NCBI RefSeq assembly: GCF_026712205.1
Contig: NZ_JAPPUW010000005.1
Location: 62,001-126,000 of the forward strand
Length of the DNA stretch: 64,000 bases
Source of the DNA: Pelomonas aquatica
GTDB taxonomy: Bacteria; Pseudomonadota; Gammaproteobacteria; Burkholderiales; Burkholderiaceae_C
Direction of reading: 5' to 3'
Positions 1 through 64,000 of the stretch are shown in pieces (the stretch's first letter is position 1; every line of letters begins with the position of its first letter). The notes under the pieces were generated by a model, which searched no databases, was not told where the DNA came from, and worked only from the letters and a program-made list of their open reading frames with translations. Both the position numbers and the translations under genes were made by a program.

Positions 1-848
1 TGGGCGGCCGCGCTCTCGACGTGGCCGGCCTGGTCGTCGAAGAAGAAGTCGGGCTCGAACTCGCGCAGGAACTCGCCCTTGGCCAGGCCGCCGAGGAACA
101 TGGCCTCGTCGACCTCGATGCGCCAGTCCATCAGCGTGCGGATCGCGCGCTCGTGGGCCGGCGCGCTGCGTGCCGTGACCAGGGCCGTGCGGATGCGCAT
201 GCCGGGCTCGTGCTGCAGGCGCTGCAGGGCCTCCAGCACCGGCTTGAAGGGGCCGGCCGGCAGCGGCTGGCGGGCGCGCTCGCTCTCGTGCTCGCGGAAG
301 GCCGCGAGGCCGTCGCGCTGGTAGACCTGCTCGGCCTCGTCCGAGAACAGCACGGCGTCGCCGTCGAAGGCGATGCGCAGCTCGCCGGGGTGTTCGGCCG
401 AGGCCTGGCGGGACAGCGGCATCACGCGCGCCGCGGCCACGCCGGCGGCCAGCGCCGAGCGCACGTCGGCCTCGTTGGCGGACAGGAAGAGCTGGGCCGA
501 CAGCGGCCGCAGATAACGCCACGGTGCCGCGCCGCGCGTGAACACGCCGCGCTCGATGGACAGGCCGTAATGGGCCGCCGAGCGGAACACGCGCATGCCC
601 GAGATCGGGTCGTTGCGCGACAGCACGACCACCTCGACGCGCGGCACGCCGCCGGCGTTGAAGGCCAGCAGCTTCTTCACGAGCGAGAAGGCCACGCCGG
701 GCGGCGCCGGCTCGTCCAGGCGCTGCTGCTGCAGGGCCATATAGGCATGATCGTCCTCGGCCTCGAAGACCTGGTTCTCGGCCTCGAAATCGAAGAGGGC
801 GCGCGAGGAGATGGCGACGACGAGTTGGCCGGAGAGCGTGGCAGGCAT
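1..848 (-). CDS. 5'-nucleotidase (cytosolic, HAD-like), C-terminus beyond window edge
   Basis: About 282 N-terminal residues are visible; the reading frame is open to the left edge, so the gene is cut by the window. It begins MPATLSGQLVVAISSRALF. It resembles the bacterial 5'-nucleotidase family (Pfam 5-nucleotidase), which dephosphorylates nucleoside monophosphates in the cytoplasm. Supporting segments are VVLSRNDPISGMRVF near residue 75, the acidic FDGDAVLFSDEAE near residue 155, which looks like a HAD nucleophile motif, and FEPDFFFDDQAGH near residue 265, a HAD metal-site-like acidic pair. The gene is separated from gspF by a repeat-bearing gap and is probably not part of the secretion operon. 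The family call is by recognition of sequence style and motifs, without a search. Confidence 0.7.
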   Translation of the reverse strand, partial: MPATLSGQLVVAISSRALFDFEAENQVFEAEDDHAYMALQQQRLDEPAPPGVAFSLVKKLLAFNAGGVPRVEVVVLSRNDPISGMRVFRSAAHYGLSIERGVFTRGAAPWRYLRPLSAQLFLSANEADVRSALAAGVAAARVMPLSRQASAEHPGELRIAFDGDAVLFSDEAEQVYQRDGLAAFREHESERARQPLPAGPFKPVLEALQRLQHEPGMRIRTALVTARSAPAHERAIRTLMDWRIEVDEAMFLGGLAKGEFLREFEPDFFFDDQAGHVESAAA

Positions 849-930
849 CCCCGCATTGTCAGGCGCGCGCAGCGCCGCCGCCCCTCCAGCGGTTGCCGTG
901 GAACCGGCTTTGTCGGGCCACTGGCAGTTG

Positions 931-1021
931 CCAAGGCCAGAGGCCTTGGCCTTCGCCAGGCACAAACAGTCCACAGGACTGTTTGTGTCCGGGCTCAGCC
1001 CCTTGAGGAGCCGGCGAAGCC
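931..1021 (-). repeat. REP-like hairpin repeat, copy A
   Basis: The gap between gspF and the 5'-nucleotidase gene holds a strong hairpin at 959-990, with arms of about 14 bp (GGACTGTTTGTG against CACAAACAGTCC), a 3-nt loop and one bulged base. It is enclosed by an outer pairing of GGCCTTCGCC (948-957) with GGCGAAGCC (1013-1021). Next to it is a second perfect small hairpin, CCAAGGCCAGAGGCCTTGG (931-949). Read on the minus strand, the element shares its outer sequence with a second copy near 10277-10344: GGGGCTGAG, CCGGACACA, CCTGTGG and TGTGCCTG appear in the same order. It lies just after the gspF stop and could also stabilise or end that transcript. Confidence 0.7.
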
Positions 1022-1033
1022 GGTAGGGGTGGT

Positions 1034-2245
1034 CTATTTGACCCAGGTGTTCAATTGGATGATCGGCAGCAGCACCGCCAGCACGATCAGCAGCACGATG
1101 GCGCCCATCGCGACGATGAGCAGGGGCTCCAGCAGCGTGGCCGCGGCCATAGCGCGGCGCTGCACCTCGGTGCCGAGCTGGCGCGCGGCGCGGCCCAGCA
1201 TCTCGGGCAGCTGGCCGGTCTGCTCGCCCAGGCGGGCGAACATCGCGAGGATGCCGGGGAAGCGCTTCTTGCCGGCCAGCGCCGAACCCAGCGGCGCGCC
1301 TTCGCGCACCTGCACGAGGGCATCCAGCGCATCGGCCTGCATGGCGCGGTTGGAGAGGGTTTCCGCCGCGGCCTGCAGCGCCTTCAGGATGGGCACGCCG
1401 GCGCCGGCCAGCATGGCCAGCGTGCCGGCGAAGCGCGCCGCGTTGTAGCCGCGCGCCAGCCGCCCCAGCAGTGGCAGGCCGAGGACGCCGGCGTCGAAGC
1501 GCAGCCGGAAGGCCGGCGCCTTCAGCGCCTGGCGCAAGGCCAGGCCGCCCAGCACCAGGCCGCCCAGCAGCGCCCAGCCCCAGGCGCGCACGAAGTCGCT
1601 GATGGCCAGCATCGCGACGGTCAGCATCGGCAGCGCGCGCTTGGAGCTGGTGAACACGGTCGCGATCTGCGGCACGACGTAGGTGACGAGGAAGATGACG
1701 ATGAACACCGAGATCAGCGACACGATGGCCGGGTAGGCCATCGCGCCGACGAGCTTGGCCTTCAGGTCCTGGCGTTCCTCCAGGTCGTCGGCGAGTTTTT
1801 CCAGCACCTGGCCGAGCGCGCCGCTCTGCTCGCCGGCCGCGACGACGCCGCGGTAGACCTCGTCGAACTCGCGCGGCGCCGAGGCCAGCGCGCGTGCGAA
1901 GGCCGAACCGGCGTTGACCTCGGCCTTGAGCTGGCTGATGAGCTCGCGCTGCTTCACGTCCTCGCTCTCGTCGGCGAGCGCCGTCAGCGCGCGCTCGATG
2001 GGCAGGCCCGAGCCGACGAGGCCGGCGAGCTGGCGGGTCCAGACGGCCAGGGCCGTGGCGCTGAACACGCGGCGCGCGAAGCGGCTGCCCTCCTGGGCGC
2101 CATGCTGCTGCACGGTCTCGATGGCCAGCGGCGTGAGGCCCAGCGCGCGCACGGCGGCGCGCGCGGCACGCGGGTTGTCGGCCTCGATCAGGCCGCTGGT
2201 CTGGCGGCCGGAGTTGCTGAGGGCTTCGTATTTGTAGGCGGGCAC
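1034..2245 (-). CDS. gspF: Type II secretion inner-membrane platform protein GspF
   Basis: 403 residues, the usual GspF length. GspF is the polytopic inner-membrane platform of the type II secretion system and couples the GspE ATPase to pseudopilus assembly. It starts MPAYKYEALSNSGRQTSG and carries two repeated T2SSF domains (about residues 70-195 and 270-395). Hydrophobic segments follow AYPAIVSLISVF (about 170-190), about 215-240, and at the C-terminus (IVLLIVLAVLLPII). It is the last gene of the minus-strand gsp run, 10 nt downstream of gspE. A paralogous protein, PilC of the type IV pilus, is encoded at 62673-63896; the gsp context separates the two. Confidence 0.96.
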   Translation of the reverse strand: MPAYKYEALSNSGRQTSGLIEADNPRAARAAVRALGLTPLAIETVQQHGAQEGSRFARRVFSATALAVWTRQLAGLVGSGLPIERALTALADESEDVKQRELISQLKAEVNAGSAFARALASAPREFDEVYRGVVAAGEQSGALGQVLEKLADDLEERQDLKAKLVGAMAYPAIVSLISVFIVIFLVTYVVPQIATVFTSSKRALPMLTVAMLAISDFVRAWGWALLGGLVLGGLALRQALKAPAFRLRFDAGVLGLPLLGRLARGYNAARFAGTLAMLAGAGVPILKALQAAAETLSNRAMQADALDALVQVREGAPLGSALAGKKRFPGILAMFARLGEQTGQLPEMLGRAARQLGTEVQRRAMAAATLLEPLLIVAMGAIVLLIVLAVLLPIIQLNTWVK

Positions 2246-2255
2246 GAGGTCGGCC

Positions 2256-3680
2256 TCAATCTCGGGTGACGCGCAGCACTTCTTCCATCGACGTGACGCC
2301 GGCCGTGATCAGCCGCTCGCCGTCCTCGCGCATCGAGCGCAGGCCGGCGGCGCGTGCGGCCGTCGTCAGCTCCGCTTCGGCAGCCTGCTGGTGGATGAGG
2401 TTGCGCACGGCCGCGTCGGCCACCATCAGCTCGTAGACGCCGGTGCGGCCCTTGTAGCCGGTGTGGCCGCAGGCCTCGCAGCCGACGGGGTGCCAGTGGC
2501 CGTCCGCGTCCTGGCGCTTGCAGGCGGGGCACAGCCGGCGCACCAGGCGCTGGGCCAGCACGCCGAGCAGCGAGCTGCTGAGCAGGAAGGGCTCGACGCC
2601 CATGTCGGTCAGCCGCGTGACGGCGCTGGGCGCGTCGTTGGTGTGCAGCGTGGCCAGCACGAGGTGGCCGGTCAGCGAGGCCTGGATCGCGATCTGCGCG
2701 GTCTCGTAGTCGCGGATCTCGCCGATCATGATGACGTCCGGATCCTGGCGCAGGATGGCGCGCAGCGCCTTCGCGAAGGTCAGGTCGATCTTGGCATTGA
2801 CCTGGGTCTGGCCGATGCCCGGCAGCTCGTATTCGATCGGGTCCTCGACGGTCAGCACATTGGTCGTGCTGGTGTCGACGGTCTGCAGCGAGGCATAGAG
2901 CGAGGTGGTCTTGCCCGAGCCGGTCGGGCCGGTCACGAGCACGATGCCGTGGGGCTGCTGCACCAGCTTCTTGAAGGCGGCCAGCACGTGGCCGTCCATG
3001 CCCAGGCCTTCGAGGGTGAACTTGGATTCGCTCTTGTCCAGCAGACGCAGCACGGCGCGCTCGCCGTGGGCGCTGGGCAGCGTGGACACGCGCACGTCGA
3101 TGGCGCGGCCGCCGATGCGCAGCGAGATGCGGCCGTCCTGCGGCAGGCGCTTCTCGGCGATGTCGAGCTCGGCCATGATCTTCAGCCGCGAGATCAGCGC
3201 CGCGTGCAGCGCGCGGTTGGGCTGCACGACCTCGCGCAGCGTGCCGTCGACGCGGAAGCGCACCGAGCTGCTGCGCTCGTAGGGCTCGATGTGGATGTCG
3301 CTCGCGCCGTCCTTGGCCGCCTGGGTCAGCAGCGCGTTCAGCATGCGGATGATGGGCGCGTCGTTGGCGGCCTCGAGCAGGTCTTCCACGGCGGGCAGGT
3401 CCTGCATCATGCGCGACAGGTCCACCGCGCTCTCGACCTCGCCGACGACGACGGCCGCGCTACTCTCGCTGCCGGCATAGGCCGCATGGATGCGCTCGGC
3501 CAGCGACGCGGCGGGTTCGGCCTCCAGCCGGTCCACCGCGTACAGGCGCTGCACCTCGGACAGCGTGGCCCAGCCGACCTCGGGCGCGGCCCACAGCGTC
3601 AGCGCATTGCCGTCGTCTTCCAGCAGCACGCAGTTCGCCTTCGCGAAGGCATAGGGCAGGGGGTGGCGGGTCGCGGCCAT
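2256..3680 (-). CDS. gspE: Type II secretion ATPase GspE
   Basis: 474 residues. This is the cytoplasmic hexameric ATPase that drives pseudopilus assembly. It starts MAATRHPLPYAFAKANC; the open frame continues upstream through gspD, but this ATG overlaps the gspD stop and gives the expected N-terminus. Walker A GPTGSGKTT lies at about residues 251-259. The Asp box contains MIGEIRDYETA and the His box LATLHTNDAPSA. A zinc-type tetracysteine insert (CPAC then CEACG, about 385-405), typical of GspE/PilB ATPases, is intact. It overlaps gspD by one base and precedes gspF, so translation is probably coupled. Confidence 0.96.
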   Translation of the reverse strand: MAATRHPLPYAFAKANCVLLEDDGNALTLWAAPEVGWATLSEVQRLYAVDRLEAEPAASLAERIHAAYAGSESSAAVVVGEVESAVDLSRMMQDLPAVEDLLEAANDAPIIRMLNALLTQAAKDGASDIHIEPYERSSSVRFRVDGTLREVVQPNRALHAALISRLKIMAELDIAEKRLPQDGRISLRIGGRAIDVRVSTLPSAHGERAVLRLLDKSESKFTLEGLGMDGHVLAAFKKLVQQPHGIVLVTGPTGSGKTTSLYASLQTVDTSTTNVLTVEDPIEYELPGIGQTQVNAKIDLTFAKALRAILRQDPDVIMIGEIRDYETAQIAIQASLTGHLVLATLHTNDAPSAVTRLTDMGVEPFLLSSSLLGVLAQRLVRRLCPACKRQDADGHWHPVGCEACGHTGYKGRTGVYELMVADAAVRNLIHQQAAEAELTTAARAAGLRSMREDGERLITAGVTSMEEVLRVTRD

Positions 3681-5860
3681 CACTGCTTGGGCGCGGACGC
3701 CTTGGGCTCGGGCAGCACGGGTGCGCCGGTGTCGGGCAGCAGATAGGTCTTGCTCGGCTGGCCGTTCTGCTGCGCGGCGCGGATGCTCTCGTAGCGGTCC
3801 AGGCTCAGCTGGCTGGTGCCCTCGGCGGTGCGCAGCACGACGGGGCGCAGGAAGACCATCAGATTGGTCTTCACGCGCTTGCGGTTCTTGCTGCTGAACA
3901 GATTGCCCAGCAGCGGGATCCTGGACAGGCCGGGCACGCCGTCGTCGCCGTCGGTGTACTCGTCCTTCAGCAGGCCGCCGAGCACGATGATGTCGCCGTC
4001 GTCGACGACGACCGAGGTCTCGATGGCGCTCTTGTCCAGCGTCGGGCCCTGGGTGCCGCTGCTGCCGGGCACGACGGAGGAGTTCTCCTGGTAGACCACC
4101 ATGCGCACCGTGCCGCCCTCGCCGATCTGGCTCTTGATCTTCAGCGTCAGGCCGACGTCCTTGCGGTCCACCGTCGTGAAGGGGTTGACGGTGCCGCCGG
4201 TCGTCGCGCCGGTGCTGGCGTAGGAGCCGGTCACGAAGGGCACGTTCTGGCCGATGACGATGCGGGCCTCCTCGTTGTCCAGCGCGACGAGATTGGGCGT
4301 GGACAGCACGTTGGCGCCGCTCTGGCTCTCGAAGAAATTGGCCAGCGCGCCGATGGAATAGGTGCCGCTGATCTTGCCGACCAGGCCGAGGTTGAAGCCG
4401 GTGGGCAGGCTGCTCGTGCCCAGCGCCGTACCGATGGTGCTCCGGTTGCCGGAGCCGGCGGCGATCACATTGAAGATGTTGCTCAGGCCGGTACCGAAGT
4501 TCGTCCCGCTGACGCCGACCACCTGATCGCCCTTCGTGCCGATCAGGTTCTGCCACTGCACGCCGAACTGGCCGGCCTTGCTGTTGTCGATCTTGACGAT
4601 CATGGACTCGACATAGACCTGGGCGCGGCGCGCGTCGAGCTGCTCGATGACGGCCCGCACCTGGCGGTACAGCGGCTCGGGCGCCGTGATGATGAGGGCG
4701 TTGGTCGCCGGATCGGCCTGCACGAAGCCGCCGGTGGTGGGGCCCGCGGACTGGCTCAGCGGCGACGTGGCCGCCGTGGCGTTCATGCCGCCCTGGCTGC
4801 CGGTGTTGCCGGTGGCGCCGGTCAGGCTCTGGCTGTTGCCGGCGAGCGCGTTGTTGCCGGTGCCGCTGAAGCTGCTGCCGGAGGTGCCGCCCGTGCTGCC
4901 GCTGCCGCCCGACGCGGCCGCGCCGAAGGCCGCGCGCAGCACGACGGCGAGCTTGGCCGCGTCGGCGTTCTTCAGGTAGACGACGCGGATGTTGTTGCCG
5001 CCGTCGCTGCTGGGCTGGTCGAGCTTGTCGACCATGGAGCGCACGGCGGCCAGCCGGGCCGGGTTGCTGGCGCGCAGGATCAGGCCGTTGGAGCGCGGGT
5101 CCACCAGCACGCTGACGGCGCTGCTGCTCTGGCCGGGCACGGCCGCGGCGGCCGTGCCGCCGCCGTCGGCCAGGCGCTGCACCAGCGGCGCCAGGTCGGC
5201 CGCGACGGCATGCTTCAGCGGCACGATCTCGATGTCGCTGGTGCCCGGCGTGTCCATGGCCGCGATGATCTTGGCGATGCGCTGCAGGTTGTCGGCGTAG
5301 TCGGTGATGACCAGGCTGTTGTTGCCCGGGTTGGCGTTGATGGTGTTGTTGGGGCTGATCAGCGGACGCAGCACGGCGACGAGGTTGTTCGCGTTCTCGT
5401 GCTGGATGCGGAAGATCTGCGTCAGGATCTGGTCGCCGCGCACGCTGCTGGTCTCGACGGCTACCGAGCCCGCCTGCAGCTTGGCGTCGGGCTCGGGCAG
5501 CACCTTGAGCAGGCCGGCGGTCTCGACCACCGTGAAGCCCAGGCCGCGCAGCGCGGCCAGGTAGTTGCGATAGGCCTCGGCCACGGACACCGGCTGCTCG
5601 CTGTAGACCGTGATCGTGCCCTTCACGCGCGGGTCGATGATGATCTGGCGATCCAGCATGACGCCGATGGCGCGGGTCACGGCCTCGATGTCGGCGTTGA
5701 CGAAGTTCAGCGTGACGGGCGAACTGGCCTTGACGGCCGGGCCCTTGGCGCGGCCGCGCTGGACGGTGGCGCTGTCGGGCTGGGCCTGCGTGGCGCTCGT
5801 GGCCAGCAGCAGCGCGGAGATCGCTGCGACGACGGCGGTGCGTGGGAGATTCATGATCAT
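3680..5860 (-). CDS. gspD: Type II secretion outer-membrane secretin GspD
   Basis: About 726 residues (ATG at 5860, or 5854). The secretin forms the outer-membrane gate of the system. It has an N-terminal signal peptide ending near SATQAQ, an N0 domain starting PVTLNFVNADIEAVTRAIG, then N1-N3 repeats up to about residue 390. Within N3 is a long Gly/Ser/Thr/Asn-rich loop, followed by the C-terminal secretin domain with the typical GVPGLSRIPLLGNLF motif. The tail ends in a Pro/Ala/Lys-rich stretch. The start overlaps the end of gspN by 4 nt. No separate gspS pilotin gene is visible in the window. Confidence 0.96.
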   Translation of the reverse strand: MIMNLPRTAVVAAISALLLATSATQAQPDSATVQRGRAKGPAVKASSPVTLNFVNADIEAVTRAIGVMLDRQIIIDPRVKGTITVYSEQPVSVAEAYRNYLAALRGLGFTVVETAGLLKVLPEPDAKLQAGSVAVETSSVRGDQILTQIFRIQHENANNLVAVLRPLISPNNTINANPGNNSLVITDYADNLQRIAKIIAAMDTPGTSDIEIVPLKHAVAADLAPLVQRLADGGGTAAAAVPGQSSSAVSVLVDPRSNGLILRASNPARLAAVRSMVDKLDQPSSDGGNNIRVVYLKNADAAKLAVVLRAAFGAAASGGSGSTGGTSGSSFSGTGNNALAGNSQSLTGATGNTGSQGGMNATAATSPLSQSAGPTTGGFVQADPATNALIITAPEPLYRQVRAVIEQLDARRAQVYVESMIVKIDNSKAGQFGVQWQNLIGTKGDQVVGVSGTNFGTGLSNIFNVIAAGSGNRSTIGTALGTSSLPTGFNLGLVGKISGTYSIGALANFFESQSGANVLSTPNLVALDNEEARIVIGQNVPFVTGSYASTGATTGGTVNPFTTVDRKDVGLTLKIKSQIGEGGTVRMVVYQENSSVVPGSSGTQGPTLDKSAIETSVVVDDGDIIVLGGLLKDEYTDGDDGVPGLSRIPLLGNLFSSKNRKRVKTNLMVFLRPVVLRTAEGTSQLSLDRYESIRAAQQNGQPSKTYLLPDTGAPVLPEPKASAPKQ

Positions 5861-6747
5861 CCGATCGTCAAGACGGAGCGCGCCCCCTGGCGGCGTCCGA
5901 TGATGTTCAGCAGGTTGTTGAGCGCCTCTTCGCGGCCCGGCGCGGCACCGGCCTCGCCGACGAAGCGGCTCTTGCCGCCGCCACCGCTCAGCGTGCCGGC
6001 GCCCGAGAGCTGCAGCGCGCCCTCCAGCGTCTGCAGCCGCACATTGCTGACGCCGGCATTGCCCGGGTCGGCCGCGATGCCGAGGCGGTAGCTGCCCAGC
6101 GGCGCGACGGTGGACACGCGCGAGGACAGGTTGAGCAGGTCGAGCTGCAGCTCGCCGAACTGGCGCCAGCGGCCCTGCACCGATTCCAGCCTCAGCTCGC
6201 GTGCCGACAGGCGCAGCGAGCCGCCGAGCTGCAACGTGTTCCAGGGCGTGCCCAGGCCCGCCAGCAGGCCGGCGGGCAGGCGTGCGAGCCAGTCGGCCCG
6301 CGTGTCGACGCTGAGCTCCAGCCGGCCGAAGCCGGGCCTGATGCCGACCAGCAGCTCGCCGTTGATGCAGCAGTCCTGCCGGGCCGCGAGCTGCAGGCCG
6401 AGGCCTTTGACGCCCATCTTCCAGCGCAGCCGGCCGGGCAGGGCGGCCGCGTCGCGGCTGCCGGCGCCGCCGGCCAGCACGAGCACGCCCGAGCCGTCCC
6501 AGACGCTGCCGCGCGTGTCGACGATGAGCAGATGGCCATCGGTGGCCGAGGCCAGCGCGCGCGCCAGCCAGCCGGCCGGCGCGAACAGCACGAGGGCGAT
6601 GGCCAGGCCGAGCAGCGCGCCGGCGATGCTCCAGCGCCGCGGCGTGCCGTGGCGCACGGCGCGGCCGGCGGCGGGGGGGCCGCCCAGCACGGAGTCGGTC
6701 ATCAGCGTCGACTGCGGGGCGGGGGTGGAACGGCGGGGCCAACGCAT
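5857..6747 (-). CDS. gspN: Type II secretion protein GspN
   Basis: 296 residues. This is the bitopic inner-membrane T2SS protein N found in a subset of systems. A cytoplasmic N-terminus with basic residues (MRWPRRSTPAPQS) is followed by one hydrophobic segment near residues 40-65 (SIAGALLGLAIALVLF) and a periplasmic domain rich in beta-type alternation. Its ATG overlaps the gspM stop and its end overlaps the gspD start. That tight packing supports its assignment within gspLMND. The family is weakly conserved, so the call rests on position, topology and overall sequence style. Confidence 0.85.
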   Translation of the reverse strand: MRWPRRSTPAPQSTLMTDSVLGGPPAAGRAVRHGTPRRWSIAGALLGLAIALVLFAPAGWLARALASATDGHLLIVDTRGSVWDGSGVLVLAGGAGSRDAAALPGRLRWKMGVKGLGLQLAARQDCCINGELLVGIRPGFGRLELSVDTRADWLARLPAGLLAGLGTPWNTLQLGGSLRLSARELRLESVQGRWRQFGELQLDLLNLSSRVSTVAPLGSYRLGIAADPGNAGVSNVRLQTLEGALQLSGAGTLSGGGGKSRFVGEAGAAPGREEALNNLLNIIGRRQGARSVLTIG

Positions 6748-7274
6748 CAGGCGCCTCCCAGGGTCAGCACCAGGCTGCCCGAATAGCCCTTGGGGCCGCG
6801 CGTCAGCTGGGCCTCGACCGGCCGGGCGCGGGCGGCCGAGCGCAGCTCGCCGAGCCAGGCCTGCAGCGCCTCGGGCGGCACGCCGTTGAGCGTGACGACG
6901 GCACGGCCGCCGGTCAGGTTCAGGCGCGCGGCCGGGCCGAGGTGCTCGACGGAGGCGGTCAGCGCGGCCTGGGCCTGGGCCGGTGGCACGGCGGGCGCGG
7001 CGCGCAGCGCGCGGACCTCCTGGGCCTGGGCCTGCATCTGCTGCAGCTGCAGGTCGAGCTTCTCGAGCTCGGCGGGCGCGGTCTTCAGCGTGCGCAGTGC
7101 CGGTGCGAGCAGCAGGCTCCAGGCCAGCAGGGCGCCGAGCAGAGCGGCGACGGCCTGCAGGGCCAGGCGCTCGCGGTCGCCGAGCGTCTTCCAGTGCGCC
7201 AGCGCCTGGGCGCGGGCCTGCCGGATGCCGGCGGCGAGCGCGTGGCCGCCGTTGGGGTGGCGGGAGGCGGCCAT
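6747..7274 (-). CDS. gspM: Type II secretion protein GspM
   Basis: 175 residues from ATG 7274. GspM is a small inner-membrane protein that pairs with GspL to anchor GspE. It starts MAASRHPNGGHALAAGIRQ, has one membrane span near residues 40-62 (LQAVAALLGALLAWSLLLAP), a Gln-rich coiled-coil stretch (ELEKLDLQLQQMQAQAQE), and a C-terminal ferredoxin-like periplasmic domain. The start overlaps the last base of gspL and the stop overlaps the gspN start. The longer frame upstream reads out of frame through gspL and is not used. Confidence 0.92.
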   Translation of the reverse strand: MAASRHPNGGHALAAGIRQARAQALAHWKTLGDRERLALQAVAALLGALLAWSLLLAPALRTLKTAPAELEKLDLQLQQMQAQAQEVRALRAAPAVPPAQAQAALTASVEHLGPAARLNLTGGRAVVTLNGVPPEALQAWLGELRSAARARPVEAQLTRGPKGYSGSLVLTLGGA

Positions 7275-8518
7275 CAGCTGCGCCCCTGCACGCCGGCGCG
7301 GCTGACGGTCAGCTTGCCCTCGCTGGCATCCAGCCGCCAGCCTTCGCTCTGCAGCTGGGTGCGGAAGTTGTCGATCTGCGGCTGGCTCCAGCCCTGGGCC
7401 GACAGCGTCAGCCGGCCGGGCTCGAAGGCCAGCGCGTCGGTGGGCGGGCGGTCGCCGGGCCAGGCGGTCGCGGCGGCGGCCAGCAGGGCTTCGAGGTCCA
7501 GCTCGCCGATGCTGCCGGCGCTGGCGCGCAGCAGGTCGAGGTTCTTCTGCATCTGCACCGGTGGGTCCAGCGGGTCGTGGATCTGCGGGAAGGCGCCGGT
7601 CAGCGTGGCGGAGACGGCGGCGCGCCTGTCCTTGACCTCGCCGTTCTGCCGCCAGGCCCACAGGTTCAGGCCCAGCAGCTGCACCAGCGCGAGCGCGACG
7701 ATGCCGTGGCGCACCGGCTGCCAGGGCTTGCGCATCAGCGCGCGCGTGACGAGGCGCAGCGCGCGCGTGCCGCGGGCTCGCGGTGCGAGGTCGAACTGGC
7801 GCAGGTTCCAGGCGCTGTCGACGACGGCCAGCGCGCGCTGGGCCGGCGTCTGCACGGCGACGGTGGTGCCCAGCCAGCGCTCGGCCGCGGTCGCGACGCC
7901 GGCTGTGGCCGTCCATTGCGCCGCGTGCACGAGGCCGGGCGGGAAGAGCTGGCGCGCCAGGCCGCCGCCGAGCGGCAGCGTCGCGACGCCGTCCGCATGG
8001 CTCCAGCGCAGCGCGATGCCGTCGGCGCCCGACTCGAAGAAGTGGCCGCGGGCCGGCTCCTCCGGCCAGGCCAGCGGCGCGACGCGGTCGACGAAGACCT
8101 GGGCCGCGTCGAGCTGGGCGAGGTGGTCGGCCAGCCAGGGCCGCGACGTGATGGCGACCCAGGCGGTGTCGCCGCCGGAGGCGTCGGGTTCGAGCGCGAA
8201 GTGCAGGGCCTCGGGCTCGTCGAGCAGGGCCTCCTCCAGCTTGCCGGCCAGGGCCGCGCGCATCTGGCGGCCGGCGCGCGGCAGCTCGACGCGGCGCCAG
8301 CTGATGTCGGACTCGGGCACGACGGCGACGACGGTGTCGGCCGCCGGCAGCCGGGCCGCGTCGGCGCGGCCCTCGCGCAGGATCTGGCGGCCGTCCGAGG
8401 TCAGCGCGTAGTCGTACTCGCGCGCCGCGTTCGCACGCGGCGCATCGGCCGCGGGTGTGGCTTGGCCCGGCGCGCGCAGGCGCGGTCGGGGAGGCAGGAG
8501 AAGCAGCAGCGTACTCAT
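7274..8518 (-). CDS. gspL: Type II secretion protein GspL
   Basis: 414 residues. The N-terminal cytoplasmic actin-like domain (about 30-230) recruits GspE. A membrane segment follows near residues 260-285 (HGIVALALVQLLGLNLWAW), then a periplasmic ferredoxin-like domain (about 320-410). It starts MSTLLLLLPPRPRLRAPG. A 94-nt gap separates it from gspK; in it the minus strand has TAGAAT (8545-8540), which could be a weak -10 element for an internal gspLMNDEF promoter, but I see no good -35. Confidence 0.94.
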   Translation of the reverse strand: MSTLLLLLPPRPRLRAPGQATPAADAPRANAAREYDYALTSDGRQILREGRADAARLPAADTVVAVVPESDISWRRVELPRAGRQMRAALAGKLEEALLDEPEALHFALEPDASGGDTAWVAITSRPWLADHLAQLDAAQVFVDRVAPLAWPEEPARGHFFESGADGIALRWSHADGVATLPLGGGLARQLFPPGLVHAAQWTATAGVATAAERWLGTTVAVQTPAQRALAVVDSAWNLRQFDLAPRARGTRALRLVTRALMRKPWQPVRHGIVALALVQLLGLNLWAWRQNGEVKDRRAAVSATLTGAFPQIHDPLDPPVQMQKNLDLLRASAGSIGELDLEALLAAAATAWPGDRPPTDALAFEPGRLTLSAQGWSQPQIDNFRTQLQSEGWRLDASEGKLTVSRAGVQGRS

Positions 8519-8612
8519 GGGGTCGGGTGGGCGCGGCGCATTCTAGGAGTGGGCCATGACGGTACCGGCCGGAATCAGGGGCTGGCGGTGAAGATCTGTT
8601 GCTGTTTCAGGA

Positions 8613-9587
8613 TCAGGGCTTGTCCCGATCCAGCAGCTGGTTGATGCGCTCGCGCGCCAGCACGACCATGTTCAGGCCCTGGCGTTCGATCAGCGAGCGC
8701 TGTTCGAGCTGGCGCTCGTCCAGGCGCAGCCGGCCGGTGACGACGAAGAAGGACGAGTCCACCGACGCGCGGCCGGCGTCGATCGGCACGCTGGCGGGCA
8801 GGTAGGCCTTGGCCTCTTCCACGGTCTGCAGCGGCCTGGCCTTGCGGCCCTGCACGACGCGCTCGGCCGAGGCCAGGTCCACGCCGTCGAACAGCGCCGC
8901 GATGACCTCGCGCGGCGCGGTGTTCAGGTTGACCGCCGTCGGCTTGGGCAGCAGCACGACATAGGGCTGCAGCCGCGCGATGGTGTCGGCGTCCAGGCCC
9001 AGCCAGCCGAGCTCGTCCACGCCGGCCGGCCGCAGCGGGCCGCTGTCGCTGGTGTCCGGCGCGCTGGCGCCGCTTGCCGCGGCCGGGAAGGCAGCGCGCA
9101 GGCCCGCGATGATGACGCCGGCCGTGCCCGGCGGCGCGTTGATCTGGCTGCACAGCCGCTCCAGCACGCGCTTTTCCAGTTCGGGCACCTGGGGGCCGCC
9201 GAGCAGGTGGCGCAGGTTGTAGCGGGACTGCGCGTCCTCGATGTTGCCGGACAGGAAGGCCTCGGGGCCGTCGTCGGCGCTGGCGCCGTTGTCGGCGGCC
9301 AGGAAGGTGGACAGCCGTGACTCGGCCAGCGGCACGGCCCAGGGCTCGCCGAGGTGGTCGACGGGCTTGTTGCGGTTCTGCTTGGCGTCCTCCAGCAGGA
9401 TCAGCCGCGCCCAGTCGAGGGCGCCCTGCAGGATCCAGCTGCTCTGCGCGCGGGCGCGGTCGGCGGCCTCGATCTGCACCGCGCGGTACTGCTGCCAGAC
9501 CATGCCGGCCGCCAGGCTGGCGATCAGCGTGACGATGATCATGGCCGTCAGCAGCGCCGCGCCGCGTTGATGGGCGCGATGCGTCAT
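8613..9587 (-). CDS. gspK: Type II secretion minor pseudopilin GspK
   Basis: 324 residues from ATG 9587. GspK is the large minor pseudopilin at the tip of the pseudopilus. It has a short basic leader, MTHRAHQRG, then AALLTAMIIVTLIASLAAG. The usual Glu at position +5 of the mature protein is absent, which is normal for GspK tip subunits. The bulky globular domain contains the SAM-like region with VNLNTAPREVIAALF, a recognised GspK hallmark. The start codon overlaps the gspJ stop. It requires cleavage by the prepilin peptidase (pilD in this window). Confidence 0.95.
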   Translation of the reverse strand: MTHRAHQRGAALLTAMIIVTLIASLAAGMVWQQYRAVQIEAADRARAQSSWILQGALDWARLILLEDAKQNRNKPVDHLGEPWAVPLAESRLSTFLAADNGASADDGPEAFLSGNIEDAQSRYNLRHLLGGPQVPELEKRVLERLCSQINAPPGTAGVIIAGLRAAFPAAASGASAPDTSDSGPLRPAGVDELGWLGLDADTIARLQPYVVLLPKPTAVNLNTAPREVIAALFDGVDLASAERVVQGRKARPLQTVEEAKAYLPASVPIDAGRASVDSSFFVVTGRLRLDERQLEQRSLIERQGLNMVVLARERINQLLDRDKP

Positions 9588-10279
9588 CGGACGGTGACCT
9601 CGAGTTCGCGCGTCAGCGTGCCGGCCAGGCCGCTGCCCTCGGCGAACTGCATCGCGACGCGCAGGCCGGTGGGCAGCGCCTGCACCGTCTGCTTGGCGTT
9701 GACGGGGCCGGCGTTGGCATTGGCCGCGGTGCCGGTGGACTGGCAGTTGCTCCAGGCATTGCCCCAGTAGCAGTAGAACTGCCAGGCGGCGACGCCGTCG
9801 AAGGCGCGCAGCGCCGGGTTGCGCGCGTCCAGCTGCTGCAGGCCGCGCTGGCGCTGGTCTTCCAGGTCCTGCACGGTGCGCAGGGCCGGGCTTTCCCAGC
9901 GCCACAGGCTGCCCTCGCGCAGGCGCCAGACGACGAGCTGCAGGCCGGCGGGGGCCTGGCGGGTCAGCAGCAGGCTGCCGCCGTCGAAGGCCAGCGGCCG
10001 CACCGGGCTGTGGCTGTCCTGCAGCGCGCGCAGGTCGGCCTCCCACTGCGCCAGCACGGTCTGCAGCCGCGCGGTCTGGGCCAGCCGCCGCTGGGCGATC
10101 TCGCGGCTCTTCACGAGGGCGTCGATGCCGCGCCAGGCCATGGCCGCCATCGTCGCCATGACGACGAGGGCGACCAGCACCTCGACGAGCGTGAAGCCGC
10201 GGTCTTGCGGGCCGAGCGCCGGGCCGCTCCCAAGCCGGCCCGCGCTGGCGATGTGCTTGCGGCTCGATGTCGCAAGCAT
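9584..10279 (-). CDS. gspJ: Type II secretion minor pseudopilin GspJ
   Basis: 231 residues from ATG 10279, chosen because it has GAGGGG about 6 nt upstream and gives a 28-residue leader before the prepilin motif G-FTLVEVLVALVV. An alternative ATG at 10429 overlaps the gspI stop but would read about 50 extra low-complexity Arg/Ser/Pro residues through a REP-like repeat. After the N-terminal helix there is a GspJ-type domain (WRGIDALVKSREIAQRR; FYCYWGNAWSNCQ). It forms the pseudopilus tip with GspI and GspK. Its stop overlaps the gspK start. Confidence 0.9.
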   Translation of the reverse strand: MLATSSRKHIASAGRLGSGPALGPQDRGFTLVEVLVALVVMATMAAMAWRGIDALVKSREIAQRRLAQTARLQTVLAQWEADLRALQDSHSPVRPLAFDGGSLLLTRQAPAGLQLVVWRLREGSLWRWESPALRTVQDLEDQRQRGLQQLDARNPALRAFDGVAAWQFYCYWGNAWSNCQSTGTAANANAGPVNAKQTVQALPTGLRVAMQFAEGSGLAGTLTRELEVTVR

Positions 10280-10344
10280 CGCCGTCCCCTCGGGGGCTGA
10301 GGCCGGACACAGGGCGCCCTGTGGGCGGCCTGTGCCTGCCGAAG
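10277..10344 (+). repeat. REP-like hairpin repeat, copy B, within a hairpin-rich gspI-gspJ spacer
   Basis: The element aligns with copy A (931-1021, opposite orientation). Its central hairpin has arms at 10305-10319 (GGACACAGGGCGCCC) and 10323-10336 (GGGCGGCCTGTGCC) with loop TGT. The arms differ in sequence from copy A but both sides change together, and the same single bulged A is kept. The surrounding spacer (about 10210-10411) holds two further hairpins: GGCGATGTGCTTGCG pairing with CGCAAGCATCGCC (10247-10282), and CTTGCCC with GGGGCAAG (10388-10411). The spacer is unusual because the other gsp genes mostly overlap or nearly touch. Confidence 0.65.
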
Positions 10345-10428
10345 AGCTGCGGCGCGAGCCGCTGCGCGGTCTGCAAGACCGACTGGGCTTGCCCGCGTTC
10401 AGCGGGGCAAGACTGGGCGAGGGGCACA

Positions 10429-10794
10429 TCAGAGCTTGCCCATGATGGTGGACAGGCTCAGCACGGGCTGGCCCTGGTCGTTGGCGACGGCGGCGTCGAC
10501 GCGGCGGAAGTTGGGGTTGGGCGTCGGGCTGACCTTGAGTTTGCCGTCGTAGCTGCGGCCGAGCTGCTCGCAGCTGAAGGGCGATTCGCCGATGTCGGGG
10601 AACTGATGGGTCAGGCGCAGCTCGGTCAGCAGGTTCTCGGCGCACCACTGCGCGGCGCTGACCTCGGCCAGGCGCTCGGCGTTGTGGGTCAGCGCGCCGG
10701 CGGCCTTGATGCCGGCGCCCAGCGCGATGGCGACGATGACGAGGGCCACCAGCACCTCGATCAGCGTGAAGCCGCGGGTGGCGTGCGGGCTCAT
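10429..10794 (-). CDS. gspI: Type II secretion minor pseudopilin GspI
   Basis: 121 residues, normal for GspI. It has leader MSPHATRG, then the class III signal FTLIEVLVALVIVAIALGAG with Glu at +5. The short globular domain carries AQWCAENLLTELRLTHQFPDIG and a central Cys. It is a tip-complex pseudopilin that nucleates pseudopilus assembly with GspJ and GspK. The start overlaps the end of gspH by 4 nt. Downstream, a hairpin-rich spacer of about 150 nt separates it from the preferred gspJ start. Confidence 0.95.
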   Translation of the reverse strand: MSPHATRGFTLIEVLVALVIVAIALGAGIKAAGALTHNAERLAEVSAAQWCAENLLTELRLTHQFPDIGESPFSCEQLGRSYDGKLKVSPTPNPNFRRVDAAVANDQGQPVLSLSTIMGKL

Positions 10795-11324
10795 TGCGGC
10801 GCGACGATGTCGAAGGCCGACAGGCCGTCGGTGCCGAGCACGAGCAGCTGCTCGCCCAGCCGCAGCCGCAGCCGCTGGGCCGGGATGATGGGCTCGGGGC
10901 CAAGGCTGACGCCGGGGTTGGCGGCCGTCGCGTTCTCGACCTGCACGGCCACCGGTTCGCCCAGCCAGCGCGTGGGCAGCCGCAGCGTGCGCGGCAGGCC
11001 CTCGAAGCGGAAGTCGTCGCCGCTCTTCAGGCCTTTGGGTACCCAGCGCACGGCCAGGCCGGAGGCGCGGCTTTCGGCGCGCGCCGTCTCCAGCAGGGCC
11101 GCGAGGCGCTGGGCCTCGCGCTGCAGCTGCAGCTCGGCGGGGTCGCGCAGCGACAGCGTGACCGTCGCGCTGACGATGGCGATCAGCGCGACCACGACGA
11201 GCAGTTCGATCAGGGTGAAGCCGCCGGACGCCCGACGGGCGCGGCGCGGCTCACTGCCAGGAGCCGATGTCGGCGTCACGGCCTTCGCCGCCGGCGCGGC
11301 CGTCGGCGCCGAAGCTGTAGACAT
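10791..11324 (-). CDS. gspH: Type II secretion minor pseudopilin GspH
   Basis: Up to 177 residues. The prepilin motif is G-FTLIELLVVVALIAIVSA. From ATG 11324 the leader would be 34 residues and would overlap gspG by 74 nt. A GTG at 11279 would give a 19-residue leader (TPTSAPGSEPRRARRASGG after the initiator) and only 29 nt overlap, and may be the real start. The mature domain matches GspH/FimT pseudopilins (AELQLQREAQRLAALLETAR). It links the major pseudopilin GspG to the GspIJK tip. The product call is firm; the start is not. Confidence 0.9.
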   Translation of the reverse strand: MSTASAPTAAPAAKAVTPTSAPGSEPRRARRASGGFTLIELLVVVALIAIVSATVTLSLRDPAELQLQREAQRLAALLETARAESRASGLAVRWVPKGLKSGDDFRFEGLPRTLRLPTRWLGEPVAVQVENATAANPGVSLGPEPIIPAQRLRLRLGEQLLVLGTDGLSAFDIVAPQ

Positions 11325-11682
11325 CGACCTCGCCCTTCACGCCGGGGTTGGCGTACTGGTAGGGATGGCCCCAGGGGTCGTTGGGCAGCTTGTCGAGATA
11401 GGGCTTCCAGTTCGGCGGCGGCGTGCCGGCGGTGGGCTTGTGCACCAGGGCGTCCAGGCCCTGCTCGGCGCTGGGGTAGCGCTGGTTGTCGAGCTTGTAG
11501 AGCTTGAGGGCCTGCATCAGGTTGTTCACGTCGGTGCGCGCCGCGGTGACGCGGGCGTCCTCGGCGCGGTCCAGCACGCTGGGCACCACCAGGGCGGCCA
11601 GGATGCCGATGATGACGAGCACGACCAGCAGTTCGATCAGCGTGAAGCCGCGGGCGAGGGAGGAACGACGCATGACGGGCAT
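11251..11682 (-). CDS. gspG: Type II secretion major pseudopilin GspG
   Basis: About 143 residues from ATG 11682; a GTG at 11691 and an ATG at 11673 are alternatives and none has a clear Shine-Dalgarno. The short leader ends LARG, followed by FTLIELLVVLVIIGILA with Glu at +5. The globular domain shows the GspG signature: LQALKLYKLDNQRYPSAEQG, NDPWGHPYQY and VDVYSFGADG, the last near the C-terminal calcium-binding loop. It polymerises into the pseudopilus. It is the first gene of the minus-strand gsp operon and lies head to head with gspC, about 40 nt away, so the two share a very short control region. Confidence 0.96.
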   Translation of the reverse strand: MPVMRRSSLARGFTLIELLVVLVIIGILAALVVPSVLDRAEDARVTAARTDVNNLMQALKLYKLDNQRYPSAEQGLDALVHKPTAGTPPPNWKPYLDKLPNDPWGHPYQYANPGVKGEVDVYSFGADGRAGGEGRDADIGSWQ

Positions 11683-11724
11683 GAGGAGCACAGGGCTGCG
11701 GTGAGCGGGCCATCATAATGGGCC

Positions 11725-12333
11725 ATGCTTGCTCGAATGATGGCGTTGACGGTGTGGCTGCTGCTGGGCAGCTCGGTGGCCTATTGGGGCCTGCAGCTGT
11801 TCGCGCGGCCGCTGCCGATGCCGGAATCGGTGCTGCCGGCCGGCGAGGTGCGTGCGGCCCAGGTGGACCTGGGGCGGCTGCTGGGCGTGACGGCGGCCGA
11901 GGCCGCTGCCGAGCCCGAGGCGCCGTCGACGCGGCTGCGCCTGCTGGGCGTCGTCGCGCCGAAGAATGCCCGTGCGGCCGAGGCCGGCGAGGGCGTCGCG
12001 CTGATCGAGGTGGACGGCGTGGCGCGCACGGTGCGCGTCGGCGCCGTGGTCGACGGCGAGCTGCGGCTGGCGCGCGTCGATGCGCGCAGCGCCAGCCTCG
12101 GCCGCGCCGGCCAGGCGCCCAGCCAGGTGCTGCAGATCAGCCCGCCGGCCGCGCCGGCCACGGGTTCGCTGCCACTGGCCGCGCCTTCGCCCGTGGTGCT
12201 GGGCGGCAACCCGCCGGGCAGCATGAACGTGGGCCCGCCGCCGGGGCGCACGCCGGCGCCGGTGCCGGGCGTGGCGCCTTCGGTCTACGGCATGCCGCTG
12301 GCCGCGTCGGCCAACCACGCCGAGCAGCAGTAA
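11725..12333 (+). CDS. gspC: Type II secretion protein GspC (secretin-coupling inner-membrane protein)
   Basis: 202 residues. One N-terminal membrane span (ALTVWLLLGSSVAYWGLQLF) is followed by a periplasmic homology-region domain: RLRLLGVVAPKNARAAEAGEG, then ALIEVDGVARTVRVG. A long Pro/Ala/Gly-rich tail follows with no clear PDZ domain. This layout fits the short GspC-type proteins of Burkholderiales, which bridge the inner-membrane platform to the GspD N0 domain. It is transcribed divergently from gspG and converges on cobT with a 12-nt gap. The alternative label 'T2SS protein N-like' is sometimes used for this family. Confidence 0.85.
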   Translation: MLARMMALTVWLLLGSSVAYWGLQLFARPLPMPESVLPAGEVRAAQVDLGRLLGVTAAEAAAEPEAPSTRLRLLGVVAPKNARAAEAGEGVALIEVDGVARTVRVGAVVDGELRLARVDARSASLGRAGQAPSQVLQISPPAAPATGSLPLAAPSPVVLGGNPPGSMNVGPPPGRTPAPVPGVAPSVYGMPLAASANHAEQQ

Positions 12334-12339
12334 TCCAGG

Positions 12340-12354
12340 GGCGCCTCAGGCGCC
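12340..12354. terminator. Small GC-rich hairpin between convergent gspC and cobT
   Basis: GGCGCCTCAGGCGCC forms a 6-bp hairpin with a 3-nt loop between the convergent gspC and cobT stops. There is no T-run on either strand, so it is at best a weak bidirectional transcription barrier. Confidence 0.3.
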
Positions 12355-13419
12355 GGGCGTCGGCACGTTGGCGCCGTGTTCGTGCCGTGCGGTGAGGCGG
12401 GCCTCGGCGACCTCGTGCAGGTCGGTCAGCAGGGCCGCCGCCGAGCGGATCATGGGCCAGGCCAGCGCGGCACCGGTGCCGTCGGCGCTGTCCATGCCCA
12501 GCTCCAGCAGGGCCGAGGCGCGGAACAGCGCCAGGGCCTCGTCCAGGCCGCGGTGCACATGGCTGCGGCAGAACACTGCGTAGTCGGTCACCGGCGTGCA
12601 GATCAGCGAGGCCAGCTTGAGCGCGGCGCAGGCGGCGATGCCGTCGACGATGATGAGGCTGCGCTTGCTGGCCGCGACGAGCATGGCGCCGACCATGACG
12701 GCGAGCTCGTGGCCGCCGAAGGCCGCCAGCAGGTCCATCGGTTCCCTGGCGTCGCGGTGGCGGGCCAGCGCGCCGTGCAGCACGTCGAGCAGGTGGACGA
12801 GGTCGTCCTGGCGCATGGCCGGGCCGGAGACGACGAAGTCGCGCACCGGCTGGTCGGCCAGCCGCGACAGGATCAGGGCTGCGCATTCGGCCGAGCCCTG
12901 GCCCATGCCGGCGCAGGCCAGCACATTGCCGGGCAGGTTGTCGGCGATCTCCATGCCGACGCGCACACCGGCATGGGCCTGCTCCGGGCTCATCGCGTGG
13001 GCGGTGCGCGCGTTGCGCGTGCCGTGGGCGACCTTGCGGGCCAGCAGGCGCGCGTGCGGAGGCAGGTTCTCGGCCACGCCGCAGTCGACGACGGTCAGGT
13101 GCAGGCCCTGCAGGCGCGCGAACACCGACACCGGCAGCTGGGCGTGCAGGGCCATCTGCACCTGGTCGCGGGTCGCGCGGCCCCACTGGGTGCCGACGCC
13201 GTCGACGACGATGCCGTGGTCGGACGCGAACAGCGCCAGGACGGGGTCGCGGAAGCGCGGCGTCAGGCTGTTCTGCACCAGGCCCAGGCGCACGGCCAGC
13301 GGCTCCAGCTCGCCCAGGCCGCCAGCGATGGCCGAGCGGCGGTCGACGCGGTCGCGCAGGGCCTTCTCAAGCTCGGGGCTGGCGGTGGGGGAGATCAGCG
13401 ACTGTTGGGCAACGGTCAT
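12346..13419 (-). CDS. cobT: CobT-family nicotinate-nucleotide:dimethylbenzimidazole phosphoribosyltransferase homologue, divergent active site
   Basis: 357 residues, the normal CobT length. CobT makes alpha-ribazole phosphate for the lower ligand of cobalamin. Family landmarks are SDHGIVVDGVGTQ, TVVDCGVAEN and the C-terminal LLELGMDSADGTGAALA. However, the usual GEGTGA motif, carrying the catalytic Glu (Glu317 in the Salmonella enzyme), reads ADGTGA. The usual GEMGIGNTT segment (Glu174) reads AGMGQGSAEC. Both catalytic acids therefore differ. No other cobalamin gene is nearby. It may be a CobT with altered chemistry or substrate, or a paralogue. Membership of the family is clear; the reaction is not. 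Confidence 0.8.
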   Translation of the reverse strand: MTVAQQSLISPTASPELEKALRDRVDRRSAIAGGLGELEPLAVRLGLVQNSLTPRFRDPVLALFASDHGIVVDGVGTQWGRATRDQVQMALHAQLPVSVFARLQGLHLTVVDCGVAENLPPHARLLARKVAHGTRNARTAHAMSPEQAHAGVRVGMEIADNLPGNVLACAGMGQGSAECAALILSRLADQPVRDFVVSGPAMRQDDLVHLLDVLHGALARHRDAREPMDLLAAFGGHELAVMVGAMLVAASKRSLIIVDGIAACAALKLASLICTPVTDYAVFCRSHVHRGLDEALALFRASALLELGMDSADGTGAALAWPMIRSAAALLTDLHEVAEARLTARHEHGANVPTPGA

Positions 13420-13452
13420 GGCGCAGGCGGATGCAAACCCCCGGATTTCAAC

Positions 13453-15033
13453 TCAAGCCAGGAACAAGCGGTAGGCCGGGTTGGCGGTTTCGTCCTCGAA
13501 GGGGTAGTTCAGGCCGGCGAGGAAGTCGCGCAGCGCGGCGGCGTCGCCACGCGGCACCTGGATGCCGACGAGGATGCGGCCGTAGTCCGCGCCCTGGTTG
13601 CGGTAGTGGAAGAGGCTGATGTTCCAGTCCGGGTGCATGCTGGACAGGAACTTCATCAGCGCGCCGGGCCGCTCGGGGAAGACGAAGCGGTAGAGGCGCT
13701 CGTCGCGGGCCAGCTCGCTGCGGCCGCCGACCATGTGGCGCACATGCTGCTTGGCGAGTTCGTCGGTGGTCAGGTCCAGCGTCTCGAAGCCGGCCTTCGT
13801 GAAGTTGCGCGCGAGCTTGGCGGCGTCGTCGGGCTTGGCGGTCGCGACGCCGACGAAGATGTGGGCGACGTTGGCGTCCGCGATGCGGTAGTTGAACTCG
13901 GTCACGCTGCGCGGGCCCAGCAGCTCGCAGAAGCGCTTGAAGCTGCCGCGTGCCTCGGGGATGGTGACGGCGAACAGGGCCTCGCGATGCTCGCCGACCT
14001 CGGCCCGCTCGGCGACGAAGCGCAGGCGGTCGAAGTTCATGTTGGCGCCGCAGGTGATGGCGATCAGCGTCTGGCCCTTGGCGCCGGTCGTCGCCGCGTA
14101 CTGCTTGACGGCGGCGACGCTCATCGCGCCCGAGGGCTCCAGGATGGAGCGCGTGTCCTCGAAGACGTCCTTGATGGCCGCGCAGACGGCGTCGGTGTCG
14201 ACGACGATGTAGTCGTCCACCAGCTCGCGGGCGATGCGGAAGGTCTCCTCGCCGACCAGCTTGACGGCGGTGCCGTCGGCGAACAGGCCGACGTCGTTGA
14301 GCTGCACGCGCTTGCCGGCCCTGACCGAACGCAGCATGGCGTCGGAGTCGGTGGTCTGCACGCCGATGATCTTGATCTCGGGGCGCAGCGCCTTCACGTA
14401 GGCGGCCACGCCGGAGATCAGGCCGCCGCCGCCGATGGCGACGAAGATCGCGTCGATGGGGCCGGGGTGCTGGCGCAGCAGCTCCATCGCGATCGTGCCC
14501 TGGCCGGCGATGACGTCGGGGTCGTCGAAGGGGTGGACGAAGGTCAGGCTCTGCTCGCGCTCCAGCTCCAGCGCATGGCCGTAGGCGTCGGTGAAGCTCT
14601 CGCCGAACAGCACGACCTCGCCGCCATGGCCCTTGACCGCGTCGACCTTGACCTGGGGCGTCGTCACCGGCATCACGATGACGGCCCGGCAGCCGAGCTT
14701 TTTGGCCGACAGCGCGACGCCCTGGGCATGGTTGCCGGCGGATGCGCAGATGACGCCGGCGGCGCGCTGCTCAGCCGTCAGATGGGCCATCTTGTTGTAG
14801 GCGCCACGCAGCTTGAAACTGAAGACGGCCTGCTCGTCCTCGCGCTTGAGCCAGACCTTGTTGGCGAGGCGCCTGGACAGCTTGGGCGCGGCCGCGAGCT
14901 CGGTTTCGCGGGCCACTTCGTAGACCCGGGCGTTCAGGATGCGCTGCAGATAGCTGCTGCCGGGCGGCAGCATCGCGGGCACCTGGGCGGCGGCCTTGGT
15001 CACGGGCGGGCGGCGGCGCGAGGGGGCGCTCAT
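13453..15033 (-). CDS. ilvA: Threonine ammonia-lyase (threonine dehydratase), biosynthetic
   Basis: 526 residues from ATG 15033 (MSAPSRRRPPVTKAAAQ); the open frame extends further upstream but into the non-coding leader. This PLP enzyme converts L-threonine to 2-oxobutanoate and ammonia, the first step of isoleucine synthesis. The PLP-lysine motif is FSFKLRGAYNK, the phosphate-binding Gly loop is GGGGLISG, and SAGNHAQGVA is conserved. The C-terminal half (from about residue 345) holds two ACT-like regulatory domains (TIPEARGSFKRFCELLG; FPERPGALMKFLSSMHPDW), which suggests isoleucine feedback control. It is transcribed alone, downstream of the small-RNA candidate. Confidence 0.95.
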   Translation of the reverse strand: MSAPSRRRPPVTKAAAQVPAMLPPGSSYLQRILNARVYEVARETELAAAPKLSRRLANKVWLKREDEQAVFSFKLRGAYNKMAHLTAEQRAAGVICASAGNHAQGVALSAKKLGCRAVIVMPVTTPQVKVDAVKGHGGEVVLFGESFTDAYGHALELEREQSLTFVHPFDDPDVIAGQGTIAMELLRQHPGPIDAIFVAIGGGGLISGVAAYVKALRPEIKIIGVQTTDSDAMLRSVRAGKRVQLNDVGLFADGTAVKLVGEETFRIARELVDDYIVVDTDAVCAAIKDVFEDTRSILEPSGAMSVAAVKQYAATTGAKGQTLIAITCGANMNFDRLRFVAERAEVGEHREALFAVTIPEARGSFKRFCELLGPRSVTEFNYRIADANVAHIFVGVATAKPDDAAKLARNFTKAGFETLDLTTDELAKQHVRHMVGGRSELARDERLYRFVFPERPGALMKFLSSMHPDWNISLFHYRNQGADYGRILVGIQVPRGDAAALRDFLAGLNYPFEDETANPAYRLFLA

Positions 15034-15201
15034 CGGGTCTCCATGCAGTCTTGTTGCGGCGCCGCATGATAAGAGACGCACCCTTCGCAACCGGCGTCGC
15101 GTCGCTTGCGGCGCGGATGGGCCTGTTGGCAACGGGCTGCAGGCCCGGGGCGCGTCAGCGCCAGGCGATTCGCGCAGCGGGTCGCTTGCCAACTGACCAG
15201 C
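15034..15201 (-). promoter_or_regulatory. ilvA upstream region with leader hairpin
   Basis: The 334-nt stretch between ilvA and the OsmC gene contains the small-RNA candidate (15202-15324 with its promoter) and this leader. The clearest structure is a hairpin pairing GGGCCTG (15119-15125) with CAGGCCC (15140-15146). I see no convincing -35/-10 pair for ilvA, although TATCAT occurs on the minus strand near 15070. No leader peptide rich in Ile, Val or Leu codons is apparent. Confidence 0.3.
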
Positions 15202-15288
15202 AAAAAAAACCCGAGCTCTTGCAAGCTCGGGTTGAATCCACCATGGAGGCGGTGGAGGAGACAATCGGTGCGAAAGCGTTTTCGCTTG
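15202..15288 (-). ncRNA. Candidate small regulatory RNA with anti-Shine-Dalgarno CCUCC motifs
   Basis: On the minus strand a promoter (-35 TTGCGG at 15324-15319, 18-nt spacer, -10 TAAACT at 15300-15295) would start a transcript near 15288. It then shows, in order: hairpin GCGAAAACGCTTTCGC (15285-15270); an open stretch with CTCCTCC (15260-15254); a hairpin with stem UCCACC/GGUGGA (15256-15237) and loop GCCUCCAU; and a 10-bp intrinsic terminator (15233-15208) followed by a run of eight U (the first two pairing at the stem base). The loop therefore displays CCUCC, complementary to ribosome-binding sites. There is no ORF. Architecture resembles the anti-SD hairpin small RNAs known from alphaproteobacteria; identity with a described family is not established. 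Confidence 0.6.
15208..15233 (-). terminator. Intrinsic terminator of the small-RNA candidate
   Basis: The arms AACCCGAGCT and AGCTCGGGTT form a 10-bp stem with loop CTTGCA. On the minus strand it is followed by eight T in a row (15209-15202). It is directional: on the plus strand only TTGAA follows. It lies upstream of ilvA and does not end any protein gene, which is the main reason to suspect a short transcript of its own. Confidence 0.85.
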
Positions 15289-15367
15289 GTTGGCAGTTTA
15301 GCGCCGAGTTATGCTGCGCCGCAATATTTTTTCTGTGAACGAATTGGAGCTTTGACTCTAGACCTCT

Positions 15368-15799
15368 ATGGAATGCACTGTCAGTTGGTTGGGGGCCGAG
15401 GGGCCGAGCGGCATGAGCTTCGTCGCCGAGACGGGGAGCGGCCACGTGCTGTCCATGGACGGCGCGCCGGACGGTGGCGGGCGCAACCTGGCGCCGCGCC
15501 CGATGGAAACCGTGCTGGCCGGCACCGGCGGCTGCACGGCCTATGACGTCGTGCTGATCCTGAAGCGGGGCCGCCACGACGTGCGCGGCTGCAAGGTGGT
15601 GCTGAAGGCCGAGCGCGCCACCAGCGACCCCAAGGTCTTCACGGCCATCCATTTCCACTTCGTCGTCAGCGGCAAGGGGCTGAAGCCCGAGATCGTCGAG
15701 CGTGCCATCGCGCTGTCGCACGAAAAGTATTGCTCGGCCACGGCGATGCTGGCCAAGACCTCGGCCATCAGCACCTCCTTCGAGATCGCCGAGGCCTGA
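15368..15799 (+). CDS. OsmC/Ohr family peroxiredoxin-like protein
   Basis: 143 residues. OsmC-family proteins are cytoplasmic thiol-dependent peroxide reductases. The two conserved cysteines are present: Cys56 in GTGGCTAYDVV and Cys122 in HEKYCSATAMLAKT. The family-typical NLAPRPMETVLAGTGGC is also intact. It belongs to the YhfA-like branch rather than Ohr, judging by its length and the KYCSATAML context. It is a single gene, divergent from the small-RNA candidate and convergent with coq7 across a large palindrome. Confidence 0.88.
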   Translation: MECTVSWLGAEGPSGMSFVAETGSGHVLSMDGAPDGGGRNLAPRPMETVLAGTGGCTAYDVVLILKRGRHDVRGCKVVLKAERATSDPKVFTAIHFHFVVSGKGLKPEIVERAIALSHEKYCSATAMLAKTSAISTSFEIAEA

Positions 15800-15958
15800 G
15801 AGGTTGAGAGTCTTTCACCCATGCCCGCCTTGCACGCCAAAACACCCCCGCTCGTCGTTGCAAATGCTCGCCATAGCCCGAGCTATGGCTGTGCTTTGCG
15901 CCTAGTTCGAGGGCGTTTTGACGCGCCTTTCGGGCGCGGCCGAAAAACTCTCAACCTC
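15800..15958. repeat. 159-bp imperfect palindrome filling the osmC/coq7 gap
   Basis: The interval starts immediately after the osmC stop with GAGGTTGAGAGT (15800-15811) and ends 7 nt before the coq7 stop with its exact complement ACTCTCAACCTC (15947-15958). Arms continue to match in blocks (CAAAAC, GCAAA) to a perfect centre, GCCATAGCCCGAGCTATGGC (15870-15889). As RNA from either side it would fold into one long stem, so it can act as a bidirectional terminator or barrier. It has no ORF of note. It looks like a mobile palindromic repeat (MITE/REP-like), but only this copy is visible here. Confidence 0.8.
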
Positions 15959-15965
15959 TGACGGG

Positions 15966-16628
15966 TCAAACGTGGTGGGCCACGGTCGTCATGACCCTGG
16001 CCGCAGCGCGCATCAGGCCCCGGATCGGGGCGGGCAGAGGCAGCGCGCCGGCCGCCAGTGCCGCGTCGGCATGTTCGGCTTCCTCGCGTTTCATCTGGTC
16101 GACTATGGCGCGTGACGGCGCATCGTCGGCGGGCAGGCGGTCCAGGTGGGAGGCCAGATGCGCCTCGACCTGACGCTCGGTCTCGACGACGAAGCCCAGG
16201 CTCCATTTGTCGCCGGCCAGCCCGGCCAGGCTGCCCCAGGCAAAGGCGCCGGCCCACCAGAGCGGTGCGAGATGGCTGGTGTGGGTGTCCAGTTCGGCGA
16301 CGCGTTCGGCGGTCCAGGCCAGGTGGTCGAGTTCTTCCTGCGCGGCCTTCTCGAAGTGCTGCCGCAACTCATCGCTGCGGCTGAACAGCGCCTGCGACTG
16401 GTAGAGCGCCTGGGCGCAGATCTCGCCGACGTGGTTGACCCGCATCAGTGCGCCGGCCTCGCGGGTGTCGGCTGGCGGCAACTGCGTCGCCGGCAGGCCC
16501 GCGGCAGGCGACGGGCGGGTGGCCCGCGCCGTCGTGAAGACCGTGCGCAGGCCGGCGTCCAGCGCGCACAGGCAACGGTCGCCCAGGCTCAGGCTGTGGA
16601 GATGGGGTGGGCTTGCGAGCGATTGCAT
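15966..16628 (-). CDS. coq7: 2-polyprenyl-3-methyl-6-methoxy-1,4-benzoquinone monooxygenase Coq7
   Basis: 220 residues. Coq7 (COQ7/CatM type) is a membrane-associated di-iron hydroxylase of ubiquinone synthesis. Iron ligands of the ferritin-like fold are visible: MRVNHVGEICAQ (Glu), AAQEELDHLAW (ExxH), ETERQVEAHL (Glu) and MKREEAEHADAAL (ExxH). The N-terminal 50 residues are less conserved. It is a single gene, convergent with osmC and divergent from the first porin. Confidence 0.95.
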   Translation of the reverse strand: MQSLASPPHLHSLSLGDRCLCALDAGLRTVFTTARATRPSPAAGLPATQLPPADTREAGALMRVNHVGEICAQALYQSQALFSRSDELRQHFEKAAQEELDHLAWTAERVAELDTHTSHLAPLWWAGAFAWGSLAGLAGDKWSLGFVVETERQVEAHLASHLDRLPADDAPSRAIVDQMKREEAEHADAALAAGALPLPAPIRGLMRAAARVMTTVAHHV

Positions 16629-16681
16629 TCAGTTGGCCAATGTTTCAATGAAGAAATCGTGACATCAGAGCGGCGTTGTGG

Positions 16682-16710
16682 TTGAACAACGGCAACACAC
16701 AATTTCATAT
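16682..16710 (+). promoter_or_regulatory. Candidate sigma-70 promoter of the first porin gene
   Basis: TTGAAC (16682-16687), a 17-nt spacer and TCATAT (16705-16710) lie 115 nt upstream of the porin ATG in an AT-richer gap. This would leave a long 5' untranslated region of about 108 nt. Confidence 0.4.
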
Positions 16711-16824
16711 CCGTAAATTCCCCAGGGGGCGAAACCTGTAGTGGAATATGCCCACTTCCTCACAGGAGGTAAGTCGCTGTGCCCTGTGCGGCCGGCGACT
16801 CGGATGAATACCTAGGAGTATCGA

Positions 16825-17868
16825 ATGAAGAAAGCTCTGATTGCCCTGGCCGTCCTCGGCCTGACCGGCGGTGCCGCCGTCGCGCAATCCTCGGTCACCC
16901 TGTTCGGCGTCATCGACGCTGACATGAAGTACGTCAAGACTGGCGACCTCAAGCTGAAGAAGCTGGACTCCAGCGGCCTGAGCACCAGCCGTTTCGGCGT
17001 CAAGGGCGTTGAAGACCTCGGCGGCGGCCTGAAGGCCGGCTTCTGGCTGGAGTCTGAAGTCGCCACGGATACCGGCGCTGGTGGCAGCACCGTCAACGGC
17101 AGCAACGCCTTCTGGGGCCGCCGTTCGACCGTCAGCCTGATGGGCGAATTCGGTGAAATCCGCCTGGGCCGCTACAAGACGGCGACCCGCCTGCACATCG
17201 AAGACTTCGACCCGTACTCGGGTACCGGCCTCGGCGACGTGACCAAGGTCATCGCCGACAAGACCGCCCTCGGCACGCTGAGCGGTACGCAGAGTGGCAC
17301 GTTCACGCGCGCCAGCAACATGGTCAGCTACGAGACGCCCAAGGATCTGGGTGGCTTCTACGGCGCCGCCGATGTCGCCGCCGGCGAAGGCGACGGCAGC
17401 AACAAGATGCAGGACATCCGCCTGGGCTACAAGGAGGGTCCGGTCCATGTGTCCGCGGCCTTCTCCAGCAACGGCACCGGCACGAAGTACAAGGTGTCCA
17501 GCATCGCCGGTTCGTATGACTTCAGCGGCATCAAGCCCGCTCTGATGTACACGACCACCGAAGCCGGTGACGCCAAGATCAAGGCCGTGACCGCCGCCCT
17601 GACCTGGAGCCTCGGCCAGGGTCAGCTGCAGACCTCGTTCACGAACTCCAGCGCCAACACGGCTGCCCAGGCAATCGTCGGCGGCGATGCGAAGCTGTTC
17701 GCGATCGGCTACATCTACAGCCTGTCGAAGCGCACCTCGCTGTACACGACCTTCGCCCAGATCGACAACAAGGACGGCGCCAAGTACACGCTGGGCGGCG
17801 CTCCTGCTGCGACGGCTGGTGGCCAGAAGTCCAGCGGCTTCGACGTCGGTATCCGCCACAGCTTCTGA
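16825..17868 (+). CDS. Gram-negative porin (betaproteobacterial trimeric type)
   Basis: 347 residues. It starts MKKALIALAVLGLTGG with a signal peptide of about 21 residues cleaved near AAVAQ, then SSVTLFGVIDADMKYVKTG, the classic first strand of betaproteobacterial general porins. Further hallmarks are SRFGVKGVEDLGGGLKAGF, WGRRSTVSLMGEFGEIRLG and the C-terminal aromatic strand ending GIRHSF, needed for outer-membrane insertion. It is a 16-stranded barrel by family. AGGAGT precedes the ATG by about 8 nt. It uses notably fewer rare codons than its neighbours, consistent with high expression. A second porin follows. Confidence 0.93.
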   Translation: MKKALIALAVLGLTGGAAVAQSSVTLFGVIDADMKYVKTGDLKLKKLDSSGLSTSRFGVKGVEDLGGGLKAGFWLESEVATDTGAGGSTVNGSNAFWGRRSTVSLMGEFGEIRLGRYKTATRLHIEDFDPYSGTGLGDVTKVIADKTALGTLSGTQSGTFTRASNMVSYETPKDLGGFYGAADVAAGEGDGSNKMQDIRLGYKEGPVHVSAAFSSNGTGTKYKVSSIAGSYDFSGIKPALMYTTTEAGDAKIKAVTAALTWSLGQGQLQTSFTNSSANTAAQAIVGGDAKLFAIGYIYSLSKRTSLYTTFAQIDNKDGAKYTLGGAPAATAGGQKSSGFDVGIRHSF

Positions 17869-17902
17869 TCCCGCGCGGCCCTCGGGCCGTTGCGCATCAG
17901 CC

Positions 17903-17924
17903 AAGCCGCCTTCGAGCGGCTTTT
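17903..17924 (+). terminator. Terminator after the first porin
   Basis: The stem AAGCCGC/GCGGCTT with loop CTTCGA is followed by TTTT, 35 nt after the porin stop. It separates the two porin genes into independent transcripts. Confidence 0.7.
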
Positions 17925-18004
17925 CCATTTGTCCCGCAGGAGACAGGGGAATTGCTGTGGAAATTCAGCAACAGGCGCCGCGGTGTGGCAAGGCGCTTCG
18001 CTGA

Positions 18005-18025
18005 GAATGAATCAGCTGATTATTC
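18005..18025 (+). promoter_or_regulatory. Palindrome upstream of the second porin ribosome-binding site
   Basis: A perfect 12-bp palindrome AATCAGCTGATT (18010-18021) is extended by GAAT and ATTC outside it with one bulged base. It ends 5 nt before the AGGAGA ribosome-binding site of the second porin. It could be an operator or a 5'-UTR hairpin affecting translation. Confidence 0.45.
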
Positions 18026-18044
18026 TTAGCAGGAGACAACCTTG

Positions 18045-19256
18045 ATGAAAAAAGCTTCCCTGGCCGTTGCTGTCCTGGCCGCCAGCACTTCGGCCGCCTG
18101 GGCCCAATCCAGCGTGACCCTGTACGGCATCGTCGATTCGGCCGTGCGCTACACGAGCAATGCCAATCCTGGCGTCTCGACCAAGCAACTGATCCCTGGC
18201 GGCATGTCGCAAAGCCGCCTGGGGGTGAATGTCACCGAGGACATGGGCGGGGGATTCAAGGCACTGGTCAACCTGGAGCACCGCTTCAATTCCGACACCG
18301 GCACCGTGGCTGCCGCCGAGTTCTGGCGCCAGTCCTGGGTCGGTCTGCAGTCCAGTGACTTTGGCCAGATCCGCCTCGGCCGCCAGTACAACATCCTGTT
18401 CGATCTCTACACGTCGAGCTTCGCGTCGTTCCGCTACTCGCCCTATATCGAGGCCTACAAGCCCGAGATGGGCCTGTCCATGGCGGCCCGCCAGGACAAT
18501 ATGGTGAAGTACCTGGCCCAGGTCGGCAACGTCTACGGCGAGATCCAGGTCAGCGCCGGGGAAGGCCAGTCGGGTGCCGCCGCCATCGCTCCGAACAAGA
18601 CCATCGGCGCCATGCTGCGCTACAACGACGGTACCTGGGCCGTGGGCGGCGCCTATCTGCAGGCCACCGAGCAGACGGGCAAGAAGGTCAAGGGCACCGT
18701 CTTCGGCGCTTCCTACACGGACGGCCCGCTGTACGTCAATGCGTCCTGGGGGCAGAATAAGTTCGACAACTTCTACGATCTGCTCGACCAGTCCAGCGGT
18801 CCAGCGTTTGCGGCGTCCGCCGCGACCAACGGAGCCTTCGACATTGGCGTGAAGACCCGTGGCGCCTATACCTCAGGCTTGCTGGGTGCCAACGTCTTCA
18901 ACCTGGCCTCGGTCGACATCAAGACGCGCAACATGCTGATGTTCGGCGCCACCTACCAGCTGACGCCCCAGCTGAACCTCGGTGCGAACGTCTGGCTGAC
19001 CCGGCAGACGCATTACGGCAGCCAGGACAATCTGGCTGCGCCGTTCGCTGCTGCGCTGGCGGCCAAGGGGCTGTCGACCAGCGCCTCGACGACGGACAAG
19101 GCCAGTTTCTTCGCCTTCGTGGCCGACTACGCCTTCTCCAAGCGCACGGACGCTTATTTCGAGTTCGATCACACCAATGTGAGCGGGAATGTCACCTTCG
19201 GTAACGGCATGACCAGCCGCGACGGCGTGACGGTCGGCCTGCGTCACCGCTTCTGA
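18045..19256 (+). CDS. Gram-negative porin, second copy (divergent paralogue)
   Basis: 403 residues from ATG 18045; a TTG one codon earlier is in frame but less likely, as AGGAGA (18031-18036) is well spaced to the ATG. The signal peptide ends ASTSAAWAQ, followed by SSVTLYGIVDSAVRYTSN. Typical porin segments are SRLGVNVTEDMGGGFKA and QSWVGLQSSDFGQIRLGRQ; the C-terminus ends GLRHRF with the terminal Phe needed by the BAM machinery. It is longer than the first porin by extra loop sequence (for example the 270-290 region) and clearly diverged, so it may differ in selectivity. Confidence 0.93.
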   Translation: MKKASLAVAVLAASTSAAWAQSSVTLYGIVDSAVRYTSNANPGVSTKQLIPGGMSQSRLGVNVTEDMGGGFKALVNLEHRFNSDTGTVAAAEFWRQSWVGLQSSDFGQIRLGRQYNILFDLYTSSFASFRYSPYIEAYKPEMGLSMAARQDNMVKYLAQVGNVYGEIQVSAGEGQSGAAAIAPNKTIGAMLRYNDGTWAVGGAYLQATEQTGKKVKGTVFGASYTDGPLYVNASWGQNKFDNFYDLLDQSSGPAFAASAATNGAFDIGVKTRGAYTSGLLGANVFNLASVDIKTRNMLMFGATYQLTPQLNLGANVWLTRQTHYGSQDNLAAPFAAALAAKGLSTSASTTDKASFFAFVADYAFSKRTDAYFEFDHTNVSGNVTFGNGMTSRDGVTVGLRHRF

Positions 19257-19280
19257 TCCTGGGCTGTTCGCCTCTTGCCG

Positions 19281-19306
19281 ACGGGCCGCGCGAGCGGCCC
19301 GTTTTT
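19281..19306 (+). terminator. Terminator after the second porin
   Basis: The stem ACGGGCCGC/GCGGCCCGT with loop GCGA is followed by a run of T (19302-19306), 24 nt after the porin stop. Confidence 0.85.
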
Positions 19307-19361
19307 ATTGGGGCTGCGGAGTGATGGCCGTCTAGGGCTTTCCCTTTTGCCCTGTAGGTTG

Positions 19362-19387
19362 GGCGAAGCCATGATGCGCGCTTCGCC
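19362..19387. repeat. Hairpin in the leader of the peptide-transporter operon
   Basis: GGCGAAGC (19362-19369) pairs with GCTTCGCC (19380-19387) around a 10-nt loop, 36 nt upstream of the first permease ATG. It lies in the 5' region of the operon. Function unknown; it may be a short repeat element. Confidence 0.4.
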
Positions 19388-19423
19388 GGTTGGGGCTGGT
19401 CACGGCCGCGGACGAGTCCTCAC

Positions 19424-20401
19424 ATGCTGGTTTTCCTCCTCCGCCGCCTGGCCCAGGCCCTTGTCGTCATGCTGTCGGTGGCCTTCATCGCCTTCATGCT
19501 GTTCCAGTACGTCGGCGATCCGGTCACCAACCTGCTGGGCCAGGACGCGACCGAGGCGCAGCGCGCCGCGCTGCGCAGGGATCTGGGGCTGGACCAACCC
19601 TTCCCGGTGCAGTTCGCGCGCTTTGTCGTGAATGCGGTGCAGGGCGAGTTCGGCATCAGCCTGCGCCAGGGGCGCAAGGTGTCGACGCTGATCGGCGAGC
19701 GTTTCCCGGCGACGCTGGAGCTTGCCGTCGTCGCCGGCGCGATCGCCCTCGGGCTGGGCATTCCGCTGGGGGTCTATGCGGCGCTGCGGCGCGGCAAGGC
19801 CAGTGCGCAGCTGTTGATGACGGGCACCCTCTTCGGCGTCAGCCTGCCCAACTTCGTCATCGGCATCGTGCTGATCTGGGTTTTCGCGGTCGAGCTGAAG
19901 TGGCTGCCGAGCTTCGGCCGCGGCGAGGTTGTCGCCTTCGGCGCGTGGACCTCGGGACTGCTGACGCGCGACGGCCTGCTGCATCTGATCCTGCCGGCCT
20001 TCACGCTGTCGGCCTTCCAGCTGACGCTGATCATGCGCCTCGTGCGCGCGGAGATGCTGGAGGTGCTGCGCACGGACTACATCCGCTTCGCGCGGGCCCG
20101 CGGGCTGAGCGACCGCAGCGTCTACTTCGGCCATGCGCTGAAGAACACGCTGGTGCCGGTCATCACGATCACGGGCCTGCAGCTCGGCTCGCTGATCGCC
20201 TTCGCCATCATCACCGAGCAGGTCTTCCAGTGGCCCGGCATGGGCCTGCTCTTCATCCAGGCGGTGCAGTTCGCCGACATCCCCGTGATGGCGGCCTATC
20301 TCTGCCTGATCTCGCTGATCTTCGTCGTCATCAACCTCGGCGTGGATCTGCTCTATTTCGTCGTCGACCCGCGCCTGCGCGTCGACGGCGGGGCTCATTG
20401 A
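19424..20401 (+). CDS. Peptide-type ABC transporter permease, DppB/OppB-like
   Basis: 325 residues. This is an inner-membrane permease of the oligopeptide/dipeptide/nickel importer family. The N-terminus is MLVFLLRRLAQALVVMLSV. A periplasmic loop with DPVTNLLGQDA and LGLDQPFPVQF is typical of DppB. Six membrane spans are predicted by eye. The EAA motif region (DYIRFARARGLSDRSVYFGHALKN) contacts the ATPases. It is the first gene of a four-gene operon, followed 2 nt later by the second permease. No solute-binding protein gene is adjacent on either side. Confidence 0.9.
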   Translation: MLVFLLRRLAQALVVMLSVAFIAFMLFQYVGDPVTNLLGQDATEAQRAALRRDLGLDQPFPVQFARFVVNAVQGEFGISLRQGRKVSTLIGERFPATLELAVVAGAIALGLGIPLGVYAALRRGKASAQLLMTGTLFGVSLPNFVIGIVLIWVFAVELKWLPSFGRGEVVAFGAWTSGLLTRDGLLHLILPAFTLSAFQLTLIMRLVRAEMLEVLRTDYIRFARARGLSDRSVYFGHALKNTLVPVITITGLQLGSLIAFAIITEQVFQWPGMGLLFIQAVQFADIPVMAAYLCLISLIFVVINLGVDLLYFVVDPRLRVDGGAH

Positions 20402-20403
20402 CG

Positions 20404-21348
20404 ATGGCAGCCGACGCCAATCCCAATCCGACGCCGTCGGCCGCCGCGCTGCGCGGTTTCTTCGACGGCGATGTCTGGCATTCCTTCCGCTCGTCGCCGG
20501 TGGCGATGGCGGCGGCCGTCATCGCGCTGGTCTGCCTGTGCTGCGCGCTGTTCGCCGATGTCGTCGCGCCGCACAAGCCCTTCGACCTCGCGACGCTGGA
20601 ACTGATGGATTCGCTGAAGCCGCCGGCATGGGTGGAAGGCGGCGAGGCCAAATACCTGCTCGGCACCGATGGCCAGGGCCGCGACATCCTGTCCGCGCTG
20701 ATGTATGGCACGCGCATCTCGCTGCTGGTGGGCATCGCGTCGGTACTGCTGTCCATGCTGATCGGTGTCGGCCTCGGCCTGCTGGCGGGCTTTGTCGGCG
20801 GGCGTGTGGACGCCTTCGTCATGCGCGTCTGCGACGTGATGCTGTCCTTCCCGTCCATCCTCGTCGCGCTGATGATCAGCGGCGTCGGCCGCAGCCTGTT
20901 CCCGCAGGCGCCCGATGCGCTGGCCTTCGTCGTGCTGGTGCTGGCCATCGCGCTGACGGGCTGGGTGCAGTACGCGCGCACCGTGCGCGGCTCGACGCTG
21001 GTCGAGCGCAACAAGGAATATGTGCAGGCGGCGCGCGTCATCGGCGTCGGGCCGCTGCGCATCATGGGCCGGCATGTACTGCCCAATGTGCTCGGGCCGG
21101 TCCTCGTGCTGGCCACGATCCAGATCGCCTCGGCCATCATCACCGAGGCCACGCTGTCCTTCCTCGGCGTCGGCGTGCCGGTCACGAGCCCGTCGCTGGG
21201 CACGCTGATCCGCAACGGCAACGACACGCTGTTCTCCGGCGAATGGTGGATCACCGCCTGGCCCAGCCTGACGCTGGTGCTGATCACGCTCAGCGTGAAC
21301 CTGCTCGGCGACTGGCTGCGCGACGCGCTGAACCCGAGGCTGCGATGA
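20404..21348 (+). CDS. Peptide-type ABC transporter permease, DppC/OppC-like
   Basis: 314 residues from ATG 20404. It has an N-terminal OppC-type segment (GFFDGDVWHSFRSSPVAMAA), a long first periplasmic loop (MDSLKPPAWVEGGEAKYLLG) and the conserved GTDGQGRDILSALMYGTRIS. The membrane domain contains an EAA loop (EYVQAARVIGVGPLRIMGRHV). It pairs with the upstream permease to form the channel. Its stop overlaps the start of the next gene (ATGA), indicating translational coupling. Confidence 0.9.
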   Translation: MAADANPNPTPSAAALRGFFDGDVWHSFRSSPVAMAAAVIALVCLCCALFADVVAPHKPFDLATLELMDSLKPPAWVEGGEAKYLLGTDGQGRDILSALMYGTRISLLVGIASVLLSMLIGVGLGLLAGFVGGRVDAFVMRVCDVMLSFPSILVALMISGVGRSLFPQAPDALAFVVLVLAIALTGWVQYARTVRGSTLVERNKEYVQAARVIGVGPLRIMGRHVLPNVLGPVLVLATIQIASAIITEATLSFLGVGVPVTSPSLGTLIRNGNDTLFSGEWWITAWPSLTLVLITLSVNLLGDWLRDALNPRLR

Positions 21349-22325
21349 CGGCGCCGCTGCTCGAAGTCAGCCACCTGCGGGTGGAATTCCCGACCCGCCA
21401 CGGCAGGCTGCTGGCGCTGGACGACATCTCGTTGGCCATCGGGCCGGGCGAGATCCTCGGTGTCGTCGGCGAGTCCGGCGCCGGCAAGTCGCTCACCGGG
21501 GCGGCCATCATCGGCTTGCTCGACCCGCCGGGCCGCATCGCTGCCGGCGAGATCCGGCTGGCGGGGCGGCGCATCGACAACCTGCCCTACCAGCAGATGC
21601 GCCGCGTGCGCGGCCGCGAGATCGGCGCCATCTTCCAGGACCCGCTGACCTCGCTGAACCCGCTCTACACCGTGGGCCGCCAGCTCGTCGAAACCATCAC
21701 GACCCACCTCGACCTGACAACAGCCCAGGCGCGCGTGCGGGCCATCGAGTTGCTGGCCTCCACCGGCATCCCGGCGCCCGAGGCGCGCGTCGACCACTAC
21801 CCGCACCAGTTCTCCGGTGGCATGCGCCAGCGGGTCGTCATCGCGCTGGCGCTGGCGGCCAAGCCCAAGCTCATCGTGGCCGACGAGCCGACGACGGCAC
21901 TCGACGTCTCCATCCAGGCGCAGATCATTGCGCTGCTGAAGCAGGTCTGCCGGGAGCAGGGCGCCGCCGTCATGCTGGTCACGCACGACATGGGCGTCAT
22001 CGCCGAGACCTGTGACCGCGTCGTCGTCATGTATGCCGGCCGCATCGCCGAGACCGGCCCGGTGGCCGACGTGATCCACCGGCCGGCCCACCCCTACACG
22101 GTGGGGCTGATGGGGGCCATCCCGGCCATGGACGAGGATCGCGAGCGCCTGCTGCAGATCGACGGTGCGATGCCGCGGCTAACGGCCATTCCGGGCGGCT
22201 GCGCCTTCAACCCGCGCTGCCCGCATGCGGACGACCGCTGCCGCACGCAGCGCCCCGAACTGGCGGCGGCGGGGGCGACCCAGGCGGCCTGCTGGAAGCC
22301 CATCACGCTGGAGGCCGCGCGATGA
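21345..22325 (+). CDS. Peptide-type ABC transporter ATP-binding protein, DppD/OppD-like
   Basis: 326 residues. The nucleotide-binding domain has Walker [15 protein letters not shown] (about 40), signature [16 protein letters not shown], Walker [15 protein letters not shown] and the switch His in LVTHDMG. The C-terminal oligopeptide-type extension includes [12 protein letters not shown] and a Cys cluster ([16 protein letters not shown]), which in some family members binds an iron-sulfur cluster. It overlaps both neighbours by 4 nt and acts with the next ATPase as a heterodimer. Confidence 0.9.
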
Positions 22326-23317
22326 GCGCCCCTCTCGTCGAGGTGCAGGACCTCGCCAAGGTGTTCGACGTGTCGCCGCCCTGGCTGAACCGGCTGGTCG
22401 AGCGCAAGCCCAGGGCCTTCGTGCATGCGGTGGACGGCGTGTCCTTCGCGATCGAGCGTGGCAAGACGCTGGCCCTGGTCGGCGAGAGCGGCTGCGGCAA
22501 GAGCACCGTCGCGCGCCTGCTCGTCGGCCTGCATGGCGCGACGCGTGGCGTGGTGCGCTTCGATGGCGAGGACGTCGCGCGGGCCTCGGCCGGCACGCAG
22601 CAGCAGTTGCGCCGCCGCATGCAGATGATTTTCCAGGACCCCTATGCGTCGCTGAACCCGCGCTGGAAGGTGCTGGATATCGTTGCCGAGCCGCTGCGCG
22701 AGCATGGCCTCGTGAAGGGCGACGCCGAGGCGAGGCAGCGCGTCGGCGAATTGCTTGCTTCCGTGGGCCTGAACCCGGCGGATGCTGAGAAATTTCCGCA
22801 CCAGTTCTCGGGCGGCCAGCGCCAGCGCATCTCCATCGCGCGGGCGCTGGCCAGCCGGCCCGAGTTCCTGGTCTGCGACGAGCCCACATCGGCGTTGGAC
22901 GTGTCGGTGCAGGCCCAGGTTCTCAACCTGATGAAGGACCTGCAGCGCGAGCATGGGCTGACCTATCTCTTCATCTCGCACAACCTCGCCGTCGTGCGCC
23001 ATGTGGCCGACCGGGTCGGCGTCATGTACCTGGGCCGCCTCGTCGAGATGGCCGGCAAGGCCGAGCTGTTCGCCCGGCCCAGCCACCCCTACACCCGCAT
23101 GCTGCTGGATGCGATCCCCGACATCCACATGACCGGCCGCGCCCGGACGCCGGTGCAGGGCGAGGTGCCCAACCCGCTGCAGCCGCCGAGCGGCTGCAGC
23201 TTCCACCCGCGCTGCCCCTTGGCCGACGAGCGCTGTAGGCGCGAGCGCCCCGAGCTGCTGGAGATCCGGGGCGTCCGCGTGGCCTGCCACGCGGTGCAAG
23301 AGGGCAGGGCGGGCTGA
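22322..23317 (+). CDS. Peptide-type ABC transporter ATP-binding protein, DppF/OppF-like
   Basis: 331 residues. Walker [10 protein letters not shown] (about 60), signature [16 protein letters not shown], Walker [13 protein letters not shown] and switch His in FISHNLAVV are all intact. The C-terminal extension has [16 protein letters not shown] and the Cys-containing [15 protein letters not shown]. An N-terminal insertion ([15 protein letters not shown]) between strands is usual for OppF proteins. It is the last gene of the operon and runs convergently into lptM with no gap, its stop ending at 23317. Confidence 0.9.
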
Positions 23318-23464
23318 TCAGCGCGGCGCCGAGGCGGGCGCGGAGGCCGCGGCGGCCGGCTTGGGCAGGGTCAGCGGGCCTTTCTGGCCACAACCCGCAA
23401 GGGCGGTAAGGGTGATCGCCAGGGCGATCAGGCGCCCCCCTACACTGACGGTAGTCTTCTTCAT
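23318..23464 (-). CDS. lptM: LptM (YifL) small lipoprotein
   Basis: 48 residues, [17 protein letters not shown] through a lipobox LAGC (Cys25), then [11 protein letters not shown] and an Ala/Pro-rich tail. The CGQKGPL segment right after the lipid-bearing Cys is the hallmark of LptM/YifL, which stabilises the LptDE lipopolysaccharide translocon in the outer membrane. It lies head to head with cyaY, 11 nt apart, as in many proteobacteria. In many relatives a lysA or dapF gene follows; here the ABC operon converges on it instead. It is easily missed because of its length. Confidence 0.85.
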
Positions 23465-23475
23465 CCGCCCAGTTT

Positions 23476-23808
23476 ATGTCCCTGTCCGACGCCGACTACC
23501 ACGCTAAGGCCCATGCCCTGCTCGCCCGCATCGAGGCGCAGATCGATGCCTGGCTCGAAGACGACGTGGTCGACATCGACACCCACCGCACGGGCGGTCT
23601 GCTGGAGCTCAGCATGCCCGGCGGCAGCAAGATCGTGCTGAACACCCAGCCGCCGCTGCAGGAGATCTGGCTGGCCGCGCGCGCCGGCGGCTACCACTTC
23701 AAGTGGGATGGCGCGCAGTGGGTGGACCGCGAGGGCCAGGAGTTCTGCGCGCGGCTGTCGCGCTGCGCCAGCGAGCAGGCCGGCCAGGCGCTGAGCTTCA
23801 GCGTTTGA
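23476..23808 (+). CDS. cyaY: Iron donor protein CyaY (bacterial frataxin)
   Basis: 110 residues, the standard length. CyaY binds iron and modulates IscS in Fe-S cluster assembly in the cytoplasm. The first helix is acidic (MSLSDADYHAKAHALLARIE and LEDDVVDIDTHR) and the beta-sheet is conserved (LLELSMPGGSKIVLNTQPP, EIWLAARAGGYHFKW). It is divergent from lptM. Its 3' end overlaps the 3' end of mrcA by 11 nt in convergent orientation. Confidence 0.96.
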   Translation: MSLSDADYHAKAHALLARIEAQIDAWLEDDVVDIDTHRTGGLLELSMPGGSKIVLNTQPPLQEIWLAARAGGYHFKWDGAQWVDREGQEFCARLSRCASEQAGQALSFSV

Positions 23809-26185
23809 AGAGGTCGAGGATCGACTTCTTCTCTTCCTCCGTGGCCGCGCCCGGCACGTTGGGTTCGTTGGACAGTTCGCGCACGCCGCTCGTGCCCGAA
23901 TACTCCTCGTAGAACCATTCGCCATTCACGTTGACGACGCCTTCGGGCGGCGTCACCTCGTCGACGGCCTTGTTCTTCAGCGCGTACTGCATGTACTCGA
24001 TCCAGACCGGCAGGCTCAGGCCGCCGCCGGTCTCTCGGTCGCCGAGCTTGCGCGGCTGGTCGTAGCCGATCCAGACGACGGCGGCGAGCTCCTTCTGGTA
24101 GCCGGCGAACCAGGCGTCCATGGAGTCGTTGGTCGTGCCGGTCTTGCCGTAGATGTCGGGGCGCTTCAGCATGGCCTGGGCGCGTGCCGCCGTGCCGCTG
24201 CGCGTGACCTCCTGCAGCAGGCTGCTCATCATGAAGGCATTGCGCGGCTCGATGGCGCGGGCGCCGTCGGCCAGCGTCGTCGGCAGGGCCTCGTAGAGCA
24301 GCTTGCCCTTGTTGTCCGTGATCTTCGCGATCAGCTGCGGGCTCACGCGATAGCCGCCGTTGGCGAACACCGAATAGGCCTGGGCCATCTGCATCGGCGT
24401 CACCGAGCCGGCGCCGAGCGCCATCGTCAGATAGGCCGGATGCTTCTCGGCCTCGAAGCCGAAGCGCGTGATCCAGTCCTGCGCATAGCGCACGCCGATG
24501 GAGTGCAGGATGCGGATGGACACCATGTTCTTGGACTTGGCCAGCGCGGTGCGCAGCGGCATCGGGCCCTCGAACTTGCCGTCGTAGTTCTTGGGCTCCC
24601 AGGGCTGGCTGCCGGTCACGCCGGCATCGAAGAACAGCGGCGCGTCGTTGACGACGGTGGCCGGCGTGAAGCCCTTCTCCAGCGCGGCCGAGTAGATGAA
24701 GGGCTTGAAGCTGGAGCCCGGCTGGCGCCAGGCCTGGGTCACGTGGTTGAACTTGTTCTTGTTGTAGTCGAAGCCGCCCACCATCGCATGCACCTGGCCG
24801 CTGCGCGGGTCCAGGGACACGAAGGCGCCCTCGACCTCGGGCAACTGCGTGATGGTCCACTCGCCGCCGTCCTTTTGCTTTGAGCCCTTGACGACGCGGA
24901 TGACGGCGCCGCGGCGGATGCGGGTCTTGGGGTTGCCCTTGTCCGACAGGCCCGAGGTGGCGGGCTTGAGGCCGTCGCCGGTGATGGTGATGTTCTCGCC
25001 GCTCTGCAGCACGGCGGTGACCTTCTTCGGGTCGGCGTCGAGCACGACGGCCGCCAGCAGCTCGTCGTTGGCGGGGTGGTCGGCCAGGGCCTCGGCGATG
25101 CGGGGGTCCAGTTCCTTGGCATCGCCGGGCAGGTCGGCGTAGGCCTCGGGGCCGCGGTAGACCTGGCGCTTCTCGTAGTCCAGGATGCCGCGGCGCAGCG
25201 CGCGGTAGGCGCTGTTCTGCTCGGCGCTGTTCAGCGTCAGATAGACGTTGAGGCCGCGCGAATAGGCCTCGTCGCCGTACTGGCTGAAGATCAGCTGGCG
25301 CGCCGCCTCGGCGACGAACTCGGCATGCGAGACGGACTCGCTCACCGGCCGGATGCGCAGCTTCTCGGCTTTGGCCTCGTCGCGCTGTTCCTCGGTGATG
25401 TAGCCGGTCTCGTACATCCGCTCGATGATGTATTGCTGGCGGATGGTCGCGCGCTTGGGGTTGTTGATCGGGTTGTAGGCCGACGGCGCCTTGGGCAGGC
25501 CGGCCAGCATCGCGGCCTCGGCGACGCTGAGCTTGTCCAGCGGCTTGCCGAAATAGACCTCGCTGGCGGCCGCGAAGCCGTGCGCCCGGTGGCCCAGGAA
25601 GATCTGGTTCATGTAGATCTCGAGGATCTTCTCCTTGGACAGCGCCGACTCGATCTTCAGCGCCAGCAGGATTTCGTAGATCTTGCGCGTGAAGGTCTTC
25701 TCGGTGGACAGGTAGAAGTTGCGCGCCACCTGCATCGTGATCGTCGACGCGCCCTGGCTGCGCGACTCGCCGACGTTGGCCAGGCCGGCGCGGATGACGC
25801 CCAGATAGTCCACGCCGCCGTGCTGGTAGAAGCGCGCGTCCTCGATGGCCAGCACGGCTTCCTGCATGACCTTGGGGATCTGCTGGATCGGCAGGTAGCT
25901 GCGTCTCTCCTCGCCAAATTCGCCCAGCAGCACGCCGTCGCTGGACAGCACGCGCATGGGCAGCTTGGGGCGGTAGTCGGTCAGGCCGCTGATGTCCGGC
26001 AGATTGGGGTAGGCCAGGGACAGTGCCAGACCGAGCAGCAGGGCCACGGCGGCGGCGCCACCGGCCAGCAACCCCAGGCCCCACAGGGCCCAGCGTGCCA
26101 GGCGCTTGCCGAAGGTGGGGGAGGGCTTGCCGGCGGCGGCTGCGGTGGAGGGGCTGTGCGCAGCGGATCGGGGCTTGTCGTTCAT
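23798..26185 (-). CDS. mrcA: Penicillin-binding protein 1A (bifunctional transglycosylase/transpeptidase)
   Basis: 795 residues from ATG 26185 (MNDKPRSAAHSPSTAAAAG). It has a cytoplasmic tail, one membrane anchor (about 35-60), and a glycosyltransferase-51 domain with EDARFYQHGGVD and QGASTITMQVARN. An OB-like insert follows, then a transpeptidase domain with PGSSFKPF (catalytic Ser, SxxK), SKN and KTGTTNDSMDAW. It polymerises and cross-links peptidoglycan. It is divergent from the pilM operon, as in many proteobacteria, and convergent with cyaY. A longer frame to 26317 exists but has no family support. Confidence 0.96.
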   Translation of the reverse strand: MNDKPRSAAHSPSTAAAAGKPSPTFGKRLARWALWGLGLLAGGAAAVALLLGLALSLAYPNLPDISGLTDYRPKLPMRVLSSDGVLLGEFGEERRSYLPIQQIPKVMQEAVLAIEDARFYQHGGVDYLGVIRAGLANVGESRSQGASTITMQVARNFYLSTEKTFTRKIYEILLALKIESALSKEKILEIYMNQIFLGHRAHGFAAASEVYFGKPLDKLSVAEAAMLAGLPKAPSAYNPINNPKRATIRQQYIIERMYETGYITEEQRDEAKAEKLRIRPVSESVSHAEFVAEAARQLIFSQYGDEAYSRGLNVYLTLNSAEQNSAYRALRRGILDYEKRQVYRGPEAYADLPGDAKELDPRIAEALADHPANDELLAAVVLDADPKKVTAVLQSGENITITGDGLKPATSGLSDKGNPKTRIRRGAVIRVVKGSKQKDGGEWTITQLPEVEGAFVSLDPRSGQVHAMVGGFDYNKNKFNHVTQAWRQPGSSFKPFIYSAALEKGFTPATVVNDAPLFFDAGVTGSQPWEPKNYDGKFEGPMPLRTALAKSKNMVSIRILHSIGVRYAQDWITRFGFEAEKHPAYLTMALGAGSVTPMQMAQAYSVFANGGYRVSPQLIAKITDNKGKLLYEALPTTLADGARAIEPRNAFMMSSLLQEVTRSGTAARAQAMLKRPDIYGKTGTTNDSMDAWFAGYQKELAAVVWIGYDQPRKLGDRETGGGLSLPVWIEYMQYALKNKAVDEVTPPEGVVNVNGEWFYEEYSGTSGVRELSNEPNVPGAATEEEKKSILDLFKR

Positions 26186-26401
26186 GTGCCGGCGAGGCGC
26201 GCCCGCAGGCGCGTGGGGAGGAGGCGGCGGATTATAGGAAGCGCCATCGCCGCGGCGGCTATACGAAGAGCGGGAGTAAACGGTGTGCCAAACGACCGCT
26301 TCCCCTGTGTTTTTCATGAGCTTGCAAGTCAGTTGATTCGTGTATGTTTAGCAACGTGGCGTTACCAGCTCGCGCCGGATTTCCGTTCGGCGTCAACGGC
26401 T

Positions 26402-26430
26402 TTGCTGCTAGCATTCAAGTAACTTATTAA
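26402..26430 (+). promoter_or_regulatory. Candidate promoter of the pilMNOPQ operon
   Basis: TTGCTG (26402-26407), a 17-nt spacer and TATTAA (26425-26430) lie 39 nt before the pilM start. The 283-nt gap shared with divergent mrcA is visibly AT-richer near this end. GGGAC and AAGGG lie just before the ATG as ribosome-binding candidates. I see nothing else specific in the gap. Confidence 0.5.
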
Positions 26431-26468
26431 TAGTCTGATACGTTGCTCGCGTATCGGGGACAAAGGGC

Positions 26469-27548
26469 ATGGGAATACTTGACGCACTTTTGGGTCGCAA
26501 GCACCCTCCCCTGATTGGCCTGGATATCAGTTCCTCCAGTGTCAAGCTGGTGGAACTGAGCCAGACCAATGGTGGCGAATTCGTGCTGGAGCGTTTCGCC
26601 AGCGAGCCCTTCGAGAAGGGCTGGATCGCCGACGGCCAAATCGAGAAGTTCGACGAGGTGGCCGATGCCGTGCGCCGCGTTGTCGCGCGTAGCGGCTCCA
26701 AGACCCGCGACGCCGCGCTGGCCATGCCCCAGTCGGCCGTCATCACGAAGAAGATCATGCTGCCCGCCGGCCTGCGCGAGGAAGAGCTCGAACTACAGGT
26801 CGAGGCCGAGGCCAATCAATACATCCCGTTCTCGCTCGACGAGGTGAGCCTGGATTTCTGCGTCATCGGCCCGAGCCCGACGTCGGTGGGGGACGTGGAG
26901 GTGCTGATCGCCGCGTCGCGCAAGGACCGCGTGCAGGACCGCCAGGGCCTGGCCGAGGCGGCCGGCCTGCGCCCCGTTGTGCTGGACATCGAGTCGCATG
27001 CGTCGCGCATGGCAATGGGCCGGCTCGTCGCGGCCCTGCCCAACGAAGGCAAGGATGCGCTGGTGGCGCTGTTCGAGATCGGTGCCGACACGACCAGCCT
27101 CAAGGTGCTGCGCGACGAGGAACTGCTTTACGACCGCGACCAGTCTTTCGGCGGCTCGCAGCTGACCAGCCTGATCTCGCGCCAATACGGCTTTTCCTTC
27201 GAGGAGGCCGAGCAGAAGAAGCTGGCCGGCGACCTGCCGGAGGACTACGACACCAGCGTGCTCGGTCCCTTCGTTGACAGCCTGTCGCAGGAGATCGGCC
27301 GGGCGTTGCAGTACTTCTTCACCAGCACGCCGCATCACAAGGTGCATTACGTGATGCTGGCCGGCGGCACGGCCACGCTGCCGGGGCTCAAGGAGCGCGT
27401 CACCGACCTGACCGGCTTTGCCTGCATGGTGGTCAATCCCTTCGAGAACATGACCATCGGGGCCGCCGTGCGCGAGTCCAAGCTGCGGCGTGAGGCGCCG
27501 TCCTATCTGACGGCCTGTGGCCTCGCGATGCGGAGGTTCTTCCAGTGA
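26469..27548 (+). CDS. pilM: Type IV pilus assembly protein PilM
   Basis: 359 residues. PilM is the actin-like cytoplasmic ring protein that binds the PilN N-terminus. The N-terminal motif PPLIGLDISSSSVKLVELSQ contains the nucleotide-binding Asp. Further landmarks are the second phosphate loop FEIGADTTSLKVL, SFGGSQLTSLISRQYG and the C-terminal LAGGTATLPGLKERV. It is the first gene of pilMNOPQ, with its end overlapping pilN by 4 nt. Confidence 0.97.
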   Translation: MGILDALLGRKHPPLIGLDISSSSVKLVELSQTNGGEFVLERFASEPFEKGWIADGQIEKFDEVADAVRRVVARSGSKTRDAALAMPQSAVITKKIMLPAGLREEELELQVEAEANQYIPFSLDEVSLDFCVIGPSPTSVGDVEVLIAASRKDRVQDRQGLAEAAGLRPVVLDIESHASRMAMGRLVAALPNEGKDALVALFEIGADTTSLKVLRDEELLYDRDQSFGGSQLTSLISRQYGFSFEEAEQKKLAGDLPEDYDTSVLGPFVDSLSQEIGRALQYFFTSTPHHKVHYVMLAGGTATLPGLKERVTDLTGFACMVVNPFENMTIGAAVRESKLRREAPSYLTACGLAMRRFFQ

Positions 27549-28156
27549 TCCTGATCAACCTGCTGCCTTACCGCGAGGAGCGGCGCAAGCGGCGCAAGGC
27601 GGCCTTCTTCGCCGGCCTCGGCCTGGCTGCGTTGGTTGGTGCCGGCTTGGTCGTGGCGGCCTATCTGCTGCTGGAGTTCCTGACCCAGGAGCAGAGAGAG
27701 CACAACCAGTACATCCAGTCCGCCGTCACGCAGTTGGAGTCGCAGATCAAGGACATCGCCAACCTGAAGGCCGAGATCGAGTCGCTGAAGTCGCGCCAGA
27801 AGGCCGTCGAAGACCTGCAGACCGACCGCAACACGCCGGTGCAACTGCTCAACGACCTGGCCCGGCTGGCGCCCGAGGGCATCTACCTGACCGCCATCCG
27901 CCAGGACAACAAGCTGGTCACCGTCAGCGGCATTGCGCAGACCAACGAGCGCGTGTCCGAGTTCCTGCGCAATGTGTCGCGCAGCTCCGAATGGCTGGAG
28001 AAGCCCGATCTCATCGAGGTCAAGCTCGCCAACGTCACCACCAACACGCGGGACCAGCGTCGTCTGCTGGATTTCTCGATGAAGGTTTCGATCAAGGCGC
28101 CGCCGAGCGAGGCGACGCCAGGCATGCCGGCAGCTTCCGGCCCGAAGAAGACCTGA
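27545..28156 (+). CDS. pilN: Type IV pilus assembly protein PilN
   Basis: 203 residues. The cytoplasmic N-terminus MILINLLPYREERRKRRK is the conserved PilM-binding peptide (INLLPYREE). One membrane span follows (about 22-42), then a coiled coil (IKDIANLKAEIESLKSRQK) and a periplasmic ferredoxin-like domain. It forms a heterodimer with PilO in the alignment complex. It sits 6 nt ahead of pilO. Confidence 0.96.
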   Translation: MILINLLPYREERRKRRKAAFFAGLGLAALVGAGLVVAAYLLLEFLTQEQREHNQYIQSAVTQLESQIKDIANLKAEIESLKSRQKAVEDLQTDRNTPVQLLNDLARLAPEGIYLTAIRQDNKLVTVSGIAQTNERVSEFLRNVSRSSEWLEKPDLIEVKLANVTTNTRDQRRLLDFSMKVSIKAPPSEATPGMPAASGPKKT

Positions 28157-28162
28157 TCGACC

Positions 28163-28852
28163 ATGGCCATCACCACGCCCAAGATCGACCTGAACGCCTG
28201 GTTCGCCGGAGTCACCAGCCAGTTCCAGGGACTCAATCCCAAGGAGCCGGGCCAGTGGCCCCTGGCCCCCAAGCTCGCGGCCTCGCTGGTCGTCATGATC
28301 GCCGTCGTCGTTGCCGGCTATGTGTTCGTGCTGTCCGACGTCCAGGCCGGCCTGGACGCGGAAGTCGCCCGCGAGCCCCAGCTGCGCCAGGACTACAAGA
28401 CCAAGCTGGCCCAGGCAGTCAACCTGCCGGAACTGCGCAAGCAGAAGAGCCAGGTCGAGGAATACGTGACCCAGCTCGAGAAGCAGCTGCCGGGCAAGGC
28501 CGAGATCGACTCGCTGCTGTCCGACATCAGCAGCGCCGGCGTCGGCCGCGGCCTGCAGTTCGAGCTCTTCCGCCCGGGCCAGGTGCTCGTCAAGGATTAC
28601 TACGCGGAGCTGCCGATCGCGGTGAAGGTGTCGGGTCGCTATCACGACATCGGCGCCTTCGCGGCTGACGTGTCCAACCTGTCGCGCATCGTGACGCTGA
28701 ACAACCTTGTCGTCGTGGCGCCTGCCACCCGTGACCCCAATGGCACGCTCAGCATGGAAGCGACGGCCCGCACCTATCGCTATCTCGACGCGTCGGAGGT
28801 GGCGGACCAGAGGAAGGCTGCCGCCGCCGCCAAGGCCGGAGGCAAGAAATGA
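28163..28852 (+). CDS. pilO: Type IV pilus assembly protein PilO
   Basis: 229 residues. It has a membrane span near residues 40-60 (LVVMIAVVVAGYVFVLSDV), a coiled coil (LRKQKSQVEEYVTQLEKQLPG), then the PilO periplasmic core (GVGRGLQFELFRPGQVL, ELPIAVKVSGRYHDIGAF). It partners PilN and contacts PilP. The C-terminal tail is Ala/Lys-rich. Its stop overlaps the pilP start. Confidence 0.96.
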   Translation: MAITTPKIDLNAWFAGVTSQFQGLNPKEPGQWPLAPKLAASLVVMIAVVVAGYVFVLSDVQAGLDAEVAREPQLRQDYKTKLAQAVNLPELRKQKSQVEEYVTQLEKQLPGKAEIDSLLSDISSAGVGRGLQFELFRPGQVLVKDYYAELPIAVKVSGRYHDIGAFAADVSNLSRIVTLNNLVVVAPATRDPNGTLSMEATARTYRYLDASEVADQRKAAAAAKAGGKK

Positions 28853-29370
28853 AGCGCCTGCTGATTCCCCTCGTGGCGCTGATGCTGGTCGGCTGCGGCA
28901 GCGACATCGAAGAACTGCGCCAATGGATGGAGCAGCAGCGCAAGGAAACCAAGCCGAGCGTCACGCCGCTGCTGCCGCCCAAGAAGTTCCTGCCCCAGCC
29001 CTATGAGGCCGGTTCGAGCGTGGATCCCTTCAGTGCGCAGAAGCTCAGCGTCGCGATCAAGCAGGAAGCGGCGCAGCCGAACTCGCTGTTGACGGCCGAA
29101 ATCAACCGTCGCAAGGAACCGCTTGAGGCCTATCCGCTGGACAACATGAGCATGGTCGGCAGCCTGACGCGCGACAAGCAGCGCTATGCGCTGCTGCGCG
29201 TCGACAGCCTGCTCTACCAAGTCAAGGCCGGGGACTACCTTGGCCAGAACTTCGGCCGCATCACCAAGATCAGCGAGACCGAAATCACGTTGCGAGAAGT
29301 CGTCCAGGACGCTGCGGGCGAGTGGATCGAGCGCACCAGTACCCTCCAGCTACAGGAGAAGGGACGATGA
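28849..29370 (+). CDS. pilP: Type IV pilus lipoprotein PilP
   Basis: 173 residues. The signal peptide has lipobox LVGC (Cys16), so the protein is lipid-anchored. A low-complexity linker is followed by the PilP beta-domain: NMSMVGSLTRDKQRYALLRV, YQVKAGDYLGQNFGRI, TEITLREVVQDAAGEW. PilP connects PilNO to the PilQ secretin. It overlaps pilQ by 4 nt. Confidence 0.96.
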   Translation: MKRLLIPLVALMLVGCGSDIEELRQWMEQQRKETKPSVTPLLPPKKFLPQPYEAGSSVDPFSAQKLSVAIKQEAAQPNSLLTAEINRRKEPLEAYPLDNMSMVGSLTRDKQRYALLRVDSLLYQVKAGDYLGQNFGRITKISETEITLREVVQDAAGEWIERTSTLQLQEKGR

Positions 29371-31565
29371 AGACATTGCAGGAGAACAAGTCGATGGGCC
29401 GTGGCTGGTTGCTGGGAATCGCCTGCTCTCTGTTGGGCGCGTCTGCGGCCTGGGCCGAGCCCCAGATCCAGGCGATCAACATGAGCCAGCAGGCGGGTGT
29501 GGACATCGTCCGCATCGAATTGAGCGAACCGCTGGCCGCCGTGCCCACGGGGTTCACGATCCAATCGCCGCCGCGCGTCGCGATCGACCTCCCGGGCGTG
29601 GGCAATGCCCTGGGGCGCAACGCCATCGAGCTCAACCAGGGCAATCTGCGCTCAGCCAACATCGCCCAGGCCGGGGACCGCGCCCGCGTCGTGCTGAACC
29701 TGCGCCAGGCCTCGAACTACCAGGCCAAGCTGGAAGGCAATGCGCTGGTGATCTCGCTGGGTTCGAGCGGGGTGCAGCAGGCCCAGGCCCCTGGCGAGCC
29801 CGTGCACTTCGCGCAGAGCCTGAATAGCGCGCCCCAGGCGCTGCGCGACATCGACTTCCGTCGTGGCGCCGAAGGCACCGGTCGCGTCATCGTCAACCTG
29901 CCGAGCAATCAGGTCGGCGTCGACATCCAGCAGCAGGGGCACAGCCTGATCGTGGAGTTCCTGCGGTCCAGCCTGCCGGAGAACCTGCGCCGCAAGATCG
30001 ACGTGACCGACTTCGGCACGCCGGTGCAGATGATCACGACGACCCAGGCGGGTGACCGCGTGCGCATGGTCGTCGAGCCCAAGGGCAACTGGGAGCACAG
30101 CGCCTACCAGAGCGACAACCAGTTCGTGCTCGAAGTGCGGCCGCAGAAGGTCGACCCCAACAAGCTGACGCAGGGGCCGGGCTTTGCCGGCGATAAGCTG
30201 TCGCTGAACTTCCAGAACATCGAAGTGCGGGCGTTGTTGCAGGTCATTGCCGACTTCACCAACTTCAACGTCGTCACCAGCGACACGGTGACGGGCAACG
30301 TCACGTTGCGCCTGAAGGATGTCCCCTGGGACCAGGCCCTGGACATCATCATGCAGGCCAAGGGGCTGGGCCTGAAGAAATCCGGCAATGTGCTGTGGAT
30401 CGCGCCCAAGGACGAACTGGCGGCCAAGGAAAAGCTGGACCTCGAATCCAAGGCGGCCATCGCGCAACTGGAACCTCTGCGCAGCCAGTCTTTCCAGCTC
30501 AACTATGTGAAGGCCGAGGAGATCGCCAAGGGCCTGGCCGGCCAGAGCATTGGTGCCGGGAGCGGCAGCAATGGCAGCAGCAACAGCGGCGGCAACAGCA
30601 GCAGCTCGGGTACCGGTACGCGCATCTTGTCGCCGCGCGGCAGCGTGATTTCCGAGTCGCGCACCAACCAGCTCTTCGTGTCGGACATCCCGAGCAAGCT
30701 CGAAGAGATCCAGGCCATGATCGCGAAGATCGACGTGCCGGTGCGCCAGGTGCTGATCGAGGCCCGCATCGTCGAGGCCAACGACAAGTTCGGTCGAGCG
30801 CTGGGTGTCAAGCTCGGAGCCAACGACCTGCGCGGCCAGCAGGGGGGCATCCCGGGCTACAGCGTCGGTGGCGGCAACTACGTGACCATCGGCGGCAACT
30901 ACAACGGCGTCGGCTCGCAGACCAACCAGGGCGTCACGGCGAACTACAACAACACGCAGTTCATCAATATGCCTGCCAACGTCTCGTCCGACAGTTTCAG
31001 CGGCGGCACGGCGGCGCAGGTGGCGTTGTCGCTGTTCAGTGCAACGGCCAACCGCTTCCTGAACCTGGAACTGTCGGCGTTGGAGTCCGATGGCAAGGGC
31101 AAGGTCGTGTCCAGCCCGCGCATCATCACGGCGGACCAGGTCAAGGCCGTCATCGAGCAGGGCGAGGAACTGCCCTACCAGGTGGCCACCGCCAGTGGCG
31201 CGACCTCGATTGCCTTCCGCAAGGCCAACCTCAAGCTTGAGGTGACGCCGCAGATCACGCCCGAAGGCAGCGTCATCCTGAACGTCGATGTCAACAAGGA
31301 CAGCCGCGGCACGCTGACGCCCCAGGGCTACGCCATCAACACCAAGCATGCGCAGACGCAGGTGCTGGTCGAGAACGGCGGCACCGTCGTCATCGGTGGC
31401 ATCTACACCCAGGACGAGGGCGAGACGGTCAACAAGGTGCCGCTGCTTGGCGACGTGCCCTTGCTGGGCAACCTGTTCAAGAACACGGTTCGCACGTCCA
31501 GCAAGACCGAGTTGTTGATCTTCCTGACGCCCAAGGTCGTCAGCGAGCGCACGGCAGTGCGTTGA
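29367..31565 (+). CDS. pilQ: Type IV pilus secretin PilQ
   Basis: 732 residues from ATG 29367, preceded by AGGAGAAGGG; an earlier in-frame ATG lies inside pilP and has no signal peptide. The signal sequence ends ASAAWA. Two AMIN domains (about 30-130 and 150-255) bind peptidoglycan. N0 (LSLNFQNIEVRALLQVIADF) and N1 domains follow, then a Gly/Ser/Asn linker near residue 400 and the secretin domain ending KVPLLGDVPLLGNLFKNT. It forms the outer-membrane pore for the pilus. It is the last of the pilM operon genes in the canonical order. Confidence 0.97.
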   Translation: MKTLQENKSMGRGWLLGIACSLLGASAAWAEPQIQAINMSQQAGVDIVRIELSEPLAAVPTGFTIQSPPRVAIDLPGVGNALGRNAIELNQGNLRSANIAQAGDRARVVLNLRQASNYQAKLEGNALVISLGSSGVQQAQAPGEPVHFAQSLNSAPQALRDIDFRRGAEGTGRVIVNLPSNQVGVDIQQQGHSLIVEFLRSSLPENLRRKIDVTDFGTPVQMITTTQAGDRVRMVVEPKGNWEHSAYQSDNQFVLEVRPQKVDPNKLTQGPGFAGDKLSLNFQNIEVRALLQVIADFTNFNVVTSDTVTGNVTLRLKDVPWDQALDIIMQAKGLGLKKSGNVLWIAPKDELAAKEKLDLESKAAIAQLEPLRSQSFQLNYVKAEEIAKGLAGQSIGAGSGSNGSSNSGGNSSSSGTGTRILSPRGSVISESRTNQLFVSDIPSKLEEIQAMIAKIDVPVRQVLIEARIVEANDKFGRALGVKLGANDLRGQQGGIPGYSVGGGNYVTIGGNYNGVGSQTNQGVTANYNNTQFINMPANVSSDSFSGGTAAQVALSLFSATANRFLNLELSALESDGKGKVVSSPRIITADQVKAVIEQGEELPYQVATASGATSIAFRKANLKLEVTPQITPEGSVILNVDVNKDSRGTLTPQGYAINTKHAQTQVLVENGGTVVIGGIYTQDEGETVNKVPLLGDVPLLGNLFKNTVRTSSKTELLIFLTPKVVSERTAVR

Positions 31566-31628
31566 AGCAAGCCTGTAAATTGACGATGTGCCGACGCCCT
31601 GGGTTGGCGACGCATGGGAGCGATGGAA

Positions 31629-33758
31629 ATGACGAAGTTTGATGTTTGGAGCTGGCGTACGGTGCGCGTGCTGCTGAGCGGTGCGTTGACGGTCGCGCTG
31701 GCGGCCTGTGGCGGCGGCGGCGGCGGGGCAGGTACCCCGGTCGTCGGGCCGGGCAGTGGCGCATCCAGCCCCTCGACGGCCGCCAGCGCTGTTGCAGCCG
31801 ACCTCGTCGTCGTGTTGAACAAGACCACGATGACCAATTCGGGCACCGACTCGATCACGGCTACCGTGACGTCGATCGACGCCAACCGCGCGGCGATCGG
31901 CAGCGTCCCGGTCAGTTTCAGTGTCAACGCGAATGCGGTGGTGACGCCCAGCGGAACCGCCACCGATGCCAAGACCGGCGCGTTGACGGCGACCATCACC
32001 CAGGGGTCCGACAGTACGGTGCGGCCCGTGAATCTCACGGTGACGTCGGGATCGGTTTCGCGCGTGGTGACTTTCAACGTCGTCCAGAACTCGTCTCCGA
32101 CGAACCCGCAAGCCAACGACCTGAACCTCTCGTTGAGTGCCACCAGCATCCTCAACGCGGGCAGCAACGCGGTCGTGGCCACAGCGACCGCGGTGGATGC
32201 CAGTCGGAACGCGCTCTCGGGGATCCCTGTGCAGTTGGCCGTGTCGGACAGCAGCGCATCGATCATCGTGCCGTCCAACCAGACCAATGCTAGTGGTCAG
32301 GTGACGGGCACCGTCAACATTGGCCAGGACCGTACGAACCGGACCATCACGGTGACCGCGACGAGCGGTACGCTCGTTCGCACCGCGGCCTTCGAGGTGA
32401 CGGGTACCAAATTCAGTCAGGCGAGCCCTGTGCCTGCCGTGGTGAACGCGGGCGGCGCGGGCACGGTGCAGTACACGGTGGCCGATAACAACGGGAACGC
32501 GCTCGCCGGCGTATCCATCGCAGTGTCGGGCAGCGGTATCACTGCGCAGTCGGGTACAACCGATTTGAACGGCAACTACACATTCAATTACACGGCGCCC
32601 AATACACCGGGTGCGACCCTGACCATCAACGCGCTGGCGGGAGGCGTGCCTTCTTCTGTGTCGGTCACCATCCCCGGCGGCACGACGACGGTACCGACTG
32701 CGACGACGCCGGTCTCCACGACGTTGAACTTGTCCGCCAACGTCATCGCGGTCAACACCGATCGAACCAACAACCAGATTGCCGTCAGCGCGTTCTTCCG
32801 GGACGGCAGCAATGCTCCCATCTCGAACGTGCGTGTGCTTTTCGGCGTGACGGGCGACAACCAGACCGGCACCATCGGTTCCGGTACGAACGCAGTGTTG
32901 TCGGACGCCTCGGGTTCTGCGTCGACCAACTACAAGTCGGGCGGGGTCAGCAGCCCTACCAACGGTGTCACCATCCTTGCTTGCTGGAAGACGACCGATT
33001 TCGCATCCACGGACACTGTCGCCAATTGCACGACGGCGGGAGGGCAGTTGCTGAAGACGACGCTGACCATCGTCTCCAATCCGGTTTCTATCTCCATTGG
33101 CACCGACAACACCATCGCGTTGGGTGCTTCGACGTTGACCTATGTGAAGAAGTACGTGGTGCTCGTCGTGGATTCCGCCGGTAATCCGAAAGCCGGCGTC
33201 CAGGTCACGCCATCCGTTGACCTTGGTGGCTATGGCAAGGGGTACTGGAAGTACAATCTCGTCACCCAGGTCTGGGAGCGGTCGCCGGGCTACGGCTCGA
33301 TGGGTTTGCTGACGGCCACCTGCCCCAACGAAGACCTGAATCGAAATGGCGTCATCGACTCGGGCGAAGACGTCAATGGCAATCAGCAGCTTGATCCTCG
33401 CAAATCCGATGTGTCGGTCACCTTGGTCGGCTCCACGACAACCGATGCGAATGGCGTTGCCGTGCTTCAGCTCGAGTACCCGCAGAACGTCGCGAGCTGG
33501 GTCAAGTACAAGATCACGGTGACGGCCGCGGGCGTACTGAGCCCACCTGCCTACTTCCCGCTGGGACAGCCGGTGAGCCTGCCGTCGCAGTCTCTTGGGG
33601 CGCTGCTGGGTAGCGGTACGCCGTCGCCGGTCGAGAACTATCTTTACACCTACGACTGGTTGCCGGTCCGTGCTTCCGATCTGGGTTCGGCAACCGTTGC
33701 TCCTGCATTTGCACTTAGTCCGTATGGTGTCGCCGCAGATTGCACGAGCACCAAGTAA
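31629..33758 (+). CDS. Ig-like (bacterial Big_1/invasin type) repeat lipoprotein
   Basis: 709 residues from ATG 31629, chosen because GGGAG lies 8 nt upstream; ATGs at 31614 and 31623 are in frame. The signal peptide ends with lipobox LAAC (Cys27), followed by a Gly run. Tandem Ig-like modules follow at roughly 60-160, 165-255, 260-350 and 365-460, with repeated patterns such as TVTSGSVSRVVTF, NASGQVTGTVNIG and DLNGNYTFNYTAP. Near residue 565 lies a calcium-loop-like segment (DLNRNGVIDSGEDVNGN). It is probably a surface or periplasmic adhesin-type protein. It sits 63 nt after pilQ and overlaps aroK. GC content looks lower than its neighbours. Exact role unknown. Confidence 0.75.
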   Translation: MTKFDVWSWRTVRVLLSGALTVALAACGGGGGGAGTPVVGPGSGASSPSTAASAVAADLVVVLNKTTMTNSGTDSITATVTSIDANRAAIGSVPVSFSVNANAVVTPSGTATDAKTGALTATITQGSDSTVRPVNLTVTSGSVSRVVTFNVVQNSSPTNPQANDLNLSLSATSILNAGSNAVVATATAVDASRNALSGIPVQLAVSDSSASIIVPSNQTNASGQVTGTVNIGQDRTNRTITVTATSGTLVRTAAFEVTGTKFSQASPVPAVVNAGGAGTVQYTVADNNGNALAGVSIAVSGSGITAQSGTTDLNGNYTFNYTAPNTPGATLTINALAGGVPSSVSVTIPGGTTTVPTATTPVSTTLNLSANVIAVNTDRTNNQIAVSAFFRDGSNAPISNVRVLFGVTGDNQTGTIGSGTNAVLSDASGSASTNYKSGGVSSPTNGVTILACWKTTDFASTDTVANCTTAGGQLLKTTLTIVSNPVSISIGTDNTIALGASTLTYVKKYVVLVVDSAGNPKAGVQVTPSVDLGGYGKGYWKYNLVTQVWERSPGYGSMGLLTATCPNEDLNRNGVIDSGEDVNGNQQLDPRKSDVSVTLVGSTTTDANGVAVLQLEYPQNVASWVKYKITVTAAGVLSPPAYFPLGQPVSLPSQSLGALLGSGTPSPVENYLYTYDWLPVRASDLGSATVAPAFALSPYGVAADCTSTK

Positions 33759-34317
33759 TGTGATTGCCCTCGTCGGCATGCCCGGCGGTGGCAAGTCCAC
33801 CGTCGGCAAACAATTGGCACGCCAGATCGGCGTGCCTTTTGTCGATTCGGACCACGAGATCGAGCAGCGTATCGGCGGCAGCATCCGGCAGTTCTTCGAC
33901 CAGCACGGCGAGGAGGCCTTCCGCGACATCGAGTCCGAGGTCATCGAGGCGTTGCTGAAGCGCCCCGGCGACTGCGTGCTGGCCACCGGCGGCGGCGCCG
34001 TGTTGAGGGAGCGCAACCGAGAGTTGCTGCATGCCGGCTCGATCGTGCTCTATCTGCGCACGACGCCCGAGGATCTGTTCCGCAGGTTGCGTCACGACAC
34101 GACCCGGCCGCTGCTGCAGGTGCGTGACCCGTTGGCGCGGTTGCGAGAGCTGTACCACCAGCGCGACCCGCTGTACCGCCGCTGTGCCCACTACGTGCTC
34201 GAGAGCGCGAGGCCGTCGGTCCATGCGCTGGTCAACATGGCCCTGATGCAACTGGAATTGGCGGGCCTGCTGGACCCTTCGCGGGTCGCGGCCACCGTCG
34301 GCGCCGAGCCGCTCTGA
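33724..34317 (+). CDS. aroK: Shikimate kinase
   Basis: 197 residues from ATG 33724, which overlaps the preceding gene by 35 nt; a GTG at 33760 just after that gene's stop is an alternative and would begin VIALVGMPGGGKST. It phosphorylates shikimate with ATP in the chorismate pathway. Walker A is GMPGGGKST. The shikimate-binding residues are in DSDHEIEQRIGGSI, FRDIESEVI and ATGGGAVLRERNRE, and the lid is DTTRPLLQVRDP. It precedes aroB as usual. Confidence 0.95.
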   Translation: MVSPQIARAPSNVIALVGMPGGGKSTVGKQLARQIGVPFVDSDHEIEQRIGGSIRQFFDQHGEEAFRDIESEVIEALLKRPGDCVLATGGGAVLRERNRELLHAGSIVLYLRTTPEDLFRRLRHDTTRPLLQVRDPLARLRELYHQRDPLYRRCAHYVLESARPSVHALVNMALMQLELAGLLDPSRVAATVGAEPL

Positions 34318-34378
34318 GGCGGCTGCGCCGATGGCGGCTTGACGGCAGACGAAGGGGGCGGCTCTTACACTTGACCGC

Positions 34379-35473
34379 ATGGCCGCCACTGACACCGTAC
34401 GCATCCTCCTCCCCGGCAACCGCGACTACGAGATCCGCATCGGCTCCGGCCTGATGGATGAGCGATCGAGCTGGCAAGGTCTGCCCAAGGCGGGCGCTGC
34501 CGTCGTCGTCAGCAACGAAACCGTTGCGCCGCTGTTTGCCGAGCGTCTGCGGAGCCAACTGCTTTCGGTCTATCCGCGTGTGGACCTGGTCGTGCTGCCC
34601 GATGGCGAGCAGCACAAGGACTGGGCCAGCCTGAACCGGATCTGCGACCACTTGCTGGGCGAGGCGATGGACCGCCGTACCGTGCTGTTCGCGCTCGGTG
34701 GCGGCGTCATCGGCGACATGACGGGGTTCGCAGCGGCCATCTATATGCGCGGCGTGCCTTTCGTTCAGGTACCGACGACGCTGCTGGCCCAGGTCGATTC
34801 CTCAGTCGGCGGCAAGACGGCGATCAACCACCCGCTGGGCAAGAACATGCTCGGCGCCTTCTATCAGCCGGAACGCGTCATTGCCGACCTCGACACGCTG
34901 GACAGCCTGCCGGACCGCGAGTTGCGAGCCGGCCTGGCCGAGGTCATCAAGTACGGGCCGATTGCCGACGCCGGTTTTCTTTGCTGGATCGAGGACAACC
35001 TCGACGCTCTGCTGGCGCGCGACAAGGCCGTGCTGGGCTATGCCGTGCGGCGCAGTTGCGAGATCAAGGCGGAAGTCGTCGGCCAGGACGAGCGCGAGCA
35101 GGGCCTGCGGGCGATCCTGAATTTCGGCCACACCATTGGCCACGCCATCGAGGCCGGCCTGGGCTATGGCGCCTGGCTGCACGGAGAGGCCGTGGCCTGC
35201 GGCATGGTGCTGGCGGCTGACCTGTCCCAGCGACTGGGGCTGATGCCGGCCGGTTTTGTGGCACGGTTGCGTGCGCTGATCGAACGTGCCGACCTGCCGG
35301 TGCAGCCACCCAAGCTGGGCGCCGAGCGCTATCTGCAGCTGATGCGCGTCGACAAGAAGGCGGAGGCGGGCGAGATCCGTTTCGTGCTCATCGAGGAACT
35401 CGGGCGCGCAGGCTTGCATGCGGTGCCCGACGCCCTCATTGCCGAGACGCTGGCCGCGCACGGGGCGGCCTGA
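34379..35473 (+). CDS. aroB: 3-dehydroquinate synthase
   Basis: 364 residues. This NAD- and metal-dependent enzyme converts DAHP to 3-dehydroquinate. NAD-binding [19 protein letters not shown] and [19 protein letters not shown] are textbook AroB motifs. Metal ligands are in LAEVIKYG (Glu), [11 protein letters not shown] (His) and [10 protein letters not shown] (His). It lies 61 nt after aroK and 1 nt before dgt. Confidence 0.97.
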
Positions 35474-35474
35474 C

Positions 35475-36611
35475 ATGGCCGGCACGCGCCTGGCATGTGC
35501 GGCCGACCCGGCACGCAGCCGCGGGCGGCGCCTGTCCGAGCCGGCGGCGCCCACGCGCAGCGAGTTCCAGCGCGACCGCGACCGCATCATCCACAGCACG
35601 GCCTTCCGTCGGCTGGTCTACAAGACCCAGGTCTTCCTGAACCACGAAGGCGACCTGTTCCGGACCCGGCTGACGCACTCGCTGGAGGTCGCGCAACTGG
35701 GCCGCTCCATCGCACGCAGCTTGGGGCTGGACGAAGACCTCGTCGAAGCCGTGGCGCTGGCTCACGACCTGGGCCACACGCCATTCGGCCACGCGGGCCA
35801 GGACGTGCTGGACGACTGCATGCGCGGGCACGGCGGCTTCGAACATAACCTGCAGTCCCTGCGCGTCGTGGATAGCCTGGAACAGCGTTACCCAGACTTC
35901 GATGGCCTCAACCTCTGCTTCGAGACGCGCGAGGGCATCCTCAAGCATTGCTCGAAGCGGCATGCCGAGCTGATCGAAGCGGGCGAACCGGGCGGCATCG
36001 CGGCGCGCTTCCTGTACGGTGGACAGCCCAGCCTGGAGGCGCAGCTCTGCAATCTTGCCGACGAGGTGGCCTACAACGCGCACGACGTGGACGATGGCGT
36101 GCGCTCGGGGCTCATCGAGCTGGAGCAACTGCTGGAGGTGGAGCTGGTGCGCGAACACTGGCGCTCGGCACTGGTGGATCACCCAACGTTGGGCGGCAAG
36201 CGCCTGCTGTTCGAGACCATCCGCCGCATGCTGTCGGCCCAGGTCTACGACATCATCGACGCCACGCGCGCGGCGTTGGCCGAGGCCTCGCCCGCCGACG
36301 CCGATGCGGTGCGCCGTTGCGAAAAGCCGCTGGTGCACTTCAGCGCGGCCATGCGCACGGCGAGTGCGGCCTTGAAGCGATTCCTGTTTGCCAACCTCTA
36401 TCGCCATCCCCAGGTCCAGGCCACACGGGCGCGAGCCGAGGAAGTGCTGCGCGATCTGTTTGCCGCCTACTCGGCCGATGCGACGCAGCTGCCGGCGGAC
36501 TTCGCCGACCGCCCGGACCGCGAACGCGCCTGCGCCGACTACATCGCCGGCATGACCGACCGGTTCGCCATCCGCGAGCATCGCCGGCTGACGGGCAAGA
36601 GCTTGTTCTGA
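35475..36611 (+). CDS. dgt: dGTPase-like HD-domain triphosphohydrolase
   Basis: 378 residues. HD metal-binding motifs are intact: RTRLTHSLEVAQLG (His), ALAHDLGHTPFGHAG (His-Asp) and NLADEVAYNAHDVDDG (Asp). This is the shorter deoxyguanosinetriphosphate triphosphohydrolase-like protein type that follows aroB in Burkholderiales; it hydrolyses dNTPs. The start is at ATG 35475, immediately after the aroB stop. It is followed by the RAYT element that separates it from gltB. Confidence 0.93.
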   Translation: MAGTRLACAADPARSRGRRLSEPAAPTRSEFQRDRDRIIHSTAFRRLVYKTQVFLNHEGDLFRTRLTHSLEVAQLGRSIARSLGLDEDLVEAVALAHDLGHTPFGHAGQDVLDDCMRGHGGFEHNLQSLRVVDSLEQRYPDFDGLNLCFETREGILKHCSKRHAELIEAGEPGGIAARFLYGGQPSLEAQLCNLADEVAYNAHDVDDGVRSGLIELEQLLEVELVREHWRSALVDHPTLGGKRLLFETIRRMLSAQVYDIIDATRAALAEASPADADAVRRCEKPLVHFSAAMRTASAALKRFLFANLYRHPQVQATRARAEEVLRDLFAAYSADATQLPADFADRPDRERACADYIAGMTDRFAIREHRRLTGKSLF

Positions 36612-36654
36612 GTTTTTTAAAAATGGGGTCGGAGTCGATTATGCTGACGACTCC
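36609..36654 (+). repeat. Left flank of the RAYT element: motif plus REP-like hairpin
   Basis: Starting within the dgt stop, the sequence runs TGAGTTTTTTAAAAATGGGG and continues into a hairpin whose arms GGAGTCG (36631-36637) and CGACTCC (36648-36654) pair over a 10-nt loop. The AAATGGGGTC core recurs twice in inverse orientation on the other side of the transposase gene. That arrangement is typical of REP sequences bordering a RAYT. Confidence 0.65.
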
Positions 36655-36686
36655 GTTTCGGGCGCCTCGCCCGCAAGGATCCCGCC

Positions 36687-37406
36687 ATGGCCCGCCTTCC
36701 CCGCCTGATCCTGCCGGGTCAGCCGCATCATGTCATCCTCCGCGGCAACAACCGCCAGGCCATCTTCTTCAGCGACCTTGACCGCCAGCAATTGCTGGCG
36801 GTGCTGGCCGAGGCCGCGGCCCAGTATCGCGTCGCCATCCACGCCTATGTGCTGATGGACAACCATCTGCACCTGCTGCTGACGCCGGCCGCCGCAGACG
36901 ATCTCAGCCGCATGATGCAGTCGCTCGGCCGGCGCTACGTCGGCTGGTTCAACGCCCGCCATCGGCGCAGCGGCACGCTCTGGGAGGGGCGTTTCAGGGC
37001 AGGGTTGATCGAGGGCGAGCGCCATCTGCTGGCCTGCATGCGCTACATCGAATTGAATCCGGTGCGCGCCGGGCTGTGCGTGGAGCCCGCGCAATGGCCT
37101 TGGTCGAGCGCTGCGCATCACCTCGGCCTGGCCCGCAGCGGGCTGATCACCGAGCACGAGATGTATTGGTCCCTGGGCAATACCCCCTTCGAGCGCGAGC
37201 ATGCCTATCGGGAGTTCATCGGACAAGGGGTGCCCGAGTCGGAAAGAGCCAGCTTTACCGATGCTGCCTTGCGCGGGCGTCCGATCGCCAGCGAAGCGTT
37301 CCTGAAGCCGCTGACCGCGGGCCATAAGGCCGTCGTCGTCAGACGGCCCCGCGGGCGGCCGCGCAAGGTTGAGGCGGTCCAATCCGTCCCATCGGCCAAG
37401 CCTTGA
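36687..37406 (+). CDS. REP-associated tyrosine transposase (Y1_Tnp, IS200/IS605-related)
   Basis: 239 residues. It starts MARLPRLILPGQPHHVILRG. The HUH motif is MDNHLHLLLTP (His-x-His) and the catalytic Tyr is probably in SLGRRYVGWFNARH. ACMRYIELNPVRAGL and WPWSSAAHH are typical of RAYT proteins. The C-terminal basic tail (RRPRGRPRKVE) resembles an AT-hook-like GRP motif that may bind DNA. It nicks or processes single-stranded REP hairpins by family analogy. The frame is intact. It lies alone between dgt and gltB, with REP-like flanks. Confidence 0.9.
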   Translation: MARLPRLILPGQPHHVILRGNNRQAIFFSDLDRQQLLAVLAEAAAQYRVAIHAYVLMDNHLHLLLTPAAADDLSRMMQSLGRRYVGWFNARHRRSGTLWEGRFRAGLIEGERHLLACMRYIELNPVRAGLCVEPAQWPWSSAAHHLGLARSGLITEHEMYWSLGNTPFEREHAYREFIGQGVPESERASFTDAALRGRPIASEAFLKPLTAGHKAVVVRRPRGRPRKVEAVQSVPSAKP

Positions 37407-37410
37407 TTAT

Positions 37411-37473
37411 GGCCCCATTTAAAAACTCATGAATAAGTGATTGAAATAAAATTGTCTCTGACCCCATTTTATT
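37411..37473 (-). repeat. Right flank of the RAYT element: two inverted motif copies
   Basis: Immediately after the transposase stop, GGCCCCATTTAAAAACTCA (37411-37429) is nearly the complement of the left flank around the dgt stop. A further copy, with GACCCCATTTTA at the end of 37450-37473 preceded by ATTGTCTCT, follows. Read on the minus strand the latter is TAAAATGGGGTCAGAGACAA, a motif that I recall bordering RAYT genes in many proteobacteria. Confidence 0.65.
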
Positions 37474-37535
37474 AACGTTGCCGCATTTGTTGCGCTGCAG
37501 TACGCTCGCGCCCTGTTGTGTTCCAGGAGGGCGCC

Positions 37536-42293
<4,758 letters not shown>

Positions 42294-42304
42294 GGAGAGC
42301 CAAC

Positions 42305-43780
42305 GTGGGAAAAGTCACCGGCTTCATGGAGTACGAGCGTCTGGAAGAGGGCTACGAGCCCGTCGGCGCTCGCGTCAAGAACTACAAGGAATTCGTCATC
42401 GGCCTGAACGTCGACCAGGCCAAGCAGCAGGGCGCCCGCTGCATGGACTGCGGCACGCCGTTCTGCAACAACGGCTGCCCGGTCAACAACGTCATTCCGG
42501 ACTTCAACGACCTCGTCTACAAGGGCCGGCCGGAAGACTGGAAGCACGCTATTCACGTGCTGCACAGCACCAACAACTTCCCCGAGTTCACCGGCCGCAT
42601 CTGCCCCGCCCCCTGCGAGGCGGCCTGCACGCTGAACGTCAATGACGACGCGGTGGGCATCAAGTCCATCGAGCACGCCATCATCGACCGCGCCTGGGCC
42701 GAGGGCTGGGTCGCGGCCCAGCCGGCCAAGGTCAAGACGGGCAAGACGGTGGCCGTCGTCGGCTCCGGCCCCGCCGGCCTGGCGGCAGCGCAACAGCTGG
42801 CACGCGCCGGCCACAGCGTCACCGTCTTCGAAAAGAACGACCGCGTTGGCGGCCTGCTGCGCTACGGCATCCCGGACTTCAAGATGGAGAAGTCCCACAT
42901 CGACCGCCGCGTCGAGCAGATGAAGGCCGAGGGCGTCGAGTTCCGCACCGGCGTCATGGTCGCTGCGCTGCCCGAGGGCAGCAAGGTCACGAACTGGGCC
43001 AAGGAAACCATCAGCGCCGACGAGCTGAAGAGCCAGTTCGACGCCATCGTGCTGACCGGTGGTGCCGAGCAGTCGCGCGACCTGCCCGTGCCCGGCCGCG
43101 ACCTCGCCGGCGTGCACTTCGCGATGGAGTTCCTGCCGCAGCAGAACAAGGTCAACGCGGGCGACAAGCTCAAGGGCCAGATCACGGCCGCCGGCAAGCA
43201 CGTCATCGTCATCGGCGGCGGCGATACCGGCAGCGACTGCGTCGGCACCAGCAACCGCCACGGCGCCAAGAGCGTGACCCAGTTCGAGCTGCTGCCCCAG
43301 CCGCCCGAAGTGGAGGACCGCCCGCTGACCTGGCCCTACTGGCCGATCAAGCTGCGCACCTCGTCCAGCCACGAAGAGGGCTGCGAGCGCGAGTTCGCCA
43401 TCGCCACCAAGGAATTCATCGGCGAGAAGGGCAAGCTCACCGGCGTCAAGACCGTGCGCCTGCAATGGCAGGGCGGCAAGATGACCGAAGTCGAAGGTAG
43501 CGAGCAGGTCCTGAAGGCCGACATCGCTTTCCTGGCCATGGGCTTCGTGTCGCCGGTCGCGACCGTTCTTGAAGCCTTCGGCGTCGACAAGGATGCCCGC
43601 GGCAACGGCAAGGCCGCAACCGAAGGCGCCCATGCCTACAAGACCAATGTCGACAAGGTCTTCGCCGCCGGCGACATGCGCCGCGGCCAGAGCCTCGTGG
43701 TCTGGGCCATCCGCGAGGGCCGCCAGGCCGCGCGGGCGGTGGATGAGTACCTGATGGGGGTGAGTCGCTTGCCGCGCTAA
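42305..43780 (+). CDS. gltD: Glutamate synthase [NADPH] small subunit
   Basis: 491 residues from GTG 42305, with GAGGAG about 8 nt upstream; an ATG at 42326 is an alternative. It feeds electrons from NADPH through FAD and [4Fe-4S] clusters to GltB. The N-terminal cluster cysteines are in [15 protein letters not shown] and [13 protein letters not shown]. The FAD loop is [14 protein letters not shown]; the NADPH loop is [15 protein letters not shown]. The C-terminus has [16 protein letters not shown]. It is followed by a strong terminator. Confidence 0.97.
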
Positions 43781-43799
43781 TCAGGCGGCGCCTCGCGAG

Positions 43800-43830
43800 A
43801 ACCGCCGTCGATTTGGCGGCGGTTTTGTTT
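43800..43830 (+). terminator. Terminator after gltBD
   Basis: The arms AACCGCCG and CGGCGGTT enclose a 9-nt loop and are followed by TTGTTT, 19 nt after the gltD stop. Confidence 0.85.
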
Positions 43831-43970
43831 CATCGCCTTACATCGGGCGGCCTTCCGTCCGCCGCGGTCCGCCGCTGATCGACGTGGTGCGCCGATTTGG
43901 GCAATTTGTCGCGGCGATGCTGACGGATCGTGCGCAAAATGTGCGCAAGGCATCCCAAAGGGGCAGGCGA

Positions 43971-44429
43971 ATGAGACAAATCACCCGGCGTTCCCAGGGT
44001 CGGCAGCACCATGGTTTCACGTTGATCGAGGTCATGGTGGCCGCGGTCATCGTGGCCATCATCGCTGCCGTGGCCATCCCCCAATACAGCCAGTACGTGG
44101 TGCGCGGGCGCATGGTGGAGGCCCAGGGGCAGTTGGCTGGGTTGGGGACCAGCCTGCAGCAGTACTACCAGGACAATCGCAGTTATGTGGGTGCCTGCGG
44201 CAACGGCCTGGCGGCGGCGCCAGCCAACACGACCTATTTCACCTACACCTGCCCCACGCTCGCGGCGGCCAGTTTCCTGGTGCAGGCCTCGGGCAACTCC
44301 GGCACCAGCGTGGCCGGCCTGGTCTACACGCTGGACCAGAACGGCAGTCGGGCCACTCCCAACGTGCCTTCCGGATGGGTGAGCAGCACCACCTGCTGGA
44401 TACGCAACCAGTCGGGGAGCTGCAATTGA
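43971..44429 (+). CDS. pilE: Type IV pilin-like protein, PilE family
   Basis: 152 residues from ATG 43971, preceded by AGGGGCAGG; the frame is open upstream but that part lacks pilin features. Leader MRQITRRSQGRQHHG is cleaved before FTLIEVMVAAVIVAIIA (Glu at +5). The C-terminal domain has paired cysteines (GACGNG, YTCPTL, TTCWIRNQSGSC) that fit a disulfide-bonded loop. It may be the major pilin or a PilE-type minor pilin; the position at the head of a minor-pilin cluster favours the latter. An AT-rich 140-nt region precedes it, but I could not define a promoter. Confidence 0.85.
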   Translation: MRQITRRSQGRQHHGFTLIEVMVAAVIVAIIAAVAIPQYSQYVVRGRMVEAQGQLAGLGTSLQQYYQDNRSYVGACGNGLAAAPANTTYFTYTCPTLAAASFLVQASGNSGTSVAGLVYTLDQNGSRATPNVPSGWVSSTTCWIRNQSGSCN

Positions 44430-44893
44430 AGCAGCCGCGCGGCTTCACCCTCATCGAGCTGGCGGTCACGATTGCGGTCGTGGCCTTGCTGGCGGCGGTG
44501 GTGTTGCCATATCTGGGCGGCACGATCTCGAATTCGCGTTCCCGTACCGTCGTTGCCAAGTTCACGCAGGACTTCGCTTGGCTGCGCAACACGGCCGGTA
44601 CCGGTACGCATACGGTCACGCTGACGCTGAACGCGGACTGCAGCTGGGCCGGCACGGTGGACGGCAATGCCGACAGCGCACGGTCCTATTCGACGGCGCA
44701 GGTGCAGCAGGCATCGCCGGGCATGGGATGCACCGGGCAGAGCGGCACGGCGCTGCCGGTCACCCTCACGTTCAACAGCCAAGGCTTCGTGGCACCGTCG
44801 GCCAACTTCACGTTCAGCGCCTCGACCGGCCAGCAGTGGCCCATGCAGGTGCTGGGCTCGGGCACGCTGGCAATCACGACCGGCAGCAGCTGA
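44426..44893 (+). CDS. Minor pilin, FimT/GspH type
   Basis: About 155 residues from a TTG at 44426 that overlaps the pilE stop, with GGGGAG about 6 nt upstream; no ATG lies near the prepilin motif in a plausible place. The leader is very short (LKQPRG) before FTLIELAVTIAVVALLAAVV with Glu at +5. The mature domain carries one Cys pair (DCSW, MGCTGQ). FimT/FimU-type minor pilins belong to the pilus-initiating tip complex. An upstream ATG at 44375 would lie within pilE. Confidence 0.8.
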   Translation: MKQPRGFTLIELAVTIAVVALLAAVVLPYLGGTISNSRSRTVVAKFTQDFAWLRNTAGTGTHTVTLTLNADCSWAGTVDGNADSARSYSTAQVQQASPGMGCTGQSGTALPVTLTFNSQGFVAPSANFTFSASTGQQWPMQVLGSGTLAITTGSS

Positions 44894-44902
44894 GGGTGCG
44901 GC

Positions 44903-45382
44903 ATGAAGACCTTGGCATCGCAACGTGGCTTTTCGCTGATCAACATCATGGTGACCGTGCTGGTCTTTGCGCTGGGCCTGCTGGCCCTCAGCGCGGTCTA
45001 CAGCCGGCTGGTGGGGGCGCAGACGCAGAGCCAGAACCTGATGCGGATGGCGCCCTGGGGCAACAGCTTCTGGGGTGTCGTGCAGGCCAATCCGGCCGTC
45101 CTGACGACGATGGCCAACACCTACACCTCGGCCAATGTGAGCGCGGCGCCGGCGCCGCTGCAGAACTGGCTGACGCAGATCCTCGTCACGGCCCCCCTCG
45201 CGCTGCCCAATGGCAGCGTCACCATCCAGACCGGGCCGGATGCCGCCAGCGGCAGTAGCTGCTCCACCACAACCGGTTGCTCCGTCACGTTGACCATCAG
45301 CTGGGCCCAGAATGCCGACCCCAACACTTCAGGCGCAGCGATCACGCGCAGCCAGGTTTTCTACTACCAGTTCGGCCTCTGA
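44903..45382 (+). CDS. pilV: Minor pilin PilV-like
   Basis: 159 residues. Leader MKTLASQRG is followed by FSLINIMVTVLVFALGLLAL. The hydrophobic helix with FALGLLAL is PilV-like. Position +5 is Asn, not the Glu found in nearly all pilins that assemble into the shaft. The globular domain has a Cys pair (SSCSTTTGC) and ends with a beta-strand (ITRSQVFYYQFGL). It overlaps the start of the next gene by 71 nt. It belongs to the tip-initiating minor pilins by context. Confidence 0.82.
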   Translation: MKTLASQRGFSLINIMVTVLVFALGLLALSAVYSRLVGAQTQSQNLMRMAPWGNSFWGVVQANPAVLTTMANTYTSANVSAAPAPLQNWLTQILVTAPLALPNGSVTIQTGPDAASGSSCSTTTGCSVTLTISWAQNADPNTSGAAITRSQVFYYQFGL

Positions 45383-46610
45383 ACGAGGCTTCACGCTGGT
45401 TGAGCTGATGGTCTCGGTGGCCATCGGCTTGGTGCTGGTCGTGGCGGTGCTTTACCTGCAGCTGAAGCTGACCTCGCAGAACGTCCGCACCACGGACACC
45501 GCCGTGCGCGACAACGAGGCGCGTGCGGCCATGGACGTGATCACGCGCGACCTCAGCGGTGGCGGCTTCCTGCACGGCGGCAGCAACAGCAGCTGCTACA
45601 CGGTGCTGCACTACAACACCGCGCTGCCGGCGCCGAACTACTTCGCGAGCTTTCCGGTGTCCTCGGTTGCCGGCGGCACGGGCGTGGCGCTGCCTTTCGT
45701 CGCCACACCCGGCATCACGTTGAACTACCCGGTCGCGGGCAGCACCAACCGGTCCGACGTGCTGGTCGTGCGGGGCACAGCCGATGCGACGCAGTTTTCC
45801 GCCGTGCTCAACCCAGTCGCCCCCGCGATGGACAACACCGCGTTCCTGCCGACCGCCACGACGCAGATGCCGTTCTCGCCCAGCCCGCTGCCGCCCTTCA
45901 ACGCGAACGATGTCGGCTTGGTGCAAGTCTCCGTGGGCACACCGCCCAATGCTCAGTTGGCATGTCTGCGCATTCCGATCACGACAGCGCCCGTCGTCGC
46001 CAACGGCAGCGCCTTCATCACCAGCACTGGGGCCCTGATGCCGGTGGCCGGCTACAGCGGCTTTGCCACCCAGTACGCCGGCATCGGCCTGAGCGGCGGG
46101 ATCAGCGACACCCTGCTGCGCTCGTCCAAGGTGATTGACCTGGGCGCGGCGGCGACCACCAACCAATTCGTCTACGCCTATTTCGTCGACAACAGCTACC
46201 GCTGGCCCACGCTGGTGCGGGCCAAGATCAATGCACTGACCGACCTGGAAGTGCCGAACACCCGGCAGGAGATCGCAGCCGGCGTGGTGTCGTTCCAGGT
46301 CCTCTTCGGCGTGGGCTCGGCGACTGCCGGCGTGACGGCCTACCAGACCTGGCCGCAGGTGCTGGCGGCAGGCAACGCGGGCAATGTGCTGACCGTGCGC
46401 GTGCTGATCCTGCAGCGCTCGCTGTATCCGGACAAGGATTTCAACAACGCCAGGTCCCTCTACTCGACCGGCATCATTCCGCTGCCGACCCAGTTCAACC
46501 AGGCCGGTTATACGAACTACACCATCCCGTCCCAGGAACTCACGAACCGCTTCCTGGCTCAGGAGACCGAGATGACCGTCAGGAGCGCGAGTCCGCTATG
46601 GCCCAAGTGA
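45312..46610 (+). CDS. pilW: Minor pilin PilW
   Basis: 432 residues. The only usable start before the prepilin motif is ATG 45312, giving a leader of about 29 residues and a 71-nt overlap with the preceding gene. The motif is RGFTLVELMVSVAIGLVLVVA with Glu at +5 (typical of PilW: LMVSVAIGL). The large C-terminal domain has SDVLVVRGTADATQF and QVLFGVGSATAGVTAY. Like other PilW proteins it is much bigger than the neighbouring pilins. It overlaps pilX by 13 nt. Confidence 0.88.
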   Translation: MPTPTLQAQRSRAARFSTTSSASERGFTLVELMVSVAIGLVLVVAVLYLQLKLTSQNVRTTDTAVRDNEARAAMDVITRDLSGGGFLHGGSNSSCYTVLHYNTALPAPNYFASFPVSSVAGGTGVALPFVATPGITLNYPVAGSTNRSDVLVVRGTADATQFSAVLNPVAPAMDNTAFLPTATTQMPFSPSPLPPFNANDVGLVQVSVGTPPNAQLACLRIPITTAPVVANGSAFITSTGALMPVAGYSGFATQYAGIGLSGGISDTLLRSSKVIDLGAAATTNQFVYAYFVDNSYRWPTLVRAKINALTDLEVPNTRQEIAAGVVSFQVLFGVGSATAGVTAYQTWPQVLAAGNAGNVLTVRVLILQRSLYPDKDFNNARSLYSTGIIPLPTQFNQAGYTNYTIPSQELTNRFLAQETEMTVRSASPLWPK

Positions 46611-47155
46611 GTCGGCGCCGCCAGCGCGGCGATACCCTGATCCTGACCCTGTGCATCCTGGTGGTGCTGCTGCTGGGCTTCGTCTATGTGTCCCGGAACA
46701 TCCTGTACGACACGGTGATGGCCGGCAACAACCTCACCCGTCAGAAGAACGTGCAGGTTGCCGACGTCGCGATGCGCAACCTGGAGCAGATGATCTTCAA
46801 CGTCTATGGCGACCAGCAACTGGAACAGTCGGGTGTCGGCCAGCCCTGGTACCGCGTGGTGCCTGCCAATACCAGCATCCCCGATGGCTACTGGGCCAGC
46901 TGCCTGGGGGCCGTCGCGGCCAGCCGTTGCGGTTCGGTGCCGGTGACGGTCAATGGCAGCGCGCTGCCCTACACGGCGCTGGCGGTGGTGCAGACCACCG
47001 GCCGCCAGCCCGATCCCTACGCCTGCCCCAACCAGGGCTTCGCCGCGTATTACTACGACGTCTACATCCACACGGTGGAGGCTTCGGGCGTGACCTCTGC
47101 GACAACCGAGACGGTGTACAAGCTATGCGTATTCGATCAGAACTCCAATCATTGA
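46598..47155 (+). CDS. pilX: Minor pilin PilX-like
   Basis: 185 residues. The N-terminus MAQVSRRRQRG is followed by DTLILTLCILVVLLLGFVYV, then SRNILYDTVMAGNNLTRQKN, matching the PilX pattern (NN...R after the helix). The +1 residue is Asp and there is no Glu at +5, as in some PilX/GspK-like tip pilins. The C-terminal domain has four cysteines (ASCLGA, SRCGSV, YACPNQG, KLCVFD). It overlaps the pilY1 start by 31 nt, so all minor-pilin genes are probably translated as a coupled set. Confidence 0.85.
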   Translation: MAQVSRRRQRGDTLILTLCILVVLLLGFVYVSRNILYDTVMAGNNLTRQKNVQVADVAMRNLEQMIFNVYGDQQLEQSGVGQPWYRVVPANTSIPDGYWASCLGAVAASRCGSVPVTVNGSALPYTALAVVQTTGRQPDPYACPNQGFAAYYYDVYIHTVEASGVTSATTETVYKLCVFDQNSNH

Positions 47156-50100
47156 GCCTGCGCTGCCGCAGCGGCATCGCGCTGTCGTGTGCGGCGGGGT
47201 TGTCGGCATTGCCGCTATCGGTGGCCTGGGCCGCTGCCCCCACCAACGCCCCGCAGGTGCTGCTGGCGATCACGAACTCGCAGTCCATGGACGGCACCAC
47301 CTCCGGCGCCATCATGATCGGCAGCGGCAATCAGGCGGCCGGCAACATCAGCCTCTACAACTCCAGTTCGCCGCAGAACTACGTCATCCCGGCAGGCTTC
47401 ACGCCGCCACTGAATGCCGGGTCGGGCGGTTCGGCGCCCTATACGGTGGTCTGCGGTGTCTACCTGTGCGACAACGGCCCCAGCCGCATGAACCTGGCCA
47501 AGGCCGCGATCCAGCTAGCGCTGAACAACTACGGCAACTACCTGAACTTCGGGCTCTACACCTACAGCGCCACCGGTGCTGCGGCCTACACGACCTGGGT
47601 TTACTTGATGAGCCCCAACGGGGGCTTCACGTTCACGAATACCGCATCGTCCAGCACGGTGGCCAACCCGTGCTACCAGTACAGCACGGCCAGTGCGACC
47701 GTGAAGACCAATTGCACCGCCATTGCCGGGCACTACAACCCGGTGAATATTGGTAACTACCAATACATGAACATCGCGATATCAAGCGATGCGCCAACGG
47801 TCAATGATGTGTACTACGAAAATAACGCCGCCCGGGCGGCGCTATTCCTGGACTTCGGTGGGACCAATCCAGCCACGCCTTTCCCGCCCAACAAGACCTT
47901 GGCCAACTACAACTCCGGTTCGATCACGGTGACGTATGGCTCGGTGCTGCCCAATCCCGGTGGCATCACGTCTACCGGGCCGACGAATGCCGGCTATGTG
48001 CCCTATTCGGCCGAGGTGCTGTACTCGCAGCGTGGCTTCGGCTACTACGCTGGCAACTACAGTTCGACAACTGGCGCGGTCGCGGTGCCGATGAACAGCG
48101 CGGTCACAAGCTTCAATGCGGCCTTGGCTCCCGAAACCAACAATTCGGCATCCTCGGAAGTGAAGGCAGTGACCGTGCAGTCGCCCATGGCCGGGCTGCT
48201 GAATGGTGCCAACAGCTATCTGACCGGGTTCAGCCCGAAGTCATGCACTCAGGCCGTCGTGCTGCTGACCGACGGCCTGCCCACGCGAGACCTGGCCGCC
48301 AAGAACTGGCCGCCCTTGGGCAGCATCTCGGCCTCGCCTTCTCCCAATGGCTACGGCGTCTCCGCGACCTTCAACATTGACGGCAGCTTGGCAAGCACGA
48401 ACGACCAGGCGCTGACCGACGCCATCAACGCGCTCAACGCACTCCGCAACAACGGCATCAAGACCTACATCATCGGGCTGGGTGCCGGCGTCAACAACGC
48501 GGCCAATCCGGTGGCGGCGCAGACGCTGACGGCGATGGCCATCGCCGGCGGCACCACCAACTTCTATCCGGCCGCCGACGCAACCAGCCTGAACAACGCC
48601 TTCCTGTCGATCGTCGACCTGATCTACAAGCAGTCCTCGGTGGCGGCACCGATCGCGCCCATCACGGTGAAGAGCGGCACGGCCTTTGAGTACAGCCTGA
48701 CCAGTGACCCCTACCCGCGCGCCGGCTATGCCAAGGCCTACTCGGTGGACGTGAACGGCATCCCGGCGACTACCTCCTCCTGGGACGGCGCGGCGCTGAT
48801 GACCGCGGCCGGCCGCACCACCGCGCTGCTGTCGACCACCACCAGCAACACCATCACCACGCTGGGCAATATCGACACGGCCGCCTTCAGCCGGAGCGGC
48901 ACCAATACCTGCGTGCCCGATGTCGCCACCATCGTCGCCTACACGATCAACCCGTCGTACACGAACCCGAGCCTTCCGAGCTGCAGCTATCTGGGCGACA
49001 GAAAGTCCAACTGGTTCCTGGGCTCCTACAGCACGCAGAACGTCGGCAAGTTCGTCGGTCCGGTCGGTAGTGCCGTGCTGTCGACCGCCCCGGGCTATGG
49101 CGCCTATGCGGCCAGTGCCACGTCCCGACCGCCGCTGCTGATGTTCGCGAACAATGACGGCTTCCTGTATGCGCTGAATGCGAGCAGCGGCGCGCTGCTG
49201 TGGGGGTGGACGCCGCGCGAGGTGCTACCTCAACTGCAGAACTATTCCACCTTCCAGACGCTGGGCCAGGCGGACGGCAACTTCAGCGTGGTCGATGCGG
49301 TCGACGGCGGCGGCAACTGGGGCTCCTATGTGGTGGGCAGCGCGCTCTCCGGCGCCGTCCACTACAGCCTTAAGCTCAACAGCAACGGCGTGCCGGTCAG
49401 CCAAGTCTACGACATCAATGTGAGTTCCGGCAGTTCGCCCGGCGACAAGGCCGGCGCCACCGGCGCCGTGCCGTTGCACCAGGCGCCGCAGTTCGTCTAC
49501 ATCAACGGCAAGACCTATGCGGTGTTCATCGTCAACAGCGGGGCGATCAGCACGCTGTACGAGGTCAACGTGGCCAATGCGTCCGACCAGAGCAGCTGGC
49601 AGCTGCCCTTCGTGCTCAGCAGCGCGGTCTATGTGGACTCGGCGTACAACAGGCTGTGGGCCGGCAGCGCCGCAGGCGACATCTGGAAGGGCACGCTGAC
49701 CGGCAATGCGAAGAACGATGCGCTCGCCATGTCCAAGGCCGCGTCCACGATCAACCCGGCCAACAACTCGTCCGCGGTGACGCCCATCCTGTACGTGGGC
49801 TATACCGAGGTGAAGGGCCTGCCGTACATCTTTGCGGCCAACTCGGCCCAGATCACCGTGTATGGCCTCAGCCAGACCGGCTATGTGCCGATGTGGGCCA
49901 CCACCACGAGCAGCGGCTATGTCTATAACGGCAGCACGTTCGTGGCCAACGCCACGCTGCCCACGCTGACCTCTGGCGGCTCCATGTCGGACGCGCCGCG
50001 CGTGGATGGCACCACGATGATCCTGCCGCTGTTCGTGCCCCCCACCGGTTGCGGCACCGGCACCGGCTACTACGACTTCCTCAACCTGCTCAACGGCCAG

Positions 50101-50304
50101 TTCCCGACGACGCGCATGGTCTACAACAGCAGTGTCGTGACCGCCAACATCGTCGTGGGGCCAGGTCCGGCATTCACGCCCAGCGTGACGGTCACCCAGC
50201 AAGGTGTTGCGCTGAACCCCGGCTCCGCAGGCAACCTGACCCCGCAGAGCCCCATGGTGTCGCCTGTCCGGCCGATATCGCCGATCAGCTGGAAGCAACA
50301 CTGA
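47125..50304 (+). CDS. pilY1: PilY1-like pilus tip/adhesin protein
   Basis: 1059 residues from ATG 47125. The signal peptide ends LSVAWA. An N-terminal vWA-like region (about 35-530) contains VLLAITNSQSM and, near residue 380, AVVLLTDGLPTRD. A C-terminal PilC/PilY beta-propeller (about 600-1020) has LLMFANNDGFLYALNASSG and DSAYNRLWAGSAAGDIWKG. The MIDAS-like DxSxS of canonical PilY1 reads TNSQS, and the DxDxDG calcium loop is not obvious in the propeller. By family it sits at the pilus tip with minor pilins and promotes assembly and adhesion. It ends the cluster. Confidence 0.87.
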   Translation: MRIRSELQSLSLRCRSGIALSCAAGLSALPLSVAWAAAPTNAPQVLLAITNSQSMDGTTSGAIMIGSGNQAAGNISLYNSSSPQNYVIPAGFTPPLNAGSGGSAPYTVVCGVYLCDNGPSRMNLAKAAIQLALNNYGNYLNFGLYTYSATGAAAYTTWVYLMSPNGGFTFTNTASSSTVANPCYQYSTASATVKTNCTAIAGHYNPVNIGNYQYMNIAISSDAPTVNDVYYENNAARAALFLDFGGTNPATPFPPNKTLANYNSGSITVTYGSVLPNPGGITSTGPTNAGYVPYSAEVLYSQRGFGYYAGNYSSTTGAVAVPMNSAVTSFNAALAPETNNSASSEVKAVTVQSPMAGLLNGANSYLTGFSPKSCTQAVVLLTDGLPTRDLAAKNWPPLGSISASPSPNGYGVSATFNIDGSLASTNDQALTDAINALNALRNNGIKTYIIGLGAGVNNAANPVAAQTLTAMAIAGGTTNFYPAADATSLNNAFLSIVDLIYKQSSVAAPIAPITVKSGTAFEYSLTSDPYPRAGYAKAYSVDVNGIPATTSSWDGAALMTAAGRTTALLSTTTSNTITTLGNIDTAAFSRSGTNTCVPDVATIVAYTINPSYTNPSLPSCSYLGDRKSNWFLGSYSTQNVGKFVGPVGSAVLSTAPGYGAYAASATSRPPLLMFANNDGFLYALNASSGALLWGWTPREVLPQLQNYSTFQTLGQADGNFSVVDAVDGGGNWGSYVVGSALSGAVHYSLKLNSNGVPVSQVYDINVSSGSSPGDKAGATGAVPLHQAPQFVYINGKTYAVFIVNSGAISTLYEVNVANASDQSSWQLPFVLSSAVYVDSAYNRLWAGSAAGDIWKGTLTGNAKNDALAMSKAASTINPANNSSAVTPILYVGYTEVKGLPYIFAANSAQITVYGLSQTGYVPMWATTTSSGYVYNGSTFVANATLPTLTSGGSMSDAPRVDGTTMILPLFVPPTGCGTGTGYYDFLNLLNGQFPTTRMVYNSSVVTANIVVGPGPAFTPSVTVTQQGVALNPGSAGNLTPQSPMVSPVRPISPISWKQH

Positions 50305-50445
50305 TTCCTCACGGCGGCGTTCGGTGCACCGCAGGCGGCGGGGCGGGGGAACTCGCCGGCTGGCTTTACAAGGCCTTGCCGCGAGGGTCCGCGGGGTGAT
50401 CGGTGTTTCCCCTATCATGGCGCCCTTTATCCTCGCCCTCGCCTG

Positions 50446-51255
50446 GTGGACCCTGCCTCTCAAACACTGATCGAACTGCGCAACGTCAGCTGCGGCTACG
50501 GCGATCGCGTGATCCTGGATGGCGTCAACCTGAAGCTCGAACGGGGCAAGGTGCTGGCGCTGATCGGCACCTCGGGCGGCGGCAAGACCACCATCCTGCG
50601 CCTGCTGGGCCGCCAGTTGCGCCCGCTGTCGGGCCAGGTACTGTTCGACGGCCAGGACCTGGCGCCGCTGGATCTGAACGGCCTCTATGCCGTGCGCCGG
50701 CGCATGGGCATGCTGTTCCAGTTCGGCGCGCTGTTCACCGACCTCAGCGTGTTCGAGAACGTCGCCTTCCCGCTGCGCGAGCACACCGACCTACCCGAAG
50801 CGATGATCCGCGACCTCGTGCTGATGAAGCTCAATGCGGTCGGCCTGCGCGGCGCGCGCGACCTGTTGCCCAGCGAAGTCTCCGGCGGCATGGCGCGACG
50901 CGTGGCGCTGGCGCGCGCGATCGCGCTGGATCCGGACTTGGTCCTCTATGACGAGCCCTTCGCCGGCCTGGACCCGATCTCGCTCGGCGTAGCCGCGCGG
51001 CTGATCCGCGATCTGAACGACGCGCTCGGGCTGACCAGCGTCATCGTGTCGCACGACCTGCACGAGACCTTCGGCATCGCCGACCAGGTGGCCATGATCG
51101 CCAACGGCCGCGTCGTCGCCCAGGGCACGCCGGACGAACTGCGTCACAGCGACGACCCGCTGGTGCACCAGTTCGTCGGCGCCGAGCCCGACGGGCCGGT
51201 GCGCTTCCACCAGCCGGCCCGGTCCGTGGCCGAGGATTTTGGAGTGTCGGCATGA
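50446..51255 (+). CDS. mlaF: Mla phospholipid transport ATP-binding protein MlaF
   Basis: 269 residues from GTG 50446. It is the ATPase of the MlaFEDB inner-membrane complex, which moves phospholipids between the membranes. Walker A is GTSGGGKTT, the signature VSGGMARRVALARA (variant but MlaF-typical) and Walker B LVLYDEPFAGLDP; SVIVSHDLHETFGIAD carries the switch His. The start is preceded by TATCAT (50413-50418), possibly a -10 element. It is the first gene of mlaFEDACB and overlaps mlaE by 4 nt. Confidence 0.95.
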   Translation: MDPASQTLIELRNVSCGYGDRVILDGVNLKLERGKVLALIGTSGGGKTTILRLLGRQLRPLSGQVLFDGQDLAPLDLNGLYAVRRRMGMLFQFGALFTDLSVFENVAFPLREHTDLPEAMIRDLVLMKLNAVGLRGARDLLPSEVSGGMARRVALARAIALDPDLVLYDEPFAGLDPISLGVAARLIRDLNDALGLTSVIVSHDLHETFGIADQVAMIANGRVVAQGTPDELRHSDDPLVHQFVGAEPDGPVRFHQPARSVAEDFGVSA

Positions 51256-52031
51256 TCGCGTTCGCTGCCCGCATCGGTGCCGGACTGCGGCTGACGCTGG
51301 TCGACGTCGGCGCGTCGGCACGGCTCTTCTTCACGCTGCTGGCCCGCTCGCCCAAGGCGCTGACGCGCTTCGTCCTCGTGCGCGAGCAGGTTTTCTATCT
51401 GGGCAATCGCTCGCTGTCCATCATCGGCGTGTCCGGGCTCTTCGTCGGCTTCGTGCTGGCGTTGCAGGGCTATTACACGCTGCAGCGCTATGGCTCGGCC
51501 GAGGCGGTCGGCATGCTGGTCGCGCTCAGCCTGGTGCGCGAACTGGGGCCGGTCGTCACGGCGCTGCTGTTCGCGGGCCGGGCCGGCACCTCGCTGACGG
51601 CCGAGATCGGTCTGATGAAGGCCGGCGAGCAACTGACGGCCATGGAGATGATGGCGGTGGACCCCGTGCAGCGGGTGCTGGCGCCGCGTTTCTGGGGCGG
51701 CGTCATCGCGATGCCCTTGCTTGCCGCGGTCTTCTCGGCCGTCGGCATCATCGGCGGCTGGCTGGTGGCGGTGGCCCTGATCGGCATCGACGCCGGCGCC
51801 TTCTGGTCGCAGATGCAGGGCGGCGTGGATGTGTTCGCGGACGTCGGCAACGGCGTCATCAAGAGCCTGGTGTTCGGCGTGACGGTCACCTTCGTCGCGC
51901 TGCTGCAGGGCTATGCCTGCAAGCCCACGCCCGAGGGCGTGTCGGCGGCCACCACGCGCACCGTCGTGCTGTCGTCCCTCGCCGTGCTGGCGCTGGACTT
52001 CATGCTGACCGCAACGATGTTTTCGATTTGA
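51252..52031 (+). CDS. mlaE: Mla phospholipid transport permease MlaE
   Basis: 259 residues. The MlaE fold has conserved QVFYLGNRSLSIIGVSGLF and GFVLALQGYYTLQRYG, with the coupling sequence ELGPVVTALLFAGRAGTSL and TAEIGLMKAGEQLTAMEMM. About five to six hydrophobic segments are visible. It forms the membrane core with the MlaD ring. It is separated from mlaD by 19 nt. Confidence 0.96.
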   Translation: MIAFAARIGAGLRLTLVDVGASARLFFTLLARSPKALTRFVLVREQVFYLGNRSLSIIGVSGLFVGFVLALQGYYTLQRYGSAEAVGMLVALSLVRELGPVVTALLFAGRAGTSLTAEIGLMKAGEQLTAMEMMAVDPVQRVLAPRFWGGVIAMPLLAAVFSAVGIIGGWLVAVALIGIDAGAFWSQMQGGVDVFADVGNGVIKSLVFGVTVTFVALLQGYACKPTPEGVSAATTRTVVLSSLAVLALDFMLTATMFSI

Positions 52032-52050
52032 ATGGAGTCAGGGAGTACAC

Positions 52051-52542
52051 ATGCAAGCCTCTCGACATGACGCCTGGGTGGGTTTCTTCGTGCTGCTGGG
52101 CGGCGCGGCGCTGCTCTTCCTCGCGCTGAAGGCCGGGAATCTGCTCAGCCTCAATTTCGACGCCACCTACCAGGTGTCGGCGCGCTTCGACAACATCGGC
52201 GGCTTGAAGCCGAACGCGGCGGTCAAGAGCGCCGGCGTCGTCGTCGGCCGCGTGGAGTCGATCAGCTTCGACGACAAGACCTTCCAGGCCAAGGTCGTCA
52301 TCAACCTGCAGAAGGCCACGCAGTTCCCCAAGGACAGCTCGGCCAAGATCCTGACCTCGGGCCTGCTCGGCGAGCAGTACATCGGCCTGGAGCCGGGCGC
52401 GGACGAGAAGAACCTGGGCGGCGGCGACGTCATCAAGCAGACGCAGAGCGCCGTCGTGCTGGAGAACCTGATCGGCCAGTTCATCAACAGCAAGGCCGCC
52501 GACATGGGCAGCGCCGCCCCCGCCTCGGGGAGCAAGCCGTGA
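52051..52542 (+). CDS. mlaD: Mla substrate-binding MCE protein MlaD
   Basis: 163 residues. It has one N-terminal membrane anchor (WVGFFVLLGGAALLFLALK) and a single MCE domain: SARFDNIGGLKPNAAVKSAG, VVVGRVESISFDD, then ILTSGLLGEQYIGLEPG. It forms a hexameric periplasmic ring. The stop overlaps the mlaA start (GTGA). Confidence 0.96.
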   Translation: MQASRHDAWVGFFVLLGGAALLFLALKAGNLLSLNFDATYQVSARFDNIGGLKPNAAVKSAGVVVGRVESISFDDKTFQAKVVINLQKATQFPKDSSAKILTSGLLGEQYIGLEPGADEKNLGGGDVIKQTQSAVVLENLIGQFINSKAADMGSAAPASGSKP

Positions 52543-53369
52543 GCCGGCTGACGCGCTGGCTCGCGCTGCTGGCGCTCGTGCTGGGTCTGGCCGGCTGCCA
52601 GACGATGCAGCATGTCGGCGACAAACTGCAAGGCGCGGTCGACAGGGTCATGGGCTCCAAGGGCCAGAAGCTGGACCCCTGGGAGTCGTGGAACCGCAAG
52701 GTCTTCGCCTTCAACGAGAGCCTGGACGAGCATGTCCTCAAGCCCGTCGCGACGGCCTACTCCGAGATCCTGCCTTCGCCCATCCGCACAGGCATCGGCA
52801 ACTTCTTCGGCAATATCGGCGACGCTTGGTCGGCCGTGAACCTGATGCTGCAGGGGCGCTTCAAGGCGGGCCTGGACCAGGGCATGCGCGTGGCCGTGAA
52901 CTCGACCTTCGGCCTGGCCGGCCTGCTCGACGTCGCAACCGAGGCCGGCTTGGAGAAGAACAGCCAGGACTTCGGCAAGACGCTGGGTAAATGGGGCATG
53001 GGCACCGGCGCCTACATCGTCTGGCCGGTGTTCGGCCCGTCCTCGGTGCGCGACTCCATCGGTCTGCCCTTCGACTGGAAGGCGTCGCCGGCCGTCGTCT
53101 TCGACGATGGCAAGAAAAAGGCGGGTGTCCTGGTGCTGAGTGCGATCAACACGCGCGCCAACTTCCTGCGCGCCAGCGAGATGCTGGAAGGCATTGCGCT
53201 GGACAAGTACACCTTCTACCGCGACGCCTATCTGCAGCGCCGCGGCAGCTTCGACGACGACGACGCGGTCGAAGTGCTGGTGCCGGGCAGCGGGACGCAC
53301 GCGCCGGAGCCGGCGGCCTCCGAACCGGCCGCCCTGCCCGCCGATCCTGCCTCCGCGGCGGCGCGGTGA
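52539..53369 (+). CDS. mlaA: Outer-membrane lipoprotein MlaA (VacJ)
   Basis: 276 residues from GTG 52539. The signal peptide ends in lipobox LAGC (Cys20). The MlaA core is DPWESWNRKVFAFNESLDE, LPSPIRTGIGNFFGNIGD and FGKTLGKWGMGTGAYIVWP. It forms an outer-membrane ring that removes mislocalised phospholipids from the outer leaflet. A Pro/Ala tail ends the protein. Its presence inside the mla operon, between mlaD and mlaC, is the usual betaproteobacterial arrangement. Confidence 0.95.
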   Translation: MSRLTRWLALLALVLGLAGCQTMQHVGDKLQGAVDRVMGSKGQKLDPWESWNRKVFAFNESLDEHVLKPVATAYSEILPSPIRTGIGNFFGNIGDAWSAVNLMLQGRFKAGLDQGMRVAVNSTFGLAGLLDVATEAGLEKNSQDFGKTLGKWGMGTGAYIVWPVFGPSSVRDSIGLPFDWKASPAVVFDDGKKKAGVLVLSAINTRANFLRASEMLEGIALDKYTFYRDAYLQRRGSFDDDDAVEVLVPGSGTHAPEPAASEPAALPADPASAAAR

Positions 53370-53425
53370 ACCGAAACCCGGGCTGGCGCGTTGAGCGACG
53401 GCCCCTGTTCTGAGAAAGCGACATC

Positions 53426-54067
53426 ATGACCCTGCCGACCTCCCTGCGCCGCCTGCTGGCCCTGACCACCCTGGGCCTGGGCCTCGTGCACGCGGCTCAC
53501 GCGGCCGACGCCAGCGCGCCCGACCTGCTGATCCGCCAGCTCTCGCTGGAGACCATCGAGGCCGTCAAGGCCGACAAGGACATCCAGGCCGGCAACATCG
53601 CCAAGATCATCGCCCTGGTCGACACCAAGGTGATGCCCCACGTCAACTTCCAGCGCATGACGGCATCGGCCGTCGGCCGCTTCTGGCGCCAGGCCACGCC
53701 CGAGCAGCAAACCAGGCTGCAGGCGGAGTTCAAGACCCTGCTGATGCGCACCTATGCCGGCGCGCTGACCCAGGTGAAGGACCAGACCATCGGCCTGAAG
53801 CCGCTGCGTGCCCAGCCGACCGACGCCGAGGTCGTCGTGCGCACCGAGATCCGCGGCAAGGGCGATGCCATCCAGCTCGACTACCGCCTCGAGAAGGCCG
53901 GCGACGTCTGGAGGATCTACGACGTGAACGTGCTCGGCATCTGGCTGGCCGACCAGTACCGCAACAGCTTTGCTCAGGAGATCGGCGCCAACGGCATCGA
54001 CGGCCTGATCAAGAGCCTGGCCGACAAGAATGCCAAGGCCGCCGCTGCGCCGGCCGCCAAGGGCTGA
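53426..54067 (+). CDS. mlaC: Periplasmic phospholipid shuttle MlaC
   Basis: 213 residues. A signal peptide (LGLVHAAHAA) is followed by the MlaC (Tol-Tol-Ttg2) domain: IIALVDTKVMPHVNFQRMTA, FKTLLMRTYAGALTQ, AIQLDYRLEKAGDVWRIYDV. It carries phospholipid between MlaA and MlaFEDB. It starts 56 nt after mlaA and ends 2 nt before mlaB. Confidence 0.95.
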   Translation: MTLPTSLRRLLALTTLGLGLVHAAHAADASAPDLLIRQLSLETIEAVKADKDIQAGNIAKIIALVDTKVMPHVNFQRMTASAVGRFWRQATPEQQTRLQAEFKTLLMRTYAGALTQVKDQTIGLKPLRAQPTDAEVVVRTEIRGKGDAIQLDYRLEKAGDVWRIYDVNVLGIWLADQYRNSFAQEIGANGIDGLIKSLADKNAKAAAAPAAKG

Positions 54068-54069
54068 TC

Positions 54070-54372
54070 TTGAGCACGCTGAAGCTGCCCACGCGGCTGC
54101 GCATGGACGGCGCCCGCGCCGAGTGGGCGCAGATGTCGCCGGCCCTGCGCGCCGAGGCCGCCCAGGTGCTGGCGGCGGCGGGCCGTGAGGTGCGCCTGTC
54201 GGCTGCCGCATTGACCGACTTCGACTCGTCGGCCCTGAGCCTGCTGCTGTCGGCCGCGCGCCAATGCAGCGAGCAGGGCGTGAAGCTCAAGCTTGACGAC
54301 GTGCCGGACAAGCTGCGCGAGCTGGCCCGCGTCTACGGCGTGGCCGAGCTGTTCTGGTCCGCCGCCGCCTGA
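54070..54372 (+). CDS. mlaB: STAS-domain protein MlaB
   Basis: 100 residues from TTG 54070, 2 nt after the mlaC stop; an ATG at 54103 would cut into the STAS fold. It has GREVRLSAAALTDFDSSALSL and LLLSAARQCSEQGVKLKLDD, the STAS motif around DFDSSAL. MlaB stabilises and activates the MlaF ATPase. It is the last gene of the operon and converges on hexR with a 3-nt gap, so no room exists for a terminator. Confidence 0.88.
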   Translation: MSTLKLPTRLRMDGARAEWAQMSPALRAEAAQVLAAAGREVRLSAAALTDFDSSALSLLLSAARQCSEQGVKLKLDDVPDKLRELARVYGVAELFWSAAA

Positions 54373-54375
54373 GCC

Positions 54376-55242
54376 TCAGCCGGCGTAGCGCTTCGCCCGC
54401 AGGTTCTTCTTGATCTCCTGCAGCATGGGCCGCAACTGCTGGCCCAGCTTCAGCGCGACGCCCGTCGTCAGGATGTCCACCGCCATCAGGTGCAGCAGCC
54501 GCGACACCATGGGGCTGTAGCGGTCGAAGTCCTCGGGGTGGTCCACCGCCAGCAGGATCTGGCTGGGGCCCAGGGCCAGCTGCGCCAGCGGCGACGCGCT
54601 GGCCGTGATGATGATGATGGTCGCGCCCTTCTTGCGGGCGATGTCGGCCGCGTCCAGCAGGTCGCGGCTGCGGCCCGAGTTGCTGATGATGACGGCGCAG
54701 TCGCCCGGCTGCAGCATCGTCGCGCTCATCAGCTGCACATGGCCGTCGCTGGTGGCGACGGTGTTCACGCCGAGGCGGAAGAACTTGTGCTGGGCGTCCT
54801 GGGCCACGATGCCTGAATTGCCGACGCCGTAGAACTCGATGCGCTTGCCGTGGCGGGCCGAGTCGGCCAGCGCATCGATGGCGCGCTCGAAGGCGTGGCC
54901 CGCCGCATCGTTGCGGTAGTGCAGCAGCGCGGCGACCGCGTTGTCGACCACCTTGACGATGATGTCCTGCGGCTTGTCGTCCTCGTCCACCGCGCGGTGC
55001 ACGAAGGGCACGCCCTCGTTCACGCTGCCGGCCAGCTTGAGCTTGAAGTCGGCCAGGCCGTCGTAGCCGACGCTGCGGCAGAAGCGCACGACGGTCGGCT
55101 TGCTGACGTGGGAGCGGTCGGCCAGTTCGCTGACCGGCAGGCTGGCGAAGCTGCGCGCGTCGGCCAGCAGCAGCTTGGCGACGCGCTGCTCGGCCGGCGG
55201 CAGTGCCGGCAGCGCGGCCTTGACGCGTTCGAGGATGCTCAT
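54376..55242 (-). CDS. hexR: RpiR-family transcriptional regulator HexR
   Basis: 288 residues from ATG 55242 (MSILERVKAALPALPPAEQR). An N-terminal HTH_6 domain (about 1-77; SELADRSHVSKPTVVRFCRS) is followed by a C-terminal SIS sugar-phosphate domain (about 120-260; IEFYGVGNSGIVAQDAQHKF, AVIISNSGRSRDLLDAA). HexR represses central carbon genes and is released by 2-keto-3-deoxy-6-phosphogluconate. Its position beside zwf and across from tal-pgi is the classic arrangement. It lies 82 nt downstream of zwf on the same strand. Confidence 0.93.
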   Translation of the reverse strand: MSILERVKAALPALPPAEQRVAKLLLADARSFASLPVSELADRSHVSKPTVVRFCRSVGYDGLADFKLKLAGSVNEGVPFVHRAVDEDDKPQDIIVKVVDNAVAALLHYRNDAAGHAFERAIDALADSARHGKRIEFYGVGNSGIVAQDAQHKFFRLGVNTVATSDGHVQLMSATMLQPGDCAVIISNSGRSRDLLDAADIARKKGATIIIITASASPLAQLALGPSQILLAVDHPEDFDRYSPMVSRLLHLMAVDILTTGVALKLGQQLRPMLQEIKKNLRAKRYAG

Positions 55243-55255
55243 GTCAGCTCCCCGT

Positions 55256-55289
55256 CCAACGAGTACGTTGGCCGGCCCTCCGAGAGGGC
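55256..55289. repeat. Two small hairpins in the zwf-hexR spacer
   Basis: CCAACGAGTACGTTGG (55256-55271) and GCCCTCCGAGAGGGC (55275-55289) are perfect hairpins in the 82-nt gap downstream of zwf. Neither is followed by a T-run. They might modulate read-through from zwf into hexR. Confidence 0.4.
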
Positions 55290-55324
55290 GTGGCCTTGCT
55301 TGGGGCGGCCCGGCGCGGCGGCCA

Positions 55325-56770
55325 TCATTGCTCTTCGGCCCACGCAAAGCCGTCGCGTGCGACCAGCGCGCTCGCCGCGGCAGGGCCCCAGGAGCCGGCG
55401 GCATAGGCCCGCGGGCCGTTGCCGTCCTCGGCCCAGGCGTCGAGGATGGGCTCGACCCAGCGCCAGGCCTGCTCCTGCTCGTCGCTGCGCACGAAGAGGT
55501 TGAGGCGGCCGGCGATGGCGTCCAGCAGCAGGCGCTCGTAGGCGCCGACGCGCTGCGTCGCGAAGGCCTTGTCGAAGTCCAGGTCCAGCGACACCGGCGT
55601 CAGCTGCTCGCCGGGGCCGGTGCCCTTGTGGGCCAGCAGCTGCAGCTCCAGGCCGTCCTCGGGCTGCAGCTTGATGACGAGGCGGTTGGGCAGGCTGGCG
55701 CCGGGGAAGATCTGGTGCGGCACGGGCCGGAAGTTGACGACGATCTGCGCGTCGCGCGCGGCCAGGCGCTTGCCGGTGCGCAGGTAGAAGGGCACGCCGG
55801 CCCAGCGCCAGTTCTGCACCTCGGTGCGCAGCGCCACGAAGGTCTCGCAGGCGCTGTCGGGCGGCACCTTGACCTCTTCCAGATAGCCCGGCACCGGATG
55901 CCCGCCGCACATGCCGGCGCGGTACTGGCCGCGCACGACGTCGCGGGCGACGCTCTCCCGCGTGAAGGGCTTGAGCGCGCGCAGCACCTTGAGCTTCTCG
56001 TCGCGGATGGCGTCGGCGTCGTTGCTGGCCGGCGGCTCCATCGCGATCATCGTCAGCAGCTGCAGCGCATGGTTCTGGATCATGTCGCGCAGTGCGCCGG
56101 TGCCGTCGTAGAAGGCGCCGCGCGTGCCCACGCCGAGCTGCTCGGCCAGCGTGATCTGGATGTTGGCGATGCTCTCGCGGCGCCACAGCGGCTCGAACAG
56201 CGCGTTGCCGAAGCGCAGGGCCATCAGGTTCTGCACCGAGGGCTTGCCGAGGTAGTGGTCGATGCGGAAGGCCTGGGCCTCGGCGAAGACGCTGCGCACC
56301 GCGCGGTTGATCTCCTGCGCGCTGTCCAGGTCGTGGCCGAGCGGCTTCTCGAGCACGACGCGCACCTTGCCGTGGTTCAGGCCGACGGCGCCGAGCTGCT
56401 CGCAGATGCCGGTGAAGAGGTGGGGGCTGGTGGCCAGATAGAGCACGACGGTGTCGGCATTGCGCGCATCCAGCCAGTCCTTCAGGCCCTGGTAGTGCTC
56501 GGGTTGGGACAGGTCCATGCGGCGGTAGTGCACCAGGGCCGCGAAGCGCTCGAACTCCTCGTCGCTGGGGCGCTTGCCGGCGTCCACCTCGCGAAAGCGC
56601 TCCTTCAGCCATTCGCGGTAACGCTCGTCGGTCTGGTCGTCACGGGCGACGGCGAGAATGCGGCCGCCTTCGGGCAGCTTGCCGTGCCGGAAGGCCTGGA
56701 AGAGCGCGGGCATCAGCTTGCGCCACGTCAGGTCGCCGGTACCGCCAAAGAACACGAGATCGAAAGACAT
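55325..56770 (-). CDS. zwf: Glucose-6-phosphate 1-dehydrogenase
   Basis: 481 residues. It oxidises glucose 6-phosphate with NAD(P), feeding the pentose phosphate and Entner-Doudoroff routes. The nucleotide loop is FFGGTGDLTWRKLMPAL. The catalytic motif RIDHYLGKPSVQNLMALRF is intact, and FRPVPHQIFPG and RLVIKLQPEDGLEL are conserved. It is divergent from tal across a 112-bp region containing the probable HexR-controlled promoter. Confidence 0.96.
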   Translation of the reverse strand: MSFDLVFFGGTGDLTWRKLMPALFQAFRHGKLPEGGRILAVARDDQTDERYREWLKERFREVDAGKRPSDEEFERFAALVHYRRMDLSQPEHYQGLKDWLDARNADTVVLYLATSPHLFTGICEQLGAVGLNHGKVRVVLEKPLGHDLDSAQEINRAVRSVFAEAQAFRIDHYLGKPSVQNLMALRFGNALFEPLWRRESIANIQITLAEQLGVGTRGAFYDGTGALRDMIQNHALQLLTMIAMEPPASNDADAIRDEKLKVLRALKPFTRESVARDVVRGQYRAGMCGGHPVPGYLEEVKVPPDSACETFVALRTEVQNWRWAGVPFYLRTGKRLAARDAQIVVNFRPVPHQIFPGASLPNRLVIKLQPEDGLELQLLAHKGTGPGEQLTPVSLDLDFDKAFATQRVGAYERLLLDAIAGRLNLFVRSDEQEQAWRWVEPILDAWAEDGNGPRAYAAGSWGPAAASALVARDGFAWAEEQ

Positions 56771-56814
56771 CTGCGGGGTCTCCAGGCCAGCGCCTCACAT
56801 GGGGCCGCTAACCG

Positions 56815-56843
56815 TTGTGTAACTAAGTTTCGTGAAATACTAT
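56815..56843 (+). promoter_or_regulatory. tal promoter with candidate HexR operator
   Basis: TTGTGT (56815-56820), exactly 17 nt, then TACTAT (56838-56843) gives a fair sigma-70 promoter for tal-pgi. Within the spacer is the inverted repeat AACTAAGTT, part of the longer TGTAACTAAGTTTC. This resembles the TGTA-rich operators known for HexR, and its position between -35 and -10 would give repression. The exact betaproteobacterial HexR consensus is not verified here. Confidence 0.5.
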
Positions 56844-56882
56844 GCAGCAGTTTCTTCACCGGGTCAATCCGGAGCGCATTCC

Positions 56883-57824
56883 ATGAACCAGCTCGACCAG
56901 CTCAAGGCCTTCACGACGGTGGTGGCCGACACCGGCAACTTCCTGCAACTGGCGCAGTTCGCGCCGCGCGATGCGACGACCAATCCTTCGCTGATCCTGA
57001 AGGCGGTGCAGTCGCCCGACTACGCGCCGCTGCTGAAGGAGGCCGTCGCGGCCCATCGCGGCAAACCGCTGGACGAGATCGTCGACCACGTCCTCGTGCG
57101 TTTCGGCCTCGAGATCCTGAAGGTCGTGCCGGGCCGCGTGTCGACCGAGGTCGATGCCCGCCTGAGCTTCGACAGGGCCGCCAGCCTGGCACGGGCGCGC
57201 CGCATCGTCGGCCTGTACGAGGCCGCCGGCATCGGCCGCGACCGCGTGCTGATCAAGCTCGCGTCCACCTGGGAGGGCATCCAGGCTGCCGCCGAGCTGG
57301 AGCGCGAGGGCATCCACTGCAATCTGACGCTGCTGTTCGCCTTCGCCCAGGCCGTGGCCTGCGGCGAGGCCAAGGTGCAGTTGATCTCGCCCTTCGTTGG
57401 CCGCATCTACGACTGGTACAAGAAGTCGGCCGGCGCCAACTGGGACGAGGCGGCACAGGCCGGCGTCAACGACCCGGGCGTGAAGTCCGTGACGCAGATC
57501 CATGCCTACTTCAAGCAGCACGGCATCCAGACCGAGGTCATGGGCGCGAGCTTCCGCAACATCGGCCAGATCCAGGCGCTGGCCGGCTGCGACCTGCTGA
57601 CCATCAGCCCCGACCTGCTGGCCCAACTGCAGGCCACGGGCGCCAGGCTGGAGCGCGCGCTCGATCCCGCCAAGGCGCCGGCCATGCCCGCCATCCATCT
57701 CGACGAGGCGGCCTTCCGCTTCGCGCTGAACGAGGATGCGATGGCCACCGAGAAGCTGGCCGAGGGCATCCGCCTGTTCGCCGTCGATGCCGGCAAGCTC
57801 GACAAGCTGATCCAGGAAGCCTGA
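56883..57824 (+). CDS. tal: Transaldolase
   Basis: 313 residues from ATG 56883; a longer open frame upstream covers the promoter. It transfers dihydroxyacetone units in the pentose phosphate pathway. Conserved segments are [40 protein letters not shown] (Schiff-base Lys), [15 protein letters not shown] and [13 protein letters not shown]. It is 2 nt upstream of pgi. Confidence 0.97.
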
Positions 57825-57826
57825 CC

Positions 57827-59449
57827 ATGACTCTGCGCTGCGACCAGTCGCCCGTGTGGGCCGAACTGCAGGCCCACTACGCCGCGAGCGGTCGCGGCTT
57901 CGACATCCGCGCGGCCTTCAAGGAAGACGCGGGCCGCTTCGACGCGCTGTCCTTCGAGGCGCCCGAGGTCTTTGCCGACCTCTCCAAGAACCGCATCGAC
58001 GCCGCCACGCTGGCCCTGCTGATGAAGCTCGCGCGCGACTGCGGCCTCGAGGCACGCCGCGACGCGCTGCTGCGCGGCGACCCGGTCAACACGACCGAGG
58101 GCCGTGCCGTGCTGCACACGGCGCTGCGCGCGCCGGCAGGCAGCGCTGCACCCTTCAACGCCGAAGTGCAGGCGTCGCTGGACGCCATGCTGGCCTTTGC
58201 CGAGAGCGTGCGTCGCGGCGAGCGGGGCGCCATCACCGACGTGGTCCACATTGGCATCGGCGGCAGCGACCTCGGCCCGGCCATGGTCGTGCAGGCGCTG
58301 CAGGCCTATGGCCGCCGCGACCTGAGGCTGCACTTCGTCTCCAACGTCGACGGCCACGACCTGGTCCCGGTGCTGACGGGCCTGGACGCGCGGCACACGC
58401 TGTTCGTCATCGCGTCCAAGACCTTCACGACGCAGGAGACGCTGGCCAACGCGCAGGCCGCCAAGGCCTGGTTCCTCGCGGCCGGTGGCACGGACATCGC
58501 CCGGCACTTCGTCGCCACCAGCAGCAACACGGCCGCCGCGGCGGCCTTCGGCATAGCCACCACCTTCGGCTTCTGGGACTGGGTCGGCGGCCGCTATTCG
58601 CTGTGGTCCGTCATCGGCCTGCCGATCGCGATCGCCGTCGGCGCCGACAACTTCCGCGCGCTGCTGGCCGGCGCGCATGCGATGGACCAGCACTTCGCGG
58701 CCGCGCCGCTGGCGCACAACCTGCCGGTGCTGCTGGGCCTCATCGACATCTGGTACCGCAACTTCCACGGCTTCACGAGCCGCAGCGTGGCGCCCTATCA
58801 CCAGGGCCTGCGCCGGCTGCCGGCCTATCTGCAGCAGCTGGAGATGGAGAGCAACGGCAAGGGCGTGGACCTGGACGGCAACGCGTTGTCCATCGGCACC
58901 TCGCCCGTCGTCTGGGGCGAGGCCGGCACGAACGGCCAGCATGCCTATTTCCAGATGCTGCACCAGGGCACGGATGTGATCCCGGTCGAGTTCATCGCCG
59001 TGAAGCGGCCCAACCATGGCGCCAGCGGCGAGCTGGCCGACAAGCTCGCCGACCAGCACCGCAAGCTGCTGGCCAACTGCCTCGCGCAGAGCCAGGCGCT
59101 GATGCAGGGCAAGACCGCCGCCGAGGCGCTGACCGAGAAGGCGCCGACCGCGTCCGCCACGCTGGACCGCGAGGTGCTGGCCCGCCACCGCAGCTTCCCC
59201 GGCAACCGGCCGAGCACGACCCTGGTGCTGGACGCGCTGACGCCGCGCTCGCTGGGCGCGCTGATCGCCCTCTACGAGCACCGCGTCTTCGTGACCGGCG
59301 CGCTGTGGGGCATCAACAGTTTCGACCAATGGGGCGTGGAGCTCGGCAAGGCCCTGTGCAATCAGCTGCTGCCGCGCCTGGCCTCGGGCGACACGGCGGG
59401 CCTGGACGGCTCCACGGCCGGCCTGCTCAAGCGCCTGGTGGCCGCATGA
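57827..59449 (+). CDS. pgi: Glucose-6-phosphate isomerase
   Basis: 540 residues from ATG 57827. It interconverts glucose 6-phosphate and fructose 6-phosphate. It has IGIGGSDLGPAMVVQAL, SKTFTTQETLANA, the signature VWGEAGTNGQHAYFQMLHQG with the catalytic region, and GALWGINSFDQWGVELGK near the C-terminus. It is coupled to tal (2-nt gap) and to the next gene by a 4-nt overlap. Confidence 0.97.
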   Translation: MTLRCDQSPVWAELQAHYAASGRGFDIRAAFKEDAGRFDALSFEAPEVFADLSKNRIDAATLALLMKLARDCGLEARRDALLRGDPVNTTEGRAVLHTALRAPAGSAAPFNAEVQASLDAMLAFAESVRRGERGAITDVVHIGIGGSDLGPAMVVQALQAYGRRDLRLHFVSNVDGHDLVPVLTGLDARHTLFVIASKTFTTQETLANAQAAKAWFLAAGGTDIARHFVATSSNTAAAAAFGIATTFGFWDWVGGRYSLWSVIGLPIAIAVGADNFRALLAGAHAMDQHFAAAPLAHNLPVLLGLIDIWYRNFHGFTSRSVAPYHQGLRRLPAYLQQLEMESNGKGVDLDGNALSIGTSPVVWGEAGTNGQHAYFQMLHQGTDVIPVEFIAVKRPNHGASGELADKLADQHRKLLANCLAQSQALMQGKTAAEALTEKAPTASATLDREVLARHRSFPGNRPSTTLVLDALTPRSLGALIALYEHRVFVTGALWGINSFDQWGVELGKALCNQLLPRLASGDTAGLDGSTAGLLKRLVAA

Positions 59450-60066
59450 AGATCGTCTTCGACTTCGGCGGCGTGCTGTTCCGCTGGCACCCCGCCAGCT
59501 TCCTCGCGCGGCTCTGGCCGCATCGCGTCGAGACGCTGGAGCAGGGCGCGCAGCTGGCGGCCCGGTTCTTCCAGAACTACGGCGGCGACTGGGGCCTGTT
59601 CGACCAGGGGCTGATCGGCGCCGACGAGGTCGTGCGCCGCATCGCGGCGCGCACGGGCTGGCCGCTCGGCGACGTGGCCGCCGTCGTGCGTGCGGTGCCG
59701 GACGAGCTGATGCCCATCCCGGCCACCGTCGTGCTGATCCGCGACCTGCGCGCGGCCGGGCATACGCTGCACTTCCTGTCCAATATGCCCGAGCCGTTTG
59801 CCGACCACCTGAGCCAGGCCTATCCGCTGGCCGAGTGGTTCGAGTCGGGGCTGTTCTCGGGCCGCGTGAAGCAGATCAAGCCGGGGGCGGAGATCTTCGC
59901 GATGGCCGAGCGGCGCTTCGAGGCGCGGCCGCAGGAGCTGATCTTCCTGGACGACCACCCCGCCAACGTCGATGCCGCGCTGGCACGCGACTGGCAGGCC
60001 TTCCTGTTCACCGATGCCGCGAGCGCGCGGCGCGAACTGGTCTCCCGCCGCCTGCTCAATGCATGA
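59446..60066 (+). CDS. HAD-family (subfamily IA) hydrolase
   Basis: 206 residues. The first motif is FDFGGVLF, with Asp6 as the likely nucleophile and Gly in place of the second Asp, as in YihX-type phosphatases. Motif II is FLSNMPEP, the motif III Lys is in QIKPGAEIF and motif IV is [10 protein letters not shown]. YihX acts on glucose 1-phosphate, and co-transcription with pgi makes a sugar-phosphate substrate plausible; this is inference. It converges on yacG with an 11-nt overlap. Confidence 0.85.
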
Positions 60067-60271
60067 GCGTCTGGCCGTCTGACCCCAGTTCGTCCGGATC
60101 CTGAGGCGGCGCGGCGGGCACGCGGAAGCTCTCGCTGGCCCAGGCGCCCAGGTCGATCTGGCGGCAGCGTTCGCTGCAGAAGGGCCGCCATTTGTTGCCG
60201 GGCGCGAAGACGCTGTCGCCGCCGCATTGCGGGCAGCGGACGAGGCGTGGCTTGACGACCTGCTCGCTCAT
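60056..60271 (-). CDS. yacG: DNA gyrase inhibitor YacG
   Basis: 71 residues from ATG 60271. The zinc-binding pattern is CPQCGG, then [17 protein letters not shown], the standard Cys-x2-Cys/Cys-x3-Cys YacG layout. It binds GyrB in the cytoplasm. It is the last gene of the pilBCD-coaE-zapD-yacG run and overlaps zapD by 4 nt. Confidence 0.93.
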
Positions 60272-61023
60272 GCGCACAACGTCAGCTCGAAGCCCGTGTC
60301 CTCGGGCGCCAGCTTGAGCCGGCCTTCCTCGTCCTGGCGCATCAGGCGGATGGAGACCATCAGGCGGTGGCCGGAGATTTCGGGGATCAGCCCCAGGCTG
60401 GGGTCGATGCGCATGCGCAGCAGTTGGTAGACGCGGCCGGCGGGCAGGCTCTGCTGGAACTGGCCCGCGTGGGCCGCGACCTTGTGCGGGCTGCCCGAGT
60501 CGCGCAGCAGGCCCAGCAGCACCTGCAGGGCCTCGGCCATCGGCATCAGCGTCTGGGCCCAGCCCATCAGGTCCTTGCGGCGGCGCACCGGCAGCAGTTG
60601 CTGCCAGTTGTAGTAGGCCGGCAGGTCGAACTCGCAGGTGCCGCCGGGGATGCTGATGCGGCTGCGGATGCTCATCAGCCACTCGTTGCCGGCCAGCGCG
60701 GCGCCGGTCTTGCCGTTCAGCGCATTCAGGCGCTGGAAGGCGCCGTCGATGCGGGCGATGACCTCGTCCAGTCGCGCCGCGTCGACGCCCGGGCTGCCGC
60801 GGTAGGCGTTGAACTGGGCCTTGTGTTTTTCGAGCTCCTTCAGCAGGTCGCTCTTCAGGTCGGCGCGCGAGGCGACGTCGAGGATCTCGAACAGCGTGAC
60901 CAGCGCGAAATGATGGTCCAGCGCGGCCTCGCGCTCCATCAGCGCACCGAGGCGGTCGAACAGGTGTTCGAGGCGGAGCATCGTGCGGATGCTCTCGTTG
61001 AACGGGTACTCGTACAGGACCAC
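60268..61023 (-). CDS. zapD: Cell division protein ZapD
   Basis: 251 residues. ZapD cross-links FtsZ filaments. It starts [20 protein letters not shown] and has FELTLCA at the C-terminus and [20 protein letters not shown] centrally, all typical of the family (formerly DUF1342). It sits 14 nt after coaE and overlaps yacG. Confidence 0.95.
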
Positions 61024-61037
61024 GGCGGGGACTTCAG

Positions 61038-61643
61038 TCAGGGCGGTCCGATTGTTTCACAGCCCCAGCGCGCGGCCAGGCTCAGCACCTCGCTTCGCAG
61101 CGCGGCCAGCGCGATGCCGTCGTTCAGCAGCACCGCGTCGGCCGCGGCGCGGCGGGCCTGGCGCGATGTCTGGGCGGCGAGGGCCCCGTCGACACGCTCG
61201 CGCGTCCAGCCGGGCCGTTGCAGCACGCGCGCGATCTGCGTCTCGGCCCGGCAGTCGACGACGAGGACGCGCGCGACGCGCGAGCGCCAGCGGCCGGATT
61301 CGACGAGCAGGGGCACGTCGAAGACGACGAGGGCCTGCGGCGCCGCGTCGGCTTCGGTCAGGGCCTGGGCCGTGATCAGCGGATGCAGGATGGCTTCGAG
61401 CCGGCGTTTGGCGCCCGCGTCCGAGAAGACGAGGGCGCGCATGCGGTCGCGCTCCAGTGCGCCGTCGGCGGTGACGAAGTCCGCGCCGAACTGCTGCTGG
61501 ATGGCCGGCATGGCGACACCGCCGGCCAGCGTCAGCGCCCGCGAAATCGCGTCGGTGTCGATGAGGGCCGCGCCGGCCTCGCGCAGGAAGCCGGCCACGG
61601 TGCTCTTGCCGCTGCCGATGCCGCCGGTCAGGCCTATCCTCAT
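61038..61643 (-). CDS. coaE: Dephospho-CoA kinase
   Basis: 201 residues from ATG 61643. It carries out the last step of coenzyme A synthesis. Walker A is GLTGGIGSGKSTVAGF; DTDAISRALT binds substrate and VVFDVPLLVES is conserved. It overlaps the end of pilD by 4 nt, a common betaproteobacterial arrangement. Confidence 0.96.
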   Translation of the reverse strand: MRIGLTGGIGSGKSTVAGFLREAGAALIDTDAISRALTLAGGVAMPAIQQQFGADFVTADGALERDRMRALVFSDAGAKRRLEAILHPLITAQALTEADAAPQALVVFDVPLLVESGRWRSRVARVLVVDCRAETQIARVLQRPGWTRERVDGALAAQTSRQARRAAADAVLLNDGIALAALRSEVLSLAARWGCETIGPP

Positions 61644-62587
61644 CCCGCCAGCATCGGGTAGAGCAGCTGCAGCAGCTCCTGGCCGAAGAAGAGGGCGGCC
61701 AGGCCGCCGCCGGCCAGGTAGGGGCCGAAGGGGATGGGCACCTCGCGCCTGTGGCCGCGCGCCAGCACCATGAAGATGCCGACCGTCGCGCCGACGGCGG
61801 ACGACAGCAGGATGATGGGCAGCAGCTGTTGCCAGCCCAGCAGGGCGCCCAGCGCGGCGAACAGCTTGAAGTCGCCCTCGGCCATGCCGCGCCGGTGGCG
61901 CAGCAGTTCGTAGAGCGTGGCCAGGGCCCACAGCGCGCCGTAGCCGAACAGCAGGCCGAGCGCGGCGTCGGGCAGGCTCACCGGCGTCCAGTGCTGCCAG
62001 GCCGCCGCAAGGCCAAGGCCCAGCAGCGCGAAGTTGAGGCCGTCGGGCAGCAGCGTCGTGTCCAGGTCGATCAGCGCCGCCGCGATCAGCAGTGAGATCG
62101 CGGCGATGTAGACCAGGGTCGCCGGCGTCGGCCCGAACTGCCAGGCTACGGCGGCGAACAGGGCCGCCGTGGCGGCTTCGACGATGGGGTAGCGGGCGCC
62201 GATGGGCGCCTTGCAGGCCGAGCAGCGCCCGCCCAGCCGCAGCCAGCCGAGCACCGGCAGGTTCTCGTGCCACTTCAGCACATGGCCGCAGTGCGGGCAG
62301 CGCGAGCGCGGGCGCGACAGGCTGAGCCGCGGCAGCCTGTCGCAGTCGGTGGCCAGCTTTTCGCCGAAGCCGCCGATCTCGGCGATGCGCCTGTCCGCGG
62401 CGCCCAGTTGGCGCCTGAGCACGTCCTTGTCCTGCAGGAACTCCGCCGTGTCGCAGAGCCATTGGCGTTCCATCATGCGCGGCATGCGGTGGATGACGAC
62501 GTTCAGGAAGCTGCCGATGCACAGGCCGAGGACGCCCAGCACCCAGGGCGAGAGCCAGACGGACCAGTCGAGGGAAGCGGAGGGCAT
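61640..62587 (-). CDS. pilD: Prepilin peptidase / N-methyltransferase PilD (GspO)
   Basis: 315 residues from ATG 62587 (MPSASLDWSVWLSPWVLG). Inner-membrane aspartyl protease that cleaves prepilins and methylates the new N-terminus. A cytoplasmic zinc tetracysteine (SRCPHCGHVLKW and RCSACKAPIG) follows the first span. The catalytic Asp residues are in LIDLDTTLLPDGLN and AEGDFKLFAALG. It is the only such gene in this window, so it probably processes both the pilus pilins (43971-47155) and the gsp pseudopilins (8613-11682). Confidence 0.96.
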   Translation of the reverse strand: MPSASLDWSVWLSPWVLGVLGLCIGSFLNVVIHRMPRMMERQWLCDTAEFLQDKDVLRRQLGAADRRIAEIGGFGEKLATDCDRLPRLSLSRPRSRCPHCGHVLKWHENLPVLGWLRLGGRCSACKAPIGARYPIVEAATAALFAAVAWQFGPTPATLVYIAAISLLIAAALIDLDTTLLPDGLNFALLGLGLAAAWQHWTPVSLPDAALGLLFGYGALWALATLYELLRHRRGMAEGDFKLFAALGALLGWQQLLPIILLSSAVGATVGIFMVLARGHRREVPIPFGPYLAGGGLAALFFGQELLQLLYPMLAG

Positions 62588-62672
62588 GGTGACGTGGTGC
62601 AGGGCTGAGTTGGCGCGGAATCTAACCGCATTTGAGCGGGCTAGAAGCGGGCGGCATGCGCCGCCCACGGGC

Positions 62673-63896
62673 TCAGACCACCTGGCCGAGCTTGAAGATG
62701 GGCAGGTACATCGACACGACGATGCCGCCGATCAGGACGCCCAGGATGACGATGATGAAGGGCTCCATCAGCGCCGACAGGCCCTTGACGGCCTCGTCCA
62801 CCTCGTCCTCGTAGAACTCGGCGGCCTTGGCGAGCATGTGGTCCAGCGAGCCGGATTCCTCGCCGATGGAGGCCATCTGCAAGACCATTGTCGGGAAGAT
62901 GCCGGTGGTCTGCATGGACGTGGTCAGCGCGGAGCCGGTGGACACGTCGCGCTGGATCTGCTCGGTGGCTTCCTGGAAGACCGCGTTGCCGGATGCGCCA
63001 CCCACGGAGTCGAGTGCCTCGACGAGCGGGACGCCGGCCGCGAACATGGTCGCCAGCGTGCGCGTCCAGCGCGCGACGGCGGATTTGTACATCAGGTCGC
63101 CGAACACCGGGATCTTCAGCAGCAGCCGGTCCATGCGCTTTTGCATGCTCTCGGAGCGCTTCCAGCTCTGGATGAAGAAATAGCCGCCACCGCCGATCGC
63201 GCCGAAGATGGCCCACCACCACTTGACGAAAAACTCGGACAGCCAGATGACCATCAGCGTCGGCGCCGGCAGGTCGGCGCCGAAGGACTGGAACACGTCC
63301 TTGAAGGCCGGCACGACGAAGATCATGATGACCGCGACGACGATGAAGGCGACGACCATGACCGCGATCGGATAGGTCAGCGCGGACTTGATCTTGTTCT
63401 TGATCGCGACCGTCTTTTCCTGGTAGACCGCGAGCCGGTCCAGCAGGGCCTCCAGGATGCCGCCCGCCTCGCCGGCCTCGACGAGGTTGCAGTAGAGCGC
63501 GTCGAAATACATCGGATGCTTGCGGAAGGCCGAGGACAGGCTGGTGCCCGTCTCGACGTCCTGGCGGATGTCGTTCAGCAGCCGCGTGAGCCGCGGGTTG
63601 GTCGCGCCGCGGGCGACGATGTCGAAGGACTGCAGCAGCGGCACGCCGGCGCGCATCATCGTCGCGAGCTGGCGCGTGAAGATGGCGATGTCCTTCTGCT
63701 TGATGGACGAGCCGCCGCTGGCGCGGCGCTTCTTGACCTTGTTGACGAGGATGCCCTGGCGGCGCAGCGTGGCGCTGACCATGGCCTCGCCGCCGGCACG
63801 CAGCTCGCCCTTGACGATCTTGCCGTTGCGGTCCTTGCCCTCCCATTCGAAGACGAAGTCCTTGACGCTTTTTGCTGCAGCGGTGGCAGTGGCCAT
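62673..63896 (-). CDS. pilC: Type IV pilus inner-membrane platform protein PilC
   Basis: 407 residues. It has two T2SSF domains (about 70-195 and 275-398). It starts MATATAAAKSVKDFVFEWEG, and contains QLATMMRAGVPLLQSFDIV and FPTMVLQMASIGEESGSLD, both canonical for PilC. Three hydrophobic segments are visible. It connects PilB/PilT motor activity to pilin insertion. It lies 20 nt downstream of pilB and 85 nt upstream of pilD. Confidence 0.97.
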   Translation of the reverse strand: MATATAAAKSVKDFVFEWEGKDRNGKIVKGELRAGGEAMVSATLRRQGILVNKVKKRRASGGSSIKQKDIAIFTRQLATMMRAGVPLLQSFDIVARGATNPRLTRLLNDIRQDVETGTSLSSAFRKHPMYFDALYCNLVEAGEAGGILEALLDRLAVYQEKTVAIKNKIKSALTYPIAVMVVAFIVVAVIMIFVVPAFKDVFQSFGADLPAPTLMVIWLSEFFVKWWWAIFGAIGGGGYFFIQSWKRSESMQKRMDRLLLKIPVFGDLMYKSAVARWTRTLATMFAAGVPLVEALDSVGGASGNAVFQEATEQIQRDVSTGSALTTSMQTTGIFPTMVLQMASIGEESGSLDHMLAKAAEFYEDEVDEAVKGLSALMEPFIIVILGVLIGGIVVSMYLPIFKLGQVV

Positions 63897-63916
63897 GCGC
63901 TCTCCTCGCGACTGAA

Positions 63917-64000
63917 TTATTCGTTGGTGGCCGACAGGACTTCCTCGAGCGTCGTGACGCCGATCCGTACCTTCACGAGGCCGGACTGACGCAGATCACG
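63917..64000 (-). CDS. pilB: Type IV pilus assembly ATPase PilB, C-terminal 27 residues
   Basis: Only the last 27 codons and the stop are inside the window. They read RDLRQSGLVKVRIGVTTLEE and end VLSATNE, matching the PilB/GspE C-terminal pattern (R.sG..K...G.TtleEVlr.t). The location directly before pilC supports the call. Confidence 0.9.
   Translation of the reverse strand, partial: RDLRQSGLVKVRIGVTTLEEVLSATNE

Follow-up and report, generated by a model that had tools for sequence, protein, structure and literature searches.

A PhaR-like operator at the promoter of an S17-type RF02278 small RNA in Pelomonas aquatica: a probable link between PHB state and a known RNA family

The stretch of Pelomonas aquatica DNA analysed here, called the window, is 64,000 nucleotides long, and the interval between its ilvA gene and a gene for an OsmC-family protein raises the question of which RNA is made there and which signal governs its synthesis. 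The RNA belongs to an already named family, RF02278, and a palindrome resembling the operator of the regulator PhaR covers the -35 box of its promoter. The reading which we consider probable is that the locus encodes an S17-type RF02278 sRNA, that a PhaR operator covers its sigma-70 promoter, that PHB relieves the repression, and that the sRNA then acts as a brake on uptake. The background on the RNA family, S17, PhaR, PHB and MmgR is taken from PMC4603805, PMC5688073, PMC11722255 (a preprint), PMC10987360, PMC7011215, PMC12849132, PMC12542648, PMC8401924, PMC7143759, PMC9049629, PMC5760752, PMC4684311 and PMC3079617.

The predicted primary transcript is about 87 nt long and lies on the minus strand at 15202..15288, where the start near 15288 is placed from the -10 box. 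The promoter consists of a -35 hexamer TTGCGG (15319..15324) and a -10 hexamer TAAACT (15295..15300) separated by 18 nt, also on the minus strand. The transcript contains, in order and all on the minus strand, a 5' hairpin specific to the long form (15270..15285), anti-Shine-Dalgarno site 1 with the sequence GUCUCCUCC (15254..15262), hairpin 1 (15237..15256) with CCUCC in its loop as anti-Shine-Dalgarno site 2 (15245-15249), and an intrinsic terminator with its T tract (15202..15233, the hairpin at 15208-15233), which is given by the fold as well as by a terminator scan. The earlier note had described this unit, and each of its parts could be located. It had also put CUCCUCC in an open stretch, which holds for the 5' part; in the fold the stem of hairpin 1 begins with the last UCC.

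The 87-nt RNA folds with -34.9 kcal/mol compared to -19.6 +/- 2.87 kcal/mol for shuffled sequences (z = -5.33), and 0 of 200 shuffles did as well. The terminator-like site is the only one in 15040-15370, a count which is not rare on its own (0.5 expected). A sigma-70 consensus scan of 15040-15370 found no promoter, and it is the conservation of the -10 box in homologues, rather than the consensus scan, that supports the promoter: TANNNT is found at the -10 spacing in 46 of the 70 homologues which have the operator-like site, discussed below, at -155 to -45 (7.3 expected). Among the source-genus relatives compared the -35 position reads TTGC(A/G/C).. and the -10 box is TA(A/C/G)ACT in most.

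The RNA was identified by cmscan as a member of RF02278 (Betaproteobacteria toxic sRNA); its score is 60 bits, the cut-off being 50 (E 1.4e-9). The match, at 15201..15263 on the minus strand, covers the full model (1-64 of 64) and coincides with the predicted short processed form, named S17S in Bordetella; nothing else in the 64-kb window matches Rfam at the gathering threshold. The suggestion that this betaproteobacterial form might be undescribed is thus at variance with its membership in a named family. The two-hairpin form of RF02278, with a CU-rich open stretch and a CU-rich loop, is seen in the fold and in the alignment. Matches above the cut-off occur in 39 of 60 genomes, mostly from the genus and family and with the source genome counted, and in 114 of 300 genomes of the order (E<=1e-7 in 130 of the 300), compared to 0 of 14 control genomes; the RNA with exposed anti-Shine-Dalgarno motifs that the note had proposed is, accordingly, conserved.

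The aligned homologues show which parts are under constraint. The family core starts at UG followed by UCUCCUCC, the UGUCUCC boundary is conserved, and GUCUCCUC is unchanged in all 36 aligned homologues, which were picked for diversity from 151 loci. Three of the six pairs that RNAalifold predicts in hairpin 1 show double changes that preserve pairing, mainly the inner pairs. From this 36-sequence alignment RNAalifold did not recover the terminator pairs, and a drift of the alignment in that part is the probable cause. The 5' hairpin is retained in 13 aligned source-genus sequences, and in one of them (L024) the stem is intact with changed bases.

At low scores the family model picks up many more places, 11 in the source genome at E<=10 and some in 53 of 60 relatives at E<=1. 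These are in considerable part noise, since the controls also match at these levels (13/14 and 8/14), none of them above the cut-off. Two places in the source genome should be mentioned. L002 (C12:181281-181340) is a second RF02278 copy which with 45.4 bits falls under the cut-off and has none of IlvA, OsmC or Coq7 beside it. L003 (C30:10570-10607) is a 29-bit RF02278-like element, UUGUCUCCC followed by a terminator, which closely trails an apparent ORF end and may be another element of the 3'UTR type described below. The chromosome of genome G042 has unusually many RF02278 copies: at E<=1e-7 there are 8, and two of these share a strand at a distance of only about 380 nt.

The sRNA gene lies between ilvA, encoding threonine ammonia-lyase (13453..15033, minus; NCBIfam/Pfam), and the gene for the OsmC-family protein (15368..15799, plus), which is followed by coq7 (15966..16628, minus); the latter two were assigned by a protein-domain scan and serve as synteny markers of S17 loci. 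The three neighbours recur in the source family, where of 26 loci all have IlvA, 25 have OsmC and 23 have Coq7, a contig end accounting for one miss; four loci from other families had OsmC in 3, Coq7 in 1 and IlvA in 0. S17 of B. pertussis is located between BP3151 and coq7 according to the published description. A genome search with the published S17 -35 and -10 sequences and then the S17 core retrieved eight S17-type loci (L092-L099), three from Bordetella, two from Achromobacter and three from metagenome assemblies. Coq7 was found at 8/8, OsmC at 7/8 (L096 is a short contig) and IlvA at 0/8. The Coq7/OsmC neighbourhood is common to these loci, and the window RNA is therefore taken as the putative orthologue of S17; this assignment is by neighbourhood, with B. 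pertussis S17 itself known from its published description.

The same surroundings could suggest that the element is nothing but the end of a neighbouring transcript, its terminator and tail, and that no separate RNA exists, as it is close to both ilvA and osmC. We regard this as extremely improbable: osmC points the other way and ilvA is downstream, the element has a conserved promoter of its own and the invariant GUCUCCUC (36/36), and expression of homologues has been published.

A separate sRNA is thus our reading, and a considerable amount has been published about its relatives. RF02278 comprises the toxic or double-hairpin sRNAs ncS03, ncS05, ncS27 and ncS62 of Burkholderia cenocepacia and is also listed for Herbaspirillum seropedicae. 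In B. cenocepacia all four are expressed, and most of the interactions predicted for them are around ribosome-binding sites; they respond to glucose and starvation and to growth in biofilms, ncS03, ncS05 and ncS27 being up 8.0-, 6.9- and 4.3-fold in glucose medium, and they are predicted to regulate uptake and metabolism of carbohydrates and amino acids. S17 is Hfq-dependent and acts as a repressor of a sigma-54 activator; RNase E cleaves it, leaving a form of 67 nt which begins with the U of UGUCUCC; a short processed form has been published for both S17 and ncS27. Of 92 genes affected by S17, 70 are complementary to it at the ribosome-binding site or close by. The S17 promoter is sigma-A dependent and S17 levels are higher in the Bvg-plus mode, BvgA being without effect in vitro. 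Repression of the promoter in the Bvg-minus mode has been postulated, with the repressor left unnamed. PhaR is not mentioned in the published S17 text, and no direct transcriptional regulator of RF02278 is named in the literature searched.

The family name invites the simple explanation that the RNA is a general growth poison with no metabolic circuit behind it. According to citing papers the name "toxic sRNA" stems from a cloning study (Kimelman 2012) and members cloned in E. coli inhibit growth; overexpression of ncS27 likewise reduces growth in planktonic culture. Overexpression of S17S, on the other hand, left exponential growth of E. coli unimpaired and affected the entry into stationary phase only modestly. 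An operator-like site at the promoter is moreover conserved across the order, which argues for regulated use, and a mere poison seems to us very unlikely.

This operator-like site, which the initial reading of the window had overlooked, is the palindrome ATATTGCGGCGCAGCAT at 15311..15327 on the minus strand; it overlaps the -35 box, so that TTGCGG lies within it, and a palindrome over the -35 box is also seen in the upstream sequences of relatives. PhaR is described as a regulator that senses PHB granules; it represses phaP and leaves the DNA for the granules. The source genome encodes PhaR (PF07879, E 6.1e-30) and a phasin (E 2.2e-27). Compared to the published Ralstonia eutropha PhaR motif, YTKNTGCRNYGCANMAR, the window site has 3 mismatches, the limit used by the authors of the motif. 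At L002, the second copy of RF02278 in the source genome, a PhaR-like site with 2 mismatches lies 19 bp upstream, and there are 0 mismatches at the RF02278 promoters of three relatives.

A strict operator pattern, drawn up after the sRNA promoters had been seen, was found at 19 places in the 5.1 Mb source genome (15 forward and 13 reverse matches), and its reversed control gave 1 forward and 1 reverse match. The 19 places include the promoters of the window sRNA, of the second RF02278 copy (on C12) and of the phasin gene; several are inside long ORFs, one of them in an apparent hfq.

The published consensus is too loose at 3 mismatches, matching 117 of 345 background windows of 300 nt (23 of 345 at 2 mismatches). 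For this reason we used a 17-bp matrix, built solely from the sites in phasin promoters (32 distinct sites from 28 promoters), and the case rests on the test made with it. The window site scores 18.5 bits with this matrix and is the best in the 64 kb. Two other sites in the window were noted: one at 15051-15067 (18.1 bits) immediately in front of the ilvA start, and one at 37487-37503 (16.3 bits) a short distance upstream of a gene which resembles the glutamate synthase large subunit and has a glutamine amidotransferase class-II domain, so that a link between nitrogen assimilation and PHB state is possible.

In the matrix test we took 151 RF02278 loci, which come from 120 genomes, and scanned 200 nt upstream of each with a threshold set at the top 1% of dinucleotide shuffles, and the genomes were divided by means of a list of 202 PhaR-positive genomes. 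The 151 loci are the 120 best-ranked further places of the order-wide RF02278 search together with 31 earlier loci; weak family members were therefore hardly sampled. With PhaR in the genome the site was present at 96 of 119 loci (82 of 94 genomes); when PhaR was lacking it was present at 2 of 32 loci (2 of 26 genomes), and one of these two genomes, G158, is 85% complete. Counted by families, the site occurred in at least half of the loci in 15 of 16 families with PhaR compared to 1 of 9 families lacking it (Fisher p 7e-5). Background windows of 200 nt exceeded the threshold in 8 of 543 cases. The sites are close to the RNA: in PhaR genomes the nearest 120 nt contained one at 89 of 118 loci, and the interval from -320 to -201 at 16 of 118. 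No site above the threshold was found at 23 of the 119 loci in PhaR genomes, in the case of L018 because the upstream sequence is 38 nt. Judged by this genome comparison, the operator-like site of RF02278 depends on the presence of PhaR.

This bears on the proposal that the palindrome is read by another regulator and that its likeness to the PhaR operator is incidental. The palindrome is short and G+C rich, and loose matches to the published motif are as common as the background count given above implies. That the matrix site is present together with PhaR and nearly absent when PhaR is missing speaks against an incidental likeness, and so does the finding that all 30 phasin genes of a first set have the motif upstream at <=2 mismatches, usually as two sites. 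In an extended set of 80 phasin loci, 76 have the motif at <=2 mismatches in the 300 nt upstream, compared to the 23 of 345 background windows. We consider another regulator improbable, and PhaR is kept as the candidate.

The S17-type loci point to the same protein. In all eight the -35 sequence TTGCAT is part of TTGCAT(C/T)GCACAAA, which is the PhaR motif with 1-2 mismatches; the search pattern demanded only the TTGCAT of the operator, and the second half-site was outside it. PhaR is encoded in all five named genomes of these loci, a count that leaves aside the three metagenome assemblies. PhaR is thus a candidate for the repressor postulated for S17. The paper on the B. cenocepacia double-hairpin RNAs reports an upstream motif common to three of the four which is left unnamed in its main text, and Fig. 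S3 of PMC5688073 may display it unlabelled; PhaR does not appear in the main text of that paper. Control of RF02278 by PhaR was not found in the main texts searched.

The circuit we propose would work as follows. At low PHB free PhaR would occupy the -35 box and keep the sRNA gene off, in the way described for the phasin gene phaP1. Newly formed PHB granules would bind PhaR, and the sRNA would then be made. It would be cut, by RNase E in the case of S17, to a short form starting at UGUCUCCUCC, the two CU-rich sites of which could pair with mRNAs for transport and catabolism at their Shine-Dalgarno sequences, and uptake would be lowered while carbon is stored. In some families the same release of PhaR might also switch on a sibling RNA in the phasin tail. 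The binding of PhaR, its repressive effect, the processing in the source species and the targets are inferred; it should be noted with respect to the targets that the bare Shine-Dalgarno complement matches too many genes to discriminate among them.

The sign of the PhaR effect is uncertain because PhaR, a dual regulator in R. eutropha, activates phaP3 there. The sRNA and its PhaR operator could accordingly be just as described, with PhaR as an activator and the RNA made when PHB is absent. This we find unlikely, as the operator overlaps the -35 box near the position of the repressor site in phaP1, the alphaproteobacterial parallel MmgR is repressed by AniA/PhaR, and ncS03, ncS05 and ncS27 increase in glucose medium. 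Repression by PhaR, relieved by PHB, remains the preferred sign.

The sibling RNA in the circuit has its origin in the weak matches to RF02278, several of which fall just downstream of phasin genes; these matches at phasin 3' ends led to the observation of an element in the phasin 3'UTR, consisting of UCUCCU(C/U) followed by a T run. Phasin 3'UTRs with an RF02278-like hairpin and terminator, all outside the window, were recorded at loci L063-L068, L070, L071, L073 and L076-L080 and at L225, L226, L241, L243, L246, L250, L259 and L273. The element was found in 13 of 16 phasin loci of the source family outside the source genus and in 11 of 50 of other families; in the source genus it was found in 0 of 14, and in the three Bordetella/Achromobacter phasins examined in none. 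The pattern, which was fixed after examples had been seen, occurred in 8 of 3300 dinucleotide shuffles and in 0 of 66 reversed sequences. In 12 aligned elements of the source family GUCUCCU is invariant, and 12 of the 16 consensus pairs show double changes that preserve pairing. An Rfam scan of 20 phasin loci, 19 of them with the element, returned no element at a cut-off; the matches it gave were a cobalamin riboswitch and a 6S RNA in L063, both away from the elements. It is possible that the element is a 3'UTR-derived sibling sRNA of RF02278. It was not found in the main texts searched.

Taken more widely, the observations suggest that PhaR in Burkholderiales runs an RNA arm, in which free-standing RF02278 sRNAs under PhaR operators, joined in some families by siblings at phasin 3' ends that share the UCUCCU start, mute the translation of uptake genes as granules form, and in which PhaR is the unnamed repressor of S17. 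We give this wider proposal slightly better than even chances. A PhaR operator would provide RF02278 with a direct input, the PHB state, which fits the published target classes, and would offer a candidate for the postulated S17 repressor. The RNA family is known; relative to the literature searched, the proposed connection with PhaR and the putative siblings in phasin 3'UTRs are new. How riboregulation takes part in Cupriavidus PHB synthesis is described as undeciphered in a review from 2021.

It remains to compare the RNA with known systems. SorX and SorY (RF02784 and RF02651) share a CCUCC stretch and a terminator with the window RNA, and membership in either family was rejected with 20.5 and 21.8 bits, far under the cut-offs of 46.6 and 111. 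The RNAs of the cuckoo or CcsR type have anti-Shine-Dalgarno hairpin loops and accompany DUF1127 genes. The three neighbouring proteins scanned here are IlvA, OsmC and Coq7, and there is no DUF1127 protein among them.

MmgR (ar8) of Sinorhizobium meliloti is similar in its described function: it is an sRNA with an anti-Shine-Dalgarno loop, is repressed by AniA (PhaR), is linked to phasin and PHB, and limits PHB. It differs from the window RNA in being alphaproteobacterial, of the ar8 family and NtrC-induced, and the likeness noted here is one of function. If PhaR controls RF02278, the Burkholderiales would be a second lineage besides that of MmgR with a PhaR-controlled anti-Shine-Dalgarno RNA.

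The B. cenocepacia RNAs ncS03, ncS05, ncS27 and ncS62 as published share with the window RNA the family RF02278, the CU-rich unpaired stretches and the two hairpins. Three of these four are described as very short and consist almost only of the two hairpins; the window RNA, unlike those three, has a leader with a third hairpin and is nearer to ncS27. S17 as described is likewise located beside coq7 and has a sigma-70-type promoter, the same 5' core and anti-Shine-Dalgarno sites 1 and 2; OsmC is also adjacent in S17-related loci. The two differ in the leader, which is longer in S17L (190 nt, compared to about 87 nt for the window RNA), and in the loop, which is CCUCCA in the window RNA and CCUCCUCC in the S17-type loci read.
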